From: Prochlorococcus sp. MIT 1314 | Lineage (GTDB): Bacteria; Cyanobacteriota; Cyanobacteriia; PCC-6307; Cyanobiaceae | DNA length: 64,000 bases | Direction: 5' to 3' | Assembly (NCBI RefSeq): GCF_034093315.1 | Contig: NZ_CP139300.1 | Coordinates: 62,001 to 126,000, forward strand | Shown here: positions 1 through 64,000 of the stretch, piece after piece | Layout: every line of letters starts with the position of its first letter | Numbering within the stretch: position 1 is the stretch's first letter | Notes under the pieces: generated by a model | Database searches by the model: none | What the model saw: the letters and a program-made list of their open reading frames with translations, nothing else | Told to the model about the DNA's origin: nothing | Position numbers and translations under genes: made by a program

Positions 1-302
1 CAAGACCTTCAGTAACTGATCTAGCCTTATCTTTCTCAATACCAGTTTGGAATTTACATAGAGCTTTATCTGATTGTTTTTATATATCTGAGGTCTTCAA
101 AAAATGCGACAACTTAGAGGAACTTTTACTTAAAGCTACTGAACCGAGGTTTTTATACAAGGCTTTGGTTAGTTATGAAGATAGGTCTTTAGCTAAAAAT
201 GCTGGGTTCAGATGGAATAGTCCTGTGCAAGGAGCTTGGTCAAGAAAATTAACTACTGATGAGGCAAATAATCTTGATTTTAGAGTTGAGATTTTGAATT
301 AA
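1..302 (+). CDS. C-terminal part of a DnaQ-like (DEDDh) 3'-5' exonuclease, start outside window
   Basis: An open frame enters the window at its left edge and stops at 300-302. The visible C-terminus of about 99 residues contains HRALSD, which fits the ExoIII motif HxAxxD of DEDDh exonucleases (proofreading epsilon subunit, RNase T family). It ends in a small domain with AKNAGFRWN and AWSRKL, a Trp/Arg-rich module that I associate with the tail of some cyanobacterial and proteobacterial DnaQ-like exonucleases. The ExoI and ExoII motifs would lie upstream and cannot be checked. The likely role is 3'-5' trimming of DNA or RNA ends in the cytoplasm. The family call rests on one motif plus the tail. 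Confidence 0.6.
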   Translation, partial: RPSVTDLALSFSIPVWNLHRALSDCFYISEVFKKCDNLEELLLKATEPRFLYKALVSYEDRSLAKNAGFRWNSPVQGAWSRKLTTDEANNLDFRVEILN

Positions 303-332
303 TATTTATTTAAGTTTTGACTAAGAAAATAT

Positions 333-755
333 TTAGTGCATCTTACAAGGCATCCATCTATTACCCATTTTATGTGCTCCAATACATCCGTATTTTGAAG
401 CAGCCTTTTCAGCTTCTTGTTTAGTGTTAAATAGATCTGACATCATATTTTCCTTATTTGAATTTGAAATTTGTTTGGAATGATTATGATGATTTTTATG
501 AGAATTAGGTGAATACTCCCATATCCCCATAGTAGTAACACCGGCAGAGATAATTCCCATCCCGACTACTGATAAATTGACTATTCCCATTGCGACTGCA
601 CCAAAAGAAAATACACCCATAGGGACTACCCCTATACTTATTACTCCCATTGGCACTATTCCTATTGAAACTATACCAAGGGGTGCTATTCCAAAAGCAA
701 TTTTTTTTGGTTTTGTACCGCAATGTTGATTCTCTTTACTTTTACTAATTCCCAA
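333..755 (-). CDS. DUF3721 protein with a six-fold decapeptide Gly-rich repeat
   Basis: This 140-residue protein begins at a TTG. Residues about 18-78 are six back-to-back ten-residue units of the form [IV]xxxG[IV]xPMG, for example IVSIGIVPMG, VISIGVVPMG and VFSFGAVAMG. Regular Gly and small-aliphatic spacing suggests a beta-solenoid-like stack or a Gly-zipper membrane segment. A polar His/Asn-rich linker follows, then a C-terminal DUF3721 domain with AEKAASKYGCIGAHKMG and WMPCKMH, which holds two Cys and several His. DUF3721 is common in marine picocyanobacteria and its function is unknown. The gene converges on the exonuclease gene upstream. The DUF3721 call is firm and the fold of the repeat is inference. 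Confidence 0.75.
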   Translation of the reverse strand: MGISKSKENQHCGTKPKKIAFGIAPLGIVSIGIVPMGVISIGVVPMGVFSFGAVAMGIVNLSVVGMGIISAGVTTMGIWEYSPNSHKNHHNHSKQISNSNKENMMSDLFNTKQEAEKAASKYGCIGAHKMGNRWMPCKMH

Positions 756-853
756 TAGTTTTTCTAAATGTTAAATTAAAATTGTCTCACAAAATAACCA
801 ATCAAAGATTAATTTCTAGATGAATTAAAAATTTTGAATTATTTTTTAGAACT

Positions 854-2134
854 TTGAATAACTTAAAAAACCTAAGAGGAACAGTTGACCTATTTCCTGA
901 TCAATTAATAAAGTGGCAAAACGTTGAAAAAATTTTATTAGAACAGCTTTCTAGAGCATCCATCAAAGAAATAAGAACACCAATATTGGAAATGACCGAA
1001 TTATTTATAAGAGGAATTGGCGAAGGAACAGATGTTGTCAGTAAGGAAATGTATACATTTCTTGATAGGGGGGAGAGATCTTGCACTCTTAGACCTGAAG
1101 GAACAGCCTCAGTCGCACGAGCGTTAATACAAAATGGAATATCGTCTAATCCTCTTCAAAAACTTTGGTACATGGGTCCTATGTTTCGATACGAAAGACC
1201 TCAAGCAGGCAGGCAAAGACAGTTTCATCAATTAGGTGTTGAGTTTATAGGACATGATTCAGTTAGAAGTGATGTTGAAATTATTGCTTTAGCTTGGGAT
1301 ATCTTAGGTAAATTAGGAATAAAAGAACTCAATCTTGAAATAAATACGTTAGGTGATCCTAATGACAGATCAAATTTTCAAAAATCTTTTTTAAAATGGT
1401 TAGAAACAAATAAAGATTCTCTAGATTTAGATTCTCAGAATAGAATTTCTAAAAACCCTTTGAGGATTTTGGACTCAAAGAATATTCAAACAAAAAAAGT
1501 TCTTGAAAATGCCCCAAGATTATTTAATTTTTTATCTGAAAAAAGTCATAACAGATATTTAGACTTAAAAAGTCAATTAGAGGTTTTAAAAATACCTTTT
1601 GTGGAAAACTTTAATCTAGTGAGAGGTTTGGATTACTACACTCATACAGCTTTTGAAATTACTAGCGGGGCTCTAGGTTCCCAAGCTACAGTTTGTGGAG
1701 GAGGTAGATATGATAATTTAATAAAACAAATGGGAGGGCCAAGCACCCCTGCAATAGGATTTGCTATTGGTTTAGAAAGATTAATTTTACTAGCGGGAAA
1801 AGAGCTTGAAGTCCCAAGAAATACTGATATTTATATTATTAATCAAGGCTTAATTGCTGAAACGTTAGCAATGGATTTATCAAGGAAATTAAGAAATTAT
1901 GATTTATTAGTTGAATTGGATTTAACTGGATCCTCTTTCTCTAAACAGTTTAAAAAGGCAAACAAACTAAAATCCAAAAGTATTATTGTTATTGGTGATG
2001 ATGAGGCAGCAAATAAAAAATTTGTTATAAGGCTATTTGATAAAGCAAGTTCTGGAAATAAAGAAGAGGTTATATCTTTTGGGGATGATATTAAATTGGA
2101 AAAGTGGCTAAAGAATAACTTAATTCTAAAGTGA
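854..2134 (+). CDS. hisS: histidyl-tRNA synthetase
   Basis: Class II aminoacyl-tRNA synthetase that charges tRNA-His in the cytoplasm. The 426-residue length is typical. Class II motif 2 is visible as MFRYERPQAGRQRQFHQLG, the HisRS signatures LVRGLDYYTHTAFEI and AVCGGGRYDNL-type (here TVCGGGRYDNLI) are present, and motif 3 is GFAIGLERL. The C-terminal anticodon-binding domain covers roughly residues 325-420. The start is a TTG at 854; no ATG gives a complete N-terminus. Its stop overlaps the GTG of the next small gene (GTGA), so the two are probably translationally coupled. Confidence 0.97.
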   Translation: MNNLKNLRGTVDLFPDQLIKWQNVEKILLEQLSRASIKEIRTPILEMTELFIRGIGEGTDVVSKEMYTFLDRGERSCTLRPEGTASVARALIQNGISSNPLQKLWYMGPMFRYERPQAGRQRQFHQLGVEFIGHDSVRSDVEIIALAWDILGKLGIKELNLEINTLGDPNDRSNFQKSFLKWLETNKDSLDLDSQNRISKNPLRILDSKNIQTKKVLENAPRLFNFLSEKSHNRYLDLKSQLEVLKIPFVENFNLVRGLDYYTHTAFEITSGALGSQATVCGGGRYDNLIKQMGGPSTPAIGFAIGLERLILLAGKELEVPRNTDIYIINQGLIAETLAMDLSRKLRNYDLLVELDLTGSSFSKQFKKANKLKSKSIIVIGDDEAANKKFVIRLFDKASSGNKEEVISFGDDIKLEKWLKNNLILK

Positions 2135-2424
2135 TTCTTTTGAAGCTAATGATTATTCTTCTTACTTTACTATTTTTCTTTTATTTGAGAAATTCACTAA
2201 AGTTAAATAGGAAAAAAAAAGTTTTCAAAGCTAAAGAGTTAATGATTTTCAATAAGAAGAATCTAGATAATTGGATGAACTTAACTAAAAAAGAAAGATA
2301 TAACTTATCAAAAAAAGAATCTTTTAACTATCTGGATAAAAGAAAACTTTTATTAGAAGAAATTAGAAAAGAATATAAGAAAATATCTAGAGGAAATTGT
2401 GAGAAAAATATAAAGGAAAAATAA
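2131..2424 (+). CDS. small membrane-anchored hypothetical protein
   Basis: This 97-residue protein starts at a GTG that overlaps the hisS stop. Residues about 3-20 are one hydrophobic segment (LMIILLTLLFFFYL). The rest is very Lys/Glu-rich, predicted helical and probably cytoplasmic, as expected for a bitopic protein with a charged tail. It lies between hisS and a TIGR02450-type gene with almost no spacing (2 bp to the next start), so it is probably co-transcribed with both. I do not recognise a family and assign no function. Confidence 0.65.
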   Translation: MILLKLMIILLTLLFFFYLRNSLKLNRKKKVFKAKELMIFNKKNLDNWMNLTKKERYNLSKKESFNYLDKRKLLLEEIRKEYKKISRGNCEKNIKEK

Positions 2425-2426
2425 CA

Positions 2427-2726
2427 ATGGAAAATTTCTGGACTTCGAAAAAACCTATAATTGGCTTAAGACATTTTGTTTTAGTTAATAAGACGAAAGA
2501 AGAAGGAGAAAATTTTTTTTTAATGGTTTCAGTTGTTGATTGTGAAATTAATCTGAAAATTACTCATAAAGAATTATTAAATAGTGGTAATTGGGAAAAG
2601 GGATTACTCAATCTCCCTAAGACTGAATCAATTACTGAAGATTATGTTCGATTCAAATCTTTAAATAAAAAAAAGGGGATTAATAAGGTTTTTTTAAATG
2701 ATGACTCTTTGTTTAATATTTCTTAA
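2427..2726 (+). CDS. TIGR02450-like Trp-rich protein
   Basis: This 99-residue soluble protein has the layout of the TIGR02450 family: an N-terminal WTSKKPIIGLRHF, a central VSVVDCEINLKITHKEL strand-rich part, and NWEKGLLNLP, which matches the family's W-x-x-GW ending (here one Trp has become Leu). The family is widespread in cyanobacteria and proteobacteria and has no known function. The ATG at 2427 follows the upstream stop by 2 nt, so it is the third gene of a hisS operon. No membrane or signal segment is visible. Confidence 0.65.
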   Translation: MENFWTSKKPIIGLRHFVLVNKTKEEGENFFLMVSVVDCEINLKITHKELLNSGNWEKGLLNLPKTESITEDYVRFKSLNKKKGINKVFLNDDSLFNIS

Positions 2727-2861
2727 TTTGATATAAATTTTTTAAAAGTTTTTCATTACAAATACTAGGTTTTTTGTTCCTTAATAATTTTTTAAAAGTT
2801 TTACCCCTTTCAAAAAAATAAAATTAACGTTATCAAGGATTAACTATATTTACTTAATTAA

Positions 2862-3095
2862 ATGTTAGGGGATATATGGAGCTCTTCAGAGTTTACTGCT
2901 AAAAATTTAGGAATTACTGAAATCAAACTTTCTTTTTTACGTGAAAATGGGATATTCAAGCCCGGCATTCATTGGAAAAGCTCTCCTCTTGGTCAGAAAA
3001 AGCCTTGGAAGCCCAAAGCTCTTTATAATTTAGAAATGTGCAGAAAAATTATTAACAAATTTGATTTTGAAGAAAATGATAGTATTGCCGCCTAA
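2862..3095 (+). CDS. small excisionase/MerR-like HTH protein, hypothetical
   Basis: A 77-residue protein. The N-terminal half (FTAKNLGITEIKLSFLRENG) has the spacing of a winged helix-turn-helix of the excisionase/MerR kind. It is followed by FKPGIHWKSSPLG, which resembles the 'GxHW' wing seen in phage and cyanobacterial DNA-binding proteins, and then by a Trp/Lys-rich stretch. It stands alone, with 135 bp of AT-rich DNA upstream and a small antisense ORF downstream. DNA binding is inferred from pattern only and no target is visible. Confidence 0.55.
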   Translation: MLGDIWSSSEFTAKNLGITEIKLSFLRENGIFKPGIHWKSSPLGQKKPWKPKALYNLEMCRKIINKFDFEENDSIAA

Positions 3096-3140
3096 ATTTT
3101 AAATATTTCCTGATAATCAATTTGGGAAGATTTATAATGT

Positions 3141-3317
3141 TTATTCAATTAAATTCTCATCCTTACAATCAATAAGCGTGTTTTGCAACGTTGGATATAG
3201 ATTAATCATTTTTATATATTGTGGTGATTTTCTGTAAGATTCTGCAGCATTTTTGTAATGAACTTCCGATTTCATTTCTAGTGAAATTTTTCTAGAAGAT
3301 TCTTGAGAAGTTTTCAT
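3141..3317 (-). CDS. possible 58-residue hypothetical protein
   Basis: This small ORF runs from an ATG at 3317 to a TAA at 3141. The product begins MKTSQESSRKISLEMKSE and has a balanced, charged composition without long homopolymers, more like a real soluble helical protein than a random AT-rich frame. The ribosome-binding site is weak (AAGAAA). It lies in the gap before pcb, convergent with the HTH gene. There is no family to compare it with. Confidence 0.4.
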   Translation of the reverse strand: MKTSQESSRKISLEMKSEVHYKNAAESYRKSPQYIKMINLYPTLQNTLIDCKDENLIE

Positions 3318-3644
3318 GTTATTTGATTTCTTAACCCCTTTTTAGTAATTGTTTGAGAATGAGGCAAGAAAGAACATGCTTTTATGAAACAAAAAATTAT
3401 TTATGTCAGCAAAAAGAAATTTATTAAAAAGAATTGGATCTAACAATACTTGTTTCTTTATCTTCAACCCTTGCGAAATCTATAACTTTACTGCTTAAAT
3501 CTAACTTCTTTGGGGTTGGATTTTTAGGGAAATTGTTTTAGTTATTTATTACTAGAATTAATAACCTTTACAATTTTGTTGTGAATCCAACTGTTTGTTT
3601 AAATTTCAAGTATTGTCGAAACGTTTAAGCTAATCAATTCCTAA
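3318..3644. other. long non-coding region upstream of pcb
   Basis: I see no credible gene in these 327 bases. They include a terminator-like hairpin at 3497-3525 and a TAGAAT hexamer near 3554 that could be a -10 element. No clear Shine-Dalgarno sequence precedes the pcb ATG. The region could hold a long 5' leader of pcb or a short RNA that ends at the hairpin. Confidence 0.5.
3497..3525 (+). terminator. hairpin with T-run inside the pcb leader
   Basis: AAATCTAAC and GTTGGATTT pair as a 9-bp stem with one G-U pair around a 9-nt loop, followed directly by further T. It has the shape of an intrinsic terminator, placed about 120 nt before the pcb start. It could end an upstream small RNA or act as an attenuator. 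Confidence 0.35.
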
Positions 3645-4703
3645 ATGCAAACCTATGGAAATCCAGATGTCACCTACGGATGGTGGGCTGGTAATTCAGG
3701 TGTAACGAATCGCACAGGAAAATTCATTGCTGCGCACATAGCGCATACAGGATTAATTGTTTTCTGGGCTGGTGCTTTCACCCTTTTTGAACTTTCACGA
3801 TTTGACCCCTCTGTCCCTATGGGGCATCAACCTCTTATCGCACTTCCTCATTTGGCAACCCTTGGAATAGGGTTTGATGCTGATGGAGTGTTAATGGGAG
3901 ATACAAAACCTGTTGTAGCAATTGCTATTGTTCACTTAATAGCATCAATGGTTTTTGCCGCTGGTGGACTATTACATTCAATCCTTTTGCCAGGAGATTT
4001 AGAAGAATCAGATATAGCAAAAGCAAGGAAATTCAGCCTCAAGTGGGATGATCCAGATAAATTAACATTTATCCTTGGTCATCATCTTATTTTCTTTGGT
4101 GTAGCAGTAATTTGGTTCGTAGAATGGGCAAGAGTTCATGGAATCTATGATCCAGCTATTGGTGCAGTTAGACAAGTTGAATATGATTTGAATTTGTCAA
4201 AAATATGGAATCATCAGGCTGATTTCTTGACTATTGATAGTCTTGAAGATGTTATGGGTGGTCATGCTTTCTTGGCTTTTGTTGAAATCACTGGTGGTGC
4301 TTTCCATATTGCTACCAAGCAAGTAGGCGAATATACCAAATTCAAAGGTAAAGGACTACTTTCCGCTGAAGCTGTACTGTCTTGGTCTCTAGCTGGAATT
4401 GGTTGGATGGCTATCATAGCTGCCTTCTGGAGTGCTACAAATACAACAGTTTATCCAACTGATTTCTTTGGAGAACCTCTTCAATTGAAATTTAGTATTT
4501 CTCCTTACTGGGTAGATACTGCTGACCTTCCTGCTGGTGAATATACTTCAAGAGCTTGGTTGGCAAACGTTCACTATTATTTTGGTTTCTTCTTTATTCA
4601 AGGTCATTTATGGCACGCTTTAAGGGCTCTAGGCTTTGACTTCAAGAGGGTAACTAATGCTATTGGTAACATTGATAATGCTACTGTTACATTAAAAGAC
4701 TAA
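3645..4703 (+). CDS. pcbA: Pcb divinyl-chlorophyll a/b-binding antenna protein
   Basis: This 352-residue thylakoid membrane protein of the CP43/IsiA family binds divinyl chlorophylls a and b and forms the Prochlorococcus light-harvesting antenna. Six membrane helices are visible, with His-containing segments such as FIAAHIAHTGLIVFWAG, VHLIASMVFAAGGLLH, LGHHLIFFGVAVIW and YFGFFFIQGHLWHALRALGF. It lacks the large lumenal loop of true CP43, as expected for Pcb. Length and sequence match the single pcb of high-light strains. Its codon use is visibly richer in C and G than that of its neighbours, as expected of a very highly expressed gene. A strong terminator follows at 4729. Confidence 0.97.
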   Translation: MQTYGNPDVTYGWWAGNSGVTNRTGKFIAAHIAHTGLIVFWAGAFTLFELSRFDPSVPMGHQPLIALPHLATLGIGFDADGVLMGDTKPVVAIAIVHLIASMVFAAGGLLHSILLPGDLEESDIAKARKFSLKWDDPDKLTFILGHHLIFFGVAVIWFVEWARVHGIYDPAIGAVRQVEYDLNLSKIWNHQADFLTIDSLEDVMGGHAFLAFVEITGGAFHIATKQVGEYTKFKGKGLLSAEAVLSWSLAGIGWMAIIAAFWSATNTTVYPTDFFGEPLQLKFSISPYWVDTADLPAGEYTSRAWLANVHYYFGFFFIQGHLWHALRALGFDFKRVTNAIGNIDNATVTLKD

Positions 4704-4728
4704 ATATAATCAATATTTAGTTTTAAAG

Positions 4729-4755
4729 GGCCCCAAATTGTTGGGGCCTTTTTTA
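4729..4755 (+). terminator. strong intrinsic terminator of pcb
   Basis: GGCCCCAA and TTGGGGCC form an 8-bp perfect GC-rich stem around ATTG, followed by six T. It starts 26 nt after the pcb stop codon and is the clearest terminator in the window. Confidence 0.92.
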
Positions 4756-4794
4756 TTTGAATAATTTTGTTTATTAATTTAGATTTATAATTAT

Positions 4795-6180
4795 ATGTTT
4801 TTGAAATCATTGAATTTTTCTCTACAGAATAAAGATGTTTTTCCGAATTCTATATTAATAAGTTGTTTTGGATTTTTAATTATATTTTTTTTCTTAATTT
4901 TTGGAAGGAGATTTAAACTGGCTGTTCAGCTAGAGAGGTTTGGACTACCGATAGCAGTAATATCTGGAATTGTAGGTATATCTATAGGTCCATTTGGGGC
5001 GATACACTTTTTGCCAAAAGAAACAATAAATGTTTGGAGTAAGTTCCCTACTCCTCTTTTATCATTGGTCTTCGCAACTTTAATGATGGGGAGACCAATC
5101 CCAAATATAAATGGTTTAGTTAAACCAATCTTTAATCAGTTTTTGCTTGCTCTTTCACTAGGTTTTGGACAGTTTTTCGTTGGGGGTCTAGTTGTTAAAT
5201 ATTTTTTGCCTCCATCTATGGATACTAATCCTTTAATGGGATGTTTGATCGAGGTTGGTTTTGAGGGCGGTCATGGAGCTGCAACTATCATTGGTGAGAG
5301 TTTTAATAGATTAGGTTTCTCAAATGGCTTGGAGCTTGGTTTGGCTATGGCAACAATGGGTCTTTTATCATCTTCATTATTGGGCAGCATATTTATTTTC
5401 CTTGGGAGAAATTTCGGTCTTTCAGATACTGAGGAAATTCCCGAAAAAAAAGATAATCTAAAGGAGAACTCTAAAACAGGTATTTTTGCGGATCTAAAAA
5501 TTTTGATAATAAATCTTGGATTCTCTGGGCTGGCAATTTCTTTTGGTGTGTTGTTACTTAAATTTTTAAGATTTGTCTCAAGCTCTTTTGGCGAATTTTC
5601 TAAAGAAATAATTTTTTCACTCCCAGTATTCCCTTTTATTCTTATAGGTTCACTTCTTATTAGATATGTTTTAGAAAAAACCAAAAATACGGAATTTATT
5701 TCAAATCTTTTACAAAGAGAGATTGGGATTTTATCTACAGATCTATTGATTTTTACAGCTATGGCAAGCTTAGATATTGCGGTTGTTTTTGAAAATTGGC
5801 TAATAATTTTAGTTTTTACTATTTTCGGTTTATTTTGGAATTTAATTTGTATTGCTTATTTTGCATACTTTATATTTGACGATTACTGGTTCGAAAAAAG
5901 TTTGATAGAGTTTGGTAACTCTACAGGAGTAGTCGCATCTGGATTACTTCTTTTAAGGCTTGCAGATCCCAAAAATATTTCTAGAACTCTACCAATTTTT
6001 ACATCAAAACAGCTATTCGCACAATTAATTCTATCAGGAGGATTATTTACAGTTTTGGCACCATTAATGATTTCTAAAATTGGAATAGATTATTGGACAG
6101 AAATTTGTGCAGTAATTACATTCACAATTCTTCTTATTGCCTTGATTTTAAAAAAAAGGGAATTGAAAAAAATTCAATAA
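4795..6180 (+). CDS. gltS: GltS-type sodium/glutamate symporter family protein
   Basis: A 461-residue integral membrane protein with about 11-12 hydrophobic segments. The GltS-family signatures are LMGCLIEVGFEGGHGAATI in the first half and a related Gly/Ser-rich stretch (FGNSTGVVASGLLLLRL) in the second, which fits the inverted two-repeat layout of this carrier class. GltS carriers import glutamate with sodium; the substrate here is inferred from family. It starts with ATG 40 bp after the pcb terminator and is probably transcribed alone. Confidence 0.85.
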   Translation: MFLKSLNFSLQNKDVFPNSILISCFGFLIIFFFLIFGRRFKLAVQLERFGLPIAVISGIVGISIGPFGAIHFLPKETINVWSKFPTPLLSLVFATLMMGRPIPNINGLVKPIFNQFLLALSLGFGQFFVGGLVVKYFLPPSMDTNPLMGCLIEVGFEGGHGAATIIGESFNRLGFSNGLELGLAMATMGLLSSSLLGSIFIFLGRNFGLSDTEEIPEKKDNLKENSKTGIFADLKILIINLGFSGLAISFGVLLLKFLRFVSSSFGEFSKEIIFSLPVFPFILIGSLLIRYVLEKTKNTEFISNLLQREIGILSTDLLIFTAMASLDIAVVFENWLIILVFTIFGLFWNLICIAYFAYFIFDDYWFEKSLIEFGNSTGVVASGLLLLRLADPKNISRTLPIFTSKQLFAQLILSGGLFTVLAPLMISKIGIDYWTEICAVITFTILLIALILKKRELKKIQ

Positions 6181-6218
6181 TAACTCTAGAATGGTTTTAA
6201 GTTTTGATTTCGTTTTTC

Positions 6219-6476
6219 ATGTCATTGAGTCCCTACGATATTCCACCTCAAGAAAATAAAGGGAAGTGGTTTAGGAGTCATTTACTTGGTAGGGAAATAG
6301 AACTTGGTGAATTGTATAGCCTTGGACCAAATGATTTGGATTTGCTTATGGCTGAGACTGCAGAAATAAGAAGCGACCTTGATTTTAAGGAAAAGAATAT
6401 TGGTAAATTTAGGACCGCAGGATATTTCTTGGAGTTAGCACGGATAATTGAGAAAAGAAAGTTGTTAGAAAGCTAA
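6219..6476 (+). CDS. conserved small hypothetical protein
   Basis: An 85-residue soluble protein beginning MSLSPYDIPPQENKG. I chose the ATG at 6219 over a TTG at 6204 because the extra residues (MISFF) look like translated spacer. The body is mainly helical and acidic/basic (LGPNDLDLLMAETAEIRSDLD). I recognise it only as a picocyanobacterial conserved protein without a domain name. Its end overlaps the end of the convergent GST gene by 4 bp. Confidence 0.7.
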   Translation: MSLSPYDIPPQENKGKWFRSHLLGREIELGELYSLGPNDLDLLMAETAEIRSDLDFKEKNIGKFRTAGYFLELARIIEKRKLLES

Positions 6477-7132
6477 TTATAAGGGAAATAATTCTTTCTA
6501 GAATTTGGGCCCCATAATTCATACTTATACATTAAGGATTTAAATTTTCTATCATTTTCAAAAGAATCTAACCAGTTTTTTATTGAGGGCTCCAAATAAT
6601 TTGTTATTTTTTGACTTTCACAAGCGATTTTAAATTGTCTTACAAAAGGCCAAATAGACCAATCAGCGATTGTGGGGTTATCTCCAAACAAGTATTTGCT
6701 TTCTTCAAGAAGTGCGTTCCATCTCTTAATAAATTTAATCGCCTTTGAGAAATGAAGTTCTTCATTACTATTCTGATATCTTGGGGCATATTTAAATCGA
6801 TCTAAATGATATTTGAATTCATTATCGTTTTCATTAATTATTTCAAGAATATCTTTTTTCTTATTATCAGGGAAATAGATAACTTTAATGTTTTCCTTTT
6901 TTGACTCTGAAAGTGCCCATAGGATGATTTCAAGACTTTCTTCAATAACTTCACTATTTTTTTTTATTAGGATTGGAACCGTTTTTGTTCTTGATTTATT
7001 TAGGAAATCAGGAGGTTTATTTTTTAAATCAATTTCTCTAATTTCTACGTTGATTTCACAAATCAACAGGGCCCATCTAACACGAATTGCATATGGACAT
7101 CTCCGAAATGAATATAAAATATCATTTGTCAT
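6473..7132 (-). CDS. glutathione S-transferase family protein
   Basis: A 219-residue cytosolic protein with an N-terminal thioredoxin-like GST domain: SFRRCPYAIRVRWAL carries the CPYA active-site turn, and TVPILIKK plus EESLEIILWAL give the cis-Pro strand and the ES glutathione-binding motif. The all-helical C-terminal domain follows, including NPTIADWSIWPFVRQF, the N-capping box region typical of GSTs. The substrate cannot be told from sequence. It is divergent from the GIY-YIG fusion gene, with about 74 bp between the two starts. Confidence 0.88.
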   Translation of the reverse strand: MTNDILYSFRRCPYAIRVRWALLICEINVEIREIDLKNKPPDFLNKSRTKTVPILIKKNSEVIEESLEIILWALSESKKENIKVIYFPDNKKKDILEIINENDNEFKYHLDRFKYAPRYQNSNEELHFSKAIKFIKRWNALLEESKYLFGDNPTIADWSIWPFVRQFKIACESQKITNYLEPSIKNWLDSFENDRKFKSLMYKYELWGPNSRKNYFPYN

Positions 7133-7206
7133 TTTGTAAAAACTTTTAATTTCCTAAATTCTTTTAGTATTATTTAATTAGGAATAGATTTAATTGTACA
7201 ACGCAA

Positions 7207-7749
7207 ATGTCGGGATATGTTTACCTCATAAGAGTCGGAGATCTTTATAGAATTGGAAAAACGGATAATCTTGATAAGAAAATTAAGAAATTAAATCCAG
7301 ATGAATTATTAACATCAATTATGACAAAGGAGCCAGAGACTCTTGAAGCCAGGTTACTAAGAAAATATAAATCCCAAAGAATTCCTGAAACTGGTTATTT
7401 AAAGCTTTCTAAAAGACAGATTAGAGAATGTAAAAAGCAATTTGAATTAAAGGGAAGCTTACCTCACACTTTAGATGCTGAAGTTTCCATTACTTTGTTT
7501 GCCTCTTTTTTATTGTTTTCATTAAGCTCCTTGACTTTAAATTATTTAAATTTTGGATTTTTGAAATCCATTTCTTATGCGTTTGGAGCGGCATCTCTAC
7601 CAATGGTTGTGTTATTTGTTACAGGTAGTTTTGGGGGATATTTCTCTGAGGATTTCTCTCTTTTTTCATTGTTTACTAATCGAATAAAAGGCTTATTTAT
7701 TGCAATTGCAATGTTAACTATGGCCTATTTAATTTTTAATTTAGGCTAA
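7207..7749 (+). CDS. GIY-YIG/T5orf172-like domain fused to membrane segments
   Basis: This 180-residue protein has two parts. Residues 1-88 resemble the T5orf172/MUG113 branch of GIY-YIG nucleases: GYVYLIRVGDLYRIGKT supplies the GIY-like and YIG-like strands, and ETLEARLLRKYKSQRI the Arg/Glu helix. Residues about 95-178 contain three hydrophobic segments (TLFASFLLFSLSSLTLNYL, AASLPMVVLFVTGSFGG, IKGLFIAIAMLTMAYLIFNLG). A nuclease-like fold tethered to the membrane is odd; it may have become a DNA-anchoring or regulatory module. It converges with a 4-bp overlap on the SDR gene. The domain call is moderate and the function unknown. Confidence 0.75.
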   Translation: MSGYVYLIRVGDLYRIGKTDNLDKKIKKLNPDELLTSIMTKEPETLEARLLRKYKSQRIPETGYLKLSKRQIRECKKQFELKGSLPHTLDAEVSITLFASFLLFSLSSLTLNYLNFGFLKSISYAFGAASLPMVVLFVTGSFGGYFSEDFSLFSLFTNRIKGLFIAIAMLTMAYLIFNLG

Positions 7750-8453
7750 ATTTCATAATTACAATTTAAGGCGATTTCAAATGGAACTGATTGTGTTGGA
7801 AGCTTCAGAATAGTTGAACATATCTCAGCAATATCCTCAGGTTGAGTCATTCTTGATTTGTCTAGTGAGGAGATGTTTTGAGCCATTTCTGTATTAACCC
7901 AACTTGGGCAAATTGCTGAAATTCTTATATTTTTATCCCAACCTTTATTTTTCATTGTTTGGCATAATCCCATCAAAGCAAATTTTGAAGAAGAATAAGC
8001 GGCTAAATCTCCTTTGGATCTTTTACCACTCATTGAAACTAAAACAATTATTCTTCCTCTTTCTGAAGCACATAAATGTTCCCAAGAAAGCCTACATAAA
8101 TTCCAAATTGCTAAAAAGTTGATATTTAGTGTATTTAAAATTTTTTCTTCATCGCCGTCTTTAAATAAGAAAGGAACTTTTGATAATATTCCAGAACAAT
8201 TTATTACTGAATCAAATCCTCCATATTGATCTAAGGTATTTTTTATCCAATTTTCGGCTGAAATTTTTTTTAATGCATCATATTTGTTAATTATAATTTT
8301 CCCTTCTGGCCATTTGTTTGGATCAATCACACTTCCTTTTAATGATTCTAAATCTCTAATGCCAACACTAATTCTGTTACCTTCTTTTAATTCTTTATGT
8401 GCAATATTTAGTCCAATACCTCTATTAGCTCCACTTATTAGAATGGTTCTCAT
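7746..8453 (-). CDS. short-chain dehydrogenase/reductase
   Basis: A 235-residue classical SDR. The NAD(P)-binding motif is SGANRGIG (residues 7-14), the NxxG-type strand is VINCSGIL, the catalytic Ser lies in VLVSMSG, and the YxxxK motif is YSSSKFALMG. Substrate specificity is not deducible. It lies just downstream of the lycopene cyclase gene (7 bp apart, same strand), so the two may be co-transcribed, but that alone does not place it in carotenoid synthesis. Confidence 0.9.
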   Translation of the reverse strand: MRTILISGANRGIGLNIAHKELKEGNRISVGIRDLESLKGSVIDPNKWPEGKIIINKYDALKKISAENWIKNTLDQYGGFDSVINCSGILSKVPFLFKDGDEEKILNTLNINFLAIWNLCRLSWEHLCASERGRIIVLVSMSGKRSKGDLAAYSSSKFALMGLCQTMKNKGWDKNIRISAICPSWVNTEMAQNISSLDKSRMTQPEDIAEICSTILKLPTQSVPFEIALNCNYEI

Positions 8454-8460
8454 TTTGAAA

Positions 8461-9744
8461 CTATATATTTGGGAATATTATCCTAAGCAACATTTTAAAC
8501 TCTCTACCATGCATAATCATCAGACCTTTCTTTACGCTCCATGGGGCCTTTATAAACATTATGCACATTGCATATACAATCTCTCTTAAGGATAAAGTAT
8601 CAGTTAGAAAACCATACCATTGATTTTTGGGTAGTTTGAAAAAACTGCCAAAAAATTCTCTCAATAGTTTTTCGTCAAATCTCATGAGTTTTTCCAATCC
8701 AAATTGGTAAAGTGATTTCTTTCTAATTAATTCTTTTGACCATAAAGTTTCCCAACCCCTTCTAGCAATATGATAGGTACTAAGATTTTTGTTTTTAATA
8801 GCTTCTGATACTGCTTTTGCAACAAGTGGAGCTCGTCTTAAAACATTACCAATTAAGTATCCAGATGCAGGATGCACCATTGAAGCAGCGCCTCCATATC
8901 CAAGTAATTGTTGTTTGAAATCTGGTATTGGCATATTCATTGGGAGAAACAAACCAAGTTCTTCGTGTTGCATACTTGTGATAGATATATTTCGATAAGA
9001 TAGCCTTTTTTCCAATCTCTCTTTTAAATTTTCCATTGTTAAAGGATTTACTAAACCTAGTGATGTTTCTTCAAGAAAATATTTTCCATTTCCCATATCC
9101 ATTGCATACAGAAAAGTGGGTGGTTCTTTTTTTTGCTCTTCATTAAGATGGTCATTTCTATAATCCATTAAGACAAACTGACCTTCTTTAAGGGGGGGTT
9201 TACTAAAATTACCGACTATCCCGTAACAAGTTTGGACTGCTAAAGGACCGCATGATTTTAATTTAAGAAAAACAGGATCATATCCTGTCGCATCTACTAC
9301 TAATCTTGCAGAGTATGTCTTGCCATCATTTGTTGTTACAGTACTTTTATATTTTTCAAAATGTATTTTATCTGCATAGCCTTGATGCCATTTAATAAAA
9401 GACTTATTGCATTCATTAAGCCAAAAATTATGAAGTTTCTTCTTATCAAACAGTCCGTAATCTAATGAATGCTCCGTAGCTTTATTCTCATCGTGCTGCT
9501 CTTCTAAAGCGCCATGCCCAAAAAAACTTACAGTATTCTTCCATCTATATTCAAGTAAATCCTGAAGACCAAGTTGATCAACTTCTTTCCCCCAAATACC
9601 ATAAGTGTTTGGCCAAGGTTCATCTGGGCCATTTGGAGAAAGGACTTCAACATCTAATTTTTCTTTTCCTAAAGCTGATGCAATTGCCATGCCTGCAGGC
9701 CCAGCGCCCAAAACAAGAACATCTGGCATGCTTTCTTTTGACAT
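8461..9744 (-). CDS. crtL-e: CrtL-type lycopene cyclase, probably the epsilon/bifunctional paralogue
   Basis: A 427-residue FAD/NAD(P)-dependent lycopene cyclase that makes the ionone rings of beta- and alpha-carotene. The N-terminal Rossmann motif is VLVLGAGPAGMAIA, followed by the plant/cyanobacterial CrtL signatures WPNTYGIW and YGLFDKKKL, a second FAD element VVDATGYDP, and the C-terminal YGGAASMVHPASGY. Prochlorococcus has two such cyclases; that with this neighbourhood (pcb, gltS, GST, SDR) is the one I know as the epsilon-type enzyme, which makes both epsilon and beta rings. Family certain; epsilon assignment rests on context. Confidence 0.88.
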   Translation of the reverse strand: MSKESMPDVLVLGAGPAGMAIASALGKEKLDVEVLSPNGPDEPWPNTYGIWGKEVDQLGLQDLLEYRWKNTVSFFGHGALEEQHDENKATEHSLDYGLFDKKKLHNFWLNECNKSFIKWHQGYADKIHFEKYKSTVTTNDGKTYSARLVVDATGYDPVFLKLKSCGPLAVQTCYGIVGNFSKPPLKEGQFVLMDYRNDHLNEEQKKEPPTFLYAMDMGNGKYFLEETSLGLVNPLTMENLKERLEKRLSYRNISITSMQHEELGLFLPMNMPIPDFKQQLLGYGGAASMVHPASGYLIGNVLRRAPLVAKAVSEAIKNKNLSTYHIARRGWETLWSKELIRKKSLYQFGLEKLMRFDEKLLREFFGSFFKLPKNQWYGFLTDTLSLREIVYAMCIMFIKAPWSVKKGLMIMHGREFKMLLRIIFPNI

Positions 9745-9914
9745 TAAATATAAATCTTATGATTAGAGAAATTTATGAAAGAAGGTATTATTTCTGAAAT
9801 TAATTTTTTATATTTCATCCAATACTTAGTAATGAGAGTAGATTAATAATAATCAAATTACTCAATTTCTAGTGACTAAGTTTTCAGTGTTTTAACAATA
9901 ATTTATAAGATTAC

Positions 9915-9970
9915 AAAAAAAAAAAAAACATATATATTTTTTTATCATATAAAAATGTATATGTTTTTAA
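9915..9970. repeat. poly-A tract and inverted repeat before the POR-like gene
   Basis: A run of 14 A (9915-9928) leads into an imperfect inverted repeat, AACATATATA at 9927-9936 and TGTATATGTT at 9956-9965, that ends 5 nt before the ATG at 9971. The hairpin would sit over the ribosome-binding site. The rest of the 226-bp spacer from 9745 shows nothing further. Confidence 0.35.
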
Positions 9971-10972
9971 ATGATAAAAAATAAAAATATTTTAATTACT
10001 GGAGGTAATTCTGGTATAGGTTTTTTTGCTACTATTAATTTACTAAAGAAGAAAAATAATTTATACGTTGTAATAAAATCTGAATTAAGGAAAAATGAAT
10101 TTCTAAAAATACTTGAGAAATATTTTGAGAAAAATTACCTTAGTAAATATTTAAATATTATTGATAATTGTGATCTTTCAGATCTAGAGAATATTAAAAA
10201 AATTAAGGATTACTTTATTTGTAAAAAGATTTTTTTAGATGTAGTTGTTTTAAATGCAGGATTGCAATATACAGGTTCTTTTTACCCTAAAGTATCAAAA
10301 CAAGGCTTAGAACTAACTTTTGCAGTTAATCATCTTGCACATTTTTACTTGGTAAATCTCTTAAAAGTTTTTGTTAGAGATAAAGAAGAATCTAGAATCA
10401 TTATTACATCATCAGATGTTCACGATCCCAAAAGCTCAGGTGGAAGTATAGGAAAGAAAGCAGGACTTAATAATCTAGTTGATTTCAGGAAAAAAGTTAC
10501 TGGGCAATTTTTAAATTTTAATGCTGATGAATCTTATAAAAATAGTAAGTTATGTAATATTTTATTTGCTAAAGAACTTATAAGAAAATTAAAAATGACC
10601 TCTAGTAAAATTTCTGTAGTTACTTGGGCTCCTGGTCTCGTCATACCAAATGATGATTCAGGTTTTTTTAGATATAGTAAACGTTTTAACCTCTTTGGAT
10701 ATTTGATTTTTTCTACAGTTGCAAGAAATATTTTGGGAATTTCTGAAAGTATAGAAAATGCTGGAAAGATTCTTTCTGAAATTGTCCTTGATTCAGATTT
10801 CAATAATATTGGTTATATACATTTAAGTAATAAACTTATATCTTTTAAAAAACATAAATTAGTTGAAAGTAATGTTAGTGATGAAGCAAATAGTTCCGAG
10901 TTAGCTTCAAAGCTCTGGATTTTAAGTGAAGAGATTTGCAGATCATTTGGCTTTGTTACTTTCAATATTTAA
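9971..10972 (+). CDS. SDR related to light-dependent protochlorophyllide reductase
   Basis: A 333-residue SDR with TGGNSGIGF at the N-terminus and a catalytic YKNSKLCNILFAKEL. The latter is close to the YKDSKVCN motif that is characteristic of protochlorophyllide oxidoreductase (POR) rather than general SDRs, and the total length and C-terminal extension also fit POR. Other POR hallmarks have diverged, and the coding sequence is extremely AT-rich with long N-rich stretches. I infer a POR-like paralogue acting on a tetrapyrrole or another lipophilic substrate, not a proven POR. Its 3' end overlaps the convergent mscS gene by 30 bp, which is unusually long for this window. Confidence 0.75.
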   Translation: MIKNKNILITGGNSGIGFFATINLLKKKNNLYVVIKSELRKNEFLKILEKYFEKNYLSKYLNIIDNCDLSDLENIKKIKDYFICKKIFLDVVVLNAGLQYTGSFYPKVSKQGLELTFAVNHLAHFYLVNLLKVFVRDKEESRIIITSSDVHDPKSSGGSIGKKAGLNNLVDFRKKVTGQFLNFNADESYKNSKLCNILFAKELIRKLKMTSSKISVVTWAPGLVIPNDDSGFFRYSKRFNLFGYLIFSTVARNILGISESIENAGKILSEIVLDSDFNNIGYIHLSNKLISFKKHKLVESNVSDEANSSELASKLWILSEEICRSFGFVTFNI

Positions 10973-11980
10973 GGTTTGTGTTGGGAATGCAAACTCTATA
11001 TTATTAACTGCGAATTCCTCAATTATTTTTAAATTTATAGATTGTTGAGCTTCCATTGCCGCAATATAATTATTTGTTGGTATGTAATAAACAAGTTCGA
11101 AATTAAGACTGAAGTCACCAAAATCTGTAAAATGACACCTATCAAAAGACGCATCTTTTGTCTCGTCGACTATTTTTTTAATTATTGTAGGAATCAATTT
11201 CATAAGTTTTGGAGAGGTTTCATAAATAACTCCTAATTTATGCACTAACCTCCTTTTTTCCATTTGAGCATAATTTGAAATTATTCCATTTGTTAGGGCG
11301 CTGTTGCTCATTACTATTACTTCTCCATTAATACTTCTTATCCTTGAGGATCTTACCCCCACCCTCTCAACCATTCCAAGGACTCCATCAGATTTTATAA
11401 ACTCCCCTTTTTGAAAAGGTTTATCAAGCAAAATTGTGATATATTCAAAAAACTCCTGAACTGGATCTTTCAAGGCTAATCCTGCTCCAATACCACCTGC
11501 ACTTAGTAGAGCCCAAATAGCAGTCATTTGAACTCCTATATTTTGTAAGAAAAATATTGAACCAATAGTCCAAGTTAATGCTTTTATCAACGGAGTTAGT
11601 GAAGATATCATTGAACTTATTGAGGAATCATTAATTTTTGATGTCGATTCTGTTAAAGATCTGATTAAAACTTTGTTTAGAGCTTTTATAATAATTATCA
11701 ATATAAACAATTTCAGAATATTCAATAAGACAGAGATGAAAGTTATTTCATCAGCAAAAAAATAGTCAATTGAAAAATAAAATGAGAGTAGGAAACCTAT
11801 AGGTTTTATAATTCCAGAGATTACCTCAAAAATAAAATCATCGAAATTTGTTTTGGTCCTTTTGGAGATCTTTTTAAAAAATATTTTTGAAAGTTTAGAA
11901 ATTATTATCGACAATAAAATTGCAATAAAAAAAATGGATATTGCCAGAAGGAGGTTTTCAGTCACTAATTTCATGTTCAA
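10943..11980 (-). CDS. MscS-family small-conductance mechanosensitive channel
   Basis: A 345-residue inner-membrane channel that relieves osmotic pressure. Four to five hydrophobic segments occupy residues 1-160. The pore-lining and vestibule signature follows as LLSAGGIGAGLALKDPVQEFF and ILLDKPFQKGEFI, then the MscS beta-domain (VERVGVRSSRIRSINGEVIVMSNS) and a C-terminal alpha/beta domain. It converges with the POR-like gene. Confidence 0.92.
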   Translation of the reverse strand: MNMKLVTENLLLAISIFFIAILLSIIISKLSKIFFKKISKRTKTNFDDFIFEVISGIIKPIGFLLSFYFSIDYFFADEITFISVLLNILKLFILIIIIKALNKVLIRSLTESTSKINDSSISSMISSLTPLIKALTWTIGSIFFLQNIGVQMTAIWALLSAGGIGAGLALKDPVQEFFEYITILLDKPFQKGEFIKSDGVLGMVERVGVRSSRIRSINGEVIVMSNSALTNGIISNYAQMEKRRLVHKLGVIYETSPKLMKLIPTIIKKIVDETKDASFDRCHFTDFGDFSLNFELVYYIPTNNYIAAMEAQQSINLKIIEEFAVNNIEFAFPTQTLNIESNKAK

Positions 11981-12051
11981 ATAAACTCTAAAAATTAATC
12001 TCTAATAAAATCTTAAATTATCTCTAAACAACAAACCAGTCTTAATTTTTT

Positions 12052-12618
12052 TTAACTCATTATTATATTTCTAATTTCTTTAAATTCTTTTCTATCAGCG
12101 GTTTTACATAATTCGAAAATTATTGATTCAGTAGTTGTTAAGGTAGCTCCCCTCTGAATCATTCTCTTTAAGGCTATTTCATGATCGACTCTATTTCGAC
12201 TGCTCATAGCATCTGAAATGAGAATAACATCATATCCTTTTTGTAAACAATCTAAGACTGTTTGTTGAATACAAATATGCGTTTCGATACCACAAACTAT
12301 CAAATCTGTAATTTGCTTATTTTTAAGTTCTTTAGTAAATTCTTGTTTATTAGCTAGGCTGAATTCCATCTTTTCAATTTTATTAAATTCGGCTTTGGGC
12401 AATAATTTAGGGATCGTTGAACCTAATTTTAGTGGGTTCTGTTCAGATATAAATATGTTTTCTTCTAAAATTTGGTAAGCATCTATTACCTTTTTAATGT
12501 TTTTAATTATTGAATCCTTATTAAAAATTGGTCTTATTATCTTTTCCTGAATATCAATAATTAATAAAGCGTTTACTTTCGGTGATGGTTTATCAGAAGA
12601 GTTTTCATTATCCTTCAT
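12052..12618 (-). CDS. isochorismatase-family cysteine hydrolase
   Basis: A 188-residue cytosolic hydrolase. The catalytic triad of the family is visible: Asp22 in LLIIDIQEK, Lys83 in IEKMEFS and Cys116 in CGIETHICIQQT, the last with the typical cis-peptide context. C-terminal SDAMSSR matches the family. Members hydrolyse isochorismate, nicotinamide or other amides; the substrate is open. It is divergent from the Fur-family gene. Confidence 0.88.
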   Translation of the reverse strand: MKDNENSSDKPSPKVNALLIIDIQEKIIRPIFNKDSIIKNIKKVIDAYQILEENIFISEQNPLKLGSTIPKLLPKAEFNKIEKMEFSLANKQEFTKELKNKQITDLIVCGIETHICIQQTVLDCLQKGYDVILISDAMSSRNRVDHEIALKRMIQRGATLTTTESIIFELCKTADRKEFKEIRNIIMS

Positions 12619-12738
12619 TATTTCAAAATAAAGATATATTCAACATAATATTTTGGAGAACTTTAGTAAACATTTTAAATCAAAAAGTTGTTTTGCTCTC
12701 ATCTAGAGTTATTATTGAGAATAGCCATGGGTTAATCG

Positions 12739-13191
12739 TTGTCATTATCCTCTCAATTCAATGTTATTACATCTCCTCTTGGCGATGGTTTACATAAAGA
12801 TGGGAAGAGGTTAACTCCTCAGAGACTTAAGGTTCTTAATTTGTTTGAAAATATAGGTTCTGGAAAGCATCTTAGTGCTGAAGAGGTTCATGAAAAGTTA
12901 GTTAAATCAAGTTCCAAAGTTTCACTTGCAACAATTTATAGAACTTTAAGACTTTTAGTTCAAATGGGTTTGCTTCATGAATTAGAACTCAGTGAGGGCG
13001 GACATAGATATGAATTGCTTAGTAATGACACTCCTGATCATCATCATTTGATTTGTATTAGGTGTGGAAGAACAGAAGAATTTGAAAATGAAGAGGTATT
13101 AAAAGCTGGCAAAGTTGCAGCAAAAGTTAATGGGTTTAAATTAATTGAATCTTCTTTAAATGTAAGAGCTATATGTCCTAATTGCATTTAG
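12739..13191 (+). CDS. Fur-family metalloregulator
   Basis: A 150-residue repressor of the Fur/PerR/Zur family with an N-terminal winged helix (recognition helix around 61-75, KVSLATIYRTLRLLVQMG), the His-rich metal site HHHLICIRCG (101-110) and a structural zinc site with Cys106/Cys109 and Cys146/Cys149 (CPNC). Prochlorococcus encodes more than one paralogue, and I cannot tell Fur from Zur or PerR here. The start is a TTG. TTATTATTGAGAATA at 12709-12723 is a poor match to a Fur-box palindrome and is only a weak hint of autoregulation. Confidence 0.9.
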   Translation: MSLSSQFNVITSPLGDGLHKDGKRLTPQRLKVLNLFENIGSGKHLSAEEVHEKLVKSSSKVSLATIYRTLRLLVQMGLLHELELSEGGHRYELLSNDTPDHHHLICIRCGRTEEFENEEVLKAGKVAAKVNGFKLIESSLNVRAICPNCI

Positions 13192-13197
13192 TAGATT

Positions 13198-14130
13198 TTA
13201 AGTTAAAGTCCCTCCGCAACTTGATCCTGCACCTGCAGTGCAGGCAAAACAATGTTCTTTTACAGCCACTCCGTAGTCAAAAGTAAATGATTCATCCAAT
13301 AAATCAAGAAGTGTCTTTGGACCTTTGTTCTCTCGGAAATTAATCTGTTGATTAAAGTCACAATCATAAATTTCTCCAAGCCAATTTACACTAATAGTCT
13401 TTTTGCACATAAGATTTTCTAAATTATTTTCATTAAAATTTTCTTTTAGTAATTTGTAATAAGTATCTAGTTTCCCTTCTCTTCTTAGAGATTCTTCATA
13501 TCTATTTATTGGCATATTAGTAATTGTGTATAAGCTATTGAAAACAATATTATATTTTTCGAATAGTATTCTTTTATAATCCTTTTCTAATATTTCCTGA
13601 GAAGGAGGAAGAATTGGGCTTACAGGATTGTAAACAAGATTTAATTTTAATACATTTTCTTTCTTTCCATATCCTAAATCATTAAGAATTTTTATAGCTT
13701 TAATACTTTTTTCAAAAACCCCAATTCCCCTTTGAAACTCAACATTATTTTTTTCGTAACACGGTAGCGAAGCAGTAATTATCACTTTGTTCTTTGCAAG
13801 AAATTGAGGAAGATCTTCATAACCTTCTTCAAAGAAAATTGTCAAATTGCACCTATCAATAATATCAACTTGTTTTGTGCTCAAACTGGTTATTAGGTTT
13901 CTAAACTCTGGGTGAAGTTCTGGCGCACCACCTGTAATATCTAAAGTCTTGATTTTATATTTTTCAATTATTTTTGGAATAAGAGATATTATTTCATTAG
14001 ACATCTTTTCAGTCCTTAGGGGACTCGAATTGACATGACAATGCTTACAAGCCTGATTGCATTTATAACCTATGTTAATTTGCAATGTTTCTATAGGTTC
14101 TTTATATATTGGGGGGAATTTTTCTTTCAT
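13198..14130 (-). CDS. arsS: ArsS-type radical SAM protein (arsenosugar biosynthesis)
   Basis: A 310-residue radical SAM enzyme. CNQACKHCH is the CxxxCxxC motif that binds the [4Fe-4S] cluster for SAM cleavage, and DITGGAPELHPEF is the GGE-like segment. The C-terminal DUF3641 domain contains CDFNQQI and CFACTAGAGSSCGG, the Cys-rich signature of the ArsS family (TIGR04167), some members of which use selenocysteine there; this one has only Cys. ArsS joins the SAM adenosyl moiety to dimethylarsenic on the way to arsenosugars. No arsM is adjacent. Confidence 0.9.
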   Translation of the reverse strand: MKEKFPPIYKEPIETLQINIGYKCNQACKHCHVNSSPLRTEKMSNEIISLIPKIIEKYKIKTLDITGGAPELHPEFRNLITSLSTKQVDIIDRCNLTIFFEEGYEDLPQFLAKNKVIITASLPCYEKNNVEFQRGIGVFEKSIKAIKILNDLGYGKKENVLKLNLVYNPVSPILPPSQEILEKDYKRILFEKYNIVFNSLYTITNMPINRYEESLRREGKLDTYYKLLKENFNENNLENLMCKKTISVNWLGEIYDCDFNQQINFRENKGPKTLLDLLDESFTFDYGVAVKEHCFACTAGAGSSCGGTLT

Positions 14131-14159
14131 AAATCTATTGTCATTTGAAAATTAAAAAT

Positions 14160-15380
14160 TCAACTATCTTTTCTAAAGTTTGATCTCTTACTAGCAAGTT
14201 CAATAAACCAACTTATATATTCTTTGGGACCATCTTTAAAAACTATGTCAAACTTTAAGTTGTCAAAATCATCACTGATCCCTATTAAACCAGTTTTTTT
14301 TGTAGAGGGCCTTTCAACTTCACCAGAACTACTATCTACAAAAATTATTTTATTATTAATCCCAAATTCATTACCTAATATTTGTATAAATTCCAGAAAA
14401 GACCTGTCACTTCCTCCTCTTAAATAACTTTTTTCACCATTATGTTTTTTGGAGGTTACTGTGTCACCAACTCCTATAATTATAGGCATATCTTCTATTT
14501 GAATAGTTCTTTTGCATAAATCAATTTTTTCCTTAATAGAATTTGGAGAGTCTCTAAAATTAAAATTACTTCCAAAAGGAGCTTTACCAGTTTTATTCGC
14601 AATAAATTTATTTAAAAGAAATAAAACTCCAGAATCTTTAACTGCTCCTTTTATAAGTAGTTGTATGTCTGTTGATCCAATATCATATTTAGAAGAAAGT
14701 TTAATTGTTTCTATACCATTTTTTTTTCCTAAATTTGGCGAAATATGAAGGAAAAATGAGTTATTGAGGCCTTCCGACTCAGCTTTTAAGATGATTTCAT
14801 TCATCATTTTTTCAAAACTAATTTGAATAAGCTTTCTTTTATCAGAATCTTTGTGAACTAAATCAAATAGACTATTGAAATTAATCGTTGGCGAGAAGCG
14901 TGTTTCACATATTGATTTTACTGCGTGAAAATTGATATCTTCTTGGCTAAGTTCAGGGAAAATATTCTTAACTATGAAATTAAATTTAGGTCTTATTAAA
15001 CTAGGTACTTTAGATAAAAAATTTAGTTCTTTTTCTGAGACTCCTTCGAAACTTATTTCACCATTGTTGTCTTGATACTCTACTCCACAGGCTGCTAAAC
15101 CTCGCAAATATAGTTTTTTGTTTTTAGGCTCATTAGTGCTCTTTAAACTCCTTTCAATTATTCTGTTAACCCCTCTTGGACCTTCATGTTCCCCGCAAGT
15201 TAATACAAAGAATTCCTCGGCAAATTCTTTTACTGCATAGATATATCTTGATTCTAATTTTCTAGTCATTGGGTCTTTAACTAAAGGGATACAAACTCCG
15301 TCAATGTCTTGAATAATTAAGATATTTTCAGAAGAAATTAATTGTTTTTGTACCTTTAAATTACTTGCCATATATTCCAT
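14160..15380 (-). CDS. stpA: glucosylglycerol-3-phosphate phosphatase (StpA/GgpP type)
   Basis: A 406-residue HAD-like phosphatase. The nucleophile motif is ILIIQDIDGVCIPLVKDPMTR, which matches the cyanobacterial StpA/GgpP N-terminus, and DMPIIIGVGDTVTS supplies the C-terminal acidic motif. GgpP dephosphorylates glucosylglycerol 3-phosphate to the compatible solute glucosylglycerol. The first ATG (15380) and an ATG three codons later are both possible starts. It is divergent from a GpsA-like gene with a 167-bp gap, and the two would make sense together, since GpsA activity supplies glycerol 3-phosphate. No ggpS is in view. Confidence 0.82.
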   Translation of the reverse strand: MEYMASNLKVQKQLISSENILIIQDIDGVCIPLVKDPMTRKLESRYIYAVKEFAEEFFVLTCGEHEGPRGVNRIIERSLKSTNEPKNKKLYLRGLAACGVEYQDNNGEISFEGVSEKELNFLSKVPSLIRPKFNFIVKNIFPELSQEDINFHAVKSICETRFSPTINFNSLFDLVHKDSDKRKLIQISFEKMMNEIILKAESEGLNNSFFLHISPNLGKKNGIETIKLSSKYDIGSTDIQLLIKGAVKDSGVLFLLNKFIANKTGKAPFGSNFNFRDSPNSIKEKIDLCKRTIQIEDMPIIIGVGDTVTSKKHNGEKSYLRGGSDRSFLEFIQILGNEFGINNKIIFVDSSSGEVERPSTKKTGLIGISDDFDNLKFDIVFKDGPKEYISWFIELASKRSNFRKDS

Positions 15381-15547
15381 ATTTATAATTATTTCTTTTT
15401 AAATTTAATTTCCATTTTTAATAGAAATTATAAATTAAAAAATTCAATATTTACAATAAATAATTTGCTATGGTCAAGAATTGCTTTAATGTAGAAAAAT
15501 ATTGGTATGGGTAAGAAATTAAAAAAAATTATCAAGAATTTCCAAAA

Positions 15548-17056
15548 ATGAATAATAATTTCATAGAAAACATAAATGATGAAAAATATTTTTATTCATT
15601 TATTGAAGATATAGAGAACAGCAAAGTTGGATTTTACAGTGTAGGTTTATATCCGGCATCACTTGCATACAACTGTGCTATGCATGGAAAATCAAATAAT
15701 ATTCTCTTAGCTCCTAGGGAAGATAGAGATTTGTTAGGTGCGTTCTCAAATGAAGTTCTTTCTGAGATGGATAATAAAACTATTGAAAAGATTAAGAGAA
15801 TGGGACATTATTCTTCAGAGGGAATAAGAAAGTCTTTTGATCTGAAAGATCTTCTCTTGGAATGTGAGATAGTTATTCTTGCTTCAAACAGTAATCATAT
15901 ACAAGATGATGTTAAAAATGCTTTAGAACTCAGAAAAAATTTAAAAAGAGAAAATGTGGTTCTTGGTTGTCTCGTCGGTTCTTTTTGTATTGATAATAAA
16001 AATAAAAAACCTTTTATTCTCTGTAATAAATATCCAAATTTAGCTTTTTTTACAGGATTTCATCGTCATGGAGCTTTACGAAATCCTAATGATAGTTTTA
16101 CTGCAAATTTCTGCCATCCTGATGCCCTAACTTCTTTAATAGGAGCTCGCATTTTGAATCAATTGTCACCGAAAATTCAAGTTTCTCCTGGAGTTCATAA
16201 TATTGAGTGTCAATATATAAAATCAATAAAAAATATCTCATCCATATTTGCAGGTTTTGTAAATAACTTTCATTCCGATAAGCCAGGAATGCTACCTACC
16301 ATTAATACGATTTTGTTAACTCAATGTTTAGATCAAGCCGCATCAGTATCATTACAAGTAAGAAAAGAAAATAAATTAGAAAATAAATATCTTTCATTAA
16401 AAGAACTTGGTTATGGTGAAGAAATAATTAGTGCAAAGGAAATAATTAATGATAAATTTTGTGAAAAAGGAGATTATACTTTTTCTCAATTAAATGCTGT
16501 CAAGGCTGATGTCTTAGGGAGTATGACTCTACCAACGGAAGGAAAACCAACAAGGAATTTTCAGGCAGGACAAGTTTTATCAGATATGCTTTTGAAACTC
16601 AACAGATGTCCAAAAGATGTCTCGGAATTTGTAATTTGGTGTAATCAATATTCTCTTAGTCAAGGAGGTTTAGAAGGTCTAAAATCCTTAAAATTTTGGC
16701 CGGAAATTTATAAAGAATTCAAAATCAAAAATAATAATTGTTCAATGATTAATCTGATTTATTTATGCTTTTATGCTAATTCAGAAGAAAAGAAAGAAAT
16801 TTATAAGGTTTTAATTAGTTCAGAAGAAATCACTAATTTTTGCCAAGAATCTGTGAAATCTGAATTATCTTTAGAATTAAATGAAAAATTAAAAGGAGAT
16901 TATCTTTTTAATGATATTGAAATCCTTTACAAGAAATTGTTTATTGACAAAGCGGAAAACGAACTTGAAAAAAATGAATATAGTAATCAAATTTCAGAGA
17001 AAAATCCAAGTTATATCAATGTTTTGAAAATTATTAATAATTACTTTAATAATTGA
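15548..17056 (+). CDS. GpsA-like NAD(P)-dependent dehydrogenase, divergent
   Basis: A 502-residue protein whose first half follows the glycerol-3-phosphate dehydrogenase plan: SKVGFYSVGLYPASLAYN in place of the usual dinucleotide motif, CEIVILASNSNHIQDDV resembling the second NAD strand, and LGCLVGS. Later TLPTEGKPTRNFQAGQVL resembles the GpsA segment that carries the substrate Arg/Asn. The usual GxGxxG is changed to SVGLYP, so cofactor binding may differ. About 120 C-terminal residues are unassigned and helical. Function in glycerol 3-phosphate supply for glucosylglycerol is inferred from the divergent stpA. Other Rossmann dehydrogenases remain possible. Confidence 0.6.
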   Translation: MNNNFIENINDEKYFYSFIEDIENSKVGFYSVGLYPASLAYNCAMHGKSNNILLAPREDRDLLGAFSNEVLSEMDNKTIEKIKRMGHYSSEGIRKSFDLKDLLLECEIVILASNSNHIQDDVKNALELRKNLKRENVVLGCLVGSFCIDNKNKKPFILCNKYPNLAFFTGFHRHGALRNPNDSFTANFCHPDALTSLIGARILNQLSPKIQVSPGVHNIECQYIKSIKNISSIFAGFVNNFHSDKPGMLPTINTILLTQCLDQAASVSLQVRKENKLENKYLSLKELGYGEEIISAKEIINDKFCEKGDYTFSQLNAVKADVLGSMTLPTEGKPTRNFQAGQVLSDMLLKLNRCPKDVSEFVIWCNQYSLSQGGLEGLKSLKFWPEIYKEFKIKNNNCSMINLIYLCFYANSEEKKEIYKVLISSEEITNFCQESVKSELSLELNEKLKGDYLFNDIEILYKKLFIDKAENELEKNEYSNQISEKNPSYINVLKIINNYFNN

Positions 17057-17149
17057 TTATTTATTTAATTTATTAAAAAGCTAAGTTCTTCATTTATTTA
17101 CTAATTTTGATTGCGGGGTTAGAATTATTATGGTTTTAAAAGGTTTTTT

Positions 17150-17809
17150 TTGAAAAAGGAATTAACACATCGTTCTCATGAACTGAAAGCTCTTGGATGG
17201 AATCAAGAAGACTTAACAAGATACGAAGATTTATGGGACTACAGTCAAAGATGGGGATTAATAAATTTAGAAAGAGAAGACAGACAGTTTTTGAAGAAAG
17301 CAGAAAAGTTGCTACCAAAGATCCAAAATAAAAAGATATCCGTTAAAAAAACTATTGAAGAAAAATCATATTATTTATGGTTAAAATTTTACCTCGATGA
17401 AATTAATATTTTTAGTAATTCTAATCTTCCAAAAAATAAACATGGTGTTTGGACACTCTTAATTGAAGAGGAAATAAAACTTCTTAAAGAATTACAACCA
17501 GTTATGGGTCTCCCAGATACCTTAAAAGCTAAGAATATATTCGAAATTAGAAAAGAAGTCATAAATAAAGCTTTTAGAGAATTTGAAGCTAAAAACAATG
17601 ATAAGGTTTTCAATTTTGATGAGGTTTTAAATAACTCTGAAAAAGATGTTGGTAAGAATTGGAAATCAATTACTGAAAAAGATCTTGAGGCTAATAAAAC
17701 TTTCCCAATAATTGATTCTGCAAATATTGAAAAACTCAGATCTGTGATAAAAGAGGATTTGAGTTTATATATGAAAGATAATTACCCTTCATTAAAAAAG
17801 GATTTATAA
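17150..17809 (+). CDS. conserved hypothetical protein, soluble and helical
   Basis: A 219-residue protein starting at a TTG (MKKELTHRSHELKALGWN). It is Lys/Glu-rich with a WDYSQRWGLINLEREDRQFL segment near the N-terminus and no membrane or signal sequence. I recognise it only as a cyanobacterial conserved protein. An 8-T run directly abuts the start codon (17144-17151). It lies between the GpsA-like gene and metY on the same strand, with 70-94 bp gaps. Confidence 0.6.
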   Translation: MKKELTHRSHELKALGWNQEDLTRYEDLWDYSQRWGLINLEREDRQFLKKAEKLLPKIQNKKISVKKTIEEKSYYLWLKFYLDEINIFSNSNLPKNKHGVWTLLIEEEIKLLKELQPVMGLPDTLKAKNIFEIRKEVINKAFREFEAKNNDKVFNFDEVLNNSEKDVGKNWKSITEKDLEANKTFPIIDSANIEKLRSVIKEDLSLYMKDNYPSLKKDL

Positions 17810-17864
17810 ATATTTATCTTTTTTTTGTTTTTTTTTTGGACTTTTTTAAGTTAAATAGATATAG

Positions 17865-19208
<1,344 letters not shown>

Positions 19209-19221
19209 GAAAGGAGATTTA

Positions 19222-20112
19222 TTGGCTTTAATAATTCCTAGTAACTATCACAAGATTAGTGATGTTGAAAAAAATCATATATCTTGGATCGAACCAGAAT
19301 TGGCAAAAAGACAGGATATACGTCCTCTAAGGATTGGTATTTTAAATATCATGCCTCTTGGCAAGCAGTATGAATTTAATTTACTCCATCCACTTGGTTT
19401 ATCTCCACTTCAGATTGAGCCAGTTTGGATAAAGCTTAAAACTCACTCTTATAAAACATGGGATCTTAATCATCTAAATAATCTATATATAACTTGGGAA
19501 GAAGCAAATAATCCAGAACCTTTAGATGGAATAATTATTACTGGAGCACCTATTGAGCACCTAGCCTTTGAGGATGTTAAGTATTGGGATGAATTTGTGA
19601 AAATTGTATATGAAGCTAGAAATTCTTGTGCAAGTACTCTTGGATTATGTTGGGCTGGCTTTGCGCTGGCTTATTTGGCAGGTGTTGATAAGAAAGTTTT
19701 TGATAAGAAATTATTTGGGGTATTCCCTTTAAAAAGTCTTGTTCCTGGACATCCTTTGATGGGGACACAAGATGATGAATTTATTTGTCCTCAAAGTAGA
19801 TTTGCAGGATTACCAGATTTAGAGATGGAGAAGGCCCAAAAAGAAGGGAAATTGAATTTGTTAGCTTATGGAGAAAACGTGGGATATACAATATTTGAAT
19901 CAAAAGATCAAAAACAACTTATGCATTTAGGTCATCCTGAATATACGGTGCATAGAATTATTAGTGAAATTGAAAGAGACAAAGAAAAGGGAGATGTTCC
20001 AGCTCCTGAAAATTTTGATCTAAAAAGTTCAAAAACCGCTTGGAGATCTCATAGGAATTTGCTTTTTCAGCAATGGCTTTGGTTTTGTTATCAGCAAGTT
20101 AGTCTTAATTAA
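19222..20112 (+). CDS. metA: homoserine O-acyltransferase (MetA)
   Basis: A 296-residue class I glutamine-amidotransferase-like enzyme that acylates homoserine in the first committed step to methionine. Catalytic Cys lies in LGLCWAGFALAYLAG, the His/Glu dyad in LMHLGHPEYTVH, and the N-terminal RIGILNIMPLGKQYEF is the MetA signature. Whether it uses succinyl- or acetyl-CoA cannot be decided by eye; pairing with MetY suggests acetyl. The TTG start has a strong AAGGAG about 6 nt upstream, and the gene is surely co-transcribed with metY. Confidence 0.94.
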   Translation: MALIIPSNYHKISDVEKNHISWIEPELAKRQDIRPLRIGILNIMPLGKQYEFNLLHPLGLSPLQIEPVWIKLKTHSYKTWDLNHLNNLYITWEEANNPEPLDGIIITGAPIEHLAFEDVKYWDEFVKIVYEARNSCASTLGLCWAGFALAYLAGVDKKVFDKKLFGVFPLKSLVPGHPLMGTQDDEFICPQSRFAGLPDLEMEKAQKEGKLNLLAYGENVGYTIFESKDQKQLMHLGHPEYTVHRIISEIERDKEKGDVPAPENFDLKSSKTAWRSHRNLLFQQWLWFCYQQVSLN

Positions 20113-20117
20113 TTTTT

Positions 20118-21698
20118 TTAATGGGCGCTTTCCATCCCACCTAGTCTTTCAAATAAGTTAAGACTTTCTTTATTTAATCCTATAATTTCAACTTTAGAAC
20201 CGCCATTCTGGAATTTTCTAATAATTTGCTCAAGAGCAACAACGCCACTTTGATCCCAAATATGAGCTAAAGACATATCAATTACAATTTTTTCTGGATG
20301 TTCATGAATATCAAATCCTTGTAAAAAATAAATTTTACTTACAAAAAATAATTGTCCTTTTACTTTGTAAGTAGTCAAATTATTTTCTTTTGATCTTAAT
20401 ACAGTTATAACTTTTGCGACTTTTCTGCTGAAAAGAATTGCAGCTAATGCAACTCCTGCAATAACTCCAAGTGCAAGATTATGAGGTTTTGTAAGCATAG
20501 TAACTGCAAAAGTCATAAGCATGACTAAGGTATCGCTTTTGGGTATCTTTCTAATATTTTTTAATCCATTTATATCTGCTGTACTTATTGCGATCGTTAT
20601 CATGATTGCTACTAAAGCAGCCATTGGTATTGCTCCAATCCAAGACTTCAAGAGGATGATCATAATTAGTAGAGAGATACCTGAGGAGAGGGTTGATAAT
20701 CTAGATTTGCCGCCATTTTCAGTATTCATTACAGATTGCCCAACTAAGGCACATCCTGCCATTCCACCAAATAAAGATGCCATAATATTTGCGATTCCCT
20801 GGCCTCTTGCTTCCTTATTTTTATTAGAACTTGTATCAGTTACATCGTCTAAAATATCTTGAGTTAAAAAAGTTTCCATTAAACCCACAAGTGATATTGC
20901 AAGTGAGGTCGGTAAAATTATCCCTAATGTTTCGAGACTAAAAGGTACTTTTCCATTTTCTATTGATCCAAAAGGCAAAGAAATACTTGGTAATCCATCA
21001 GGTAATTTACCTAAATCGCTAACTGTTGGTACGTCTAGATTAAAGAATATGCTTATAAGAGTAATTATTACTATTGCGATAAGTTGAGATGGTATTACTT
21101 TCGTGATTTTTGGAAGCCCATATATAATTACTAATCCTAGGATTACAAGGATCCAAACCACTGGGATCTGAGAGTTGACTGGGTATTGACTTAAAGTTTG
21201 TTCAACTAATCCTTTTGATTCTTTAATACCTATCCCTAATTGAGGTAGTTGTGCTTGAAATATTAAAAGTGCCAGTGCATTTACAAATCCACTTAATACT
21301 CCTGTTGGGACGAATCGCATTTGGTAAGCAAGTCTTAAATATCCCCAAAGAATCTGGAAAACTCCAGTTAATATTCCAGCTGCAATAAGATATGGGACTC
21401 CTAATCCTGGAGCTTTTGATTCTCCATAAGCAACAAGTCCAGTCATCAAAAGAGCTGTTGAACCTGTGGCTGAAGTGATCATTCCCCTTCTTCCTCCAAC
21501 AATCGCAATTGTTATAGATAAGCAAAATGCACCAAAAAGGCCAACTTTAGGATCTACACCAGCTATACCTGAAAAAGCAATTGCTTCTGGGATCATGGCA
21601 AAAGCAACAACTAAGCCAGAGAGAATATTTGACTTTGGATCATCTAACCAATTTTTAGATAAATATCTTGAGAAATTTGACATTGTAAGTTTTTTCAT
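20118..21698 (-). CDS. SulP-family anion permease with STAS domain
   Basis: A 526-residue membrane transporter. The SulP core (residues about 15-400) contains GLVVAFAMIPEAIAFSGIAGVDP and AFCLSITIAIVGGRRGMI, the family's first helices, and a C-terminal cytoplasmic STAS domain (about 430-525, VIDMSLAHIWDQSGVVALEQI). SulP proteins carry sulfate or, in the BicA branch, bicarbonate. The neighbouring metA and metY suggest sulfate, but this is only context. It lies 15 bp downstream of the FAD oxidase gene on the same strand. Confidence 0.9.
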   Translation of the reverse strand: MKKLTMSNFSRYLSKNWLDDPKSNILSGLVVAFAMIPEAIAFSGIAGVDPKVGLFGAFCLSITIAIVGGRRGMITSATGSTALLMTGLVAYGESKAPGLGVPYLIAAGILTGVFQILWGYLRLAYQMRFVPTGVLSGFVNALALLIFQAQLPQLGIGIKESKGLVEQTLSQYPVNSQIPVVWILVILGLVIIYGLPKITKVIPSQLIAIVIITLISIFFNLDVPTVSDLGKLPDGLPSISLPFGSIENGKVPFSLETLGIILPTSLAISLVGLMETFLTQDILDDVTDTSSNKNKEARGQGIANIMASLFGGMAGCALVGQSVMNTENGGKSRLSTLSSGISLLIMIILLKSWIGAIPMAALVAIMITIAISTADINGLKNIRKIPKSDTLVMLMTFAVTMLTKPHNLALGVIAGVALAAILFSRKVAKVITVLRSKENNLTTYKVKGQLFFVSKIYFLQGFDIHEHPEKIVIDMSLAHIWDQSGVVALEQIIRKFQNGGSKVEIIGLNKESLNLFERLGGMESAH

Positions 21699-21713
21699 AA
21701 TTAAGAAGTTACC

Positions 21714-22994
21714 TCATAAAGGAGGCAAAATACCTTGTGGGTCAAAAATATTCTTTAAAATTTTTAATTCATTCATTCTATTTCCAAATGCTAATGTAAG
21801 TTCTTCATCATGAGTATTTAAATGATTATGCAATTGGGCTAAGTGAATATTTGGATAAAACCTTTTTAGGTTACTCCATGATTTATAAATCCAGTCCAAA
21901 GCGACTTCTCTTTCTTTAAGATCATTTTTTTTCCATGATGCATATATCCATGGTTTCCAAGTGCTTTTTCTATGAACAAAAAAGCTTGAGCCATGATTTA
22001 ACTTTTTGGTTTTGCAACCTAATTGTTGAGAAGCAACATAACAGGAATTATTAGGTTTATTGTCCATTATTTCATTTAAACATTTTATGAAAATTGGTAT
22101 ATCATTTTTTAAATCTTCCCCAAGAAGACTAATTACCTCAGAATGGTTATTTGCATTCAGCTCGTATAAATTCAATTCCTTTGGGAAGAAATTTATATTG
22201 TTAAAGTTCTTATAAAAATTTTTTTCTAGAGCAGGAAATTTTTCTAGAAGCATTAAGTATTCTTCTGTTCTTTTATCATTTAAATTATTTTTTAGTTCAG
22301 CAAAAACATATATGTAAATTTTTTGGGCATAAATCCATTGAAGACTAATATTTTCTGGAAATTTCTCTGATATTTTTATTATTTCTGTAAGTTCATTGAT
22401 ATCTACAAATCCTTCAATAACCTTAATTGGATTAGATTGGATAGTCTTAAGTTCTATTTCGGTAATGATTGAGAAGAAGGGTGCTGCGCCTTTAACTGCT
22501 TCCCAAATCAATTGTTTTTCTGGATTTATTTGATTTTTCTTTAAAGAGATAAATGTGCCATTACCCAAGAAACCTTTTATTGATTCAATATTATCAATGG
22601 CTAATCCGTAGGCTCTACTAAGTGGGCTTACTCCACCAGTAAGTATATAGCCTGCCCCAGGAAGTTTAGAAAGTCCGATTGGAAAACTTTGATTATATTT
22701 TTGTAAATGATTTAATAGATCCCCCATTATTACTCCACCTCCAATTGTTACTAAATTACTTTCTCTATCTAGGTGAATTTTGCTGTAATTTTTTCTTAGA
22801 TCAAGAGTTGTAAAACCATTTTTTGCACAGCTAGAGGTTGTCCCTCCACTACATACGCAAATGTGCTCGAATTTTTCCTTAGAATAATTATTCCCATTAA
22901 ATAAGGAATCATCCACGTCATAAATTAATTTCTTTAACTTTGCGTCCTTTGAGTTAATATTTGGAATTTCAAGCAGGTTATTATTTTTTTTCAC
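21714..22994 (-). CDS. FAD-linked oxidase (PCMH-type flavoprotein)
   Basis: A 426-residue flavoprotein. The N-terminal FAD-binding PCMH domain is visible as CSGGTTSSCAKNGFTTLDL, VTIGGGVIMGDLLNHL and GYILTGGVSPLSRAYGLAID. The C-terminal FDPQGILPPL matches the end of berberine-bridge/GlcD-like oxidases. The substrate is unknown. It starts with GTG only 47 bp from the likely start of the divergent cbiX gene, so the two promoters must overlap. It probably forms an operon with the SulP gene. Confidence 0.85.
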   Translation of the reverse strand: MKKNNNLLEIPNINSKDAKLKKLIYDVDDSLFNGNNYSKEKFEHICVCSGGTTSSCAKNGFTTLDLRKNYSKIHLDRESNLVTIGGGVIMGDLLNHLQKYNQSFPIGLSKLPGAGYILTGGVSPLSRAYGLAIDNIESIKGFLGNGTFISLKKNQINPEKQLIWEAVKGAAPFFSIITEIELKTIQSNPIKVIEGFVDINELTEIIKISEKFPENISLQWIYAQKIYIYVFAELKNNLNDKRTEEYLMLLEKFPALEKNFYKNFNNINFFPKELNLYELNANNHSEVISLLGEDLKNDIPIFIKCLNEIMDNKPNNSCYVASQQLGCKTKKLNHGSSFFVHRKSTWKPWIYASWKKNDLKEREVALDWIYKSWSNLKRFYPNIHLAQLHNHLNTHDEELTLAFGNRMNELKILKNIFDPQGILPPL

Positions 22995-23041
22995 TACATA
23001 ATATTGTTCTTTACTATTATGGTATAAGTAATATTTTAATA

Positions 23042-24187
23042 TTGGATAATTTAGATTCGAAGTTAAATAATCAAGTCGCGATTCTTATCTGTGGACACGG
23101 AAGTAGAAATAAACTAGCCATTACTGAATTTCAAGCATTAACTAAACTTATCCAAAAAAGATATCCGAACATTTTAGTTGAATATGGTTTCTTGGAATTT
23201 GCAAAACCTTCACTTGTTGATGCTCTAGACAAGTTAAAAGATCATTCTATAAAAAAAGTAATTGCAATACCCGCAATGCTTTTCGCCGCTGGCCATGTGA
23301 AAAATGATATACCTAGCTTGCTTATGAATTATTCAATTAAAACAGGCATTGAAATAATTTATGGAAGAGAATTAGGTATTAATAATTTAATGATTAGTGC
23401 AGCTTGTGAAAGAGTAAAAGATGTATTTAAAAAAAATAATACTCTCAAACCTGAACAATCATTATTAGTTGTTGTTGGTAGAGGCTCTTCTGACCCAGAT
23501 GCGAATTCCAATGTTTCGAAAATTACGAGAATGATCGTAGAGGGTATTGGTTTAGGGTGGGGTGAAACAGTTTTTTCTGGAGTAACTTTCCCTCTTGTTG
23601 AACCTGGCTTGAAAAATGTTGTAAGACTTGGTTATAAAAATATAATTATTTTCCCTTATTTCCTTTTCTCAGGTGTGCTTGTCACAAGAATAAAAAGACA
23701 AAGTGATTTAGTTGCAATTGATAATCCACATATTTCATTTATACATGCAAAATATCTTTCATCACAGTCTTATGTGGTCGATACTTTTGTAGAAAGGATT
23801 CAAGAGATTCTTAATAACGAGGGTAAGAATTTTATGAATTGCTCCACTTGTAAATATAGATCAAATTTATTTGGCTTTGAAAAAGAAGTTGGAATGGTAC
23901 AAGAAAGTCATCATGATCACGTAGAAGGTTTGGGTGTCAGCTGTGATTTATGTGATCCTGAATGTAATGGTGCTTGTGAAATACAAAATCAAATCCCAAC
24001 TCATAACCAAGAGAAATCAAATTTACCAGAAGGTGGATACTTGGAACATGAAAATGTGGATGCATATCAACATGACCACCACCACCACCATAGTATTTAT
24101 CCAAATTCAAAACACCCTTTAGGACCTGTCACGCTTCGCTTGCCTAATGAAGATCAAATCTTAAGAAAATCCATTGAAAACGACTGA
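23042..24187 (+). CDS. cbiX: CbiX long-form sirohydrochlorin cobaltochelatase with His-rich and Fe-S tail
   Basis: Inserts Co(II) (or iron) into sirohydrochlorin early in cobalamin synthesis. Two CbiX repeats are present: ILICGHGSRNKLA and MLFAAGHVKNDIP hold the metal-binding His residues. A tail follows with MNCSTC, the MxCxxC motif reported to bind a [4Fe-4S] cluster in long CbiX, then further Cys pairs (CDLCDPECNGAC) and a His-rich run (HDHHHHHH-like, residues about 340-350). I prefer the TTG at 23042 (381 residues), because longer versions run into the divergent flavoprotein gene with unconserved-looking sequence. It connects to B12-dependent NrdJ elsewhere in the window. Confidence 0.88.
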   Translation: MDNLDSKLNNQVAILICGHGSRNKLAITEFQALTKLIQKRYPNILVEYGFLEFAKPSLVDALDKLKDHSIKKVIAIPAMLFAAGHVKNDIPSLLMNYSIKTGIEIIYGRELGINNLMISAACERVKDVFKKNNTLKPEQSLLVVVGRGSSDPDANSNVSKITRMIVEGIGLGWGETVFSGVTFPLVEPGLKNVVRLGYKNIIIFPYFLFSGVLVTRIKRQSDLVAIDNPHISFIHAKYLSSQSYVVDTFVERIQEILNNEGKNFMNCSTCKYRSNLFGFEKEVGMVQESHHDHVEGLGVSCDLCDPECNGACEIQNQIPTHNQEKSNLPEGGYLEHENVDAYQHDHHHHHSIYPNSKHPLGPVTLRLPNEDQILRKSIEND

Positions 24188-24537
24188 ATCATCTGTCTCT
24201 TTCTCGACTAAGTCTTAATAGACTCAGTATATATAAGAAATCTTAATATAAAATCTTGAAAGTATTTTGAACTGGATTTTCCACAATTTCTAGGTCGTTT
24301 TCCACGTCCAAATCCACATTGGATTAGAAATGCCAGTATTTTTCACAAAAAACAGGACTTCAACATTATTGTTGACTTTTTTTTTTGCCCTTATCAATTT
24401 TTTTATTTAAAAAGTATATTTTTAAGAATTTAATTTATAACATGAGTCTCATATGATAATTTTAAAAGTTATCTGGTAAATCTTTTTTGACATTTAGAAA
24501 AAAAAACATAATTATAGTTGTGTAGAAAAATAAGTTT
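24188..24537. other. 350-bp intergenic region with DnaA-box-like cluster
   Basis: I find no gene here. It contains a small hairpin at 24207-24228 (AGTCT, TAAT loop, AGACT, extended by ACT/AGT) that could end cbiX transcripts, a group of DnaA-box-like sequences at 24277-24347, and then about 150 bp of very AT-rich DNA up to the DUF2811 start. Confidence 0.5.
24277..24347. promoter_or_regulatory. cluster of DnaA-box-like sequences
   Basis: TTTTCCACA at 24277 equals the box I know from cyanobacterial origins. TTTTCCACG at 24298 differs by one base, AAATCCACA at 24310 by two and TTTTTCACA at 24339 by one. All are on the same strand within 71 bp and next to AT-rich DNA. No dnaA or dnaN is adjacent. 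Confidence 0.35.
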
Positions 24538-24795
24538 ATGGATCAAATCAGCCAAACAAATTTATCCGACGTGAATAACGAGGAATGCTCTTTAAATAAA
24601 GTCTCTTTAGAAACAGAGCTTTCAGAAACTCTCTATAACACTATGAAAGATTTCGTATTAAGTAACCCAACTTGGGATCAATATAAGCTTATAAATTCAG
24701 CATTAGCTACTTTTCTGATTCAAAACGGATGTACTGATAATACTGTTTCAGAGATTTATTTAAATCAACTATTTACTCCTTCTAAATCTTTTTAA
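24538..24795 (+). CDS. DUF2811 protein
   Basis: An 85-residue soluble protein. Residues about 24-80 match the cyanobacterial DUF2811 family: LETELSETLYNTMKDFV, NPTWDQYKLINSALATFL and EIYLNQLF. The function is unknown. The N-terminal 20 residues are a polar extension. Its end overlaps the end of the convergent GMC oxidoreductase gene by 14 bp. Confidence 0.85.
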   Translation: MDQISQTNLSDVNNEECSLNKVSLETELSETLYNTMKDFVLSNPTWDQYKLINSALATFLIQNGCTDNTVSEIYLNQLFTPSKSF

Positions 24796-26422
24796 TATTT
24801 AGGCAGGCTCTCCTACACAAGGCCATCATTGTAAGCGTAGGGCTTTGCCAAGATGAAGTTGGCCAGCAGGCTCCATCTAAAACAAGTACATTCTTGCATC
24901 TCCATATTCTATTGAATCTATCAACTACGCTATTTTCTTCATTGGTTCCCATTGGTGCCCCTCCAACTTCATGTATGTAATATCCTGGAGGTGGGGGACT
25001 ATCTGAAAGTGCGATCAAGTTTTTTGTTAGTAAGCTACCTAATGGGATATTAATTAGTTCATCAATATTTTTTATTTCTCCATTTGCAGCTTTTATTGAT
25101 TTTTGTATTGTCTTTTCCATATGTTTTGCCATATTTAATTCATTTTCGCTCCATTCGAATTCAATGTAGGGAATTGGGATACCCCATTCATCTGTTTTAT
25201 TTGAGAGAGAAACTGAGTTTTTCTCTCTAGGAAGGACTTCTCCATGGGCGATAAGAAAGCCAATGGATGAGTTTGTGTCTTTTTGCAAAAATTTAGGTAT
25301 CCCTAATCTATCAATTGCTCCCCAGATTCCATAACCTCTATTGAAATTTATTTCGTCAATCTTTGGTAAATTTGAACCAAATGGAATAAAGAAGCTGCCT
25401 GCTCCAGAAAGATCGGGAGGATTATCTAATGGTTTTACTGAGTTCTTTGTTTTTGGGACTGAAAAAAATCTACAGATAGATATATGGTCCATGAGGTATT
25501 TACCTAATTTTCCAGAATTATCTTTAAAACCTGAGGAATTTGATTTGCATTCTGAGTTCAGTAGTATTCTGAGAGTTGAAATTGTTGATGCGCAAAGAAG
25601 GATTAAATCACAATTTAATTCTTCTTTGCATCCATTTTCTAGGTTTACGATCGTTAGTTTTGATGCAAGCTCTGTTATCTTGTTAATCTCAAAAGACTCC
25701 ACTAGGTGATTTGAGATTATTTGAACATTTCCAGTATCTAAAGCTTTTTTTAAAGTGCTTCCTAAACTGGAGGACTTCGGCCATCTTTTGTCTTTTACTG
25801 ATGAATTACGGTCAAATCCTCTTGATTGGATAAATGGATAGTTTAATTTTGATTTAACTTTTCTGCCAAAAACATTTTCATTTTCTGTAAGAGGGATCTC
25901 ACTAATATATTTACCATTTGGGACTTCCTTAATATCGTCTTTTCGTCCATAGATTCCGCAGAAACTTTCAATGAAGTCATAGTGAGGGGATAGTTCATCG
26001 TATGAAATAGGCCAGTTCGGTCCGAATCCGTCTTTTTTGGCTGGATGAAAATCTTCTGAGGAAAATCTTAATGTTATGCCTCCCCAAGTTAATGTTCTCC
26101 CCCCATATTGTTTACCTTGAGTCCAAAGGAAGGGCTTGTCTTTGGGGAATTCATAAGGATGCCTCAATTCATTTGAATATAAATCAGGATTATTTTTCCA
26201 ATAACCAGGATGTTGGCATTGATTGGCATGTTTTTTTGTTAAAACTCCTGATAATCTTTTAAATGTACTTTTTGGCTCGTGATTACTAGCTTCATGTCTT
26301 TTCAATTGAGGCCCTGCTTCTATTACTAAAACTTTAATCCCCTGTTCTGCCAATGTAAGTGCTGCTATTCCTCCTGTAGCTCCAGAACCAACAACAATTG
26401 CATCATAAGGACTTATATCCAA
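24782..26422 (-). CDS. GMC-family FAD-dependent oxidoreductase
   Basis: A 546-residue flavoenzyme. The N-terminal Rossmann motif is AIVVGSGATGGIAALTLAEQG with the acidic VLVIEAGP, the substrate-side HEVGGAPMG holds the catalytic His, and the C-terminal LVLDGACWPTSSWQSPTLTMMALCRRAC matches the GMC end with NP changed to SP. Family members oxidise alcohols and sugars; the substrate is unknown. It starts with TTG at 26422. Confidence 0.88.
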   Translation of the reverse strand: MDISPYDAIVVGSGATGGIAALTLAEQGIKVLVIEAGPQLKRHEASNHEPKSTFKRLSGVLTKKHANQCQHPGYWKNNPDLYSNELRHPYEFPKDKPFLWTQGKQYGGRTLTWGGITLRFSSEDFHPAKKDGFGPNWPISYDELSPHYDFIESFCGIYGRKDDIKEVPNGKYISEIPLTENENVFGRKVKSKLNYPFIQSRGFDRNSSVKDKRWPKSSSLGSTLKKALDTGNVQIISNHLVESFEINKITELASKLTIVNLENGCKEELNCDLILLCASTISTLRILLNSECKSNSSGFKDNSGKLGKYLMDHISICRFFSVPKTKNSVKPLDNPPDLSGAGSFFIPFGSNLPKIDEINFNRGYGIWGAIDRLGIPKFLQKDTNSSIGFLIAHGEVLPREKNSVSLSNKTDEWGIPIPYIEFEWSENELNMAKHMEKTIQKSIKAANGEIKNIDELINIPLGSLLTKNLIALSDSPPPPGYYIHEVGGAPMGTNEENSVVDRFNRIWRCKNVLVLDGACWPTSSWQSPTLTMMALCRRACLNIKKI

Positions 26423-26529
26423 AACCTAGTTCGTGATTTATTATTTCAATAAATATAGCATTCAGTAAATAATTAATTTTTAGATTTCAGCTTAAGAAGT
26501 TAGAATTTATTGAAAAACTACTTAAAAAA

Positions 26530-27003
26530 ATGAGATTTATAATTTTACCCGTAATAATAATTGTTTTAACCCTCCCTGTTAGAAGCTTCGCCGCGTTGGA
26601 TTATGGTAAACAATCCTTGGTAGGAGCTGATTTTTCTGGGTCTGATTTAAAAGGAGCAACTTTCTATTTGACTGATTTACAAGACGCAAATTTATCAGGT
26701 TGTGAACTCCAAAATGCGACTCTTTATGGAGCAAAATTGAAAGATACTAATTTAAGTAACTCCAATTTAAGGGAAGTAACTTTAGATTCAGCTGTTTTAG
26801 ATGGAACTGATTTATCAAATACTAACTTAGAGGATTCTTTTGCTTATAGTACACAGTTTGAAAATGTAAAAATCAAAGGTGCAGACTTCACAAATGTTTT
26901 TTTGCCAAAAGATATTGTTAGGGAATTTTGTGAAAGTGCCTCTGGCACTAATCCAATCACAAATAGAGATACCAGAGAAACTTTAGATTGCGATTATATT
27001 TAG
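26530..27003 (+). CDS. exported pentapeptide-repeat protein
   Basis: A 157-residue protein with a signal peptide (residues 1-21, ending SFAA). Residues 30-120 consist of A(D/N)LxG-type pentapeptides (for example ADFSGSDLKGATF, ANLSGCELQNATL, TNLSNSNLREVTL), which fold as a right-handed quadrilateral beta-helix. Two Cys in the last 25 residues (EFCESAS and LDCDYI) may form a disulfide after export. Such proteins are common in thylakoid lumen and periplasm of cyanobacteria; the role is unknown. It converges with the next small gene. Confidence 0.88.
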   Translation: MRFIILPVIIIVLTLPVRSFAALDYGKQSLVGADFSGSDLKGATFYLTDLQDANLSGCELQNATLYGAKLKDTNLSNSNLREVTLDSAVLDGTDLSNTNLEDSFAYSTQFENVKIKGADFTNVFLPKDIVREFCESASGTNPITNRDTRETLDCDYI

Positions 27004-27005
27004 AT

Positions 27006-27398
27006 TTATGCACATACAAGTTCTTTTTTAATTTTTCTTTGTTTATAAAGTGATCTTCCAATAGGCCAACCTAAAGTAGATAAATGTCTCATTAAAGAAC
27101 CTGAGTATTTGAAATAAAGTTTGTCTGAATATTTGATACCAAGTTCTTTTAGAGTGGCTAATAACAAAAGTAGATCTTTCTTGTTGCCTTTCTTCATATC
27201 CAATAATATTAGGGATTGACTTGATAATTTTTTTTCTAGAACCTTATCATTTTCAGCAAAACCAACTTTAAGTAAATTAAATTCATCAGAATAAAGAGTA
27301 TAAATTATTCCATCTTTGAATTGATCTTTAGAAGTATCTACATTAAACCTTGATGATATTAATGTTTTGTATCCTTTTATGATTTTTCTGTTATTCAT
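27006..27398 (-). CDS. small protein paired with the RHH gene, possibly T5orf172-like
   Basis: A 130-residue basic soluble protein. KDGIIYTLYSDEFNLLKVGFAEND has the look of the two leading strands of the T5orf172 GIY-YIG-like fold (compare GYVYLIRVGDLYRIGKT at 7207), followed by a helical part and LYFKYSGSLMRHLSTLGWPIG. The similarity is by pattern only. It starts 2 bp after the stop of the ribbon-helix-helix gene, so the two form one operon. Function unknown. Confidence 0.6.
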   Translation of the reverse strand: MNNRKIIKGYKTLISSRFNVDTSKDQFKDGIIYTLYSDEFNLLKVGFAENDKVLEKKLSSQSLILLDMKKGNKKDLLLLLATLKELGIKYSDKLYFKYSGSLMRHLSTLGWPIGRSLYKQRKIKKELVCA

Positions 27399-27400
27399 AA

Positions 27401-27898
27401 TTATTTGATTTCATTCTGAGCTATTTCGAATTTCTCCAATAGATTGTTTACTTCTGCAAGTGCAATCCTCTTTTGACAGGCCGAGTCATATCTATTTACT
27501 GCTACTGAAGGTATTGAACCTTTGCTTTTCATTTCCCTTATACCAGTTTCTAAACACTGAAAAGCAACACTCGAAAGATCCCTACCTTCTGCAGCAGCCC
27601 ACACTTTCAAAAGATAAGTAAGATTTGATGGTACTGAGATCTGTACTTTGTTTGAATTTGAAGTATTTAATGCAATATCATCGAGACTAATTTCTTTAGA
27701 GGAAATAGTTTCTTTAACCTTTTTCTTTAAAATTTTTACATGGCTTATAGCGTCCTCTTTATTCTTGATTTTTTGTTCTATTTTAAATAACTCTTCTTCA
27801 GAATTAATTAAAGCTTCTAATGCCCATTTAGCATCATCTTTAGCAATGGCGGTTCTATCAAGCCATTCATCTCTTATTTTTGACCAATTACTAGGCAT
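27401..27898 (-). CDS. ribbon-helix-helix DNA-binding protein with N-terminal coiled coil
   Basis: A 165-residue protein. Residues about 85-126 read as a ribbon-helix-helix domain: strand KVQISVP, helix NLTYLLKVWAAAEGR, turn, helix LSSVAFQCLETGIREM. Residues 25-65 are heptad-like and Lys/Glu-rich, probably a coiled coil. RHH proteins bind palindromic operators as dimers. The start lies 32 bp from a cluster of perfect palindromes (27930-27985), which suggests self-control, and the downstream partner gene follows after 2 bp. The domain call is by secondary-structure pattern. Confidence 0.65.
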   Translation of the reverse strand: MPSNWSKIRDEWLDRTAIAKDDAKWALEALINSEEELFKIEQKIKNKEDAISHVKILKKKVKETISSKEISLDDIALNTSNSNKVQISVPSNLTYLLKVWAAAEGRDLSSVAFQCLETGIREMKSKGSIPSVAVNRYDSACQKRIALAEVNNLLEKFEIAQNEIK

Positions 27899-27929
27899 AA
27901 GCTTTATGCGATAACTCTATACTAATTAA

Positions 27930-27987
27930 ATCTATATAGATTGTCTATATAATCTAATTAGATTTAATATAGATTATAGATAGTTTA
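27930..27987. promoter_or_regulatory. cluster of ATCTA/TAGAT palindromes, candidate operator
   Basis: ATCTATATAGAT (27930-27941) and AATCTAATTAGATT (27951-27964) are perfect palindromes. GTCTATAT lies between them and TATAGATTATAGAT after them, giving about seven copies of TCTA/TAGA in 58 bp. They stand directly upstream of the RHH gene start. The rest of the spacer to 28165 shows nothing. Confidence 0.55.
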
Positions 27988-28165
27988 AGATTTCGTTTTT
28001 ATTGGGATCTGGCATCTTCAAAATAATTTTATTTAATACTTAAAACTTTAGAATCTATCCAATATGGGTTTATTGGGATTTTTTTCGGTAATGGCATATG
28101 ATAGATAATTAAATTTTTTATGTTATTTTTAGTTATTTGTTTATAAATTAAAAACTTCCGAGCTT

Positions 28166-28555
28166 TTAATCTCTTTCAATAAGTTCAATTTTATATCCAT
28201 CAGGATCCTCAACAAAAGCCAAGAGAGTTGCACTATTTTTCATTGTTTTAGGTTTGGTGGTTACTTTACAACCATTATTTTCTAATCCTTGGCAAATAAG
28301 ATGAATATCTTTTACTCCAATAGCTATATGACCATACTTATCTCCAAGCTCATAGTCTTCTGACTTTTTGCCCCAGTTATAAGTTAATTCAATTACTGTG
28401 TTTTCTTTTTCTGAACCATACCCAACAAATGCCAAAGTAAATTTACCATGAGGGTAATCCTTTTTTCTTAATAAATTCATTCCTAATTTATTCACATAGA
28501 AATCAATGGATTTATTTAAATCTCCAACTCTCAACATTGTATGAAGGATACGCAT
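28166..28555 (-). CDS. gloA: lactoylglutathione lyase (glyoxalase I)
   Basis: A 129-residue VOC-fold metalloenzyme that turns the hemithioacetal of methylglyoxal and glutathione into S-lactoylglutathione. All four metal ligands of the Ni-type enzyme are at the expected places: His5 (ILHTMLRV), Glu56 (VIELTYNWG), His76 (YGHIAIGV) and Glu124 ([11 protein letters not shown]). Length and spacing closely match bacterial GloA. It starts with ATG. Confidence 0.95.
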
Positions 28556-28687
28556 TTTGAATTATGAACCTAATTCTATTATCTAATATCTAACAACCAA
28601 CTGCTAGAGATGATACTGTAGAGGCTAAGGGTTTATTAAGTTCAGAAAAATTAGGTTAAAATATGAATAAATGACTTAAATAATATA

Positions 28688-29149
28688 TTGAATCAAATAT
28701 TTCAACGAGTTACTTCAGTTTGTTTATACACTTACATGCTTAAGGCTTCAATTTCTTTTGGAGATTATTTGTTTGCACAATATTACTTTCTAAAAGTAAT
28801 AATATTTTATTTAACTCTACCAATAAATCTAATAGAAGGAATTCTTAAATATGGAGGCCTGGGAGGTTTTAGCAGTTTAGTGATATTTATTGCCCTCTTT
28901 GCGGGCGTTGTTAGAAATCCAAAGGTCCCTTATTTTGTAAGGTTCAACGCTTGCCAAGCATTGCTACTTAATATTTCTCTCATAATAATAACTTATATTT
29001 TAGGGATATTTTCATTGTCTCTTCCCTCATTAATATCATTTATATTTATTGCATTTTTTTCTATATTTATTTTTTCTGTCGTTCAATGTATTTATGGAAT
29101 TGAACCTGAGATACCATTAATTAGTAAATCTGTAAGAATGCAAATTTAA
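28688..29149 (+). CDS. Tic20-family membrane protein
   Basis: A 153-residue membrane protein with four hydrophobic segments. The signature VVRNPKVPYFVRFNACQALLL matches the Tic20/Ycf60 family (VxRN...FxRFNxxQAxLL). In chloroplasts Tic20 is part of the inner-envelope import channel; the cyanobacterial role is unknown. The start is a TTG at 28688. Confidence 0.85.
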   Translation: MNQIFQRVTSVCLYTYMLKASISFGDYLFAQYYFLKVIIFYLTLPINLIEGILKYGGLGGFSSLVIFIALFAGVVRNPKVPYFVRFNACQALLLNISLIIITYILGIFSLSLPSLISFIFIAFFSIFIFSVVQCIYGIEPEIPLISKSVRMQI

Positions 29150-29177
29150 AAAACATTTATAGATTTAATGATATTCC

Positions 29178-29507
29178 TTAGCACTCATTCAGAATAGATT
29201 CCCATCTCTCTCGACTGGCATTTATTGCTCGCATTGGTGGATGGGCCCCCTCTATTTCAAAGGCTTTAATCAATGATTTATTAGCTAATAAACCTAGTCT
29301 TGCGGCCTCTCTTTGCCTAGAACATACTTTTGTTCTTGACCCCTCTTTTAGGCTATTTTCAATTTCCTTGAGAATTTGGCTGGCTTCATTGGATTTAGAA
29401 TAAAAATCATCCATATAAACATCAAGTGCTGTATCAGCAAAAATTTGAATTGGAGAGATGATTGTAATTAAACAAACTACAAAACTATTAAATATAAACT
29501 TTCTCAT
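29178..29507 (-). CDS. exported hypothetical protein
   Basis: A 109-residue protein with a clear signal peptide (residues 1-24, ending IFA-DT). The mature part is helical with VCSRQREAARLGLLANKS and a C-terminal ...LNEC, giving two Cys that may pair after export. I recognise it only as a conserved cyanobacterial exported protein. It begins 7 bp after the stop of the upstream membrane-protein gene on the same strand. Confidence 0.7.
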   Translation of the reverse strand: MRKFIFNSFVVCLITIISPIQIFADTALDVYMDDFYSKSNEASQILKEIENSLKEGSRTKVCSRQREAARLGLLANKSLIKAFEIEGAHPPMRAINASRERWESILNEC

Positions 29508-29514
29508 AAAAATT

Positions 29515-30099
29515 TTAAATAATATTTTTGGCTGATCTTTTCAATATTAAATAAAAGACAATGACGCTTATCGTTCCAGATGGGCCTATTAAAATATGCC
29601 AAAATTGATCACCACTAATTGAGAGGTTTATTCCAAAGAATGTTGTAAACAAAATACCAAATATTGGATAAAGAATTAAAAGCCAATTTTTAAAAGTTTT
29701 TTGCCAATTTATTAATAGAAAAATACTTATAATAACCTGAAAAATAAGAGCAATTGTTTTATTAAATAAAAAATATGAGATTATTGAACACAAAGAAATG
29801 CACAAGTTAGTGGTTTGAATAAATTTATTTTTTATAACTGATATTGATAATAATGTTAGTCCTAGAGATAGGAAAGAATAAAATAACCAATTATATAAAG
29901 ATGAATGATCTATATAAATCCAAGATGTTTTGATATGATCGATCATTTCACAAATTGAGGCTAATCCTAAAAAAATAAAACCAAAAGGTATCAATTTGTA
30001 TTTACTTATGTGTTTGAATTTATTTATTGATTTAATTCCTAAGACTATTGGAATAACTGCTGCTTGAAAATGAGCTAATAATAAAATTGAAAAAAACAA
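29515..30099 (-). CDS. multi-pass membrane protein, hypothetical
   Basis: A 194-residue protein made almost entirely of hydrophobic segments (about six). It starts at a TTG. Charged residues are rare apart from ICEMIDHIKTSW in the second loop. It has no recognised family. It lies in a same-strand run with the exported protein downstream and the single-span protein upstream. Confidence 0.65.
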   Translation of the reverse strand: MFFSILLLAHFQAAVIPIVLGIKSINKFKHISKYKLIPFGFIFLGLASICEMIDHIKTSWIYIDHSSLYNWLFYSFLSLGLTLLSISVIKNKFIQTTNLCISLCSIISYFLFNKTIALIFQVIISIFLLINWQKTFKNWLLILYPIFGILFTTFFGINLSISGDQFWHILIGPSGTISVIVFYLILKRSAKNII

Positions 30100-30152
30100 A
30101 ATAATTTTTAAAATAAGTTCATCTTAAATTTAGATAAAAAACCTTTCCCAAG

Positions 30153-30359
30153 TTACCTGAGTAGAGAAAAATACCATTGACCAATTACTATAATTAGTAC
30201 TGTAAGAACAAAAGGAAAAGCAGGATATCTTGTTTGAAAATTTGCAGGCGGCCAAGGAGACCAAGATATTAATCTTACTTTAGGTTCGTTAGAATAAGCC
30301 AACTTTTTTGTTTTTAAGGACTTAGAGGTATTGGAATTATCTGCGAATCCTTTACTCAT
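30153..30359 (-). CDS. single-span small membrane protein, hypothetical
   Basis: A 68-residue protein. The N-terminal 45 residues are polar with SWSPWPPANFQTRYP just before a single membrane helix (AFPFVLTVLIIVIGQWYFSLL). The Trp/Pro-rich lead-in to a C-terminal helix resembles small photosynthetic-membrane proteins, but I cannot name it. Confidence 0.65.
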   Translation of the reverse strand: MSKGFADNSNTSKSLKTKKLAYSNEPKVRLISWSPWPPANFQTRYPAFPFVLTVLIIVIGQWYFSLLR

Positions 30360-30537
30360 TATCTTTTTTTATTAAAACCAAATAATAACAAGAATAAAAA
30401 AGAAGAGTGTAAAAATTGCTGATAATTTTTTTTTATTAGGTCTTTAATACTGCCAATTATTAATGACAAGATTGCGTAGTCGAAGCTTGGTTTTTAAAGA
30501 AGTAATTTTGAATTAAACCATTTAAGTTTACTTGAAA

Positions 30538-31218
30538 TTATTGAGAATTTCCTTTACTAAATAATTTGAAGTTGTTCCAAAAATGTAAAAATATCCCAGT
30601 TGAAAGTAAAAATTCATAAATTTCTAAATCATTTCTTATGTGTTCAACTGTAGAAGCCCATGATATCTCGTAATAGAAAATATATAGAGCTGTTATCAAG
30701 AAAAATAAGCTTAATTTTTTGTCGGGGATTGAATTCAAATATGGCCATTTTCTCCAACCTATCCAACCAAATAAAATACAAATTGCAATTAAAATAGGAT
30801 CAAGAAAGAAATCATGAAAAAAAGGAAGATTATGTAAATTAGTTTCACTTTGAATACTTATTTCTGTTAAAGAATTAAGAGAGAAACCTGTTATTCTCTC
30901 TCCCCAACTTATTTCCTCAGCTGCAACGAAGAAGCAGAAAGCGCTGAGAATTAACCAAATAAATGAATTTATTGTTTTTTTATTTTTGCTTTTGAAATAG
31001 ATAAAAATACCAAATATTGATGATATAAAGTATTCAGAAAACTGAAGCCACTCTAAAGGTCCGTCTTCAAGTTTTAATAAATCAAACCATGTTAAACCAA
31101 TAATATTTTCCCCATAAGGAAAAATATATACAAATCCATAAATAAAAAGAATGTAATAAATTGGGAATAAATTAACTTCCGGAGATATATCACCCCAGGG
31201 GGTTCTAATTAATTTCAA
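30538..31218 (-). CDS. multi-pass membrane protein, hypothetical
   Basis: A 226-residue protein with about six or seven hydrophobic segments and a TTG start. FVAAEEISWGERITGFSL is a conserved-looking acidic loop between helices and DFFLDPILIAICILFGWIGWRKWP another. It follows the VTT-like gene on the same strand by 113 bp. No family recognised. Confidence 0.65.
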   Translation of the reverse strand: MKLIRTPWGDISPEVNLFPIYYILFIYGFVYIFPYGENIIGLTWFDLLKLEDGPLEWLQFSEYFISSIFGIFIYFKSKNKKTINSFIWLILSAFCFFVAAEEISWGERITGFSLNSLTEISIQSETNLHNLPFFHDFFLDPILIAICILFGWIGWRKWPYLNSIPDKKLSLFFLITALYIFYYEISWASTVEHIRNDLEIYEFLLSTGIFLHFWNNFKLFSKGNSQ

Positions 31219-31331
31219 AATTTAATTAAATATTTTATAAAAACATTCTATAACAATCCTGGAAGGAGAAAATAAAAAACATCTTTCTAAAAACAGAAAT
31301 AATTAATAATAATAAAAGAATATCTTTTTTA

Positions 31332-31880
31332 CTATGCACTTTGGATGATAAAGAAAAGAGAAAAATAGTACAAGTATGCTCCAAAAAGTGAATAAACTAT
31401 TATCAATCTTTTATTTATTTTCGATGATGCAATCAAATAGCTTCCTAGAGAGAAAGGTAATATTGGGAAAGTACGTATTAGCAATATGAAAATTGGTTTA
31501 AAAGTAATATTTTCAAATATATGTTTTAATCGATGATTTCTTATGTTTTTTATGAAAAGGATGTTTTTTGAAAATCTTAAATTTGTTGTTCTGATTAATA
31601 TGATTTGAGCAACACCTAAAATAGTTAAAATTGGTGCAAAAAAAATAATATATTTAAAACCAAAAAACTTTATCAATATAAAGTCAAATAAGATGGATAA
31701 AGGTAGGCCTAGAAATATAGAAAAAATATTTATTAATGCCAAATATCTATATTTAATTTCTATTATTAAATTCTCAAAGCCATTGTTATATCTAAGAAAA
31801 AGAGCAAATAAATAAATTATTATATAAAAAATAAAAATCTTAAATATTGTTGATTTAAAATTTAAATTTTTTCTAGACAT
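31332..31880 (-). CDS. VTT/DedA-like membrane protein
   Basis: A 182-residue membrane protein. FSIFLGLPLSILFDFILIKFFG and LLIRTFPILPFSLGSYLIA have the layout of the VTT (SNARE-associated, TVP38/DedA) core, where a re-entrant loop and an R-x-x-P-x-x-P segment are typical. Related proteins scramble or transport lipids. Its start overlaps the end of the methyltransferase gene by 19 bp, so they are co-translated. The family assignment is tentative. Confidence 0.6.
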   Translation of the reverse strand: MSRKNLNFKSTIFKIFIFYIIIYLFALFLRYNNGFENLIIEIKYRYLALINIFSIFLGLPLSILFDFILIKFFGFKYIIFFAPILTILGVAQIILIRTTNLRFSKNILFIKNIRNHRLKHIFENITFKPIFILLIRTFPILPFSLGSYLIASSKINKRLIIVYSLFGAYLYYFSLFFIIQSA

Positions 31881-32584
31881 ATTAAATTAAACATCCCCAA
31901 ATTTTTATCAAAGAAGAGTTTCTCAAAACTTCTTGTTACTTTAATCAACTTACCAATTCTTGTATTAAAAGAGTGCCCTCCGCTTAATAAATAAGAAAAT
32001 GGCATCATATTCTTTTTTTGAATTAGAGAGAACATAGGGAATAAATTTCTGAATTTTTCATAATCTCTCTCAAAAATTATCCATGAGAGTGCTTGATTTG
32101 AGTCTAATAGAGGATCTTTGGATTCAAATTTCCATTCAATTTGTTTTGGATCAAAAGGTTCGTGACCTATAAGTTTATAGACCAATCTACTCCAGTAATT
32201 ATTGCTTGGCTCAATCATAATTATTCTTCCTCCAACCAAAAGGGACTTTTCTGCTGATTTCAAAAACAATTCCGGGTCGCTTATATGATGAAAAACATTA
32301 ACCAAGATTATATTTGATATTTTGTTTTCAAAGTTTTTTCCTATATCCATTGCATTAAGTTTGAAATCAGTATTTGAATTTAAAAAAACATCTGTTTTTT
32401 TAATGGTTTTATTTATCTGATCTATAAAACTTGCACCGCATCCTAATTCAATATTAATGCCATCTATTTCAGAAATAAACTTTGAAATAATTTCATACCA
32501 CTCCTCATAAAGAAAACCTAATGCTGTATTCGATTTTTCGAAACCAATTCTATCCTCTGTAATTATCTCACCTTTATTTGACAT
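31862..32584 (-). CDS. SAM-dependent methyltransferase
   Basis: A 240-residue class I methyltransferase. Motif I is INIELGCGASFIDQI, motif II appears near NAMDIGKN and motif III as NIILVNVFHHISDPELFLK, then GGRIIMIEPSN. The acceptor is not deducible. It is first in a three-gene set with two membrane proteins and lies beside the tRNA-Ser, just outside the putative island. Confidence 0.82.
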   Translation of the reverse strand: MSNKGEIITEDRIGFEKSNTALGFLYEEWYEIISKFISEIDGINIELGCGASFIDQINKTIKKTDVFLNSNTDFKLNAMDIGKNFENKISNIILVNVFHHISDPELFLKSAEKSLLVGGRIIMIEPSNNYWSRLVYKLIGHEPFDPKQIEWKFESKDPLLDSNQALSWIIFERDYEKFRNLFPMFSLIQKKNMMPFSYLLSGGHSFNTRIGKLIKVTRSFEKLFFDKNLGMFNLICLEKI

Positions 32585-32688
32585 TTTCTTTAACGTAGGA
32601 AATATTATTCAAGAATTTGAATTGGAGAGATAAGTTATGAAAAGTTCTTAAGTTAATTTTTAAGATTTAAGTAATTAATTTTTAGAAC

Positions 32689-32774
32689 GGAGGGGGTGGG
32701 ATTCGAACCCACGGTGCCCTTGCAGACACGCTAGTTTTCAAGACTAGAGCCTTAAACCACTCGACCACCCCTCC
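32689..32774 (-). tRNA. tRNA-Ser (anticodon UGA)
   Basis: Read on the minus strand it starts GGAGGGG and ends CCCCTCCG. The 7-bp acceptor stem is perfect, the T arm reads GGGTTCGAATCCC, there is a long class II variable arm, and the anticodon stem-loop is CTAGT-CTTGAAA-ACTAG, giving TGA. The length is 86 nt without CCA. The 26 bases 32735-32760 recur exactly at 39879-39904. Confidence 0.95.
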
Positions 32775-32906
32775 AAAGGGACTATTCAGTTTTAGCCACC
32801 TAAACAGTATAGCAAAGGGAAGTGACAGCCTACAATAAGCCATATTGCTGAAGATTTTTAAATTTTTTGTGAAAATATATTTTGGCAACTTTATTAAAAT
32901 CAAATT

Positions 32907-33065
32907 TCATTTTTTATTCTTTACTCTTATATATGGCCTCTCAAACTTCGGGTCACTTTCATGATTATGATCAGCAAAGTGGGAAGGTAATTTGTGAGCA
33001 AAAGAGGATGAAATATTGAAGCAACTTATAATAACGAAAATTTTTAAAAGAAATTTATTTTTCAT
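32907..33065 (-). CDS. small exported His-rich protein
   Basis: A 52-residue ORF with ATG at 33065 and TGA at 32907. Residues 1-23 (MKNKFLLKIFVIISCFN and SSSFA) form a signal peptide, leaving a 29-residue mature peptide with four His (HKLPSHFADHNHESD) that could bind a metal. It is the leftmost island gene. Confidence 0.5.
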   Translation of the reverse strand: MKNKFLLKIFVIISCFNISSSFAHKLPSHFADHNHESDPKFERPYIRVKNKK

Positions 33066-33219
33066 ATTTAAAGTAAATTAGTGGCAGATCAAATTATTAT
33101 ATTAATTTCATGATTTTACAATAACCTATTTAGAAAGTACCAAAACTTTTTAGTCCATAACAAAAGATTTGACAAATTCGATTAAAAAATAGAAAATTAT
33201 AATAATTTTGATTAATAAT

Positions 33220-33822
33220 GTGAACTTTAAAGTACTAATATCTAGCATTATCGCAGGAAGCACCCTTTTAACAATAGGAACTACGAATTCTGTTAATGCA
33301 TCAGGAGCTTGTGATAATGCTCCTCGAGGAGAGAAACTCCAAAGGACTGGACCAAATTCATGGCGGGTTTATGCAACTGTTAGAAAATCTGTGAAATCTA
33401 AAAATGAAGAAATGGTTGAATTCGAATTCGAAAGATTAGAGCTTAAGGCTCAAAAAGCACTAGCTAGGTTTGTTAATCGAGAAATTAAAAATTTCAATAA
33501 TCTTGATGAAAATAAGAAAAAGGAATTTGTAGTATTAGATGATGAACAATCAACTTCTTTATCAGGTGTGCAAGAAATTGTAGATCAAATTAATGCAAGT
33601 TCAGATGCGCTCCTTGTGGCATCTCAGGAAATTGGTCGTTGTCATGAACCAGGAGTACAAATTATGTTGACTTATGGTATTAATTCAGAAAATATATCTA
33701 CAGCATCTAATATAAATTCTCCAAATTCTAACAACACTGGAAATGATTCTCAAAGAGGAAACTTTTATAGAAACGATATAGACCAAGGCTATAACGGATA
33801 TCAAAATTGGGAAGATTTTTGA
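33220..33822 (+). CDS. exported island protein, paralogue of the 36005 gene
   Basis: A 200-residue protein. I chose the GTG at 33220 (MNFKVLISSIIAG) over the TTG at 33208, since it gives a normal signal peptide ending VNASG. The core has SVKSKNEEMVEFEFERLELKAQKALARF, which aligns with SIKSKNIEMIDFIKEKTDLN of the island protein at 36005, and later CHEPGVQIMLTYG against CLNNKGTYKISYG. Two Cys (mature 4 and near 143) may pair. The last 50 residues are Asn/Ser/Gly-rich and disordered. Helix spacing recalls LPP20-type lipoproteins. Function unknown. Confidence 0.72.
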   Translation: MNFKVLISSIIAGSTLLTIGTTNSVNASGACDNAPRGEKLQRTGPNSWRVYATVRKSVKSKNEEMVEFEFERLELKAQKALARFVNREIKNFNNLDENKKKEFVVLDDEQSTSLSGVQEIVDQINASSDALLVASQEIGRCHEPGVQIMLTYGINSENISTASNINSPNSNNTGNDSQRGNFYRNDIDQGYNGYQNWEDF

Positions 33823-33837
33823 TTTTAATCTAAATTA

Positions 33838-34017
33838 TTAGTAAGTTGAAGAACCCTGTTTTAATTTTGGTTGAACATTTTTTTCAAATTTTTCCTCTTT
33901 AGGAAGTTCTTTTATAAAGTTAGTAATTGATTGAAGTGCTTTTATTGTGTTTGATCTGAATGAAGCATTTGAATAGAGTAGAAAGAAAACCATACTGGCT
34001 ATTATAAGATTTCTCAT
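33838..34017 (-). CDS. small exported hypothetical protein
   Basis: A 59-residue ORF with ATG at 34017. Residues 1-20 (MRNLIIASMVFFLLYSNASF) form a signal sequence, and the mature part is helical and basic (IKELPKEEKFEKNVQPKLK). An AGGAG lies about 14 nt upstream, rather far. It converges on the gene ending at 33822 and is divergent from the one starting near 34087. Confidence 0.5.
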   Translation of the reverse strand: MRNLIIASMVFFLLYSNASFRSNTIKALQSITNFIKELPKEEKFEKNVQPKLKQGSSTY

Positions 34018-34086
34018 TATTTAAAAATTATCTCCTTCTAATATAATAATTTTAAACTCTTTCATATTTTACTAGAGGACAAGAAA

Positions 34087-34995
34087 ATTAATTTTAAAAA
34101 AAACTATTTATTAAAAAAGAATTTTTATAAATTTTTATATTTTTTGCTTTTTCTTATAGTTAATAATAATGATTTTGTAGCCTCATTTACTAATAAAAAT
34201 AATTTTTATAATTTATCGAATAAAAACAACTATATCTTGAATAATAATTTACTAGTTCAAGGTAATAATATAAAGACTATCATAGTTAATGGGACAGGAA
34301 ATTCAAAGGAAAAAGCGGCAATGAATGCAGCTCAAAATGCATTATTGATGGCATCTCCAAGATATGTAAAGAAAAGAAGGGTTGATCTTTATAAAAAGAC
34401 AGTAGTAAATAATAATATCGTTAAAAATGATAGTTTAGATAGTTTTAGAAGTACTAGTTTCGGCTTTAATCAGGGTTCAATATTATCATTTAAATTAATT
34501 AAAAGTTCTGCAAATAATAATTTGCACAAAGTAGTTGCAATTGCAAAAATAGGTTATGGACTAAATGAACAAGAATATCACCCTTTATTTAAACCTTCAG
34601 AAGTAAGTACAAAAGAAATTGGTTTAAAAAAAATATTTAAAATAGGTACCGGTTCTTCAGAAGATGATGCTATAAATGATGCGATAAAACAGGCACTACT
34701 ATTTGTAGTGGGAGAAAGAATTTATAGTGATGATTATTTAGATAGTGTAAAGAAACTTACTTATTTTATAGAAAATGAAATTGAAAAAAAAGATCTTTAT
34801 ATTAAAGAAACTATAGGTAAGTTAACTAGTGGATATAGTGAAGGTTACATTGAATCATTAAATATACTAAATTCTTTTGAAGAGGATGGTTTATTTAAAG
34901 TAGAGGCAGATGTAGTAGTTAGAATAAAAACTTTTTCATCTTATATTGATGAGAAATTAGATATTACAGGCATAAAAATCAAGGATGATAAATAA
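34087..34995 (+). CDS. exported protein with two LPP20/FlgT-N-like domains, likely ATT start
   Basis: A first TTG occurs at 34144, inside the hydrophobic stretch. The frame is open far upstream, and an AGAGG at 34074-34078 sits 8 nt before an ATT at 34087 that would give MNFKKNYLLKKNFYKFLYFL, a proper Lys-rich signal sequence. I therefore propose 34087 (302 residues). The mature part has two similar units: NGTGNSKEKAAMNAAQNALL and IGTGSSEDDAINDAIKQALL, the latter followed by SGYSEGYIESLNIL and FKVEADVVVRI. This layout recalls FlgT-N/LPP20/CsgG-associated domains of envelope proteins. It is first in a three-gene operon. Confidence 0.65.
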   Translation: MNFKKNYLLKKNFYKFLYFLLFLIVNNNDFVASFTNKNNFYNLSNKNNYILNNNLLVQGNNIKTIIVNGTGNSKEKAAMNAAQNALLMASPRYVKKRRVDLYKKTVVNNNIVKNDSLDSFRSTSFGFNQGSILSFKLIKSSANNNLHKVVAIAKIGYGLNEQEYHPLFKPSEVSTKEIGLKKIFKIGTGSSEDDAINDAIKQALLFVVGERIYSDDYLDSVKKLTYFIENEIEKKDLYIKETIGKLTSGYSEGYIESLNILNSFEEDGLFKVEADVVVRIKTFSSYIDEKLDITGIKIKDDK

Positions 34996-35007
34996 AAAAC
35001 TAAATCT

Positions 35008-36012
35008 ATGGATTTCATAATTAAAAAGCTAATTTTAATATTAATTACCATGTCATTTTTAGATTATTTTAAAAATGTAAATCCAAATATCCAAATTTTT
35101 GCATCAGATAGTACTGGGATAAATATTAACTTTGGAGACTCTATACAGGTAAAGGGAAATATTAAAAATTTGAAAGATCGAAAAGAAATGTACGAAAAAG
35201 AAATTATTAATAAAATCAAGCAAGGTAGGTCAGTAGAAGAAAAGATGGGGAAGGCTTTTTATGGTGTAAGAAGTTTTTTTGAGGATGATTTTTGTAAAGA
35301 AATTGGACAATTTTCAATTGTTGGAACAGTAGCATACCCTACGTGGTGCAATAGAGATGACGGTCCTTTTAGTATATTTAGAAATCCAAATAGTGTCGTT
35401 ATTATTCCTCTAACACTTGAATTGAATTCTGGATTTAAGGTAAATCTTATAGATACATTGAAAGATGGACTTCAGGCTGATGATATTGCTGTTATAAGAG
35501 GACATAAACATAATCCCCAGATACTTGCAGGTCCAAATTTTAAGTTTGGCCAAGATCAATTGTTTGGGATAATAAATGATAAGCAGAACTTAATGAAGTT
35601 ATATGAAATAAGTGAGGTAGGAATTTATAGAAATAATCAGTTTGATAAATTCTTTGAAAGAAATAGCTCATATGATTTGGCAATTGATTTGATTAACAAA
35701 AAAGGCCAAATGTATGGGGGTGTTTCATTTGGAAAGAATAAAAAAAATTGTGCTAATCATTCAAAAAACTGCCTTATAAACAGTATTCATTTATTGGAAT
35801 ACCATTATCAAAAAAATTCTCCTGAAATTATTAACGATAAAAATTGGGGTTATTTAACTGGTAAATTATTTCCTCCCCATTCACTAATAGAAGACTACGG
35901 TAGTTTAAAAAAAATATTTTTAAGCAGAAATTTTTATTTAATTATTGATATTAATGAAAATCAATTAAGTGAAATTTCTAGAGTTAATGTAAGGAAGATT
36001 AACTATGAATAG
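35008..36012 (+). CDS. exported island protein of unknown family
   Basis: A 334-residue protein with an N-terminal hydrophobic export segment (IIKKLILILITMSFLDYF). The body mixes short beta segments with Cys pairs (DDFCKEIG and TWCNRDDGPF; NCANHSKNC). It starts 12 bp after the preceding gene and its stop overlaps the next start by 8 bp, so translation is coupled. I recognise no domain. Confidence 0.7.
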   Translation: MDFIIKKLILILITMSFLDYFKNVNPNIQIFASDSTGININFGDSIQVKGNIKNLKDRKEMYEKEIINKIKQGRSVEEKMGKAFYGVRSFFEDDFCKEIGQFSIVGTVAYPTWCNRDDGPFSIFRNPNSVVIIPLTLELNSGFKVNLIDTLKDGLQADDIAVIRGHKHNPQILAGPNFKFGQDQLFGIINDKQNLMKLYEISEVGIYRNNQFDKFFERNSSYDLAIDLINKKGQMYGGVSFGKNKKNCANHSKNCLINSIHLLEYHYQKNSPEIINDKNWGYLTGKLFPPHSLIEDYGSLKKIFLSRNFYLIIDINENQLSEISRVNVRKINYE

Positions 36013-36442
36013 TTTTTTATTTTTTAGAAAATATTTTCTAATTGTGATGATAATTAATTTATTTAGCACTTCAGTTTTTAGTGAACAAAGAAATTGTTTA
36101 TCCTATCCCTATCCAGAGGGGATCTTTTTGAAAAAAAAATTTATGAGACAAAGACAGTTAATTTATACTCAAACAGTATCTATTAAAAGTAAAAATATCG
36201 AGATGATAGATTTTATCAAAGAAAAAACAGATTTAAATGCTTCATCCTCTTTATATAGACACATCAAGCTAAATTTTCCAAATTTGAAGGCTAATGATAT
36301 TGGAATCTATAAGATATATTCTTGCTTAAATAATAAAGGTACTTATAAGATTTCCTATGGTCAAAGAGTTGGTAGATTAAAGGGTTTAGATTTTCTTCAA
36401 AAATCAAGGAATTTCATTAAAAAAAAGTTAAAAAGGGATTAA
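36005..36442 (+). CDS. exported island protein, paralogue of the 33220 gene
   Basis: A 145-residue protein with a signal peptide (FLIVMIINLFSTSVFS). The core QTVSIKSKNIEMIDFIKEK aligns with the KSVKSKNEEMVEFEFER region of the protein at 33220, and the C-terminal CLNNKGTYKISYG with its CHEPGVQIMLTYG. Unlike that paralogue it lacks the Asn-rich tail and ends in a very basic KSRNFIKKKLKRD. Third gene of the operon. Confidence 0.7.
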   Translation: MNSFLFFRKYFLIVMIINLFSTSVFSEQRNCLSYPYPEGIFLKKKFMRQRQLIYTQTVSIKSKNIEMIDFIKEKTDLNASSSLYRHIKLNFPNLKANDIGIYKIYSCLNNKGTYKISYGQRVGRLKGLDFLQKSRNFIKKKLKRD

Positions 36443-36517
36443 ATTCTTTATTTAATATGAATAAAATTATCTGTTTTATTTAATTTTCCAGCATTATTTA
36501 AGTGAAAATATTGTTTT

Positions 36518-36655
36518 ATGGAGTTAAAGCAAAATAGCATAAGGATAAATATTAATAACTACAAAGACTTTTCCTATAAATTTAATGAAGCCAAGACAAT
36601 GGATAAAAATAAAAGGAAGGTTGTTAAACCCTTTTTTGGAAATCTTAAGTCCTAA
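36518..36655 (+). CDS. possible 45-residue basic protein
   Basis: The ORF has ATG at 36518 and TAA ending at 36655. The product is basic and soluble with VVKPFFGNLKS at the end. It lies 14 bp before the trypsin-like gene on the same strand, so it could be a leader peptide. No clear ribosome-binding site. Confidence 0.3.
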   Translation: MELKQNSIRININNYKDFSYKFNEAKTMDKNKRKVVKPFFGNLKS

Positions 36656-36669
36656 AATCCAATAAGGAA

Positions 36670-38298
36670 ATGAAACTTTTAGTAAGAACATTCATAATAT
36701 TATTTTTTGGTTTTCTTAATGTTAATTCTTTAAAGACATTTGCAATAAATTGTTCATCGCCAGTTCACAAAAATAAAGCAATATGTAGATATAAATCAGA
36801 TGATGAACCTAAAATTGATCCCAAAGAATTAATTGAAAAAGTAACTGTTTCTATAATTGGAATAAATGGAGATGAACAACCAGGCTCAGGGGTTCTTATA
36901 AAAAAAGAAGATAATGCTTATAGTGTTTTGACATCTGCGCATGTTGTTTGTAGTTTGCGAAATCAATTTGTTGATGCTGAAGAATATGCTTTAAAAACAT
37001 TTGATGGTTCTTGGCATGATTCTAATAATTACTCAAATCTCAAGGTTAATTGCCCTCCAATTTTGAAGGGTCAGGAAAAAATGAGTAGTACATTTTGTAG
37101 TGCGCCAATAAGTAAAGCCTATCCTTGGCCAATAGATATAGCTGTTTTAGAATTCACCTCAGATAAAGAATATATTGTTGCGAAAAGGTCAAGTTCTATC
37201 AAAAGATATGGAAAGGATATTTATGTTTCAGGATATCCTAAATCTGAAAATGGAAAATTTGTTATCCGGGAAAGTCAGGGGACTGTCGATATACCAGCAT
37301 CGTCGATTAATGAAACCTGCAAAGGATATGGTTTAAGATATCTCGCCCAAACAGAGATTGGTATGGATGGAGGGGGCGTATGGTCAAAGAAAGGAAAATT
37401 AGTAGGTATTCATGGTTATCGTGAAGTTAGTAGAGAAGAAAACTTATTATTAAGTCGAGGAAGCCATGGTATCGGGATTCATATTCCATATTGGAAACAA
37501 TTAATTGATCCATTTGATCCCTCTAAAGGATTTCCAGAAGATCTTGGGAAAAATAATGAAAAAGTTGATGCCTCAGCATTAATAAGTAGAGCTAAGTCAT
37601 TTATAAATATTGCAAGGACTGAAAAAATAAATAATAATCCTAATTTCATAGTAGAAGAGGCATCAACTCCTGTATTAGAAGGTTTAAAAAGAGCAGAAAA
37701 AATGGAAAGTAATCGGCCTTTGATTCCAGCACTAATAGCTCAGATTTATATTCGTAGATATGAAGATGGAACCAAAGATAAAACATATTTATCTGAAGCT
37801 CTTGAAAATATTAATAGAGCAATCAGACTTCAAAAACCTGCTTTTTTGTCTTCAAAAGATTCGTATGATGGAACATTCCAAAAGATAAGAGCTTATGTCC
37901 ATTTTTTATATGGTCAACATATAAATAATCAAGATTCCATCCTTTCATATCGTTATGCAATAAAAAATATTGATGAAAGGTTATCCTTAAAACCTGATGA
38001 TGTGACGTCCTGGAAAGATAAAGCTAATTACCATTTTTATGCAAAGGAATTAGGAAATGCATATGCATCTCTTATAAGGGCTTCAAAATTAGCTCCCAAA
38101 GACCCGAGTATTTTTATTGATATGGCATTCATCCTAGTTGAAAATAAAGAGTATAAAAGAGCATGCCAAGATTTTAATAGGGCAAATAATCTTATAAAAG
38201 AAGGTCTGTCTAAGCAAGGAAGTCAAGGCGCATTCGCAAATGATTATAAGCAGCAAAAAAAACGGATGAAACCATTCACAGATGCTTTAGGTTGTTGA
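36670..38298 (+). CDS. exported trypsin-fold protein plus TPR-like repeats, catalytic Ser replaced
   Basis: A 542-residue protein. Residues 1-26 are a signal peptide. Residues about 50-270 follow the trypsin-like serine protease plan of cyanobacterial HhoA-like proteins: His91 in VLTSAHVV and Asp156 in PIDIAVLEF are in place, but where GxSGGPV should stand the protein has EIGMDGGGVW, so Asp233 replaces the nucleophile. It is therefore probably an inactive, binding protease homologue. Residues about 300-540 are helical repeats of TPR type (YINRAIRLQ-like, DVTSWKDKANYHFYAKELG, SKLAPKDPSIFIDMAFILVENKEYKRACQDF). It likely acts in the periplasm. Confidence 0.78.
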   Translation: MKLLVRTFIILFFGFLNVNSLKTFAINCSSPVHKNKAICRYKSDDEPKIDPKELIEKVTVSIIGINGDEQPGSGVLIKKEDNAYSVLTSAHVVCSLRNQFVDAEEYALKTFDGSWHDSNNYSNLKVNCPPILKGQEKMSSTFCSAPISKAYPWPIDIAVLEFTSDKEYIVAKRSSSIKRYGKDIYVSGYPKSENGKFVIRESQGTVDIPASSINETCKGYGLRYLAQTEIGMDGGGVWSKKGKLVGIHGYREVSREENLLLSRGSHGIGIHIPYWKQLIDPFDPSKGFPEDLGKNNEKVDASALISRAKSFINIARTEKINNNPNFIVEEASTPVLEGLKRAEKMESNRPLIPALIAQIYIRRYEDGTKDKTYLSEALENINRAIRLQKPAFLSSKDSYDGTFQKIRAYVHFLYGQHINNQDSILSYRYAIKNIDERLSLKPDDVTSWKDKANYHFYAKELGNAYASLIRASKLAPKDPSIFIDMAFILVENKEYKRACQDFNRANNLIKEGLSKQGSQGAFANDYKQQKKRMKPFTDALGC

Positions 38299-38419
38299 GA
38301 AGGGATTTAAAAACAAATCTTATCTTAGGAAAATTACTTTTTGTTTAGGGATGTTTTATATTAACTTGACCAAGAGTCATAAAATAAGCAATCATAATTT
38401 AATAATTTATGTAAGGTTA

Positions 38420-38830
38420 ATGAAACGTTCATTATTAGCAACTACATCAGCCTTGTTTCTTGCAGGTACATTTGGTATTGGGCAAGTTTATGCTTTTGGT
38501 GTTCCTAAAGTCCCTGGACTCGGAGGAGGAGGCGGTGGTACAGATTCTATTACTGATAAGGCAAAAACAAAAGCTGCCAATAAGATTTTGAAGGATGTTG
38601 GCAAAATTGCATTTAGAGGAGGAAAAATTGTTGCATCAAAACAAAAATGGGCATGCGATAAACTATTAAAAGCACAAAAAATTGTAGTAGCAATTAATAA
38701 ACAGGATCTTATAGAAAAAGTTTCTGATTTGAGAGAAACATTATATTGTGGAATTACAGATCCTATCCCAGCAGAATTGCTAGCACCTGAAGAAATAAAA
38801 GGTGATGAGACTGAGAATTTCGCATCATAG
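38420..38830 (+). CDS. exported Gly-rich island protein
   Basis: A 136-residue protein. The ATG at 38420 gives a textbook signal peptide (MKRSLLATTSALFLAGTFG ... VYA-FG), whereas the frame's first ATG at 38351 adds 23 unlikely residues. The mature part starts with VPGLGGGGGG, then a basic helix (AKTKAANKILKDVGKIAF), two Cys (WACDKLL and LYCGITD) and an acidic tail. GTAAGG precedes the start. No family recognised. Confidence 0.72.
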   Translation: MKRSLLATTSALFLAGTFGIGQVYAFGVPKVPGLGGGGGGTDSITDKAKTKAANKILKDVGKIAFRGGKIVASKQKWACDKLLKAQKIVVAINKQDLIEKVSDLRETLYCGITDPIPAELLAPEEIKGDETENFAS

Positions 38831-38912
38831 GTTTAATTTAATTATTTCTGACAAATAAATAATATTTGAGTATTAACTATTTGTTTAATTATGATTTTAA
38901 AAAATTAATTTA

Positions 38913-39665
38913 TTATTCATAACATTTTGCTTTTCTAATCAAGCTTGCCCCTCCACCAATTGGCCCCGGTTTTGGAGCCATCCATTCTCCTTTCGAAGAG
39001 TTGCTTAATTTTCTAAAGACGGAGCTAAGATTTTCTTTGCAACTAACAGCAATCCAGCCGTAATCTGATTTTCGTGAAATGTATGGATTATATTGATAGG
39101 ACTGCTTTTTTTGATAGAAATATGCAGCTAATATATAATCGGATATCTTTAGTGTATTTGAATTGTATTTAAATTCACGAGATCTGTTTTTATATAAAGT
39201 AAGCCAATTACCTTTATGATTGGAAGCTGGATATGAAGGGTTATCGATATTCCATAAATATTTAGTTGCTGATGTATATCCCCAGAGCGGTGCTGCATCT
39301 GTTTTCTTGCAATGGAACTGTGCTATTTCTTCAAAGCTGCTTCCTTTTACAAGGCTGTTCCAAGTACCTCTTTGAGACATTTGTTTTCTTTTTCGTAAAT
39401 AGTAATCCTTATTTCGACAATTAATGTCTAAACGTCCAAGTATTTGTTTATTCCCCTCTACCAGCTTCATCTGCATTCTGAATGAATCATTGTTCAGCGG
39501 CTCATAACTTAAAAGATTTATCCATTGCGTAATATTCCCATAATCATCAACTCCCACGGGTTGCCACTCAAAACTTTTTGGGTCGGCGAATAATTTTTCA
39601 GGGAAATTTAAAAAGTAAAAAAGTAAAACTCCAAAAATTGTAAAGAGTTTTTTGTGAAAGTTCAT
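38913..39665 (-). CDS. exported protein with adhesin-E-like N-terminal domain
   Basis: A 250-residue protein beginning at the ATG at 39665 (one codon inside a TTG). A signal peptide ends at about residue 28 (KLFADP). FEWQPVGVDDYGNITQWINLLSY followed by ILGRLDINCRNKDYYLR resembles the short 'surface-adhesin E'-like domain found in many exported cyanobacterial proteins. A second part shows SDYGWIAVSCKENLSSVFRKL. Four Cys could form two disulfides. Last gene of the island, on the strand opposite to the operon. Confidence 0.65.
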   Translation of the reverse strand: MNFHKKLFTIFGVLLFYFLNFPEKLFADPKSFEWQPVGVDDYGNITQWINLLSYEPLNNDSFRMQMKLVEGNKQILGRLDINCRNKDYYLRKRKQMSQRGTWNSLVKGSSFEEIAQFHCKKTDAAPLWGYTSATKYLWNIDNPSYPASNHKGNWLTLYKNRSREFKYNSNTLKISDYILAAYFYQKKQSYQYNPYISRKSDYGWIAVSCKENLSSVFRKLSNSSKGEWMAPKPGPIGGGASLIRKAKCYE

Positions 39666-40113
39666 CAACTAGTGAATTTGTTCATTTCTTTAATTATTTT
39701 ATTATTGCCTTTTAACAGAAACAAGTTATATATTAACTTTCTAAAAATGCATAATCAAAAATATCAAAATTTAGGTTTAAAACTTAATTTAAAAGAGTTA
39801 CTCATTTTTTTGGAACTGATTCGGAACTGTATGACAAGTTATTCTCTAAATTGCTGATATAACTACAACGCAAACTAATTTTCAAGACTAGAGCCTTAAA
39901 CCACTTGACCACCCCTCAAGAGGGTTATTCAGTTGTGTTGCACTTGTCATGCTAAAAATGGTATGTCAGTGGTAGGCTTGAAAATTTCTGAACTAAATAT
40001 CTAAATAAATAAATTTATTAGTTTGAGTTTGAAAAAAAAAAGGTTAACTCTTATTGATTTTTGTATATACAAGTGAAATTAAATCCACGAAAAACTAGTT
40101 TGGCATTAGAAAA
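39666..40113. other. island right boundary, no gene
   Basis: These 448 bases hold the tRNA-Ser remnant (39875-39917) and its flank. An ORF of 67 codons at 39654-39857 has the composition of AT-rich spacer and I do not accept it. Nothing else is visible to 40113. Confidence 0.6.
39875..39917 (-). pseudogene. tRNA-Ser 5'-half remnant, island att site
   Basis: On the minus strand this is the 5' half of tRNA-Ser(UGA) from the first acceptor bases through the anticodon loop. 26 bases (39879-39904) are identical to 32735-32760 and the next 13 differ once. The first base of the acceptor is lost and one anticodon-stem base differs (ATTAG for ACTAG). Upstream flank similarity (TATTCAGTT) goes on to 39934. 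Beyond the anticodon stem the match stops. Confidence 0.9.
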
Positions 40114-40263
40114 TTACCCAAAGTTAATATTTTGTTGAAATAAACCAAATAAGTTGTTGCCAACTATGGCGGCAATTATTAAAACGAAGGCAACTATTGC
40201 AAAAAGAGCACTTACATCTTTTATGTCATAAGGTGTTTTAAATAAAGGTTTCTGGTCTGCCAT
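40114..40263 (-). CDS. 49-residue single-span membrane protein
   Basis: The ORF has ATG at 40263 and TAA at 40114. MADQKPLFKTPYDIKDVSAL leads into one membrane helix (FAIVAFVLIIAAIVG), ending FGLFQQNINFG. The codon use is regular and the composition typical of small picocyanobacterial membrane subunits. I see no Hli motif (ExxNGRxAM). Probably a real gene. Confidence 0.65.
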   Translation of the reverse strand: MADQKPLFKTPYDIKDVSALFAIVAFVLIIAAIVGNNLFGLFQQNINFG

Positions 40264-40358
40264 GTTTATTAAATCTATAAATGCAATTAAATCATATTAT
40301 TTTAATCATTGTGTGAAGTATTTAAGTATTTTTTTAGTCTATGAATTGACAATAAAAA

Positions 40359-40382
40359 AGCCACTAAAAGTGGCTCTTTTAT
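40359..40382 (-). terminator. intrinsic terminator of the DUF4278 gene
   Basis: AGCCACT and AGTGGCT form a 7-bp stem around AAA. On the minus strand six T follow, 24 nt after the stop at 40399. On the plus strand CTTTT follows, so it may work in both directions. Confidence 0.85.
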
Positions 40383-40398
40383 TTATTGGATAAATTAA

Positions 40399-40500
40399 CT
40401 AGCTTGTATAAGCTTTGCCTCTGTAAGTTAGTTCGTTGTGCTGCTTCTTTGCAACTTCTTTGTTCTGGACGTACTTTTGTCCTCTGTAAATTAGAGTCAT
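40399..40500 (-). CDS. DUF4278 mini-protein
   Basis: A 33-residue protein beginning MTLIYRGQKYVQNK and containing LTYRGKAY. The two YRG repeats define the cyanobacterial DUF4278 family, mostly very short proteins of unknown role. It is clearly coded with less AT-biased codons, has a strong terminator after it, and its ATG overlaps the stop of a 13-residue leader ORF. Confidence 0.85.
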   Translation of the reverse strand: MTLIYRGQKYVQNKEVAKKQHNELTYRGKAYTS

Positions 40501-40538
40501 GTTTTTAAGCTCCGGTTTCGCTTAAGTCCCCGTTCCAT
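40497..40538 (-). CDS. 13-residue leader peptide overlapping the DUF4278 start
   Basis: ATG at 40538 opens MERGLKRNRSLKT and its TGA overlaps the DUF4278 ATG as ATGA. The stretch is GC-richer than its surroundings, and CTTAAG copies at both ends of the leader start region could pair. It looks like translational coupling or a regulatory leader. Confidence 0.45.
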   Translation of the reverse strand: MERGLKRNRSLKT

Positions 40539-40815
40539 GGCTTAAGTCGATTTGCGGCTTGCTAAACGCAAGTTGAACGTTTTGGTAGCGGTTGCTACAA
40601 ATAAATAGTAACATCCAAGAAAATTATTTGTCCAGGTTTTTAATAAATAAACTTAAATATCTTAATGATTCAATTAGGAGGATCCTAGTAAAGAAAATAT
40701 TTGCCTTTAAACCTTATGCCGTTTCTTGCAGGTTACATTTTGTTCGTTTTTAAGAAGAATTTTTTATTTAAACACTTTTTAAATGTAAAATTCTGAATAT
40801 TATAAAATTTGTTTT
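40539..40815. other. leader and promoter region of DUF4278 and the next gene
   Basis: No gene is seen. On the minus strand a GC-richer stretch of about 70 bp precedes the leader peptide and contains GTAGC-GGTT-GCTAC (40590s), a small hairpin. The remainder is AT-rich spacer before the ATG at 40816. Confidence 0.4.
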
Positions 40816-41016
40816 ATGTTTTCTCAAAGCAAAAAACCTACAAGACAAAGATCTAACTCTGCCAATACTCAATGGACTCCATTATTTGCTGAATTACTAC
40901 CATTCGCAGACAGAATGAATGATAAAGTTCAATTGGTAAATGCTTTGGCGTTTACTTTTATTATGGGGTTCTCAATTTTTGGAATTGCTCTATGGAGACT
41001 TTCTGCTATAACCTAA
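40816..41016 (+). CDS. conserved small single-span membrane protein
   Basis: A 66-residue protein with a basic N-terminus (FSQSKKPTRQRSNS), WTPLFAELLPFADRMNDKVQLVNALAF and one membrane helix (FIMGFSIFGIALWRL). The composition suggests a conserved small thylakoid or inner-membrane protein. It lacks the chlorophyll-binding ExxNGRxAM motif of Hli proteins, so I do not call it hli. It abuts the convergent gene at 41017. Confidence 0.7.
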   Translation: MFSQSKKPTRQRSNSANTQWTPLFAELLPFADRMNDKVQLVNALAFTFIMGFSIFGIALWRLSAIT

Positions 41017-41280
41017 TTATTTAATTCTTTGCAAAGCATCAATTTTTGATTCTTTGTTTTTAATTATGGTTATTAGCCATTTAGAGGCGAGAGCCCTAGA
41101 TATTGACCTGTTTTTTAGAAATCTACATATATATATGTGTAGATTTTTTTCATTTTTGGAGTTAAATTTTTCTTCAAAGTCTAATATATCTTCTTCTGAT
41201 GTTCTCTTTCTTAGCTCATCAACTAAGGCATGGCTGGAGGAATCATTAAATAAGTTCCCAATATTTAAGCTTAATGTCAT
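41017..41280 (-). CDS. hypothetical protein
   Basis: An 87-residue soluble, mostly helical protein with ALVDELRKRTSEEDILDFEEKF and SRALASKWLITIIKNKESKIDALQRI. The ends touch the preceding convergent gene without a gap. No family recognised. Confidence 0.6.
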   Translation of the reverse strand: MTLSLNIGNLFNDSSSHALVDELRKRTSEEDILDFEEKFNSKNEKNLHIYICRFLKNRSISRALASKWLITIIKNKESKIDALQRIK

Positions 41281-41368
41281 AAATAATTTATGTCCCTATT
41301 TAAGAGGTAGCCATAAATTAAATTTTAAAAAACTAATTTATATTTTTTATTTACAAATAATCTAATAT

Positions 41369-43702
41369 TTAATCTTTTGGTTTAGCCAGAGGAAGCAGGC
41401 ACTTATCTGAATCACAACCTGCTGGTCCTGCTTCAGATAGTTCTCCGACATCATATTTATTCAGAGCGTCAAAGAAATCGTTGTTAACTTTTCTTTCTAT
41501 TACTTTGTTTTGCAATGATATATATTCCTCTTTACTTATTGGTTCAAAAGGTAATCTAGGGAAAGTAGCGTTGGCACTAAATCGAGCTAGTAATGCCGCT
41601 GAAATATATCCCTCATTATTTTCTATTGCATTATGAATAGCCTTAGCTAAATCTTCGATTTCATTTTCTCTAAATTCTACTGTTGCAGAGGTATTATGCT
41701 CGGTGTAAAATTTCTGCACTTGCATGTAAAAATCAAATTGAGCTAATGCTGAAAAATTATTGATATCTATCTGGTCTGCACCATCTATATTTGCCCAGCT
41801 AACTTCTGTGGGGATTTCAACTAACCATTCTGTACATCTTGGATCAAATGGATTATCAAGTAAGCAGCCATTTTCATCTTTATCAGATTGAGATGGAACA
41901 ACTGAGTAACCATAATCCATGCAAGCTAAAGCGATTGGATCATTTTTTCTGAAAGTTATTCTTCTTATGAATCTTTGCGCCTTTGGAGGATGCCATCCTG
42001 GAGCTGCTCCAGTAAGAAGACTTTTAGTCCCCGCTGGTTGAACTGTTGTGCATCGATTTGGTCTTCTTAGATTATGTTTATCACAATATTCCCAGACAGT
42101 TTCTTTTACTATCTTTCTCCAAGAATCTAAGAATTTAGCTTCCTTCTCTTTGAAATTCTTACCTTCCTCGCTATTTGGTCTTCCTGCTTCCCACCACTTC
42201 AACCATGGTGTCCCAAATGCATGAACGCAGAAATCAAATAATCCAGTGAAACTTACCCCTACAATAGGATCATATTCTCTACTTTTTCTGTAACGCTCAA
42301 CTTCAAATTCATGATTAAGTAAGCATGCTACAGAAAGAGCCGCTGCTTTAAAAGCCTTTTTTTGTTCTTCAAGATTTTCTGGATCAATCTGATTTAAATG
42401 AACCTCAGCCAAATTACAATGAAAATCATTTCCCAAGATCTCCCCACAAGGGTTGAGTCCATATCTGCTCATTCTGTGATTTAGCTCTTCTTCAGAAAAT
42501 GGACCATAACTTCTATTTATCCAATCTCTCGCTTCATCCTTACCTTGTTCTGAGTAAATTTCAATAAATTCCTTTCTCAATTCATCATCTTTGAGAATAT
42601 CTGCATTTGACCTTGCGATTGCTTCTGGAGCAAATTGAATAGCCCCCTCACCTGAATGAAATTGTTTTGTTACAGCATCCAAAACAGTTTTGTAAGAAGG
42701 TTTTGTATGGTAAACCCTTGTGTGGTTTGCCATCCTTAGGGCATCTTTTTCAGGATCTATTCTCCAATTACCATTCTCATCTTGACTCCATAGATTTTCT
42801 TTTGCCGATGCCGCTTCATTATCATCTGAGGCAAATTGTCTCATTCCAGCACTTCTTCTTATATTCCCAGCAACTATGGTTACTGCCGCTTCATCAATTA
42901 ACAAACAACACTCTACGGTACTTAATTTCCTTCCAATTGCCTTTCCAAGAAGTGACGCAACTCTGGAGTAGAGATCTTTTAATTTAATAGGATTTGCCAT
43001 CCCACCAAAACCCTTTAAGGATTCTCCAGCCGGTCTAATATCTTCCAAGTTAATGTATACATCAATTTCTCTCTCAAGAGTTTCGTTACTTGATGCCTCA
43101 AGAAGATATTTATAGCTATCTACCCAACCTCTTCTGCTATCTCCTACTTTAATGTGAAGATCTTTTCCTTTAACTTCAAGAGATGATTTTTCTTTTCTTT
43201 GATCTTTAGGAGTTATTCCAACTTCACTAACTGATTTAATATTTATTTTGTTTATTACCTTAGGGAGATTATTTATAAAATGGGGCTCAATTATTGCACC
43301 TGTTCCACATCCCATCATTGCTAAATCCATCATTAATGCGAAGGCTTCCCAATCAATTAAGTTTGTTGAAGTACAGTTGTATGCTCCTGAGAAATTTTGA
43401 TTCTTATTAATCCAAGGAGTTCCACCAATCCATAACCACCTCCCCGAAGGTTGGGCTTTTTGGTTACTTTGCATTTCTCTCATTAAGATCATTTCTTTAT
43501 CAGAAAGTTTTCCTAATTCTTTTAATCCCGATAAATTTCTTTCACCTACTTCGCTCCAGTTCTCTCTTTTGCCTGAGGATGTTTTCCTACTGTAAGATCT
43601 GAAAAAAACAGGATAAGCAGCTGGTGCTGTGTTTGGAAAATCATCTTTTTTAAGATTATTGAAATTGCTCTCTGAAGAAGCCTTATTTGGTGCAACAGTC
43701 AC
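41369..43702 (-). CDS. nrdJ: adenosylcobalamin-dependent (class II) ribonucleotide reductase
   Basis: Reduces ribonucleotides to deoxyribonucleotides with a cobalamin-generated thiyl radical. NPCGEILGNDFHCNLAEV holds the active-site Asn/Cys/Glu, TVQPAGTKSLLTGAAPG is the phosphate-binding part, and the C-terminal AGCDSDKCLLPL holds the redox pair that is reloaded by thioredoxin. I use the GTG at 43702 (777 residues, VTVAPNKAS); the longer frame to 43765 adds spacer-like residues. It depends on B12, matching the CbiX gene at 23 kb. No convincing B12 riboswitch precedes it. Confidence 0.95.
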   Translation of the reverse strand: MTVAPNKASSESNFNNLKKDDFPNTAPAAYPVFFRSYSRKTSSGKRENWSEVGERNLSGLKELGKLSDKEMILMREMQSNQKAQPSGRWLWIGGTPWINKNQNFSGAYNCTSTNLIDWEAFALMMDLAMMGCGTGAIIEPHFINNLPKVINKINIKSVSEVGITPKDQRKEKSSLEVKGKDLHIKVGDSRRGWVDSYKYLLEASSNETLEREIDVYINLEDIRPAGESLKGFGGMANPIKLKDLYSRVASLLGKAIGRKLSTVECCLLIDEAAVTIVAGNIRRSAGMRQFASDDNEAASAKENLWSQDENGNWRIDPEKDALRMANHTRVYHTKPSYKTVLDAVTKQFHSGEGAIQFAPEAIARSNADILKDDELRKEFIEIYSEQGKDEARDWINRSYGPFSEEELNHRMSRYGLNPCGEILGNDFHCNLAEVHLNQIDPENLEEQKKAFKAAALSVACLLNHEFEVERYRKSREYDPIVGVSFTGLFDFCVHAFGTPWLKWWEAGRPNSEEGKNFKEKEAKFLDSWRKIVKETVWEYCDKHNLRRPNRCTTVQPAGTKSLLTGAAPGWHPPKAQRFIRRITFRKNDPIALACMDYGYSVVPSQSDKDENGCLLDNPFDPRCTEWLVEIPTEVSWANIDGADQIDINNFSALAQFDFYMQVQKFYTEHNTSATVEFRENEIEDLAKAIHNAIENNEGYISAALLARFSANATFPRLPFEPISKEEYISLQNKVIERKVNNDFFDALNKYDVGELSEAGPAGCDSDKCLLPLAKPKD

Positions 43703-43835
43703 GATAAAAAATAATGTATGTAAATACCCGTATTGGAAGAATAACTCTACCAGTGGCGTCTGCAACTATTCTTACCACTATTTAACGGTTTGTGTAAAAT
43801 TATGTTTAATATGAAATCTTTTTTTAAGAAAGTAT

Positions 43836-44534
43836 ATGGAAAGAATACCTGAACCTGAATTAATGAAAAAAAAAGAGCAAGTCATTTCTTATGACGAAGC
43901 TGATTTTTCAGAAGGGGAAGTTAATCTAATTAATCAAATAAATAATTATCTTTTTAGAAAAAATATTTCTTTAGGTGAAAAAGATTTAATAGTTGATTTA
44001 GGATGTGGCCCAGGAAATATTTCTGAGAAGTTAGCAATAAAATGGCCTAATACTGAAGTGGTTGGAATAGATGGTTCTGAAGAGATGATTTTGAGAGCAG
44101 AACACAACAAAAAGATTCATAACAATCAAAAGAAATTAGACAATTTACGCTATATCTGTTCTGATATCAAGGAAATTAAATTGACTAATTTTTTACTTAA
44201 TAGAGATATAAGTTTACTTGTAAGTAATAGTTTAATCCATCATATTACCCATCTTAAAGATTTCTTCAACACCATAAGAAGTTTGTCTAGTAAAAATATC
44301 ACTTTGAATTTTCATAAGGACTTAAAAAGGCCATTAGATGAAAAGTCTGCTCTAGAACTTAAGGCACAATGCTCAACTAAATATAATGAGATTTTGACTA
44401 ATGATTATTATGCTTCTTTAAGGGCTTCATATACTTTTAAAGAGTTAAAAAATTTCATTTTAGAGAATGATCTATCCTCTTTAGATGTGTTTGAAGAAGG
44501 TGATAATTATTTAATAGTCTATGGTAATGTTTAA
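43836..44534 (+). CDS. SAM-dependent methyltransferase
   Basis: A 232-residue class I methyltransferase. Motif I is LIVDLGCGPGNISEKLA, then VVGIDGSEEMILRAE with the ribose-binding Asp, and LLVSNSLIHHITHLKDFF. Substrate unknown. It is divergent from nrdJ and 31 bp upstream of prfC on the same strand. Confidence 0.85.
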   Translation: MERIPEPELMKKKEQVISYDEADFSEGEVNLINQINNYLFRKNISLGEKDLIVDLGCGPGNISEKLAIKWPNTEVVGIDGSEEMILRAEHNKKIHNNQKKLDNLRYICSDIKEIKLTNFLLNRDISLLVSNSLIHHITHLKDFFNTIRSLSSKNITLNFHKDLKRPLDEKSALELKAQCSTKYNEILTNDYYASLRASYTFKELKNFILENDLSSLDVFEEGDNYLIVYGNV

Positions 44535-44565
44535 GAACGAAGTGAAAGGCCCTTATATTATATAG

Positions 44566-46203
44566 ATGAGCTTAGGTACTAAAATTCTAAATAATAAACA
44601 AATACTGGATGCGGTAAATAAAAGAAGAAATTTCGCCATTATTTCACATCCAGATGCTGGGAAAACGACTCTTACTGAGAAGCTTCTTTTATATGGAGGT
44701 GCCATTCAACAAGCAGGAGCAGTAAAAGCCAGGGGTAATCAGAGAAAAGCTACATCAGACTGGATGGAACTTGAGAAACAAAGAGGGATTTCTATTACAT
44801 CGACTGTATTGCAATTTAAATATGAAAATTCAGTAATCAATCTTTTAGATACACCAGGACACCAAGATTTCTCCGAAGATACTTATAGAACATTAGCTGC
44901 CGCTGATAATGCAGTTATGTTGGAAGATGCTGCTAAAGGACTAGAACCTCAAACTAGAAAATTGTTTGAAGTTTGCAAGATGCGAAAAATACCAATATTT
45001 ACTTTCATAAATAAGATGGATAGACCCGGAAGAGAGCCATTTTCATTACTTGATGAAATTGAATCAGAACTTGGATTAAATACTTTACCTATTAACTGGC
45101 CAATTGGGAGTGGCGAGGAATTTAGAGGAGTTATTGATAGATTTTCGAGAGAGGTGATTTTATTTGATAAAGCCGTGAGAGGGAGACAATCGAATGAGAA
45201 AAGGTTAAGTCTTGAGGATCAAGAGATATCAAAATATGTAGAGAGAGATTTACTTGAAAACTCACTTGAAGAATTGGAGGTTCTTGATGAGGCAGGATCA
45301 AGATTTGAAAAAGAAAAAGTTTTTAATGGCTCTTTAACCCCTGTTTTCTTTGGATCTGCAATGACTAATTTTGGCGTAAGACCATTTTTAGATAGTTTTT
45401 TACAAATGGCTCAAAAGCCAACTTCAAGAAATAGTAATCAAGGGGATATTGAACCTGCAAGCGATGAATTTAGTGGGTTTGTTTTTAAGCTTCAGGCAAA
45501 TATGGATCCAAAGCATAGAGATAGGGTTGCTTTTATAAGAGTTTGTAGTGGGAAATTTGAAAAAGACATGTCAGTTAAACATTCCAGAACTGGGAAAACA
45601 ATCAGATTATCAAGACCACAAAAAATATTTGGGCAAGATAGAGAAGTAGTTGATGATGCCTATCCTGGAGATGTTATTGGCTTGAATAATCCAGGAATGT
45701 TTTCTATTGGAGATACTCTTTATACTGGTACTCATCTGGAGTACGAAGGTATACCATCCTTTAGTCCTGAAATATTCAGCTGGCTAAGAAATCCAAATCC
45801 TTCAGCTTTTAAAAACTTTAGAAAGGGTGTGAATGAACTTCGTGAAGAAGGTGCTGTTCAGATTCTTTATGACTTTGATGAGAGTAAAAGAGACCCTATA
45901 CTCGCAGCTGTTGGTCAATTGCAGTTGGAAGTAGTAACTCACAGGTTAAAAAGTGAATATGGTGTAGATGCAAATCTTGAATCAATGCCATATCAATTGG
46001 CTAGATGGGTTTCTGATGGATGGCCAGCTATTGAAAAACTAGGCAGAATATTCAATTGTAAAATAGTTAAAGATTGTTGGAATAGACCAGTTATTCTTTT
46101 TAAAAACGAGTGGAATCTAAATCAATTTGTAGAAGATAATATGCACTTAACTTTAAAAAAAGTTGCGCCTGTGGTTAGTGGGGTCGAACCAATTGTGTTA
46201 TAA
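44566..46203 (+). CDS. prfC: peptide chain release factor 3
   Basis: A 545-residue translational GTPase that recycles RF1 and RF2 from the ribosome. G1 is [15 protein letters not shown] (RF3 has Ser-His-Pro-Asp where others have GHxD), G3 [11 protein letters not shown]4 [11 protein letters not shown]. The following domains cover residues 280-545. Length and motifs fit RF3, not EF-G. Confidence 0.97.
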
Positions 46204-46254
46204 AGCCTTAATGGATTATATAATTGGTTAATCTGTTATTATTGAAAAAAAATT

Positions 46255-46929
46255 TTGGATTCAAACAGTAGTAAAAACAATAGTGAAAAATCACCTTATG
46301 AAATTTTGGGTGTAAAAGAAGGTGCTGCTTTTGAGGATATTCAGAAGGCTAGAGATATTAAAGTTGAAGAGGCTGGTGAAGATTTAATTTTAAAAGCAAA
46401 AATAGAATCCTCCTTTGATCAATTACTTATGGGGAGTTTGAAAGCAAGACAATCAGGAAATGTAAGTTATGAAGCAGTAAACGCTTCGAAAAAAGAAAAA
46501 CAAATTAATCAATTTACCAATAATAATTTCCCACTAATTTCCCAGTTAAAAAATCTAAGTAATAACTCTAAAAACTCAAATCAGTATAGTCTTCCTAAAA
46601 TAACGCCCCCTTCATTTGAAAACCTTTCAATAAAAATATCTGTCGGACTTTTATTTTTAATTTTGCTACTTATTAGCCCAGATTCGAATAATAGACTTTT
46701 ACTCTCTATCTCAACATTAATACTTACCTATACCCAAATTAAATCGGGGAAAAGATTTATTGGTTCTTTAGGATGGAGTGTTACCTTTCTTTCAATAGGA
46801 TTAATATTTGGTGGATTTCTTGAAACTAATTCTTTCATTCAAGAAATATCGAACAATTCTTTAACAATACAAAAGATTCAAAGTGTTCCCGCCATGATAA
46901 TTTTGTGGCTGGGCGTAATCTTATTGTGA
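46255..46929 (+). CDS. CPP1-like (DUF3353) membrane protein
   Basis: A 224-residue protein starting at [25 protein letters not shown] is a J-like segment that lacks the HPD motif, followed by a polar linker and three to four membrane helices (about 125-220). This is the layout of the CPP1-like family; plant CPP1 stabilises the light-dependent POR. The bacterial role is unproven. It overlaps the end of hslO by 9 bp. Confidence 0.85.
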
Positions 46930-47832
46930 TTGATTATCTATCATCGATCTAATTTCTTCATAATTTATCAAATATTTGTTCTTACAAAATTCACATATCA
47001 ATTCTGCTTTACCATCTTCTTTTAAAATATCTTCTAAATCGCTCTTATCTAGCATTTTCATGGCATTTAAACTTCTTTGTTTGGAACACTTGCATTTAAA
47101 AAGAACTTCTTGTGAACGAGCTTTTTCGGATATTGATTTATCGTCAATATCGGGAAATATATTTCTAATTAACGAAAGAAGATTATCTTTTGACTGAAAA
47201 AGGGTTTCGCTGAAAGAATTAATTTCTTTACATCTTTCTTCAAGAAGTGATACTAGTAAAGGGTCAGTATCTTTTTTAGGTAAAACTTGGGCTAATAAGC
47301 CACCACTACAAATAACACTCTTATTTTTAATTTTCTCTCCAATGAAAACAGCGGAAGGGGTTTGTTCTGAATGATATAAATATGAAGCCAAGTCTTCGGC
47401 AATATTCCCTTTTACTAATTCAACAGTACTGGTAAAAGGCTCTCCAATGCCGCTATCTCGAATAACATTTAAATAGCCTGTACCTAATGCTTTTGTAAAA
47501 TTAAAAGAATATTTATTAGAGTCTATTTTGACTAAATCTAACTCTAAATCAGGATTTCCTACATAACCCCTAACTTTCCCATCTCTACCCGCATCAACTA
47601 ACAATCCCTTTAAAGGTCCGTCAGATCTAACTCTTAAAGTAACCCTGCCATGCATTATTTTCATGGAACTTGCTAAAAGCAGTGATGCACTAAATGCTCT
47701 TCCCAAGATACAGGTAGTTAAATAAGAAAGACCGTGTCTTTTTTTTGCTTCTAAGGAAGATTCTGTTGTTAAGACTGCAACTAATCTTATCCCTCCATTT
47801 GCTGCAGTAGCCCGAACTATCCTATCATTCAT
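46921..47832 (-). CDS. hslO: Hsp33 redox-regulated chaperone
   Basis: A 303-residue chaperone activated by oxidation. The zinc-binding Cys at the C-terminus are FKCKCSKQR (CxC) and [10 protein letters not shown] (CxxC), as in Hsp33. The N-terminal core carries [13 protein letters not shown] and [15 protein letters not shown]. Its start overlaps the end of the ABC ATPase gene by 8 bp. Confidence 0.96.
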
Positions 47833-48469
47833 GATTTTCTTTCATAAAATTTTTGATTTTTCCTTTTTCTAGGATTAACATCCTAGTGGGAATCCCCTCA
47901 AATAGGGCGGGTTCATGAGTAACGATAATAATTGTATTTTTATTTTTAAGATCAAGAATTAAATTCTTCACATCATTTCTCATTGAACAATCTAAGCCAG
48001 CGGTTGGTTCATCAAGTAAAAGAATTGAAGGGTTTCTGAGTAGCTGAACTGCTACAGCCAATCTCCTTTGTTGTCCTCCACTAAGTTGTTCTGGTGGTTG
48101 AGTCAGATTTAGTTTTTTTAGACCGACCTTATTTAAAACTATTTCTATATTTCTTTCTCTTATAGATTTATGGCCTATTTTTAATTCTTTTCCAATGGTG
48201 CTACCAATAAAGTATCTTTCGGGGAATTGGAATACAACTCCACAAAACCATCTTCTTTGCCTAGAAGATAAAATTTTATTTTTCCAAGTAATTTTTCCTT
48301 TTTGTGGATTTGTTAACCCGCTTATTATTTCGAGCAAGGTTGTTTTCCCAGAACCACTATTGCCGCAAATCAAGATGATTTCATTTTCATGAACTTTTAA
48401 ATTAAGATTATCTATTATTTTTCTTTCACTAGTTTGAGGTTGATAAGATATTTCTTTTAAATAAAGCAT
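47825..48469 (-). CDS. ABC transporter ATP-binding protein, CbiO/EcfA-like
   Basis: A 214-residue ATPase. Walker A is [15 protein letters not shown], the Q-loop lies in [13 protein letters not shown], the signature is [16 protein letters not shown], Walker [13 protein letters not shown], and the switch His lies in IIVTHEPAL. The FQFPERYF Q-loop is typical of the energy-coupling-factor (EcfA/CbiO) group. No permease gene is adjacent, so the substrate is open. Confidence 0.88.
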
Positions 48470-48552
48470 TATTAATTAAGTTATAGGTATGAATTTTAAT
48501 CTAGTAATAACTTACTTATAATGGATATAGATTTAAAAAGCTATTAGTCAAT

Positions 48553-48996
48553 ATGAATATTGTTTTTAGAGAAGTTGATCCTTTTAACTGTTGGATATGG
48601 ATAAGGTTTTCAGAGTCACCAACTCAAGATGAAAAAAAATATTTAGATGGCGTGTTTGATAGTTGGTACGTTATAGGAAGGTTAGGGGGATTTAACTCTG
48701 AAAATTTGCAAACGCATGATGAGGGTTCAGATCTCAGTTGGATGTCTTATGATAATAACCAAAAAAACGCATCTCTTCCAGCTCTAATGCATAATTTAGG
48801 AATTATGGAATATCAAAACCTTTGGGCCAGATGTTGGGTTGATTTTGGGACTTCAGATTCGATTTCAATAGATATCTTAATTAATTCTTTGAATGAAATA
48901 TCAAATAATTATGTAAAAATTGAAGAGTTAATTATTGGAGGTGAAAATAATGATTGGGCTATTCAAGAACATGAAGATTTGGTTTTTAAAGATTAA
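48553..48996 (+). CDS. DUF3531 protein
   Basis: A 147-residue soluble protein matching the cyanobacterial and plastid DUF3531 family: MNIVFREVDPFNCWIWI, DSWYVIGRLGGFN, LPALMHNLGIMEYQNLWARCWVD. Function unknown. It is first in a run with rsmE and the DUF92 gene (9 and 6 bp gaps). Confidence 0.88.
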   Translation: MNIVFREVDPFNCWIWIRFSESPTQDEKKYLDGVFDSWYVIGRLGGFNSENLQTHDEGSDLSWMSYDNNQKNASLPALMHNLGIMEYQNLWARCWVDFGTSDSISIDILINSLNEISNNYVKIEELIIGGENNDWAIQEHEDLVFKD

Positions 48997-49005
48997 GTGT
49001 TTTAG

Positions 49006-49779
49006 ATGGAAGACTTAACAAGATTATTTATTTCCAATGAAAGAATTATTAATATTAAGAATAATAATTTAGAGCTGACTAATGATGAGGCTCATTACTT
49101 AAATAAAGTAATGAGGATAAAAACTGGTAAGGAAATATTTATAGCTAATGGAAAGGGTTCATTATGGAGAGCTAAAAAAGTTAAAAATGATTGTTTAAAC
49201 ATAAGTCAATTTAAAAAACCTTACTTATTTCAAGAACAAGAAATTTACTTATTGGGAATAGCTGTTGTTGTACCCAAAAGGGGTTTTGAGGATATTTTAA
49301 AAATGTGTACTGAAATAGGAATTGATTTTATACAACCATTATTTTCAGAAAGACAGGTCAACAAAAGTCTAAACTTTACGAGAAAAATTTTGAGATGGAA
49401 TACAATTATCAAAGAAGCAGTTGAGCAAAGTGAGAGATTATGGAAACCATCTATTTTGAATGGTATGGATATTATTGAATGGATGAAAAGTAGAGATAAT
49501 CAAGAAAGAGTTTCAATTTCTATTACTAGAGAAGATAATTGTTATGACTTAAATCAATGGTTGAAAAAACAGCAAGAATTTATAAATAAAAAAGGTGCCA
49601 TTTTTTGGAATGTAATAGGCCCTGAAGGAGGTTGGTCTTCAAGAGAAATTGATTTTTTTAAAAACAATAATAATACCTTTGTTAAACTCTCTGACACTAT
49701 CTTGAGAACTTCAACAGCTAGTATTAATGCATCATCAATTCTTAACCAATGGAGAAATGATTTCAAATTAAGGAATTAG
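49006..49779 (+). CDS. rsmE: 16S rRNA m3U1498 methyltransferase
   Basis: A 257-residue SPOUT methyltransferase that methylates U1498 of 16S rRNA. The N-terminal PUA-like part is LTNDEAHYLNKVMRIKTG, followed by the SPOUT knot with NVIGPEGGWSSREIDF and LSDTILRTSTASI, both typical of RsmE. Confidence 0.95.
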   Translation: MEDLTRLFISNERIINIKNNNLELTNDEAHYLNKVMRIKTGKEIFIANGKGSLWRAKKVKNDCLNISQFKKPYLFQEQEIYLLGIAVVVPKRGFEDILKMCTEIGIDFIQPLFSERQVNKSLNFTRKILRWNTIIKEAVEQSERLWKPSILNGMDIIEWMKSRDNQERVSISITREDNCYDLNQWLKKQQEFINKKGAIFWNVIGPEGGWSSREIDFFKNNNNTFVKLSDTILRTSTASINASSILNQWRNDFKLRN

Positions 49780-49785
49780 ATAAAA

Positions 49786-50529
49786 ATGGATTTAATTACA
49801 AATCAATTTTTTATAGGTTTTTGCATTAATTTTATTTTGATTTATATATTTTGCAAGATCCCTTTGATGACTAAAGGTGGCTGGATAAGTGCAGGTATTT
49901 TAGGAACAATTTTGTGGGGATGTTTGTCTTGGCAGGGATGGATGTCAGTTGTGATTTATTTATTATTTGGCGCTCTTGTTACCAAAATAGGTTTTAAATT
50001 TAAAAAAGAACGAGGAATAGCCGAAAAAAGAGGTGGAAGAAGAGGCCCTGAAAATGTTTGGGGTTCCGCAGCTACAGGATTATTTCTTGCAATGATGACC
50101 AAATTTAATCCTGCGAATGTGCTTTTCTTTAAAATAGGCTTTGCAGCAAGTTTTGCTGCAAAGTTGGCGGATACTTTTGGTAGTGAAATTGGAAAAAGGT
50201 TTGGCAAAGATACATATTTAATAACTTCACTAAAAAAGGTTGATAGAGGCACTGAAGGAGGAATAAGTATAGAAGGAACATTAGCTAGTTTCTTGGGATC
50301 AATTTTTATGACTTTTGTAATGCTTCGTCTATCAATTATTTCTACAATATCTCACTTCATAATTGTTGCTGTCTCAGGATTTTTGGCAACACTTTCTGAA
50401 AGTATTATTGGGGCTAAATTTCAAAATAAGTATAAATTAAGTAATGAGATGGTAAATGCTATTCAGACAAGTATTGCTTCTATTTTTGCTATCTTTTCCC
50501 TTATCTTTTTCCCATATTTTTTAAATTAA
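49786..50529 (+). CDS. DUF92 membrane protein (VTE6-like phytyl-phosphate kinase)
   Basis: A 247-residue membrane protein with about six helices. RRGPENVWGSAATGLFLAMM, AASFAAKLADTFGSEIGKRF and TEGGISIEGTLASFLGS are the DUF92/TIGR00297 signatures. The plant relative VTE6 phosphorylates phytyl phosphate for tocopherol and phylloquinone synthesis, which suggests recycling of phytol from chlorophyll here. The activity is inferred. Confidence 0.85.
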   Translation: MDLITNQFFIGFCINFILIYIFCKIPLMTKGGWISAGILGTILWGCLSWQGWMSVVIYLLFGALVTKIGFKFKKERGIAEKRGGRRGPENVWGSAATGLFLAMMTKFNPANVLFFKIGFAASFAAKLADTFGSEIGKRFGKDTYLITSLKKVDRGTEGGISIEGTLASFLGSIFMTFVMLRLSIISTISHFIIVAVSGFLATLSESIIGAKFQNKYKLSNEMVNAIQTSIASIFAIFSLIFFPYFLN

Positions 50530-50545
50530 AAATGTTTGGAAAGAT

Positions 50546-51190
50546 TTATGAATCCTTCCATTTTGTAAGAATTTCCCAGCTCTTTAGTCTTTGAAAAATC
50601 CAGAAATGACCTTCAGAATTTAAATGAATCCCATCACTAGTAATCCAATTCTTACTCCTTTGATCAGAGTACATTTCTCTAAAAGTAGGCAGAAATGGAA
50701 CATTCTGATTCAGACATACTTCCTCTATTCTTCTTTCATAAGAATTACAAAAATCATTTGAGTACCATAGACATCCTGCGAACGGCATTTCGTTCTCATT
50801 AACAGGTGTCAGACCAAGAACAAAGACCGTGGTTTGCGATCGCATTTCATTAATTAATCTCTCTAATCCATATTCAAATCCATCGATATCTAATTGATGC
50901 CTTCCATTTTTTTGACCAATCGCGGCAGTGTCGTTAAGACCTACATTAAGTAGTATTGCTTTAGGTTTATTTCTTCTTGTTTCTCCCCTAGAAGACCATT
51001 CTTTTTCCCATCTAGATGAAACTTTTTCTATCCCATCTCCTCTTACTCCAAGTTGATAAATAACTGGCCCATTTTGATTCTTGGACCATTCTTTTCTTAG
51101 CCTCTCGCACCATCCCCCACCTTCATGATCACCCCATCCATAAACTGAGCTATCTCCAATTACAACTAACTGTTTTGGTAAACTAATCAC
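50546..51190 (-). CDS. SGNH/GDSL-type esterase-lipase family hydrolase
   Basis: A 214-residue protein of the SGNH fold. Block I is VVIGDSSVYGWGD with the nucleophilic Ser, block III is LNVGLNDTA, and block V is DGIHLNSEGH with the catalytic Asp-x-x-His. No signal peptide is visible, so it is probably cytosolic. It starts with GTG. Substrate unknown. Confidence 0.87.
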   Translation of the reverse strand: MISLPKQLVVIGDSSVYGWGDHEGGGWCERLRKEWSKNQNGPVIYQLGVRGDGIEKVSSRWEKEWSSRGETRRNKPKAILLNVGLNDTAAIGQKNGRHQLDIDGFEYGLERLINEMRSQTTVFVLGLTPVNENEMPFAGCLWYSNDFCNSYERRIEEVCLNQNVPFLPTFREMYSDQRSKNWITSDGIHLNSEGHFWIFQRLKSWEILTKWKDS

Positions 51191-51239
51191 TATAAAAGGA
51201 AAAAAACAATTACTTGATTCAACAAAATATTCTTAGAGA

Positions 51240-52733
51240 TCAAGTTAAACCATTTTTGATTTTACCATTTATTAATTCGCCAACTATTGCGATTGAGCTA
51301 TAAGCTATCAAAACTGTGGTAACTTCTTGCCATGCGAATGAACTTAGTGATTCCTGTAATTGCCAACCTAGACCAACACTTCCAATAACCCCAACGATGG
51401 CAGTTTCTCTAATAATTATGTCAGATCTATAAGCGCAATATGCTAAGTAACTTTTAGCTTGTTGAGAAAATAAACCAAAAAGCCAACTAGTCTTTTTTGA
51501 GATTCCTAAAGATCTCATGGCGACATAATGACTCTTGTCTTGACTCTCTAGATTTGTAAAAAGTAATTTGCTTGTAATGCCAGCGTTATGAAGACCTAAT
51601 GTTAAAGCTGCTAAAGATAAAGAAGGATTATTAAAAGTTAATAGAATTAGAAGTATTACAGGTGTTGGTATTAGGCGTAAAAAAAATGCAAAAAATCTTA
51701 TAAGAATCTTAGAAGAATTGTTGTTAAAAATTCCTATAACTATTGGAGGTAAACTTATTGCAATCCCTGTTGATAAAAGACTTAAAATTATTGTATCTAA
51801 TATAAGTTTTAAGAAATAAAAAAATTCTAAATATGAGCTTGATTTTAATAGAGAATTTAAATCTTCAAAATTATTATTAAAAATAAAATACAAGGAATAT
51901 GAAAAAGTAAATAAAATTGTTGTAAAAAAAACTGCAATTATAAAAATAGATAGATTTTTATTTGGTTTGTTAAATTTAATCTTTTTAAATATTTCTCTTG
52001 AAATAATTATCAAAATTGCTAATGACCACAAATAGCTCCATAACTCTCTGAAATTTAAAGTTTGAAAAGATAAAAAAATACTAGTACCTATTCCTCCAAT
52101 CCCAAAAAGTCCCAACATCACAGTACTTCTTATTGAACATTCTAATCTATATAAACCAAAATTTTTAAAGGTAATTATTATTGGATTCCATATTAAAGTT
52201 AATAAAGAAGAAAGTTTAGGCCCATGGATTTGGTTTATAGATTCAATTGTTTTGTAGTCAATGGTTTCTAATTGTTCGGCAATAACTTTTGAATTTACAG
52301 CAATATAAGGAATACATATAGCTATTATTCCTATTGAAAAATTGATGCCATATATTTGCATTAATAATAGTCCCCAAACTACTTCATGAATAGATCTCAA
52401 TATGGTTAAAATAGACTTTATTACGCCATAAAAAACAATTGGAATATTAAAGATTTTATAAAAAATATTTGATGATAATATTCCAAAAATTATTCCAAAA
52501 ATAATACTCACCAACCAACTAAAAAAACCAATTAAGATTGTTTCATTTAATCTGTTAATAACTTTAATTATGATTTCATTATCGATCTTGGGATTTAATG
52601 CAGAAACTAAGAATTCTTGGAATAAATTAAGTCCTCCAAAATGTAAATTATTTATTAATTCATACCCTAAAGGTATGAAAACCAAAATTGGAAGAAAAGA
52701 TATTGAGGTATAGTTAAATTTTAATTTATACAA
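51240..52733 (-). CDS. phnE: phosphonate/phosphite-type ABC permease with two fused halves
   Basis: A 497-residue membrane protein in which two PhnE-like permease domains are joined. The first covers residues about 1-270 (ETILIGFFSWLVSIIFGIIFG, then GPKLSSLLTLIWNPIIITFKN) and the second about 290-497 (IILSLLSTGIAISLPPIVIGI, then ESQDKSHYVAMRSLGISKK as the EAA-type loop). It starts with TTG 4 bp after the phnC stop. The typical PhnE is about half as long. Confidence 0.85.
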   Translation of the reverse strand: MYKLKFNYTSISFLPILVFIPLGYELINNLHFGGLNLFQEFLVSALNPKIDNEIIIKVINRLNETILIGFFSWLVSIIFGIIFGILSSNIFYKIFNIPIVFYGVIKSILTILRSIHEVVWGLLLMQIYGINFSIGIIAICIPYIAVNSKVIAEQLETIDYKTIESINQIHGPKLSSLLTLIWNPIIITFKNFGLYRLECSIRSTVMLGLFGIGGIGTSIFLSFQTLNFRELWSYLWSLAILIIISREIFKKIKFNKPNKNLSIFIIAVFFTTILFTFSYSLYFIFNNNFEDLNSLLKSSSYLEFFYFLKLILDTIILSLLSTGIAISLPPIVIGIFNNNSSKILIRFFAFFLRLIPTPVILLILLTFNNPSLSLAALTLGLHNAGITSKLLFTNLESQDKSHYVAMRSLGISKKTSWLFGLFSQQAKSYLAYCAYRSDIIIRETAIVGVIGSVGLGWQLQESLSSFAWQEVTTVLIAYSSIAIVGELINGKIKNGLT

Positions 52734-52737
52734 TTAA

Positions 52738-53475
52738 TTAATATACTTTGTCTAAATGAAACTTCTTTAAGTCAGTTCTTTTAAGATTGAAAAAAATTTC
52801 ACCATCCCTTATCCCAATAACTTTATCGAAATCATTCAACAAATCTAATCTATGTAATGCAATTAATGTTGTCTTTGGGGATTTTGTTTTGTTTTTATCG
52901 ACATTTTGCAGGAGTAGGTTTTTAATGGTTCTTATCAATTTGGGATCTAAATTATTAAAAGGCTCATCTGCAAGTAATATATCTGATCCTTGAATTAATG
53001 ATCTAGCTATAGCTACCCTTTGTTTTTGTCCTCCAGATAGGTTTCTGATTTTTTTGGAGTAAATAGAGTGATTAAGTTTACAGTGTTGCATATATTTATG
53101 AGCCTTCTTAAATGAACTTATATTTAGCAAATTTTTAAAAGCGAAAAAAAAATTTTCTTTTGCGAGCAGTCCACAATTAACATTTTGTTCAGCTGAGAGA
53201 TCTTCTATTAGTCTTAAATCTTGCCAAATAGTTGTTATCTTACGTTTTTGCTTTATATCTAATTCCTCGAAAGTTTTATTGAATAATTTAACCTCACCTT
53301 TAGTTGGCTTTATAGTGCCATTAAGTAAAGATATAAGAGTAGTTTTCCCAGAACCACTTTTACCTAAAAGTGCAATTTTCTCCCCTGAATTTATTTTTAA
53401 ATTTACTTTATTTATTATTAGTCTATTTTCGTATTTATAAGATATGTTTTTTAATTCTAAGAGAGTTTTATTCAT
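52738..53475 (-). CDS. phnC: phosphonate/phosphite-type ABC ATPase
   Basis: A 245-residue ATPase. Walker A is [18 protein letters not shown], the Q-loop is TIWQDLRLIEDLSAEQNV, the signature LSGGQKQRVAIARSLI, Walker B DILLADEPFNNLD, and the switch His is in LIALHRLDLL. Its start overlaps the phnD stop (ATGA). It is the energising subunit of the phnDCE importer. Confidence 0.92.
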   Translation of the reverse strand: MNKTLLELKNISYKYENRLIINKVNLKINSGEKIALLGKSGSGKTTLISLLNGTIKPTKGEVKLFNKTFEELDIKQKRKITTIWQDLRLIEDLSAEQNVNCGLLAKENFFFAFKNLLNISSFKKAHKYMQHCKLNHSIYSKKIRNLSGGQKQRVAIARSLIQGSDILLADEPFNNLDPKLIRTIKNLLLQNVDKNKTKSPKTTLIALHRLDLLNDFDKVIGIRDGEIFFNLKRTDLKKFHLDKVY

Positions 53476-54365
53476 CTAATTTTTTTTAATTTCCTCCCAA
53501 TATCTTCTATATTTTTATATTGTTTTGCTTCTGCATTAACAAATCTTTTTGCATTGAACATATCTAATATTTTTTTATGTGATTCTTTCTTGATATCTAA
53601 ATTTAGAATTGCTGATTTAAGTTTTTTTGTGAATCCTTTCATGAATCTATTGTCTAGATCACCTTGAGCAAGCCAATGATAGTCAACATATTCTGGAGTA
53701 ACCCAGAATAATTCTAAATTCCTTGTTCTTGTGGGATTATTTTTAAGGTTTTTTTCCCAAACTTGTTTATTTAAAGCTCCAGCATCGAATGCTCCGTTAT
53801 TAACCAAAGCTATTGTGGCATCATGACTACCACTAAAACTCGCTTTCTTTCCTTTAAAATGTTCAATTTCTACTCCTGCTTGATTTAAGAAATATTCTGG
53901 CATTAATCTTCCAGACGTTGAGTTTTCAGAGCCAAAAGTAAATCTTAAATTTTTGAGTTTTCTAAGATCTTTAATATCTGAAATTGAGTTAAGTTCTAAA
54001 TTTTTATTTACTATGAAAACACTTTTGAATTTCTTATCAATATCTCTTTGAGCTATGACAATTGAATTTGGAGTTTGTAATCTTGCTTGAACTCCTGATA
54101 AACCACCAAACCAAACCAAATCTAAATCTTTTGTTCTAAATCCAGTTACTGCTGCAACATAATTAATAACAGGAATATACTTTACTTCTACATCAAGTTG
54201 TTTGGATAATTCTTTTGAAAATAAATTAAATCTTTTGTCTAAAATATCTTGATTTTGGTCAGGTATTGCTCCAACCCTTAGAACTATGGAATTTGACAAT
54301 ACAGGCGACGATAAAAAAGATAAAAAAATAGATGAGTTAATTAAAATTTTTTTTATATTAATCAT
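53472..54365 (-). CDS. phnD: periplasmic phosphite/phosphonate-type binding protein
   Basis: A 297-residue binding protein with a signal peptide (residues 1-24, SSPVLS). The PhnD-type features are VLRVGAIPDQNQDIL, KYIPVINYVAAVTGFRTKDLDLVWFGG and SGSHDATIALVNNGAFDAGAL. It corresponds to the PhnD1 branch found in all Prochlorococcus, for which weak phosphonate and better phosphite binding has been reported; some databases call this branch 'selenate'. No C-P lyase or ptxD gene is adjacent. The ligand is thus open. Confidence 0.88.
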   Translation of the reverse strand: MINIKKILINSSIFLSFLSSPVLSNSIVLRVGAIPDQNQDILDKRFNLFSKELSKQLDVEVKYIPVINYVAAVTGFRTKDLDLVWFGGLSGVQARLQTPNSIVIAQRDIDKKFKSVFIVNKNLELNSISDIKDLRKLKNLRFTFGSENSTSGRLMPEYFLNQAGVEIEHFKGKKASFSGSHDATIALVNNGAFDAGALNKQVWEKNLKNNPTRTRNLELFWVTPEYVDYHWLAQGDLDNRFMKGFTKKLKSAILNLDIKKESHKKILDMFNAKRFVNAEAKQYKNIEDIGRKLKKIR

Positions 54366-54379
54366 AATGAAGACAGCAA

Positions 54380-55558
54380 TTAATAATATTTAGAAATTGC
54401 TTTCTGAAGTCTACAAAGACCATCTTTTATTTTAACCTCGGAAGTTGCACATGAAATTCTAATACATTCATCAACCCCAAAAGCTTTTCCAGGTACAACA
54501 ACTAATCCGTAATCTTGAAGTGCTTTTTTGCAGAAATCAACAGAAGTAATTGAGGAGTTAGGTAATCTTGGAAATGCGTAAAATGCTCCATTAGGTTCTT
54601 GAATATGAATCCCATTTATATTTTTAAGGCCCTCATAGAGAAGACTTCTTCTTTGATCATAATGGCTGTTAATCATTGAGAAAAACTCATTATTTATTTT
54701 TAAAGCCTCCAAAGCACCTTTTTGAACAAAAGAACAAACATTACTTGTACTTTGACTTTGTAATGCTGAGGATGCTTTGATCACATCTTTGGGACCCACT
54801 AAATAACCTATTCTCCAGCCAGTCATAGCCCATCCTTTTGCAAATCCATTAATTATAAAAATTCTCTCTTTTAAGTCATTTGCTAATGAAGATAAACTGT
54901 AGTGATTAAAATCCTTTCTAAGGATTAGTTCGTAGATCTCATCAGAAAGAATATTGATATTTGGATTTTCTCTGGCTATATCAGCAATTTGCAATAATTC
55001 GTCCTTTGACATTACTCTTCCAGTAGGGTTATTGGGAGAATTGATAACTATAAATTTAGTTTTAGAGGAGATTTTAGACTTCAAATCTTTTATATTTATT
55101 TTAAATCCATCTTCAGCAGAAGAATTTGTAAAGATTGGATTTCCACCAGCCAACCTAACCATCTGGGGATAACTTAACCAATATGGAGCAGGTATGATAA
55201 CTTCGTCTCCTTCATTTAATAAAACTTGGAAAAGATTGTATATTGCTTGTTTGGCTCCATTGGTGACTATTACATTTTCAAATTCAATATTTAAGTTGTT
55301 TTGAATTTGAAATTTATTTGCAATTGCTTTTCGAAGATCTAAATTGCCCGCTGCAGGTCCGTACTTTGTGAATCCATCAAATATAGCTTTACTTGTAGCC
55401 TCTATAACTTCTTTTGGGGCATTGAAATCAGGTTCTCCAGCACTTAAATTGCAAATATCTACTCCTTCTGCAGCCAATTGATTTGCTTTGGCACTTATCT
55501 GTAATGTAAGTGAAGGCTGAATTGAAAGTGCCCTTTCAGATAAATTAACTTTACTCAT
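54380..55558 (-). CDS. aspC: aspartate/aromatic-type aminotransferase (class I)
   Basis: A 392-residue PLP enzyme, fold type I. NLSAGEPDFNAPKEV, NSPNNPTGRVMSKDE, the cofactor Asp in ILSDEIYE, the Schiff-base Lys in FAKGWAMTGWRIGYL and the C-terminal Arg in CIRISCATSE are all in place. The 1-gamma subgroup, which often uses aspartate and prephenate, is the closest guess. It lies just upstream of phnD on the same strand (14 bp). Confidence 0.93.
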   Translation of the reverse strand: MSKVNLSERALSIQPSLTLQISAKANQLAAEGVDICNLSAGEPDFNAPKEVIEATSKAIFDGFTKYGPAAGNLDLRKAIANKFQIQNNLNIEFENVIVTNGAKQAIYNLFQVLLNEGDEVIIPAPYWLSYPQMVRLAGGNPIFTNSSAEDGFKINIKDLKSKISSKTKFIVINSPNNPTGRVMSKDELLQIADIARENPNINILSDEIYELILRKDFNHYSLSSLANDLKERIFIINGFAKGWAMTGWRIGYLVGPKDVIKASSALQSQSTSNVCSFVQKGALEALKINNEFFSMINSHYDQRRSLLYEGLKNINGIHIQEPNGAFYAFPRLPNSSITSVDFCKKALQDYGLVVVPGKAFGVDECIRISCATSEVKIKDGLCRLQKAISKYY

Positions 55559-55715
55559 TGATTTTATAGCTTTTCAAATATGACTTTTAATAATGACAAA
55601 TGCATAAATTAAGAATAAGTAAAACTATCACAGAATGGTTAATTTTGGTTCATTTTCTTAATTTATTTTATTTTCATGTCTTGAGTTCTTAAGATAAAAA
55701 ATATTTTAATTTTTA

Positions 55716-56225
55716 TTGTCGGTGAAAAGCTTAGTTGTTGGGAGAGGAAGTGTATTTGCAGATTTGTTAATAATTGGTGAAGCACCTGGCGCACAGGAAG
55801 ACTTAGAGGGAAAACCTTATGTAGGTAAATCTGGTAAATTATTAAATGAATTATTGATAAAAGCTGGGATTGATTACAAGGAGGATGTTTATTTTTGTAA
55901 TGTAATTAAATGTCGTCCACCAAATAATAGAAAACCTACTACCAGAGAGATTAATATTCATAAACCTTGGTTATTCCAGCAAATAAAACTAATTGATCCT
56001 AAATTTATATTACTTACTGGTTCGACTGCTATGAAAGCTATTTTAGAAGTTAAAGATCCTATAAGTAATTTAAGAGGTCAATGGATTAAAAAAGATGGAA
56101 GAGAAATTATGGTAATTTTTCATCCATCTTATTTGTTGAGATTTCCTTCAAAAGAAATCAATAAACCTTATTATCTAACTTTAAAAGACCTAGAGAATGT
56201 AAGTGGTAAACTATATGCCTTATAA
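55716..56225 (+). CDS. family 4 uracil-DNA glycosylase, short and lacking most Fe-S cysteines
   Basis: A 169-residue glycosylase that removes uracil from DNA. Motif GEAPGAQEDLEGKPYVGKSG (motif 1) and IFHPSYLLRFPS (motif 2) are clear. Typical family 4 enzymes carry an N-terminal CxxC and two more Cys 16 residues apart for a [4Fe-4S] cluster. Here an in-frame stop at 55707 excludes an N-terminal CxxC, Cys66 in KCRPPNNR is kept, and the residue 16 further on is His82 (INIHKPW). The cluster is therefore probably absent. The start is a TTG. Confidence 0.88.
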   Translation: MSVKSLVVGRGSVFADLLIIGEAPGAQEDLEGKPYVGKSGKLLNELLIKAGIDYKEDVYFCNVIKCRPPNNRKPTTREINIHKPWLFQQIKLIDPKFILLTGSTAMKAILEVKDPISNLRGQWIKKDGREIMVIFHPSYLLRFPSKEINKPYYLTLKDLENVSGKLYAL

Positions 56226-56259
56226 TTTAATAAATCCTTTTTGAATATCAAGAATTTTA

Positions 56260-57477
56260 ATGTCATTAACTCAATCAAAAGAGGTTAATAGTCTCTCCAA
56301 AAGATATTCAACTCATATTCAAAGGAGGATAACTAGAACAGTAATGGTTGGTGATATAGCTATTGGAAGTGATTACCCAGTAAGAGTTCAATCTATGATC
56401 AATGAAGATACTATGGATGTTGAAAATGCTTACTTTGCGATCAAAAGACTTCATGATGTGGGTTGTGAAATAGTAAGATTAACAGTCCCTTCCTTAGCAC
56501 ATGCAAAGGCAGTAGGAGATATAAAAGAAAAATTATTAGAAAATAATATCAACACTCCCTTGGTTGCTGATGTTCATCATAACGGTATGAAAATTGCAAT
56601 GGAGGTTGCAAAGCATGTTGATAAAGTAAGAATTAATCCTGGGTTGTTTGTATTTGAAAAATCAGACCCAACAAGAACTGAATATACAGATGAAGAATTT
56701 GAAACTATTAAACAAACAATACTTAAAAGATTTACTCCTTTAGTGGAAGTTTTAAAGGCTAAAAACAAAGCTCTCAGGATTGGAGTTAATCATGGGTCTC
56801 TATCAGAGAGAATGCTTTTTACTTATGGAGATACTCCATTGGGAATGACAGAGTCTGCGATGGAGTTCGTGAAAATTTGTGATGAGCTTGATTTTCATAA
56901 CATAATTATTTCCATGAAAGCTTCTAGGGCCCCGGTCATGATGGCGGCTTACAGGATGATCGCAGATAGGCTTGACTTAGAAGGATATAATTATCCATTG
57001 CATTTAGGAGTGACGGAAGCTGGAGATGGCGATTATGGAAGAATTAAAAGTACTGCCGGAATCGGAACGCTTCTAGCAGAAGGATTAGGAGATACCATTA
57101 GGGTTTCTTTAACAGAAGCCCCAGAAAAGGAAATTCCAGTGTGCTATTCAATTTTGCAATCTTTAGGATTAAGAAAAACGATGGTTGAATACATAAGTTG
57201 CCCTAGTTGTGGTAGAACACTTTTCAATCTAGAAGAAGTCGTAGATAAAGTTAGGAATGCTACTTCCCATTTGACTGGTTTAGATATAGCAATAATGGGA
57301 TGTATAGTAAATGGGCCAGGTGAAATGGCAGATGCTGATTATGGTTATGTTGGGAAAGGCAAAGGAACTATTGCCCTCTATAGAAGGAAAGAAGAGATAA
57401 AAAGAGTCCCTGAAGACGAGGGGGTTAATGCTTTAATCCAACTTATTAAGGATGATGGGAAGTGGATCGATCCTTAA
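56260..57477 (+). CDS. ispG: 4-hydroxy-3-methylbut-2-enyl diphosphate synthase
   Basis: A 405-residue iron-sulfur enzyme of the MEP isoprenoid pathway. The TIM-barrel part shows [31 protein letters not shown] and VRINPG. The Cys that hold the cluster lie in [14 protein letters not shown] and [20 protein letters not shown]. It supplies precursors for chlorophyll and carotenoids. Confidence 0.97.
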
Positions 57478-57540
57478 GGATTTATCAAATTTAGAAACTA
57501 TAAATAAATTTTTTTTTTATAATATGGAAAAATTGATTCT

Positions 57541-58875
57541 TTGAAGATAAAGAAATTGCTTAAAAAAAATTTTATATTTTTGTTTGCGACAACCTTTTCT
57601 GGGATATTTTTTAGTAATTTTGCAGAAGCAACAGTTTTAAATAATAGTTATAAAGAAGTAATTGATCATGTTTGGCAAATTGTATATAGAGATTTTCTTG
57701 ATTCAAGTGGTAAATTTCAAAAGTCTAATTGGATTAAGCTAAGAAAAGAATTTTTATCAAAAACATATTCAGACAGCAATGAAGCCTATGATGCGATTAG
57801 AGATATGCTATCTAACTTAGATGATTCTTATACAAGATTTCTAGAGCCTAAGGAATTTAATCAAATGAGAATTGACACCTCTGGTGAATTAACTGGAGTT
57901 GGTATCCAAATAGTTAAAGATAAAGAATCTGATGATTTAATAATTATTTCTCCTATAGAGGACACACCTGCTTTTGATGCTGGAATTAAAGCTAGAGATA
58001 AAATATTATCTATAGATGATATTTCTACTGAAGGTATGAATATTGAGGATGCCGTGAAATTAATAAGAGGACAAAGAGGTACCAAAGTTAAACTTGAGAT
58101 TCTTAGAGGTTCTCAATCCTTTTTTAAGGTATTATTAAGAGAAAAGATTGAAATAAAATCAGTTTCGAGCAAGGTCAATCAAACCAAAAACGGTTTATTA
58201 ATTGGCTACGTAAGAATTAAACAATTTAATGCAAATGCATCAAGAGAGGTGAGAGATGCTATTAAGGATTTAGAAATAAAAAAAGTCGCAGGATATGTTC
58301 TTGACTTGAGAAGTAATCCTGGAGGTTTATTAGAGTCAAGCATTGATATCTCTAGACATTTTATTAATAAGGGAATAATAGTAAGCACATTAACTAAAGA
58401 TGGTTTAAAAGAAGTTAAAAGAGGGAACGGTCAAGCTCTAACAAAAAAACCTTTAGTAGTTTTAGTTAATGAGGGTTCTGCAAGTGCTAGTGAAATAGTT
58501 TCTGGTGCGATAAAAGATAACAAAAGAGGTAAGTTGGTTGGGAAGAAAACTTTTGGGAAAGGCCTAGTTCAATCTATGAGAACTTTAGTTGATGGTTCAG
58601 GGCTAACTGTTACAGTCGCTAAGTATTTAACTCCAAACGGCACTGATATAAATAAATCTGGAATCGCCCCAGATATAGAAGTAAGAATGAATATCAACCC
58701 TATTCTTCAAAGAGAGATTGGAACTAGAAAAGATAAGCAATATAAGGCAGGTGAAAAAGAGCTAATAAATATAATTAAAAGAAAAAATGAGATAAGTCAG
58801 TTTAACCCTTCCACTACAAACCTTAATGCATTCTTAAAAATTAATAAAAGAAATACAGTATTTTTATTAAATTAA
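57541..58875 (+). CDS. ctpA: C-terminal processing peptidase (S41, CtpA type)
   Basis: A 444-residue exported protease. Signal sequence residues 1-29 (KNFIFLFATTFSGIFFSNFAEA), PDZ domain about 95-170 (GVGIQIVKDKES, IIISPIEDTPAFDAGIKARDKIL), catalytic Ser in VNEGSASASEIVSGA and Lys in KKTFGKGLVQS. In cyanobacteria such enzymes process PsbA in the lumen. Whether this is CtpA, B or C is not decided. TTG start; the end overlaps nadA by 4 bp. Confidence 0.9.
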   Translation: MKIKKLLKKNFIFLFATTFSGIFFSNFAEATVLNNSYKEVIDHVWQIVYRDFLDSSGKFQKSNWIKLRKEFLSKTYSDSNEAYDAIRDMLSNLDDSYTRFLEPKEFNQMRIDTSGELTGVGIQIVKDKESDDLIIISPIEDTPAFDAGIKARDKILSIDDISTEGMNIEDAVKLIRGQRGTKVKLEILRGSQSFFKVLLREKIEIKSVSSKVNQTKNGLLIGYVRIKQFNANASREVRDAIKDLEIKKVAGYVLDLRSNPGGLLESSIDISRHFINKGIIVSTLTKDGLKEVKRGNGQALTKKPLVVLVNEGSASASEIVSGAIKDNKRGKLVGKKTFGKGLVQSMRTLVDGSGLTVTVAKYLTPNGTDINKSGIAPDIEVRMNINPILQREIGTRKDKQYKAGEKELINIIKRKNEISQFNPSTTNLNAFLKINKRNTVFLLN

Positions 58876-59786
58876 TTACTCATATCCAACATTCTTTTTA
58901 TTGGGACAGATGCTTTTCTTATTATTTCTGGGTCAAGTTCTATGGATGGTGAATTGTTTTTCAAACAATCAAGAATCTTTTCCAAAGTATTTAATTTCAT
59001 ATATGGACACTCGTTACATTTGCAACCCTCTATGTCTGGAACTTCAATAAAGATTTTATTAGGTTCTTTCTTCTTCATCTGGTGTATTATTCCAGGTTCA
59101 GTTAATACCATGAAAGTTTTAGATGGATCTTTGCTGACGAAATCAAGTAATTTACTGGTTGATCCAATGAAGTCTGAGAGAAGTAGTAAATTTTGACTAC
59201 ATTCAGGATGAGCAATGACTTTTGCTCCTGGATTTTGGTATTTTAATTTTAGTAGGGCTTCTTCACTAAATGATTCATGAACAATGCAGCTGCCGGGCCA
59301 TAATTTGAGATCCCTACCTGAATTTTTCTGAACCCATCTGCCAAGATTCTGATCGGGCGCAAAAATTATCTTTTTATCTTCAGGTATTTTTTTAACTAAT
59401 GAGACTGCATTACTGCTTGTACATATAAGATCACTTTGCGCTTTTACTTCCGCAGTGCAGTTTATGTAACTTACGACATAGTGGTCTGGATTCTGTTCTC
59501 TAAACTTTTGAAATTTGTCTGAAGGACAATCGTCTGCTAACGAGCATCCTGCGTCAATATCTGGAAGTAAGACTTTCTTGTTTGGGCTAAGTATTTTTGC
59601 GGTTTCAGCCATAAAGTGTACCCCGCAAAAAATTATTATATCTGCATCATTATTTGCAGCTTTCCTAGATAGATCTAATGAATCTCCAATAAAATCTGCA
59701 ATTTCTTGAATCTCTGGAGCTTGATAATAGTGCGCCAGAATAATGGCATTAGCTTTTCTGCAACGCTTCTTTATTTCAGAAATCAA
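58872..59786 (-). CDS. nadA: quinolinate synthase
   Basis: A 304-residue [4Fe-4S] enzyme of NAD synthesis that condenses iminoaspartate with DHAP. The three-domain plan is visible: AIILAHYYQAPEIQEIADFIGDS, VLLPDIDAGCSLADDC, ICTSSNAV and EGCKCNECPYM, the Cys that hold the cluster. The TTG at 59786 is the first standard start, but the frame is open upstream (…TAKQKSVQNEEDL), so translation may start earlier from a rare codon. Confidence 0.93.
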   Translation of the reverse strand: MISEIKKRCRKANAIILAHYYQAPEIQEIADFIGDSLDLSRKAANNDADIIIFCGVHFMAETAKILSPNKKVLLPDIDAGCSLADDCPSDKFQKFREQNPDHYVVSYINCTAEVKAQSDLICTSSNAVSLVKKIPEDKKIIFAPDQNLGRWVQKNSGRDLKLWPGSCIVHESFSEEALLKLKYQNPGAKVIAHPECSQNLLLLSDFIGSTSKLLDFVSKDPSKTFMVLTEPGIIHQMKKKEPNKIFIEVPDIEGCKCNECPYMKLNTLEKILDCLKNNSPSIELDPEIIRKASVPIKRMLDMSN

Positions 59787-59889
59787 ATCCTCTTCATTTT
59801 GGACGGATTTCTGTTTTGCAGTAGAAGTTATACTGGTCAGGATTTAGAATATCTCTAAATAGATTATATGCCTTTAAACAGAAAAAATT

Positions 59890-60723
59890 CTGACAAATTT
59901 AAAAATTGCTATTGTTGGTGACTGTCATGGTCAATGGTCTGAATTAGACTTGAAGGTTTTATCGATTATCAAACCAAATATTGTTTTATTTGTTGGTGAT
60001 ATTTCTGATGGAAGTGTCAAAATAATTAAAAAAATCAATGAGATCAAAATTCCTACTTTTGTGATTTTAGGAAATCATGATAGAGGGAAAGATTCTAATG
60101 GCGAAACTCTCTCAAAGCAGATACGTGTTCTAGGTGAAAAATATTGTGCATGGGATTTGAAAATTTTTAATAATCAAATCAATTTATTGTCTGCGAGACC
60201 ATGTAGTTCTGGCGGAGGCTATTATCTTTCAAAAGAAGTTAAAAGTGTTTATGGACCTATCACCGAACAAGATTCAATAAATAAAATTATCGAATGTTCG
60301 GAAAAGACTGTTGAAGATATTCCTTTAATAATGATGTCTCATGCTGGCCCTTCGGGTTTAGGTTCACAAGCTAAAAGCATTTGTGGGAAAGACTGGAAAT
60401 TACCCTCTTTGGATTGGGGAGATAGAGATTTGTCTGTTGCTATCTCTCAAATACAAAAGAGAAGAAAAGTTGATCTTGTAATTTTTGGTCATATGCACAA
60501 TCGACTTAAAAGAAATCTTGGTTTAAGAGAGATGTTTAAAATTGATAGCAAAGGGACAATTTATTTCAATACTGCTGTAGTGCCAAGATATAAAACTGAT
60601 GAAGATGGGAAATTACTAATTAACTTTTCATGGATTGAGTTTGAAAAAAAGGAATTAAGAAATGTCTCTCACCGATGGTATTCAGAGTCTGGTGAAATTT
60701 GTGAAGAAGATAAATTTTTTTAG
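59890..60723 (+). CDS. metallophosphoesterase, non-canonical CTG (or ATT) start
   Basis: A 277-residue calcineurin-like phosphoesterase (TIGR04168 type). The first standard start is a TTG at 59950, but this would remove motif 1, GDCHGQW, which is coded in frame just upstream. The in-frame stop at 59875 leaves only ATT at 59887 or CTG at 59890 (MTNLKIAIVGDCHG) as starts. The other motifs are intact: FVGDISDG, LGNHDRG, MSHAGPSG and FGHMHNR. The substrate is unknown. Divergent from nadA. Confidence 0.85.
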   Translation: MTNLKIAIVGDCHGQWSELDLKVLSIIKPNIVLFVGDISDGSVKIIKKINEIKIPTFVILGNHDRGKDSNGETLSKQIRVLGEKYCAWDLKIFNNQINLLSARPCSSGGGYYLSKEVKSVYGPITEQDSINKIIECSEKTVEDIPLIMMSHAGPSGLGSQAKSICGKDWKLPSLDWGDRDLSVAISQIQKRRKVDLVIFGHMHNRLKRNLGLREMFKIDSKGTIYFNTAVVPRYKTDEDGKLLINFSWIEFEKKELRNVSHRWYSESGEICEEDKFF

Positions 60724-60746
60724 GATTTGATATTTTTGTTTATATT

Positions 60747-61544
60747 TTAAGTATTTTTTGGCTTTTCATATCTTGAAAATAATGTTTGAGACAAGATGTA
60801 ACCCGCAATTCCTGCGGCTGTAAAAGCTAAACCATTTTTAAATAAAGGTAATAAATCATTTGTTCTGGATATTATCGGTGCTAAACCAAAAATTCCAAAT
60901 AACATTCCCCATAAAGGAGAAAGAAGAGCTAAAAATCCAATTGATATGACTTGACCTTCTTTTCTTGGAGCAGATGCAAAACCTGCTACTAAACCTCCAA
61001 GAATAGATGTACATAAAGTCCAAATATATTGCTCTTTGGGTAGGCCAGGGACAACTTGGCATCCTCCTCTTTCGAGGCAAATCTTTACTGAATCAATTGC
61101 ATCTAATACTGCACCATCCTCACCGTGATCTTTAACATAGTATTGGTTGCCAAATCTTGTTTGAAGTTCAACCCAAAATAACCTTGGCATAAAATTAAAA
61201 TAAGCCTCTCCGACGTTAAAGTTCAGCAAATTTCCCCCTCTAGGATCCGCAACTATCAACAAACTTGTTTCATCTAAATCCCAATAGTCCTTTATAGCGC
61301 TACCAGGAGAACTTTCAAACTGAGATAAATATTTAATTTTCCACCCACTTTCAATTTCTAGATTATTGAGCTTTTCCTCTAAAGATTTTTTCTGATTAGG
61401 GCTTAATGTTTTAGCTAAATCAATTACTGGTGTTTTTTCTTCTGGTAAGAGATTTGGATTATTTATAGCGAAAACGGGTTTATGTGAAATTAAAACTAAT
61501 ATAGATAGAAATATTCCTAATAAATAGTTAATCTTTGAAGGCAT
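60747..61544 (-). CDS. TPM-domain protein, Psb32-like
   Basis: A 265-residue protein with signal peptide (residues 1-26, VFA-IN). The TPM (phosphatase-like) domain covers about 37-165: PVIDLAKTLSPNQKKSLEEKL and LLIVADPRGGNLLNFNVGEAYF. Two or three membrane segments follow (about 185-255). Psb32, a plastid/cyanobacterial relative, helps photosystem II repair. CLERGGCQVVPGL carries a Cys pair near the membrane part. Confidence 0.83.
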   Translation of the reverse strand: MPSKINYLLGIFLSILVLISHKPVFAINNPNLLPEEKTPVIDLAKTLSPNQKKSLEEKLNNLEIESGWKIKYLSQFESSPGSAIKDYWDLDETSLLIVADPRGGNLLNFNVGEAYFNFMPRLFWVELQTRFGNQYYVKDHGEDGAVLDAIDSVKICLERGGCQVVPGLPKEQYIWTLCTSILGGLVAGFASAPRKEGQVISIGFLALLSPLWGMLFGIFGLAPIISRTNDLLPLFKNGLAFTAAGIAGYILSQTLFSRYEKPKNT

Positions 61545-61575
61545 AAATAAGTTCTTTCTTTTTATATTTTCGCCG

Positions 61576-62766
61576 ATGAATAGCTTACCCGCGAATAATC
61601 CAGATTGGTTAGTAAAAAAAATAATAAAAATGGGTGGGACTATAAGTTTTTATGACTTTATGAATTTCGCATTAAATGATCCTATTAATGGTTATTACGG
61701 CAGCGGTAAAGCTCAGTTAGGCGTTCGAGGAGATTTTGTCACATCACCCTCTTTATCTGATGATTTTGCTTTTTTGGTGGCTAAACAAATAGAAGATTGG
61801 TTGATTCAGTTCAAAAATAGTTTTTTATCTAATCATAAATTAGCTGTAATTGAATTTGGAGCAGGAGATGGAAGCTTTATGAGTGGATTAATTAAATATT
61901 TTTTAGAAAATAACAAGAATTTTTTGAAAGGAGTTTCTTTTGTAATTATTGAACCTAATGAAGGGATGGTAGAAAAACAAAAAAATAAATTGGAAGATTT
62001 TTTAAACTTAGGCATTGATATTTTATGGAAAGGTTTGGAAGAAGTAGAGGAAAATAATATAAATGGAATAGTTCTTGCAAATGAGGTTTTAGATGCTTTG
62101 CCAGTAGAGAGAATAACCTTCTCAAAAGGAAAATTACTTCGACAAGCAGTTTCCATAGACAAAAAATCTCATAAATTATATTTTGATGAAATGCCAATTA
62201 TAAGTGAATTGAGAAAAAGTATTGAACTTGCTAAAAGTGAGTTGGGAATTACTATTCCGCCTGAAGATGCTCCTGAAGGATGGACGACAGAATGGCATAT
62301 AGATAACTCAAAATGGTTAAAAGCTATTTATCAAAAAATTAATAATGGTATTTTATTGATAATTGATTACGCTAAAGAAGCCCAAAAATACTACACCTCC
62401 AAGAATTCTGATGGGACGATAGTTTCTTATGAAAATCAAAAAATGACGAATAATGTCCTAGATTCTCCTGGGAATTGCGATTTAACATCTCATGTGTGCA
62501 TAGAAACTTTAATTAATGATGCTGAGACTCTTGGATTTGATACTGTTGGAATAACTAAACAAGGAGAGGCTTTGTTGGCACTTGGATTGGCAGAGAGACT
62601 TTATGGGATTCAGAAAGAAATTAAAGAGGATTTATCAAATGCCCTTCTAAGAAGAGAGGCATTACTTAGACTCGTTGATCCTATTTGTTTAGGTGATTTT
62701 AAGTGGTTTGTTTTTAAAAAGTTTAATAAGAAGGAAATGAATATAAATTCAACCTGTTTGCGTTAA
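61576..62766 (+). CDS. MidA/NDUFAF7-type SAM-dependent methyltransferase
   Basis: A 396-residue protein of the DUF185 family. [18 protein letters not shown] and [21 protein letters not shown] are the N-terminal signatures, and [16 protein letters not shown] the SAM-binding loop; [12 protein letters not shown] follows. The mitochondrial relative NDUFAF7 methylates an arginine in complex I; the target here is unknown. Its end overlaps aroB by 4 bp. Confidence 0.88.
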
Positions 62767-63854
62767 CAAAAAAACTTTAAAAATAATGAATCTTCTACGT
62801 CATCATATATATCAACAGCTCCAATTTCTTTCGGTAATATAAATCTCATTTTGCCATCACGAACTTTTTTATCGCCCATAAGTATTGTTAGAACCTCTTT
62901 TTTATTTATTTTGGGGATCTCGGTAGGAAGATCGTAACTCTTCAAAAGATTCTTCTGTCTCTCTAATTCTTCTTTAGACCATAACCCTTTCTCAATTGCT
63001 ATTTTTCCCGCAATATTCATACCAATTGATATTGCCTCTCCATGTAGAAATTTGCCGTATCCACATAAATTTTCAATAACGTGACCAAAAGAATGACCAT
63101 AATTCAATATTGCTCTAACACCATTCTCATGTTCGTCTTGTGAAACAATATGAGACTTTGTTTTAATAGATCTATTAATTATAGTAATTAGATATTCATT
63201 TTTAAGATTTATAAGTTCATTTTTGTTTTTTTCAATTTCTAAGTATTCGAAAAGTTCTTTATCTCTTATTACACCGTATTTTATTACTTCGGCCATGCCT
63301 GCACTAAATTCTCTTTTGGGCAAACTTTTTAAAGTTTCTGGATCAATAAAAACTGCTTTAGGTTGATTGAAAGCTCCAATTAAATTCTTACCTTTTGGAT
63401 GATTTACTCCTGTTTTTCCTCCCACAGATGAATCAACCATTGATAATAATGTTGTTGGAATCTGAATATATTCGATACCTCTCAGCCAAGTCGCAGCTGC
63501 AAAACCACTTACATCTCCAACAATTCCTCCTCCAAGGGCAATAATTATTGAATTTCTATCTAAGCCAAATTCAAATGCTACATCATATATTTCACTTAAG
63601 GTTTTTAAGTTTTTATATGATTCTCCAGCCTTGATAAGGAACATTTTGGCCTGAAATTTATTTTCTTTTAAATTATTTAAAAATTTTTCTCCATACAAAT
63701 TTGATATTTCTTCATTTGAAATCACAAGTATTTTTCTATTATTTGTTATTCCAATTTTTAAAAGTTCTTCGCTGATATTATTCAGTATCCCTGCTTCTAG
63801 AGTTACTTCGTATGACTTATTACCTAATGGGACTAATATTTTTCTCTTATTCAC
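62763..63854 (-). CDS. aroB: 3-dehydroquinate synthase
   Basis: A 363-residue NAD- and metal-dependent enzyme, the second step of the shikimate pathway. [21 protein letters not shown] is the NAD-binding signature, [20 protein letters not shown] and [12 protein letters not shown] (metal His) follow, as does [10 protein letters not shown]. It starts with GTG. Confidence 0.97.
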
Positions 63855-64000
63855 AATTGATTACCTATTTAAAATTTATAAATATTTGGTATTAAATACT
63901 TTATATATTAGCAAAATCTAAGCTCCAGATCCTTAAAAATTCAGTTGTTAAGAATTGCAAATGGTAATAAAATCATGCTATGAGTTTTAAAAAAAATATA

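Follow-up and report, generated by a model that had tools for sequence, protein, structure and literature searches.

Within the window (the whole 64,000-nucleotide stretch of Prochlorococcus sp. MIT 1314 DNA analyzed here), seven genes with likely exported products occupy positions 33220-39665 and are flanked by a tRNA-Ser gene and by a 50-bp duplicate of that gene's 5' half (Table 1). All seven reading frames are open. Export was judged with a crude hydrophobicity rule, in which the best 12-mer within the first 38 residues scores ≥1.8 and no further transmembrane-like stretch follows. Six of the seven island proteins pass this rule versus two of 35 control ORFs (≥200 residues, rest of the window), and the 38420 protein misses narrowly (1.73 versus 1.8). 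The first-pass annotation of this DNA had described the cargo as mostly carrying N-terminal export signals and the three genes at 34087-36442 as coupled; both descriptions hold, the latter with a 12-bp gap (34996-35007) and an 8-bp overlap (36005-36012). The locus extends beyond that description, which contained neither the tRNA-Ser boundary repeat nor the additional member at 38916-39665.

Table 1. Features of the tRNA-Ser island, in window coordinates
Feature	Position	Strand	Basis or remark
tRNA-Ser(UGA), marking one island edge and the insertion site	32687..32775	-	ARAGORN; Rfam RF00005, 57.3 bits
P1, predicted exported "tailed" small subunit	33220..33822	+	near-invariant Cys pair, S/N-rich linker, C-terminal GYNGY..DF
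P2, predicted exported, two FlgT_N/LPP20-type repeats; N-terminal part of ancestral long protein	34087..34995	+	probable ATT start
P3, predicted exported, own likely signal peptide; C-terminal part of ancestral long protein	35008..36012	+	hhalign to long family
P4, tailless P1 paralogue, second small subunit	36005..36442	+	sequence comparison
P5, predicted exported, trypsin-like domain and TPR-like region, Ser replaced by Asp233	36670..38298	+	Pfam Trypsin_2, 1.9e-11
P6, small predicted exported protein, no known family	38420..38830	+	78-86% identity among cassettes
P7 (38916 gene), predicted exported, no known family	38913..39665	-	also beside unsplit modules in other Prochlorococcus
Copy of tRNA-Ser 5' half, 50 bp, 92%, distal insertion boundary	39875..39924	.	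direct repeat D1

Insertion site and recurrence within the genus

Similar tRNA fragments are present at this locus in other genomes. Ten fetched regions include five fragment-bearing alleles and two empty sites, and in two genomes (G113 and G137) the fragment is located on the cassette's tRNA-proximal side; the tRNA-bounded site has been used repeatedly for insertions. At three cassette-free sites, the sequence next to the tRNA is weakly similar to the strip outside the fragment (z 4.4 to 5.7, versus 2.3 to 3.5 for the island-side strip), a weak resemblance that is only suggestive as to which tRNA copy is the original. Right-flank matches (147/151) include short low-scoring ones and do not represent a count of the locus.

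Of 151 genomes of the genus, five, the window's own among them, have all seven genes in the same order at this location. In G075, the orthologues are spread over two contigs, and a sixth genome (G117) harbors the last three genes only, at a contig edge. Across six cassettes, the P6 and P7 proteins are 78-86% and 60-86% identical, respectively. The genes are thus not scattered in other genomes, and the earlier description of exported, partly paralogous proteins traveling jointly as island cargo with an LPP20/FlgT_N connection is supported.

A split long protein and two small subunits

Only one of the seven island genes encodes a Pfam family above cut-off. Searches of all seven window proteins against Pfam, PADLOC and PHROGs return no usable name for 33220, 35008, 36005, 38420 or 38916, nor does Pfam with relatives. 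The same holds for an NCBIfam search with 36670 and 38916 as the only window queries, together with eight core relatives. The one strong PHROGs match is to an LprI part fused to a long protein of another locus (L160), and PDB sequence searches with the P1 and long families give weak, unrelated names only.

The four core genes, P1 to P4, are collinear with a three-gene module composed of a tailed protein, a long protein with FlgT_N/LPP20-type repeats and a C-terminal region, and a tailless paralogue. The first repeat of the 34087 family matches columns 37-143 of the long-family profile, and the 35008 family matches columns 151-469 (hhalign 99.1%, E 5e-19). P2 and P3 are accordingly two parts of one ancestral protein, which corrects the first-pass annotation. 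The tandem repeats of the LPP20/FlgT-N kind assigned earlier to P2 are present as GTGNS and GTGSS, but its FlgT_N Pfam score lies below cut-off (13.2 versus 28.8 bits). LPP20 (PF02169) matches none of the seven window proteins at Pfam E 1; five of the 11 rows of alignment A1 do match it (best 1.1e-4), and the L160 long protein falls below cut-off (16.1 versus 25.9 bits). No ATG, GTG or TTG start gives P2 a whole signal peptide, and an ATT at 34087, preceded by AGAGGA at 34074, is the probable start.

P1 and P4 share the motif S-x-K-S-K-N-x-E-M-x-x-F. A profile built from 33220 relatives, with 36005-type rows kept out of it, recovers the 36005 genes of G113 (7.5e-7), the window genome (1.7e-5) and G073 (1.2e-4) and does not recover those of G137 and G075; the two proteins are homologous. 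The earlier proposal that one arose from the other is too simple, because tailless second copies are also seen in another genus and at three proteobacterial loci, the latter with weak E-values (3e-8 to 2e-5). The 30 P1-type proteins in long-gene loci comprise 18 ending in F, two ending in W and 10 tailless second copies, with one tailed protein per locus. A separate proposal, that P1 and the long proteins are themselves paralogues by sequence, was dropped, as their profiles show no sequence relation (2.6%).

P5, described previously as a protease-like TPR protein, does harbor a trypsin-like domain, but its TPR score is below cut-off and its catalytic serine is missing. Of the His-Asp-Ser triad of PF13365, His91 and Asp156 are present by position and the Ser is replaced by Asp233 (GMDGGG, codon GAT at 37366), so P5 is a probable pseudoprotease. 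Asp233 occurs in four of six orthologues (window, G113, G075 and G117) and Ser in G137 and G073. Of ten other proteins examined, the motif is seen in nine and has Ser in every case; two of the nine match P5 only in the first 44 residues. That the island genes are a decaying remnant without selection is improbable: such decay would account for the lost serine, the lack of a conventional start in P2, the five stops that interrupt the 36005 orthologue of G075, and a long gene that lies in two ORFs in G226, but the seven window frames are open, the split form is common to five genomes, P3 has its own likely signal peptide, and P6 and P7 remain similar across the six cassettes.

The module outside the island

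Collinear P1-long-P1' operons are found in AG-402-K04, AG-315-B03 and AG-363-M21. A P1-type gene lies beside the long gene at 20 of 26 loci, in one case with an intervening ORF. Five of the 26 lack a P1 gene, and six fetched stretches (L144-L149) harbor distant P1-type genes without a long gene; we count both observations, like the interrupted 36005 orthologue of G075, against the explanation preferred below. A P1 model built from picocyanobacteria only detects a P1-type gene in 10 of 11 non-cyanobacterial long-gene loci, with the eleventh at a contig end, and has no match in 319 control ORFs. Models built from picocyanobacterial sequences alone thus recover the small/long pairing in Proteobacteria and Acidobacteria as well, and the module core is not peculiar to picocyanobacteria.

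Relatives of the 35008, long and 38916 families and of 36670 were not found in IMG/VR viral contigs, nor those of 36670 or the AG-363-M21 long protein in phage records, nor those of the Microvirga long protein or Crenothrix P1 on plasmids. Cell-surface genes are frequent in Prochlorococcus islands, and the patchy distribution of this island and its likely exported products would fit a surface structure or envelope barrier that changes contact with phages or grazers. We give this reading little credence in view of the viral contig result, the presence of the module in bacteria of other phyla, and the lack of a convincing anti-phage match in PADLOC-DB 2.0.0 (window best 0.0057, over part of 36670 only).

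FlgI (PF02119), the flagellar P-ring gene, is absent from all 15 picocyanobacterial genomes with module genes, eight of which are ≥90% complete, and these organisms appear to lack flagellar motors. It is present in all eight non-cyanobacterial carriers searched (L161, L173 and L175 left out), which counts against the preferred explanation. No flagellar Pfam name occurs among 20 neighboring proteins of the sampled non-cyanobacterial loci (L158, L159, L160, L162, L164, L169, L171 and L175; L161, L168 and L173 of the eleven left out). Carriers outside the cyanobacteria may have a flagellar link.

Predicted folds

The long protein modeled is the AG-363-M21 homologue rather than 34087, and the model is of moderate quality (pLDDT 66.5, pTM 0.54). 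It matches FlgT (3w1e) modestly in the FlgT_N fold, with Z 8.7 and an rmsd of 2.4 Å over 80 residues (Foldseek E 3.2e-3, probability 0.35), followed by an LPHT-ring chain (Z 7.4) and dodecins of SHS2-like fold (Z 6.6 and below); by the aligner's own caution, unrelated models often score Z <8. The top Foldseek match of the 33220 model is Lpp20 (5ok8; probability 0.98, E 0.026), by VIA a weak one (Z 5.6, rmsd 5.5 Å, 105 residues), and no Foldseek match of either model reaches E 0.001. Best matches among SHS2/LPP20-type folds, with modest scores, are thus obtained for both the small subunit and the repeat domain, an outcome that does not refute the earlier description. The 35008-equivalent part of the long model shows no recognized fold; immunoglobulin-like matches of the model's C-terminal part (Z <5) were rejected as background.

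A proposed exported, non-flagellar assembly

Starting from the observed homology, gene order, recurrence in other phyla and split, we infer the oligomerization and function of the module as follows. With moderate confidence, we favor the reading that the island carries an exported three-protein module in a split and elaborated version, the product of which would be a non-flagellar oligomeric assembly of the periplasm or outer membrane. Following Sec export, the subunits would fold in the periplasm, as the near-invariant Cys pair suggests; the SHS2-type domains would oligomerize by analogy with ring-forming relatives, and the small subunit may dock through its conserved C-terminal tail. The resulting scaffold would sit at the outer membrane, with the probable trypsin/TPR pseudoprotease and the pair of small exported proteins as candidate accessory scaffolding or client-binding parts.

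A CsgG-family gene is found near the unsplit module at six distinct places and adjacent to it at five; three such genes tested match CsgG in Pfam (7e-32, 5e-30 and 4e-28), and one protein matches solved CsgG chains (2.5e-4). Together with the low-complexity P1 tail and its conserved end, this raises the fairly unlikely alternative that the module is an accessory of a CsgG-type outer-membrane secretion channel, with the small tailed or another small exported protein as substrate, the long protein as periplasmic adaptor, and the window's channel encoded elsewhere; against it, a four-protein Prochlorococcus CsgG model finds no member in the window, the fetched split-cassette stretches or the 11 non-cyanobacterial loci. 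A bolder extension of the preferred non-flagellar assembly, which we put forward only tentatively, is that relatives of flagellar-disk proteins form a periplasmic ring or collar in non-flagellated picocyanobacteria, which exchange it among strains by way of tRNA-Ser islands; in some lineages the structure would surround or adjoin an outer-membrane channel resembling CsgG. It would be an undescribed envelope machine of several phyla, with the small-subunit tail as assembly signal.

Most known SHS2/LPP20 ring proteins belong to flagellar motors (see also PMC11756786 and PMC12222027). If cells that have no P-ring gene conserve a version of them, it would show what such assemblies do apart from motility. 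The analysis gives an identity to seven island genes, all but one without a Pfam family above cut-off, and ties four of them to a module with rules (a long SHS2-type repeat protein, a tailed small subunit and an optional tailless copy) that ranges over Prochlorococcus, Proteobacteria and Acidobacteria.

Comparison with known systems

Tycheposons as a rule carry a tRNA fragment at the far end of the element, and the island likewise has a tRNA at one end and a tRNA fragment at the other. They are tRNA-bounded cargo of Prochlorococcus, as described second-hand in PMC10872708. Unlike them, the island has no Pfam match to a tyrosine recombinase among its seven genes, and it could be a non-autonomous element or the remnant of one.

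In Helicobacter pylori, a small SHS2-type protein shares an operon with a larger secreted protein, the first domain of which is similar to it; a two-hybrid assay gave no binding between HP1454 and HP1456, and strains deleted for hp1456 were unaltered in motility and bacitracin resistance (PMC11756786). Both of the latter results count against our explanation. Lpp20 (HP1456) and HP1454 are among the fold matches of the module models; sequence comparison shows no common ancestry. Lpp20 is a predicted lipoprotein, whereas the window proteins have, by reading, no clear lipobox and carry the near-invariant Cys pair.

FlgP, Lpp20 and FlgT have a common SHS2-like fold, FlgP and FlgT form rings, and ring formation is tied to an insert after the SHS2 helix in FlgP (PMC12222027). 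The middle and C-terminal domains of FlgT, a Vibrio flagellar ring protein (PF16548, FlgT_N), are not recognized by Pfam in the window proteins, and FlgI is absent from the module-bearing picocyanobacteria (0/15). The N-terminal domain of FlgT is the best fold match of the repeat domain, the model of which also reads as having an insert after the SHS2 helix. The FlgP basal disk of Campylobacter jejuni is flagellar, and the 33220 insert is modeled as helical rather than as a beta hairpin, but P1 would resemble FlgP in its predicted SHS2-like fold, its likely export and, by reading of the model, an insert after the SHS2 helix.

Gene order and division of the long gene

Genes are named here by their start positions, and the seven genes from 33220 to 38916 (a cassette ending at 39665) lie in a closed genome of 1,704,447 bases, whose low G+C we read as that of a high-light kind of Prochlorococcus. 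The first-pass annotation had described the exported proteins from 33220 to 38830 as island cargo. All seven genes are found in one order in five of 151 genus genomes, namely, the window's genome, G073, G113, G137, and G075, the last with the genes over two contigs and 36005 broken. Individually, 33220 is matched in seven of the 151, 34087 in eight, 35008 in five, 36005 in five, 38420 in six, 38916 in eight, and 36670 in 20 (six of them strong); a 33220-type profile matched seven of 201 family genomes. G117 contains the last three genes on a contig that starts within 36670. Since the carriers share one or both flanks with the window (G113 both; G075, G137, and G117 the right; G073 the left), the cassette is at one and the same place in all of them. 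G137 and G073 have one extra small exported gene ahead of the 36670 orthologue, along with two upstream genes, and the three such extra proteins of G137 gave no match in Pfam.

Proteins of 399 to 692 residues in other genomes match 34087, and two of these also matched 35008 in a first comparison. Profile comparison settles the relationship: the 35008 family aligns with columns 151 to 469 of the long family (99.1%, E 5e-19, with 35008 rows excluded from the long-family profile), and the 34087 family matches the same family (98.3%, E 1e-14), its first repeat corresponding to columns 37 to 143. By this comparison, 34087 and 35008 are one long gene cut in two. In AG-363-M21, AG-402-K04, and AG-315-B03, a tailed small gene, a long gene, and a tailless small gene follow one another on a single strand; in the window, 33220, 34087 plus 35008, and 36005 repeat this order, except that the long gene is divided. 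Both halves have likely export signals, and 34087 probably starts at an ATT codon, preceded by a good Shine–Dalgarno sequence.

Features of the window and of related loci
Feature	Location	Strand	Remark
tRNA-Ser(UGA)	32687-32775	-	gene
Copy of tRNA-Ser 5' half	39875-39924		50 bp, 92% identity
Second insertion across tRNA-Ser	30395-32680		
Glutamine-II riboswitch	40521-40582	-	
33-residue ORF	40399-40500	-	two YRGxxY repeats
36670-type leader (44 residues) with 38916 relative	L042:1501-2310 (G043)		in frame
Tailed small gene between two long paralogues	L138:3314-7534 (G241)		
DnaJ fusion of long protein	L169:6233-8137		Pfam
LprI fusion of long protein	L160:735-2423		Pfam
PDZ fusion of long protein	L065:8876-10954		sequence reading; also one row of A1, the alignment of relatives

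The tRNA-Ser insertion site

The seven genes, none of them a recombinase by Pfam, lie between tRNA-Ser and its partial copy. Among 10 stretches fetched from cassette-free genomes and adjoining the same right flank, seven have the full tRNA; in two of these (L208 and L213), the tRNA lies ≈190 bp from the right flank with nothing between, and the other five hold one to three additional tRNA fragments. Fragments of the 5' half also occur in the carriers G113, G137, and G117 and in AG-402-M15. On account of these empty sites and fragments, the tRNA-Ser site is a repeated insertion target; passages of PMC10872708 are our source for the term tycheposon. In the window and in G117, the fragment marks the cassette end away from the tRNA, whereas in G113 and G137 it is on the tRNA side and thus does not bracket the cassette, which speaks against a simple one-insertion history. 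AG-402-M15 carries an unsplit module in the same region, on the opposite side of the tRNA.

Across the tRNA, the window has a second insertion, in which a methyltransferase and a VTT-domain protein are weakly matched; the left flank of the empty-site genomes ends at ≈30394, with the tRNA within about 45 to 70 bp. Beside the island, a glutamine-II riboswitch is followed by a short ORF that we take to resemble DUF4278.

Spread of the module and pairing of its subunits

When genome contigs were scanned once with the long family, 26 loci were recovered, 15 from Prochlorococcus and 11 from Microvirga (three), gammaproteobacterial MAGs (two), Crenothrix, a betaproteobacterium, an unclassified proteobacterium, HTCC2143, an Acidobacteria MAG, and a Bryobacterales MAG. 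A small-subunit gene, a relative of 33220, adjoins the long gene in 20 of the 26 (an ORF intervenes in one), five lack it (L152, L153, L163, L166, and L170), and L173 stops at a contig edge. The small-gene models had been trained on several of the Prochlorococcus loci but on none of the 11 others, of which 10 carry a small gene; the same models matched none of 319 control ORFs. Small and long genes do not always occur together: distant small-type genes lie without a long gene in L144 to L149, six of the stretches fetched, and three of the five loci without a small gene belong to AG-436-C05, which has a complete pair at L150. That genome has four long-type genes on four contigs (L150, L153, L163, and L170), one beside a small-subunit gene. 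Duplication around a small gene in G241 and three fusions of the long protein are listed in the table.

The 20 loci encode 30 small proteins, one tailed protein per locus, ending in Phe (18) or Trp (two), in most cases preceded by a sequence of the type GYSNT..L..F; the remaining 10 are tailless second copies. A Cys pair is near-invariant in 46 aligned small proteins.

A trypsin-like protein and possible exchange of leaders

In line with its description as a protease-like TPR protein, 36670 is trypsin-like/TPR-like; its catalytic serine is replaced by Asp233 in four orthologues. G137 and G073 have Ser at this position, as do all nine motif-bearing proteins of 10 others examined (two of the nine match 36670 in the leader only), so that the change to Asp is probably derived. 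In G043, a 38916 relative is fused in frame to a leader resembling residues 1 to 44 of 36670, suggesting that export leaders are exchanged between island genes; the same leader is found in two trypsin-like proteins (L051 and L052).

Function and comparison with known systems

FlgI, our marker for a flagellum, was found in none of the 15 picocyanobacterial genomes with module genes (eight of them at least 90% complete; the set includes G117, with the last three genes only, and G048, with the long gene only) and in all eight other carriers searched, a set without L161 and L173. No flagellar gene was found among 20 neighbors tested at non-cyanobacterial loci. In picocyanobacteria, the module is probably not a flagellar part. 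We favor, with some reserve, a non-flagellar oligomeric assembly, periplasmic or in the outer membrane: the proteins would be located in the periplasm, the subunits would oligomerize, and the tail of the small subunit would dock.

It is rather unlikely that the module is instead an accessory of CsgG-type secretion. In AG-402-M15, AG-418-F08, AG-402-A08, and AG-402-B05, whose unsplit modules are adjoined by 38916 relatives, a gene of the CsgG family separates the relative from the long gene; another adjoins the long gene in AG-363-N16, and one is about 2 kb from the module in G241. CsgG is itself a ring channel, and the two readings therefore overlap. The open literature, a scope that mostly leaves out subscription papers, gave nothing linking Prochlorococcus with LPP20 or on "LPP20 domain"; papers on CsgG and Prochlorococcus concern, by title, phages of other marine bacteria and phage therapeutics, and those joining at least two of CsgG, LPP20, and FlgT concern, by title, flagellar motors throughout.

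Predicted structures bear on the oligomeric assembly that we favor. For the long protein of AG-363-M21, the model is of moderate quality (pLDDT 66.5), and its top Foldseek match, FlgT, is weak (E 3.2e-3, probability 0.35). A second comparison of its repeat domain gave FlgT (Z 8.7), an LPHT-ring chain (7.4), dodecins (6.6 and below), and HP1454 (5.3), on a scale where, by the tool's own warning, best Z values of 7 to 8 are common for models without clear relatives. The 33220 model is better (pLDDT 80.3), with confident last residues (block means of 84 and 88), and Lpp20 is its sole notable structural match. According to PMC11756786, HP1454 and Lpp20 are encoded in one operon and both interact with accessories of the flagellum; two-hybrid showed no direct contact of one with the other, and loss of Lpp20 gave no motility phenotype. 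Passages of PMC12222027 describe an SHS2-like fold common to FlgP, Lpp20, FlgT, and dodecin, in which ring formation accompanies an insert after the SHS2 helix.
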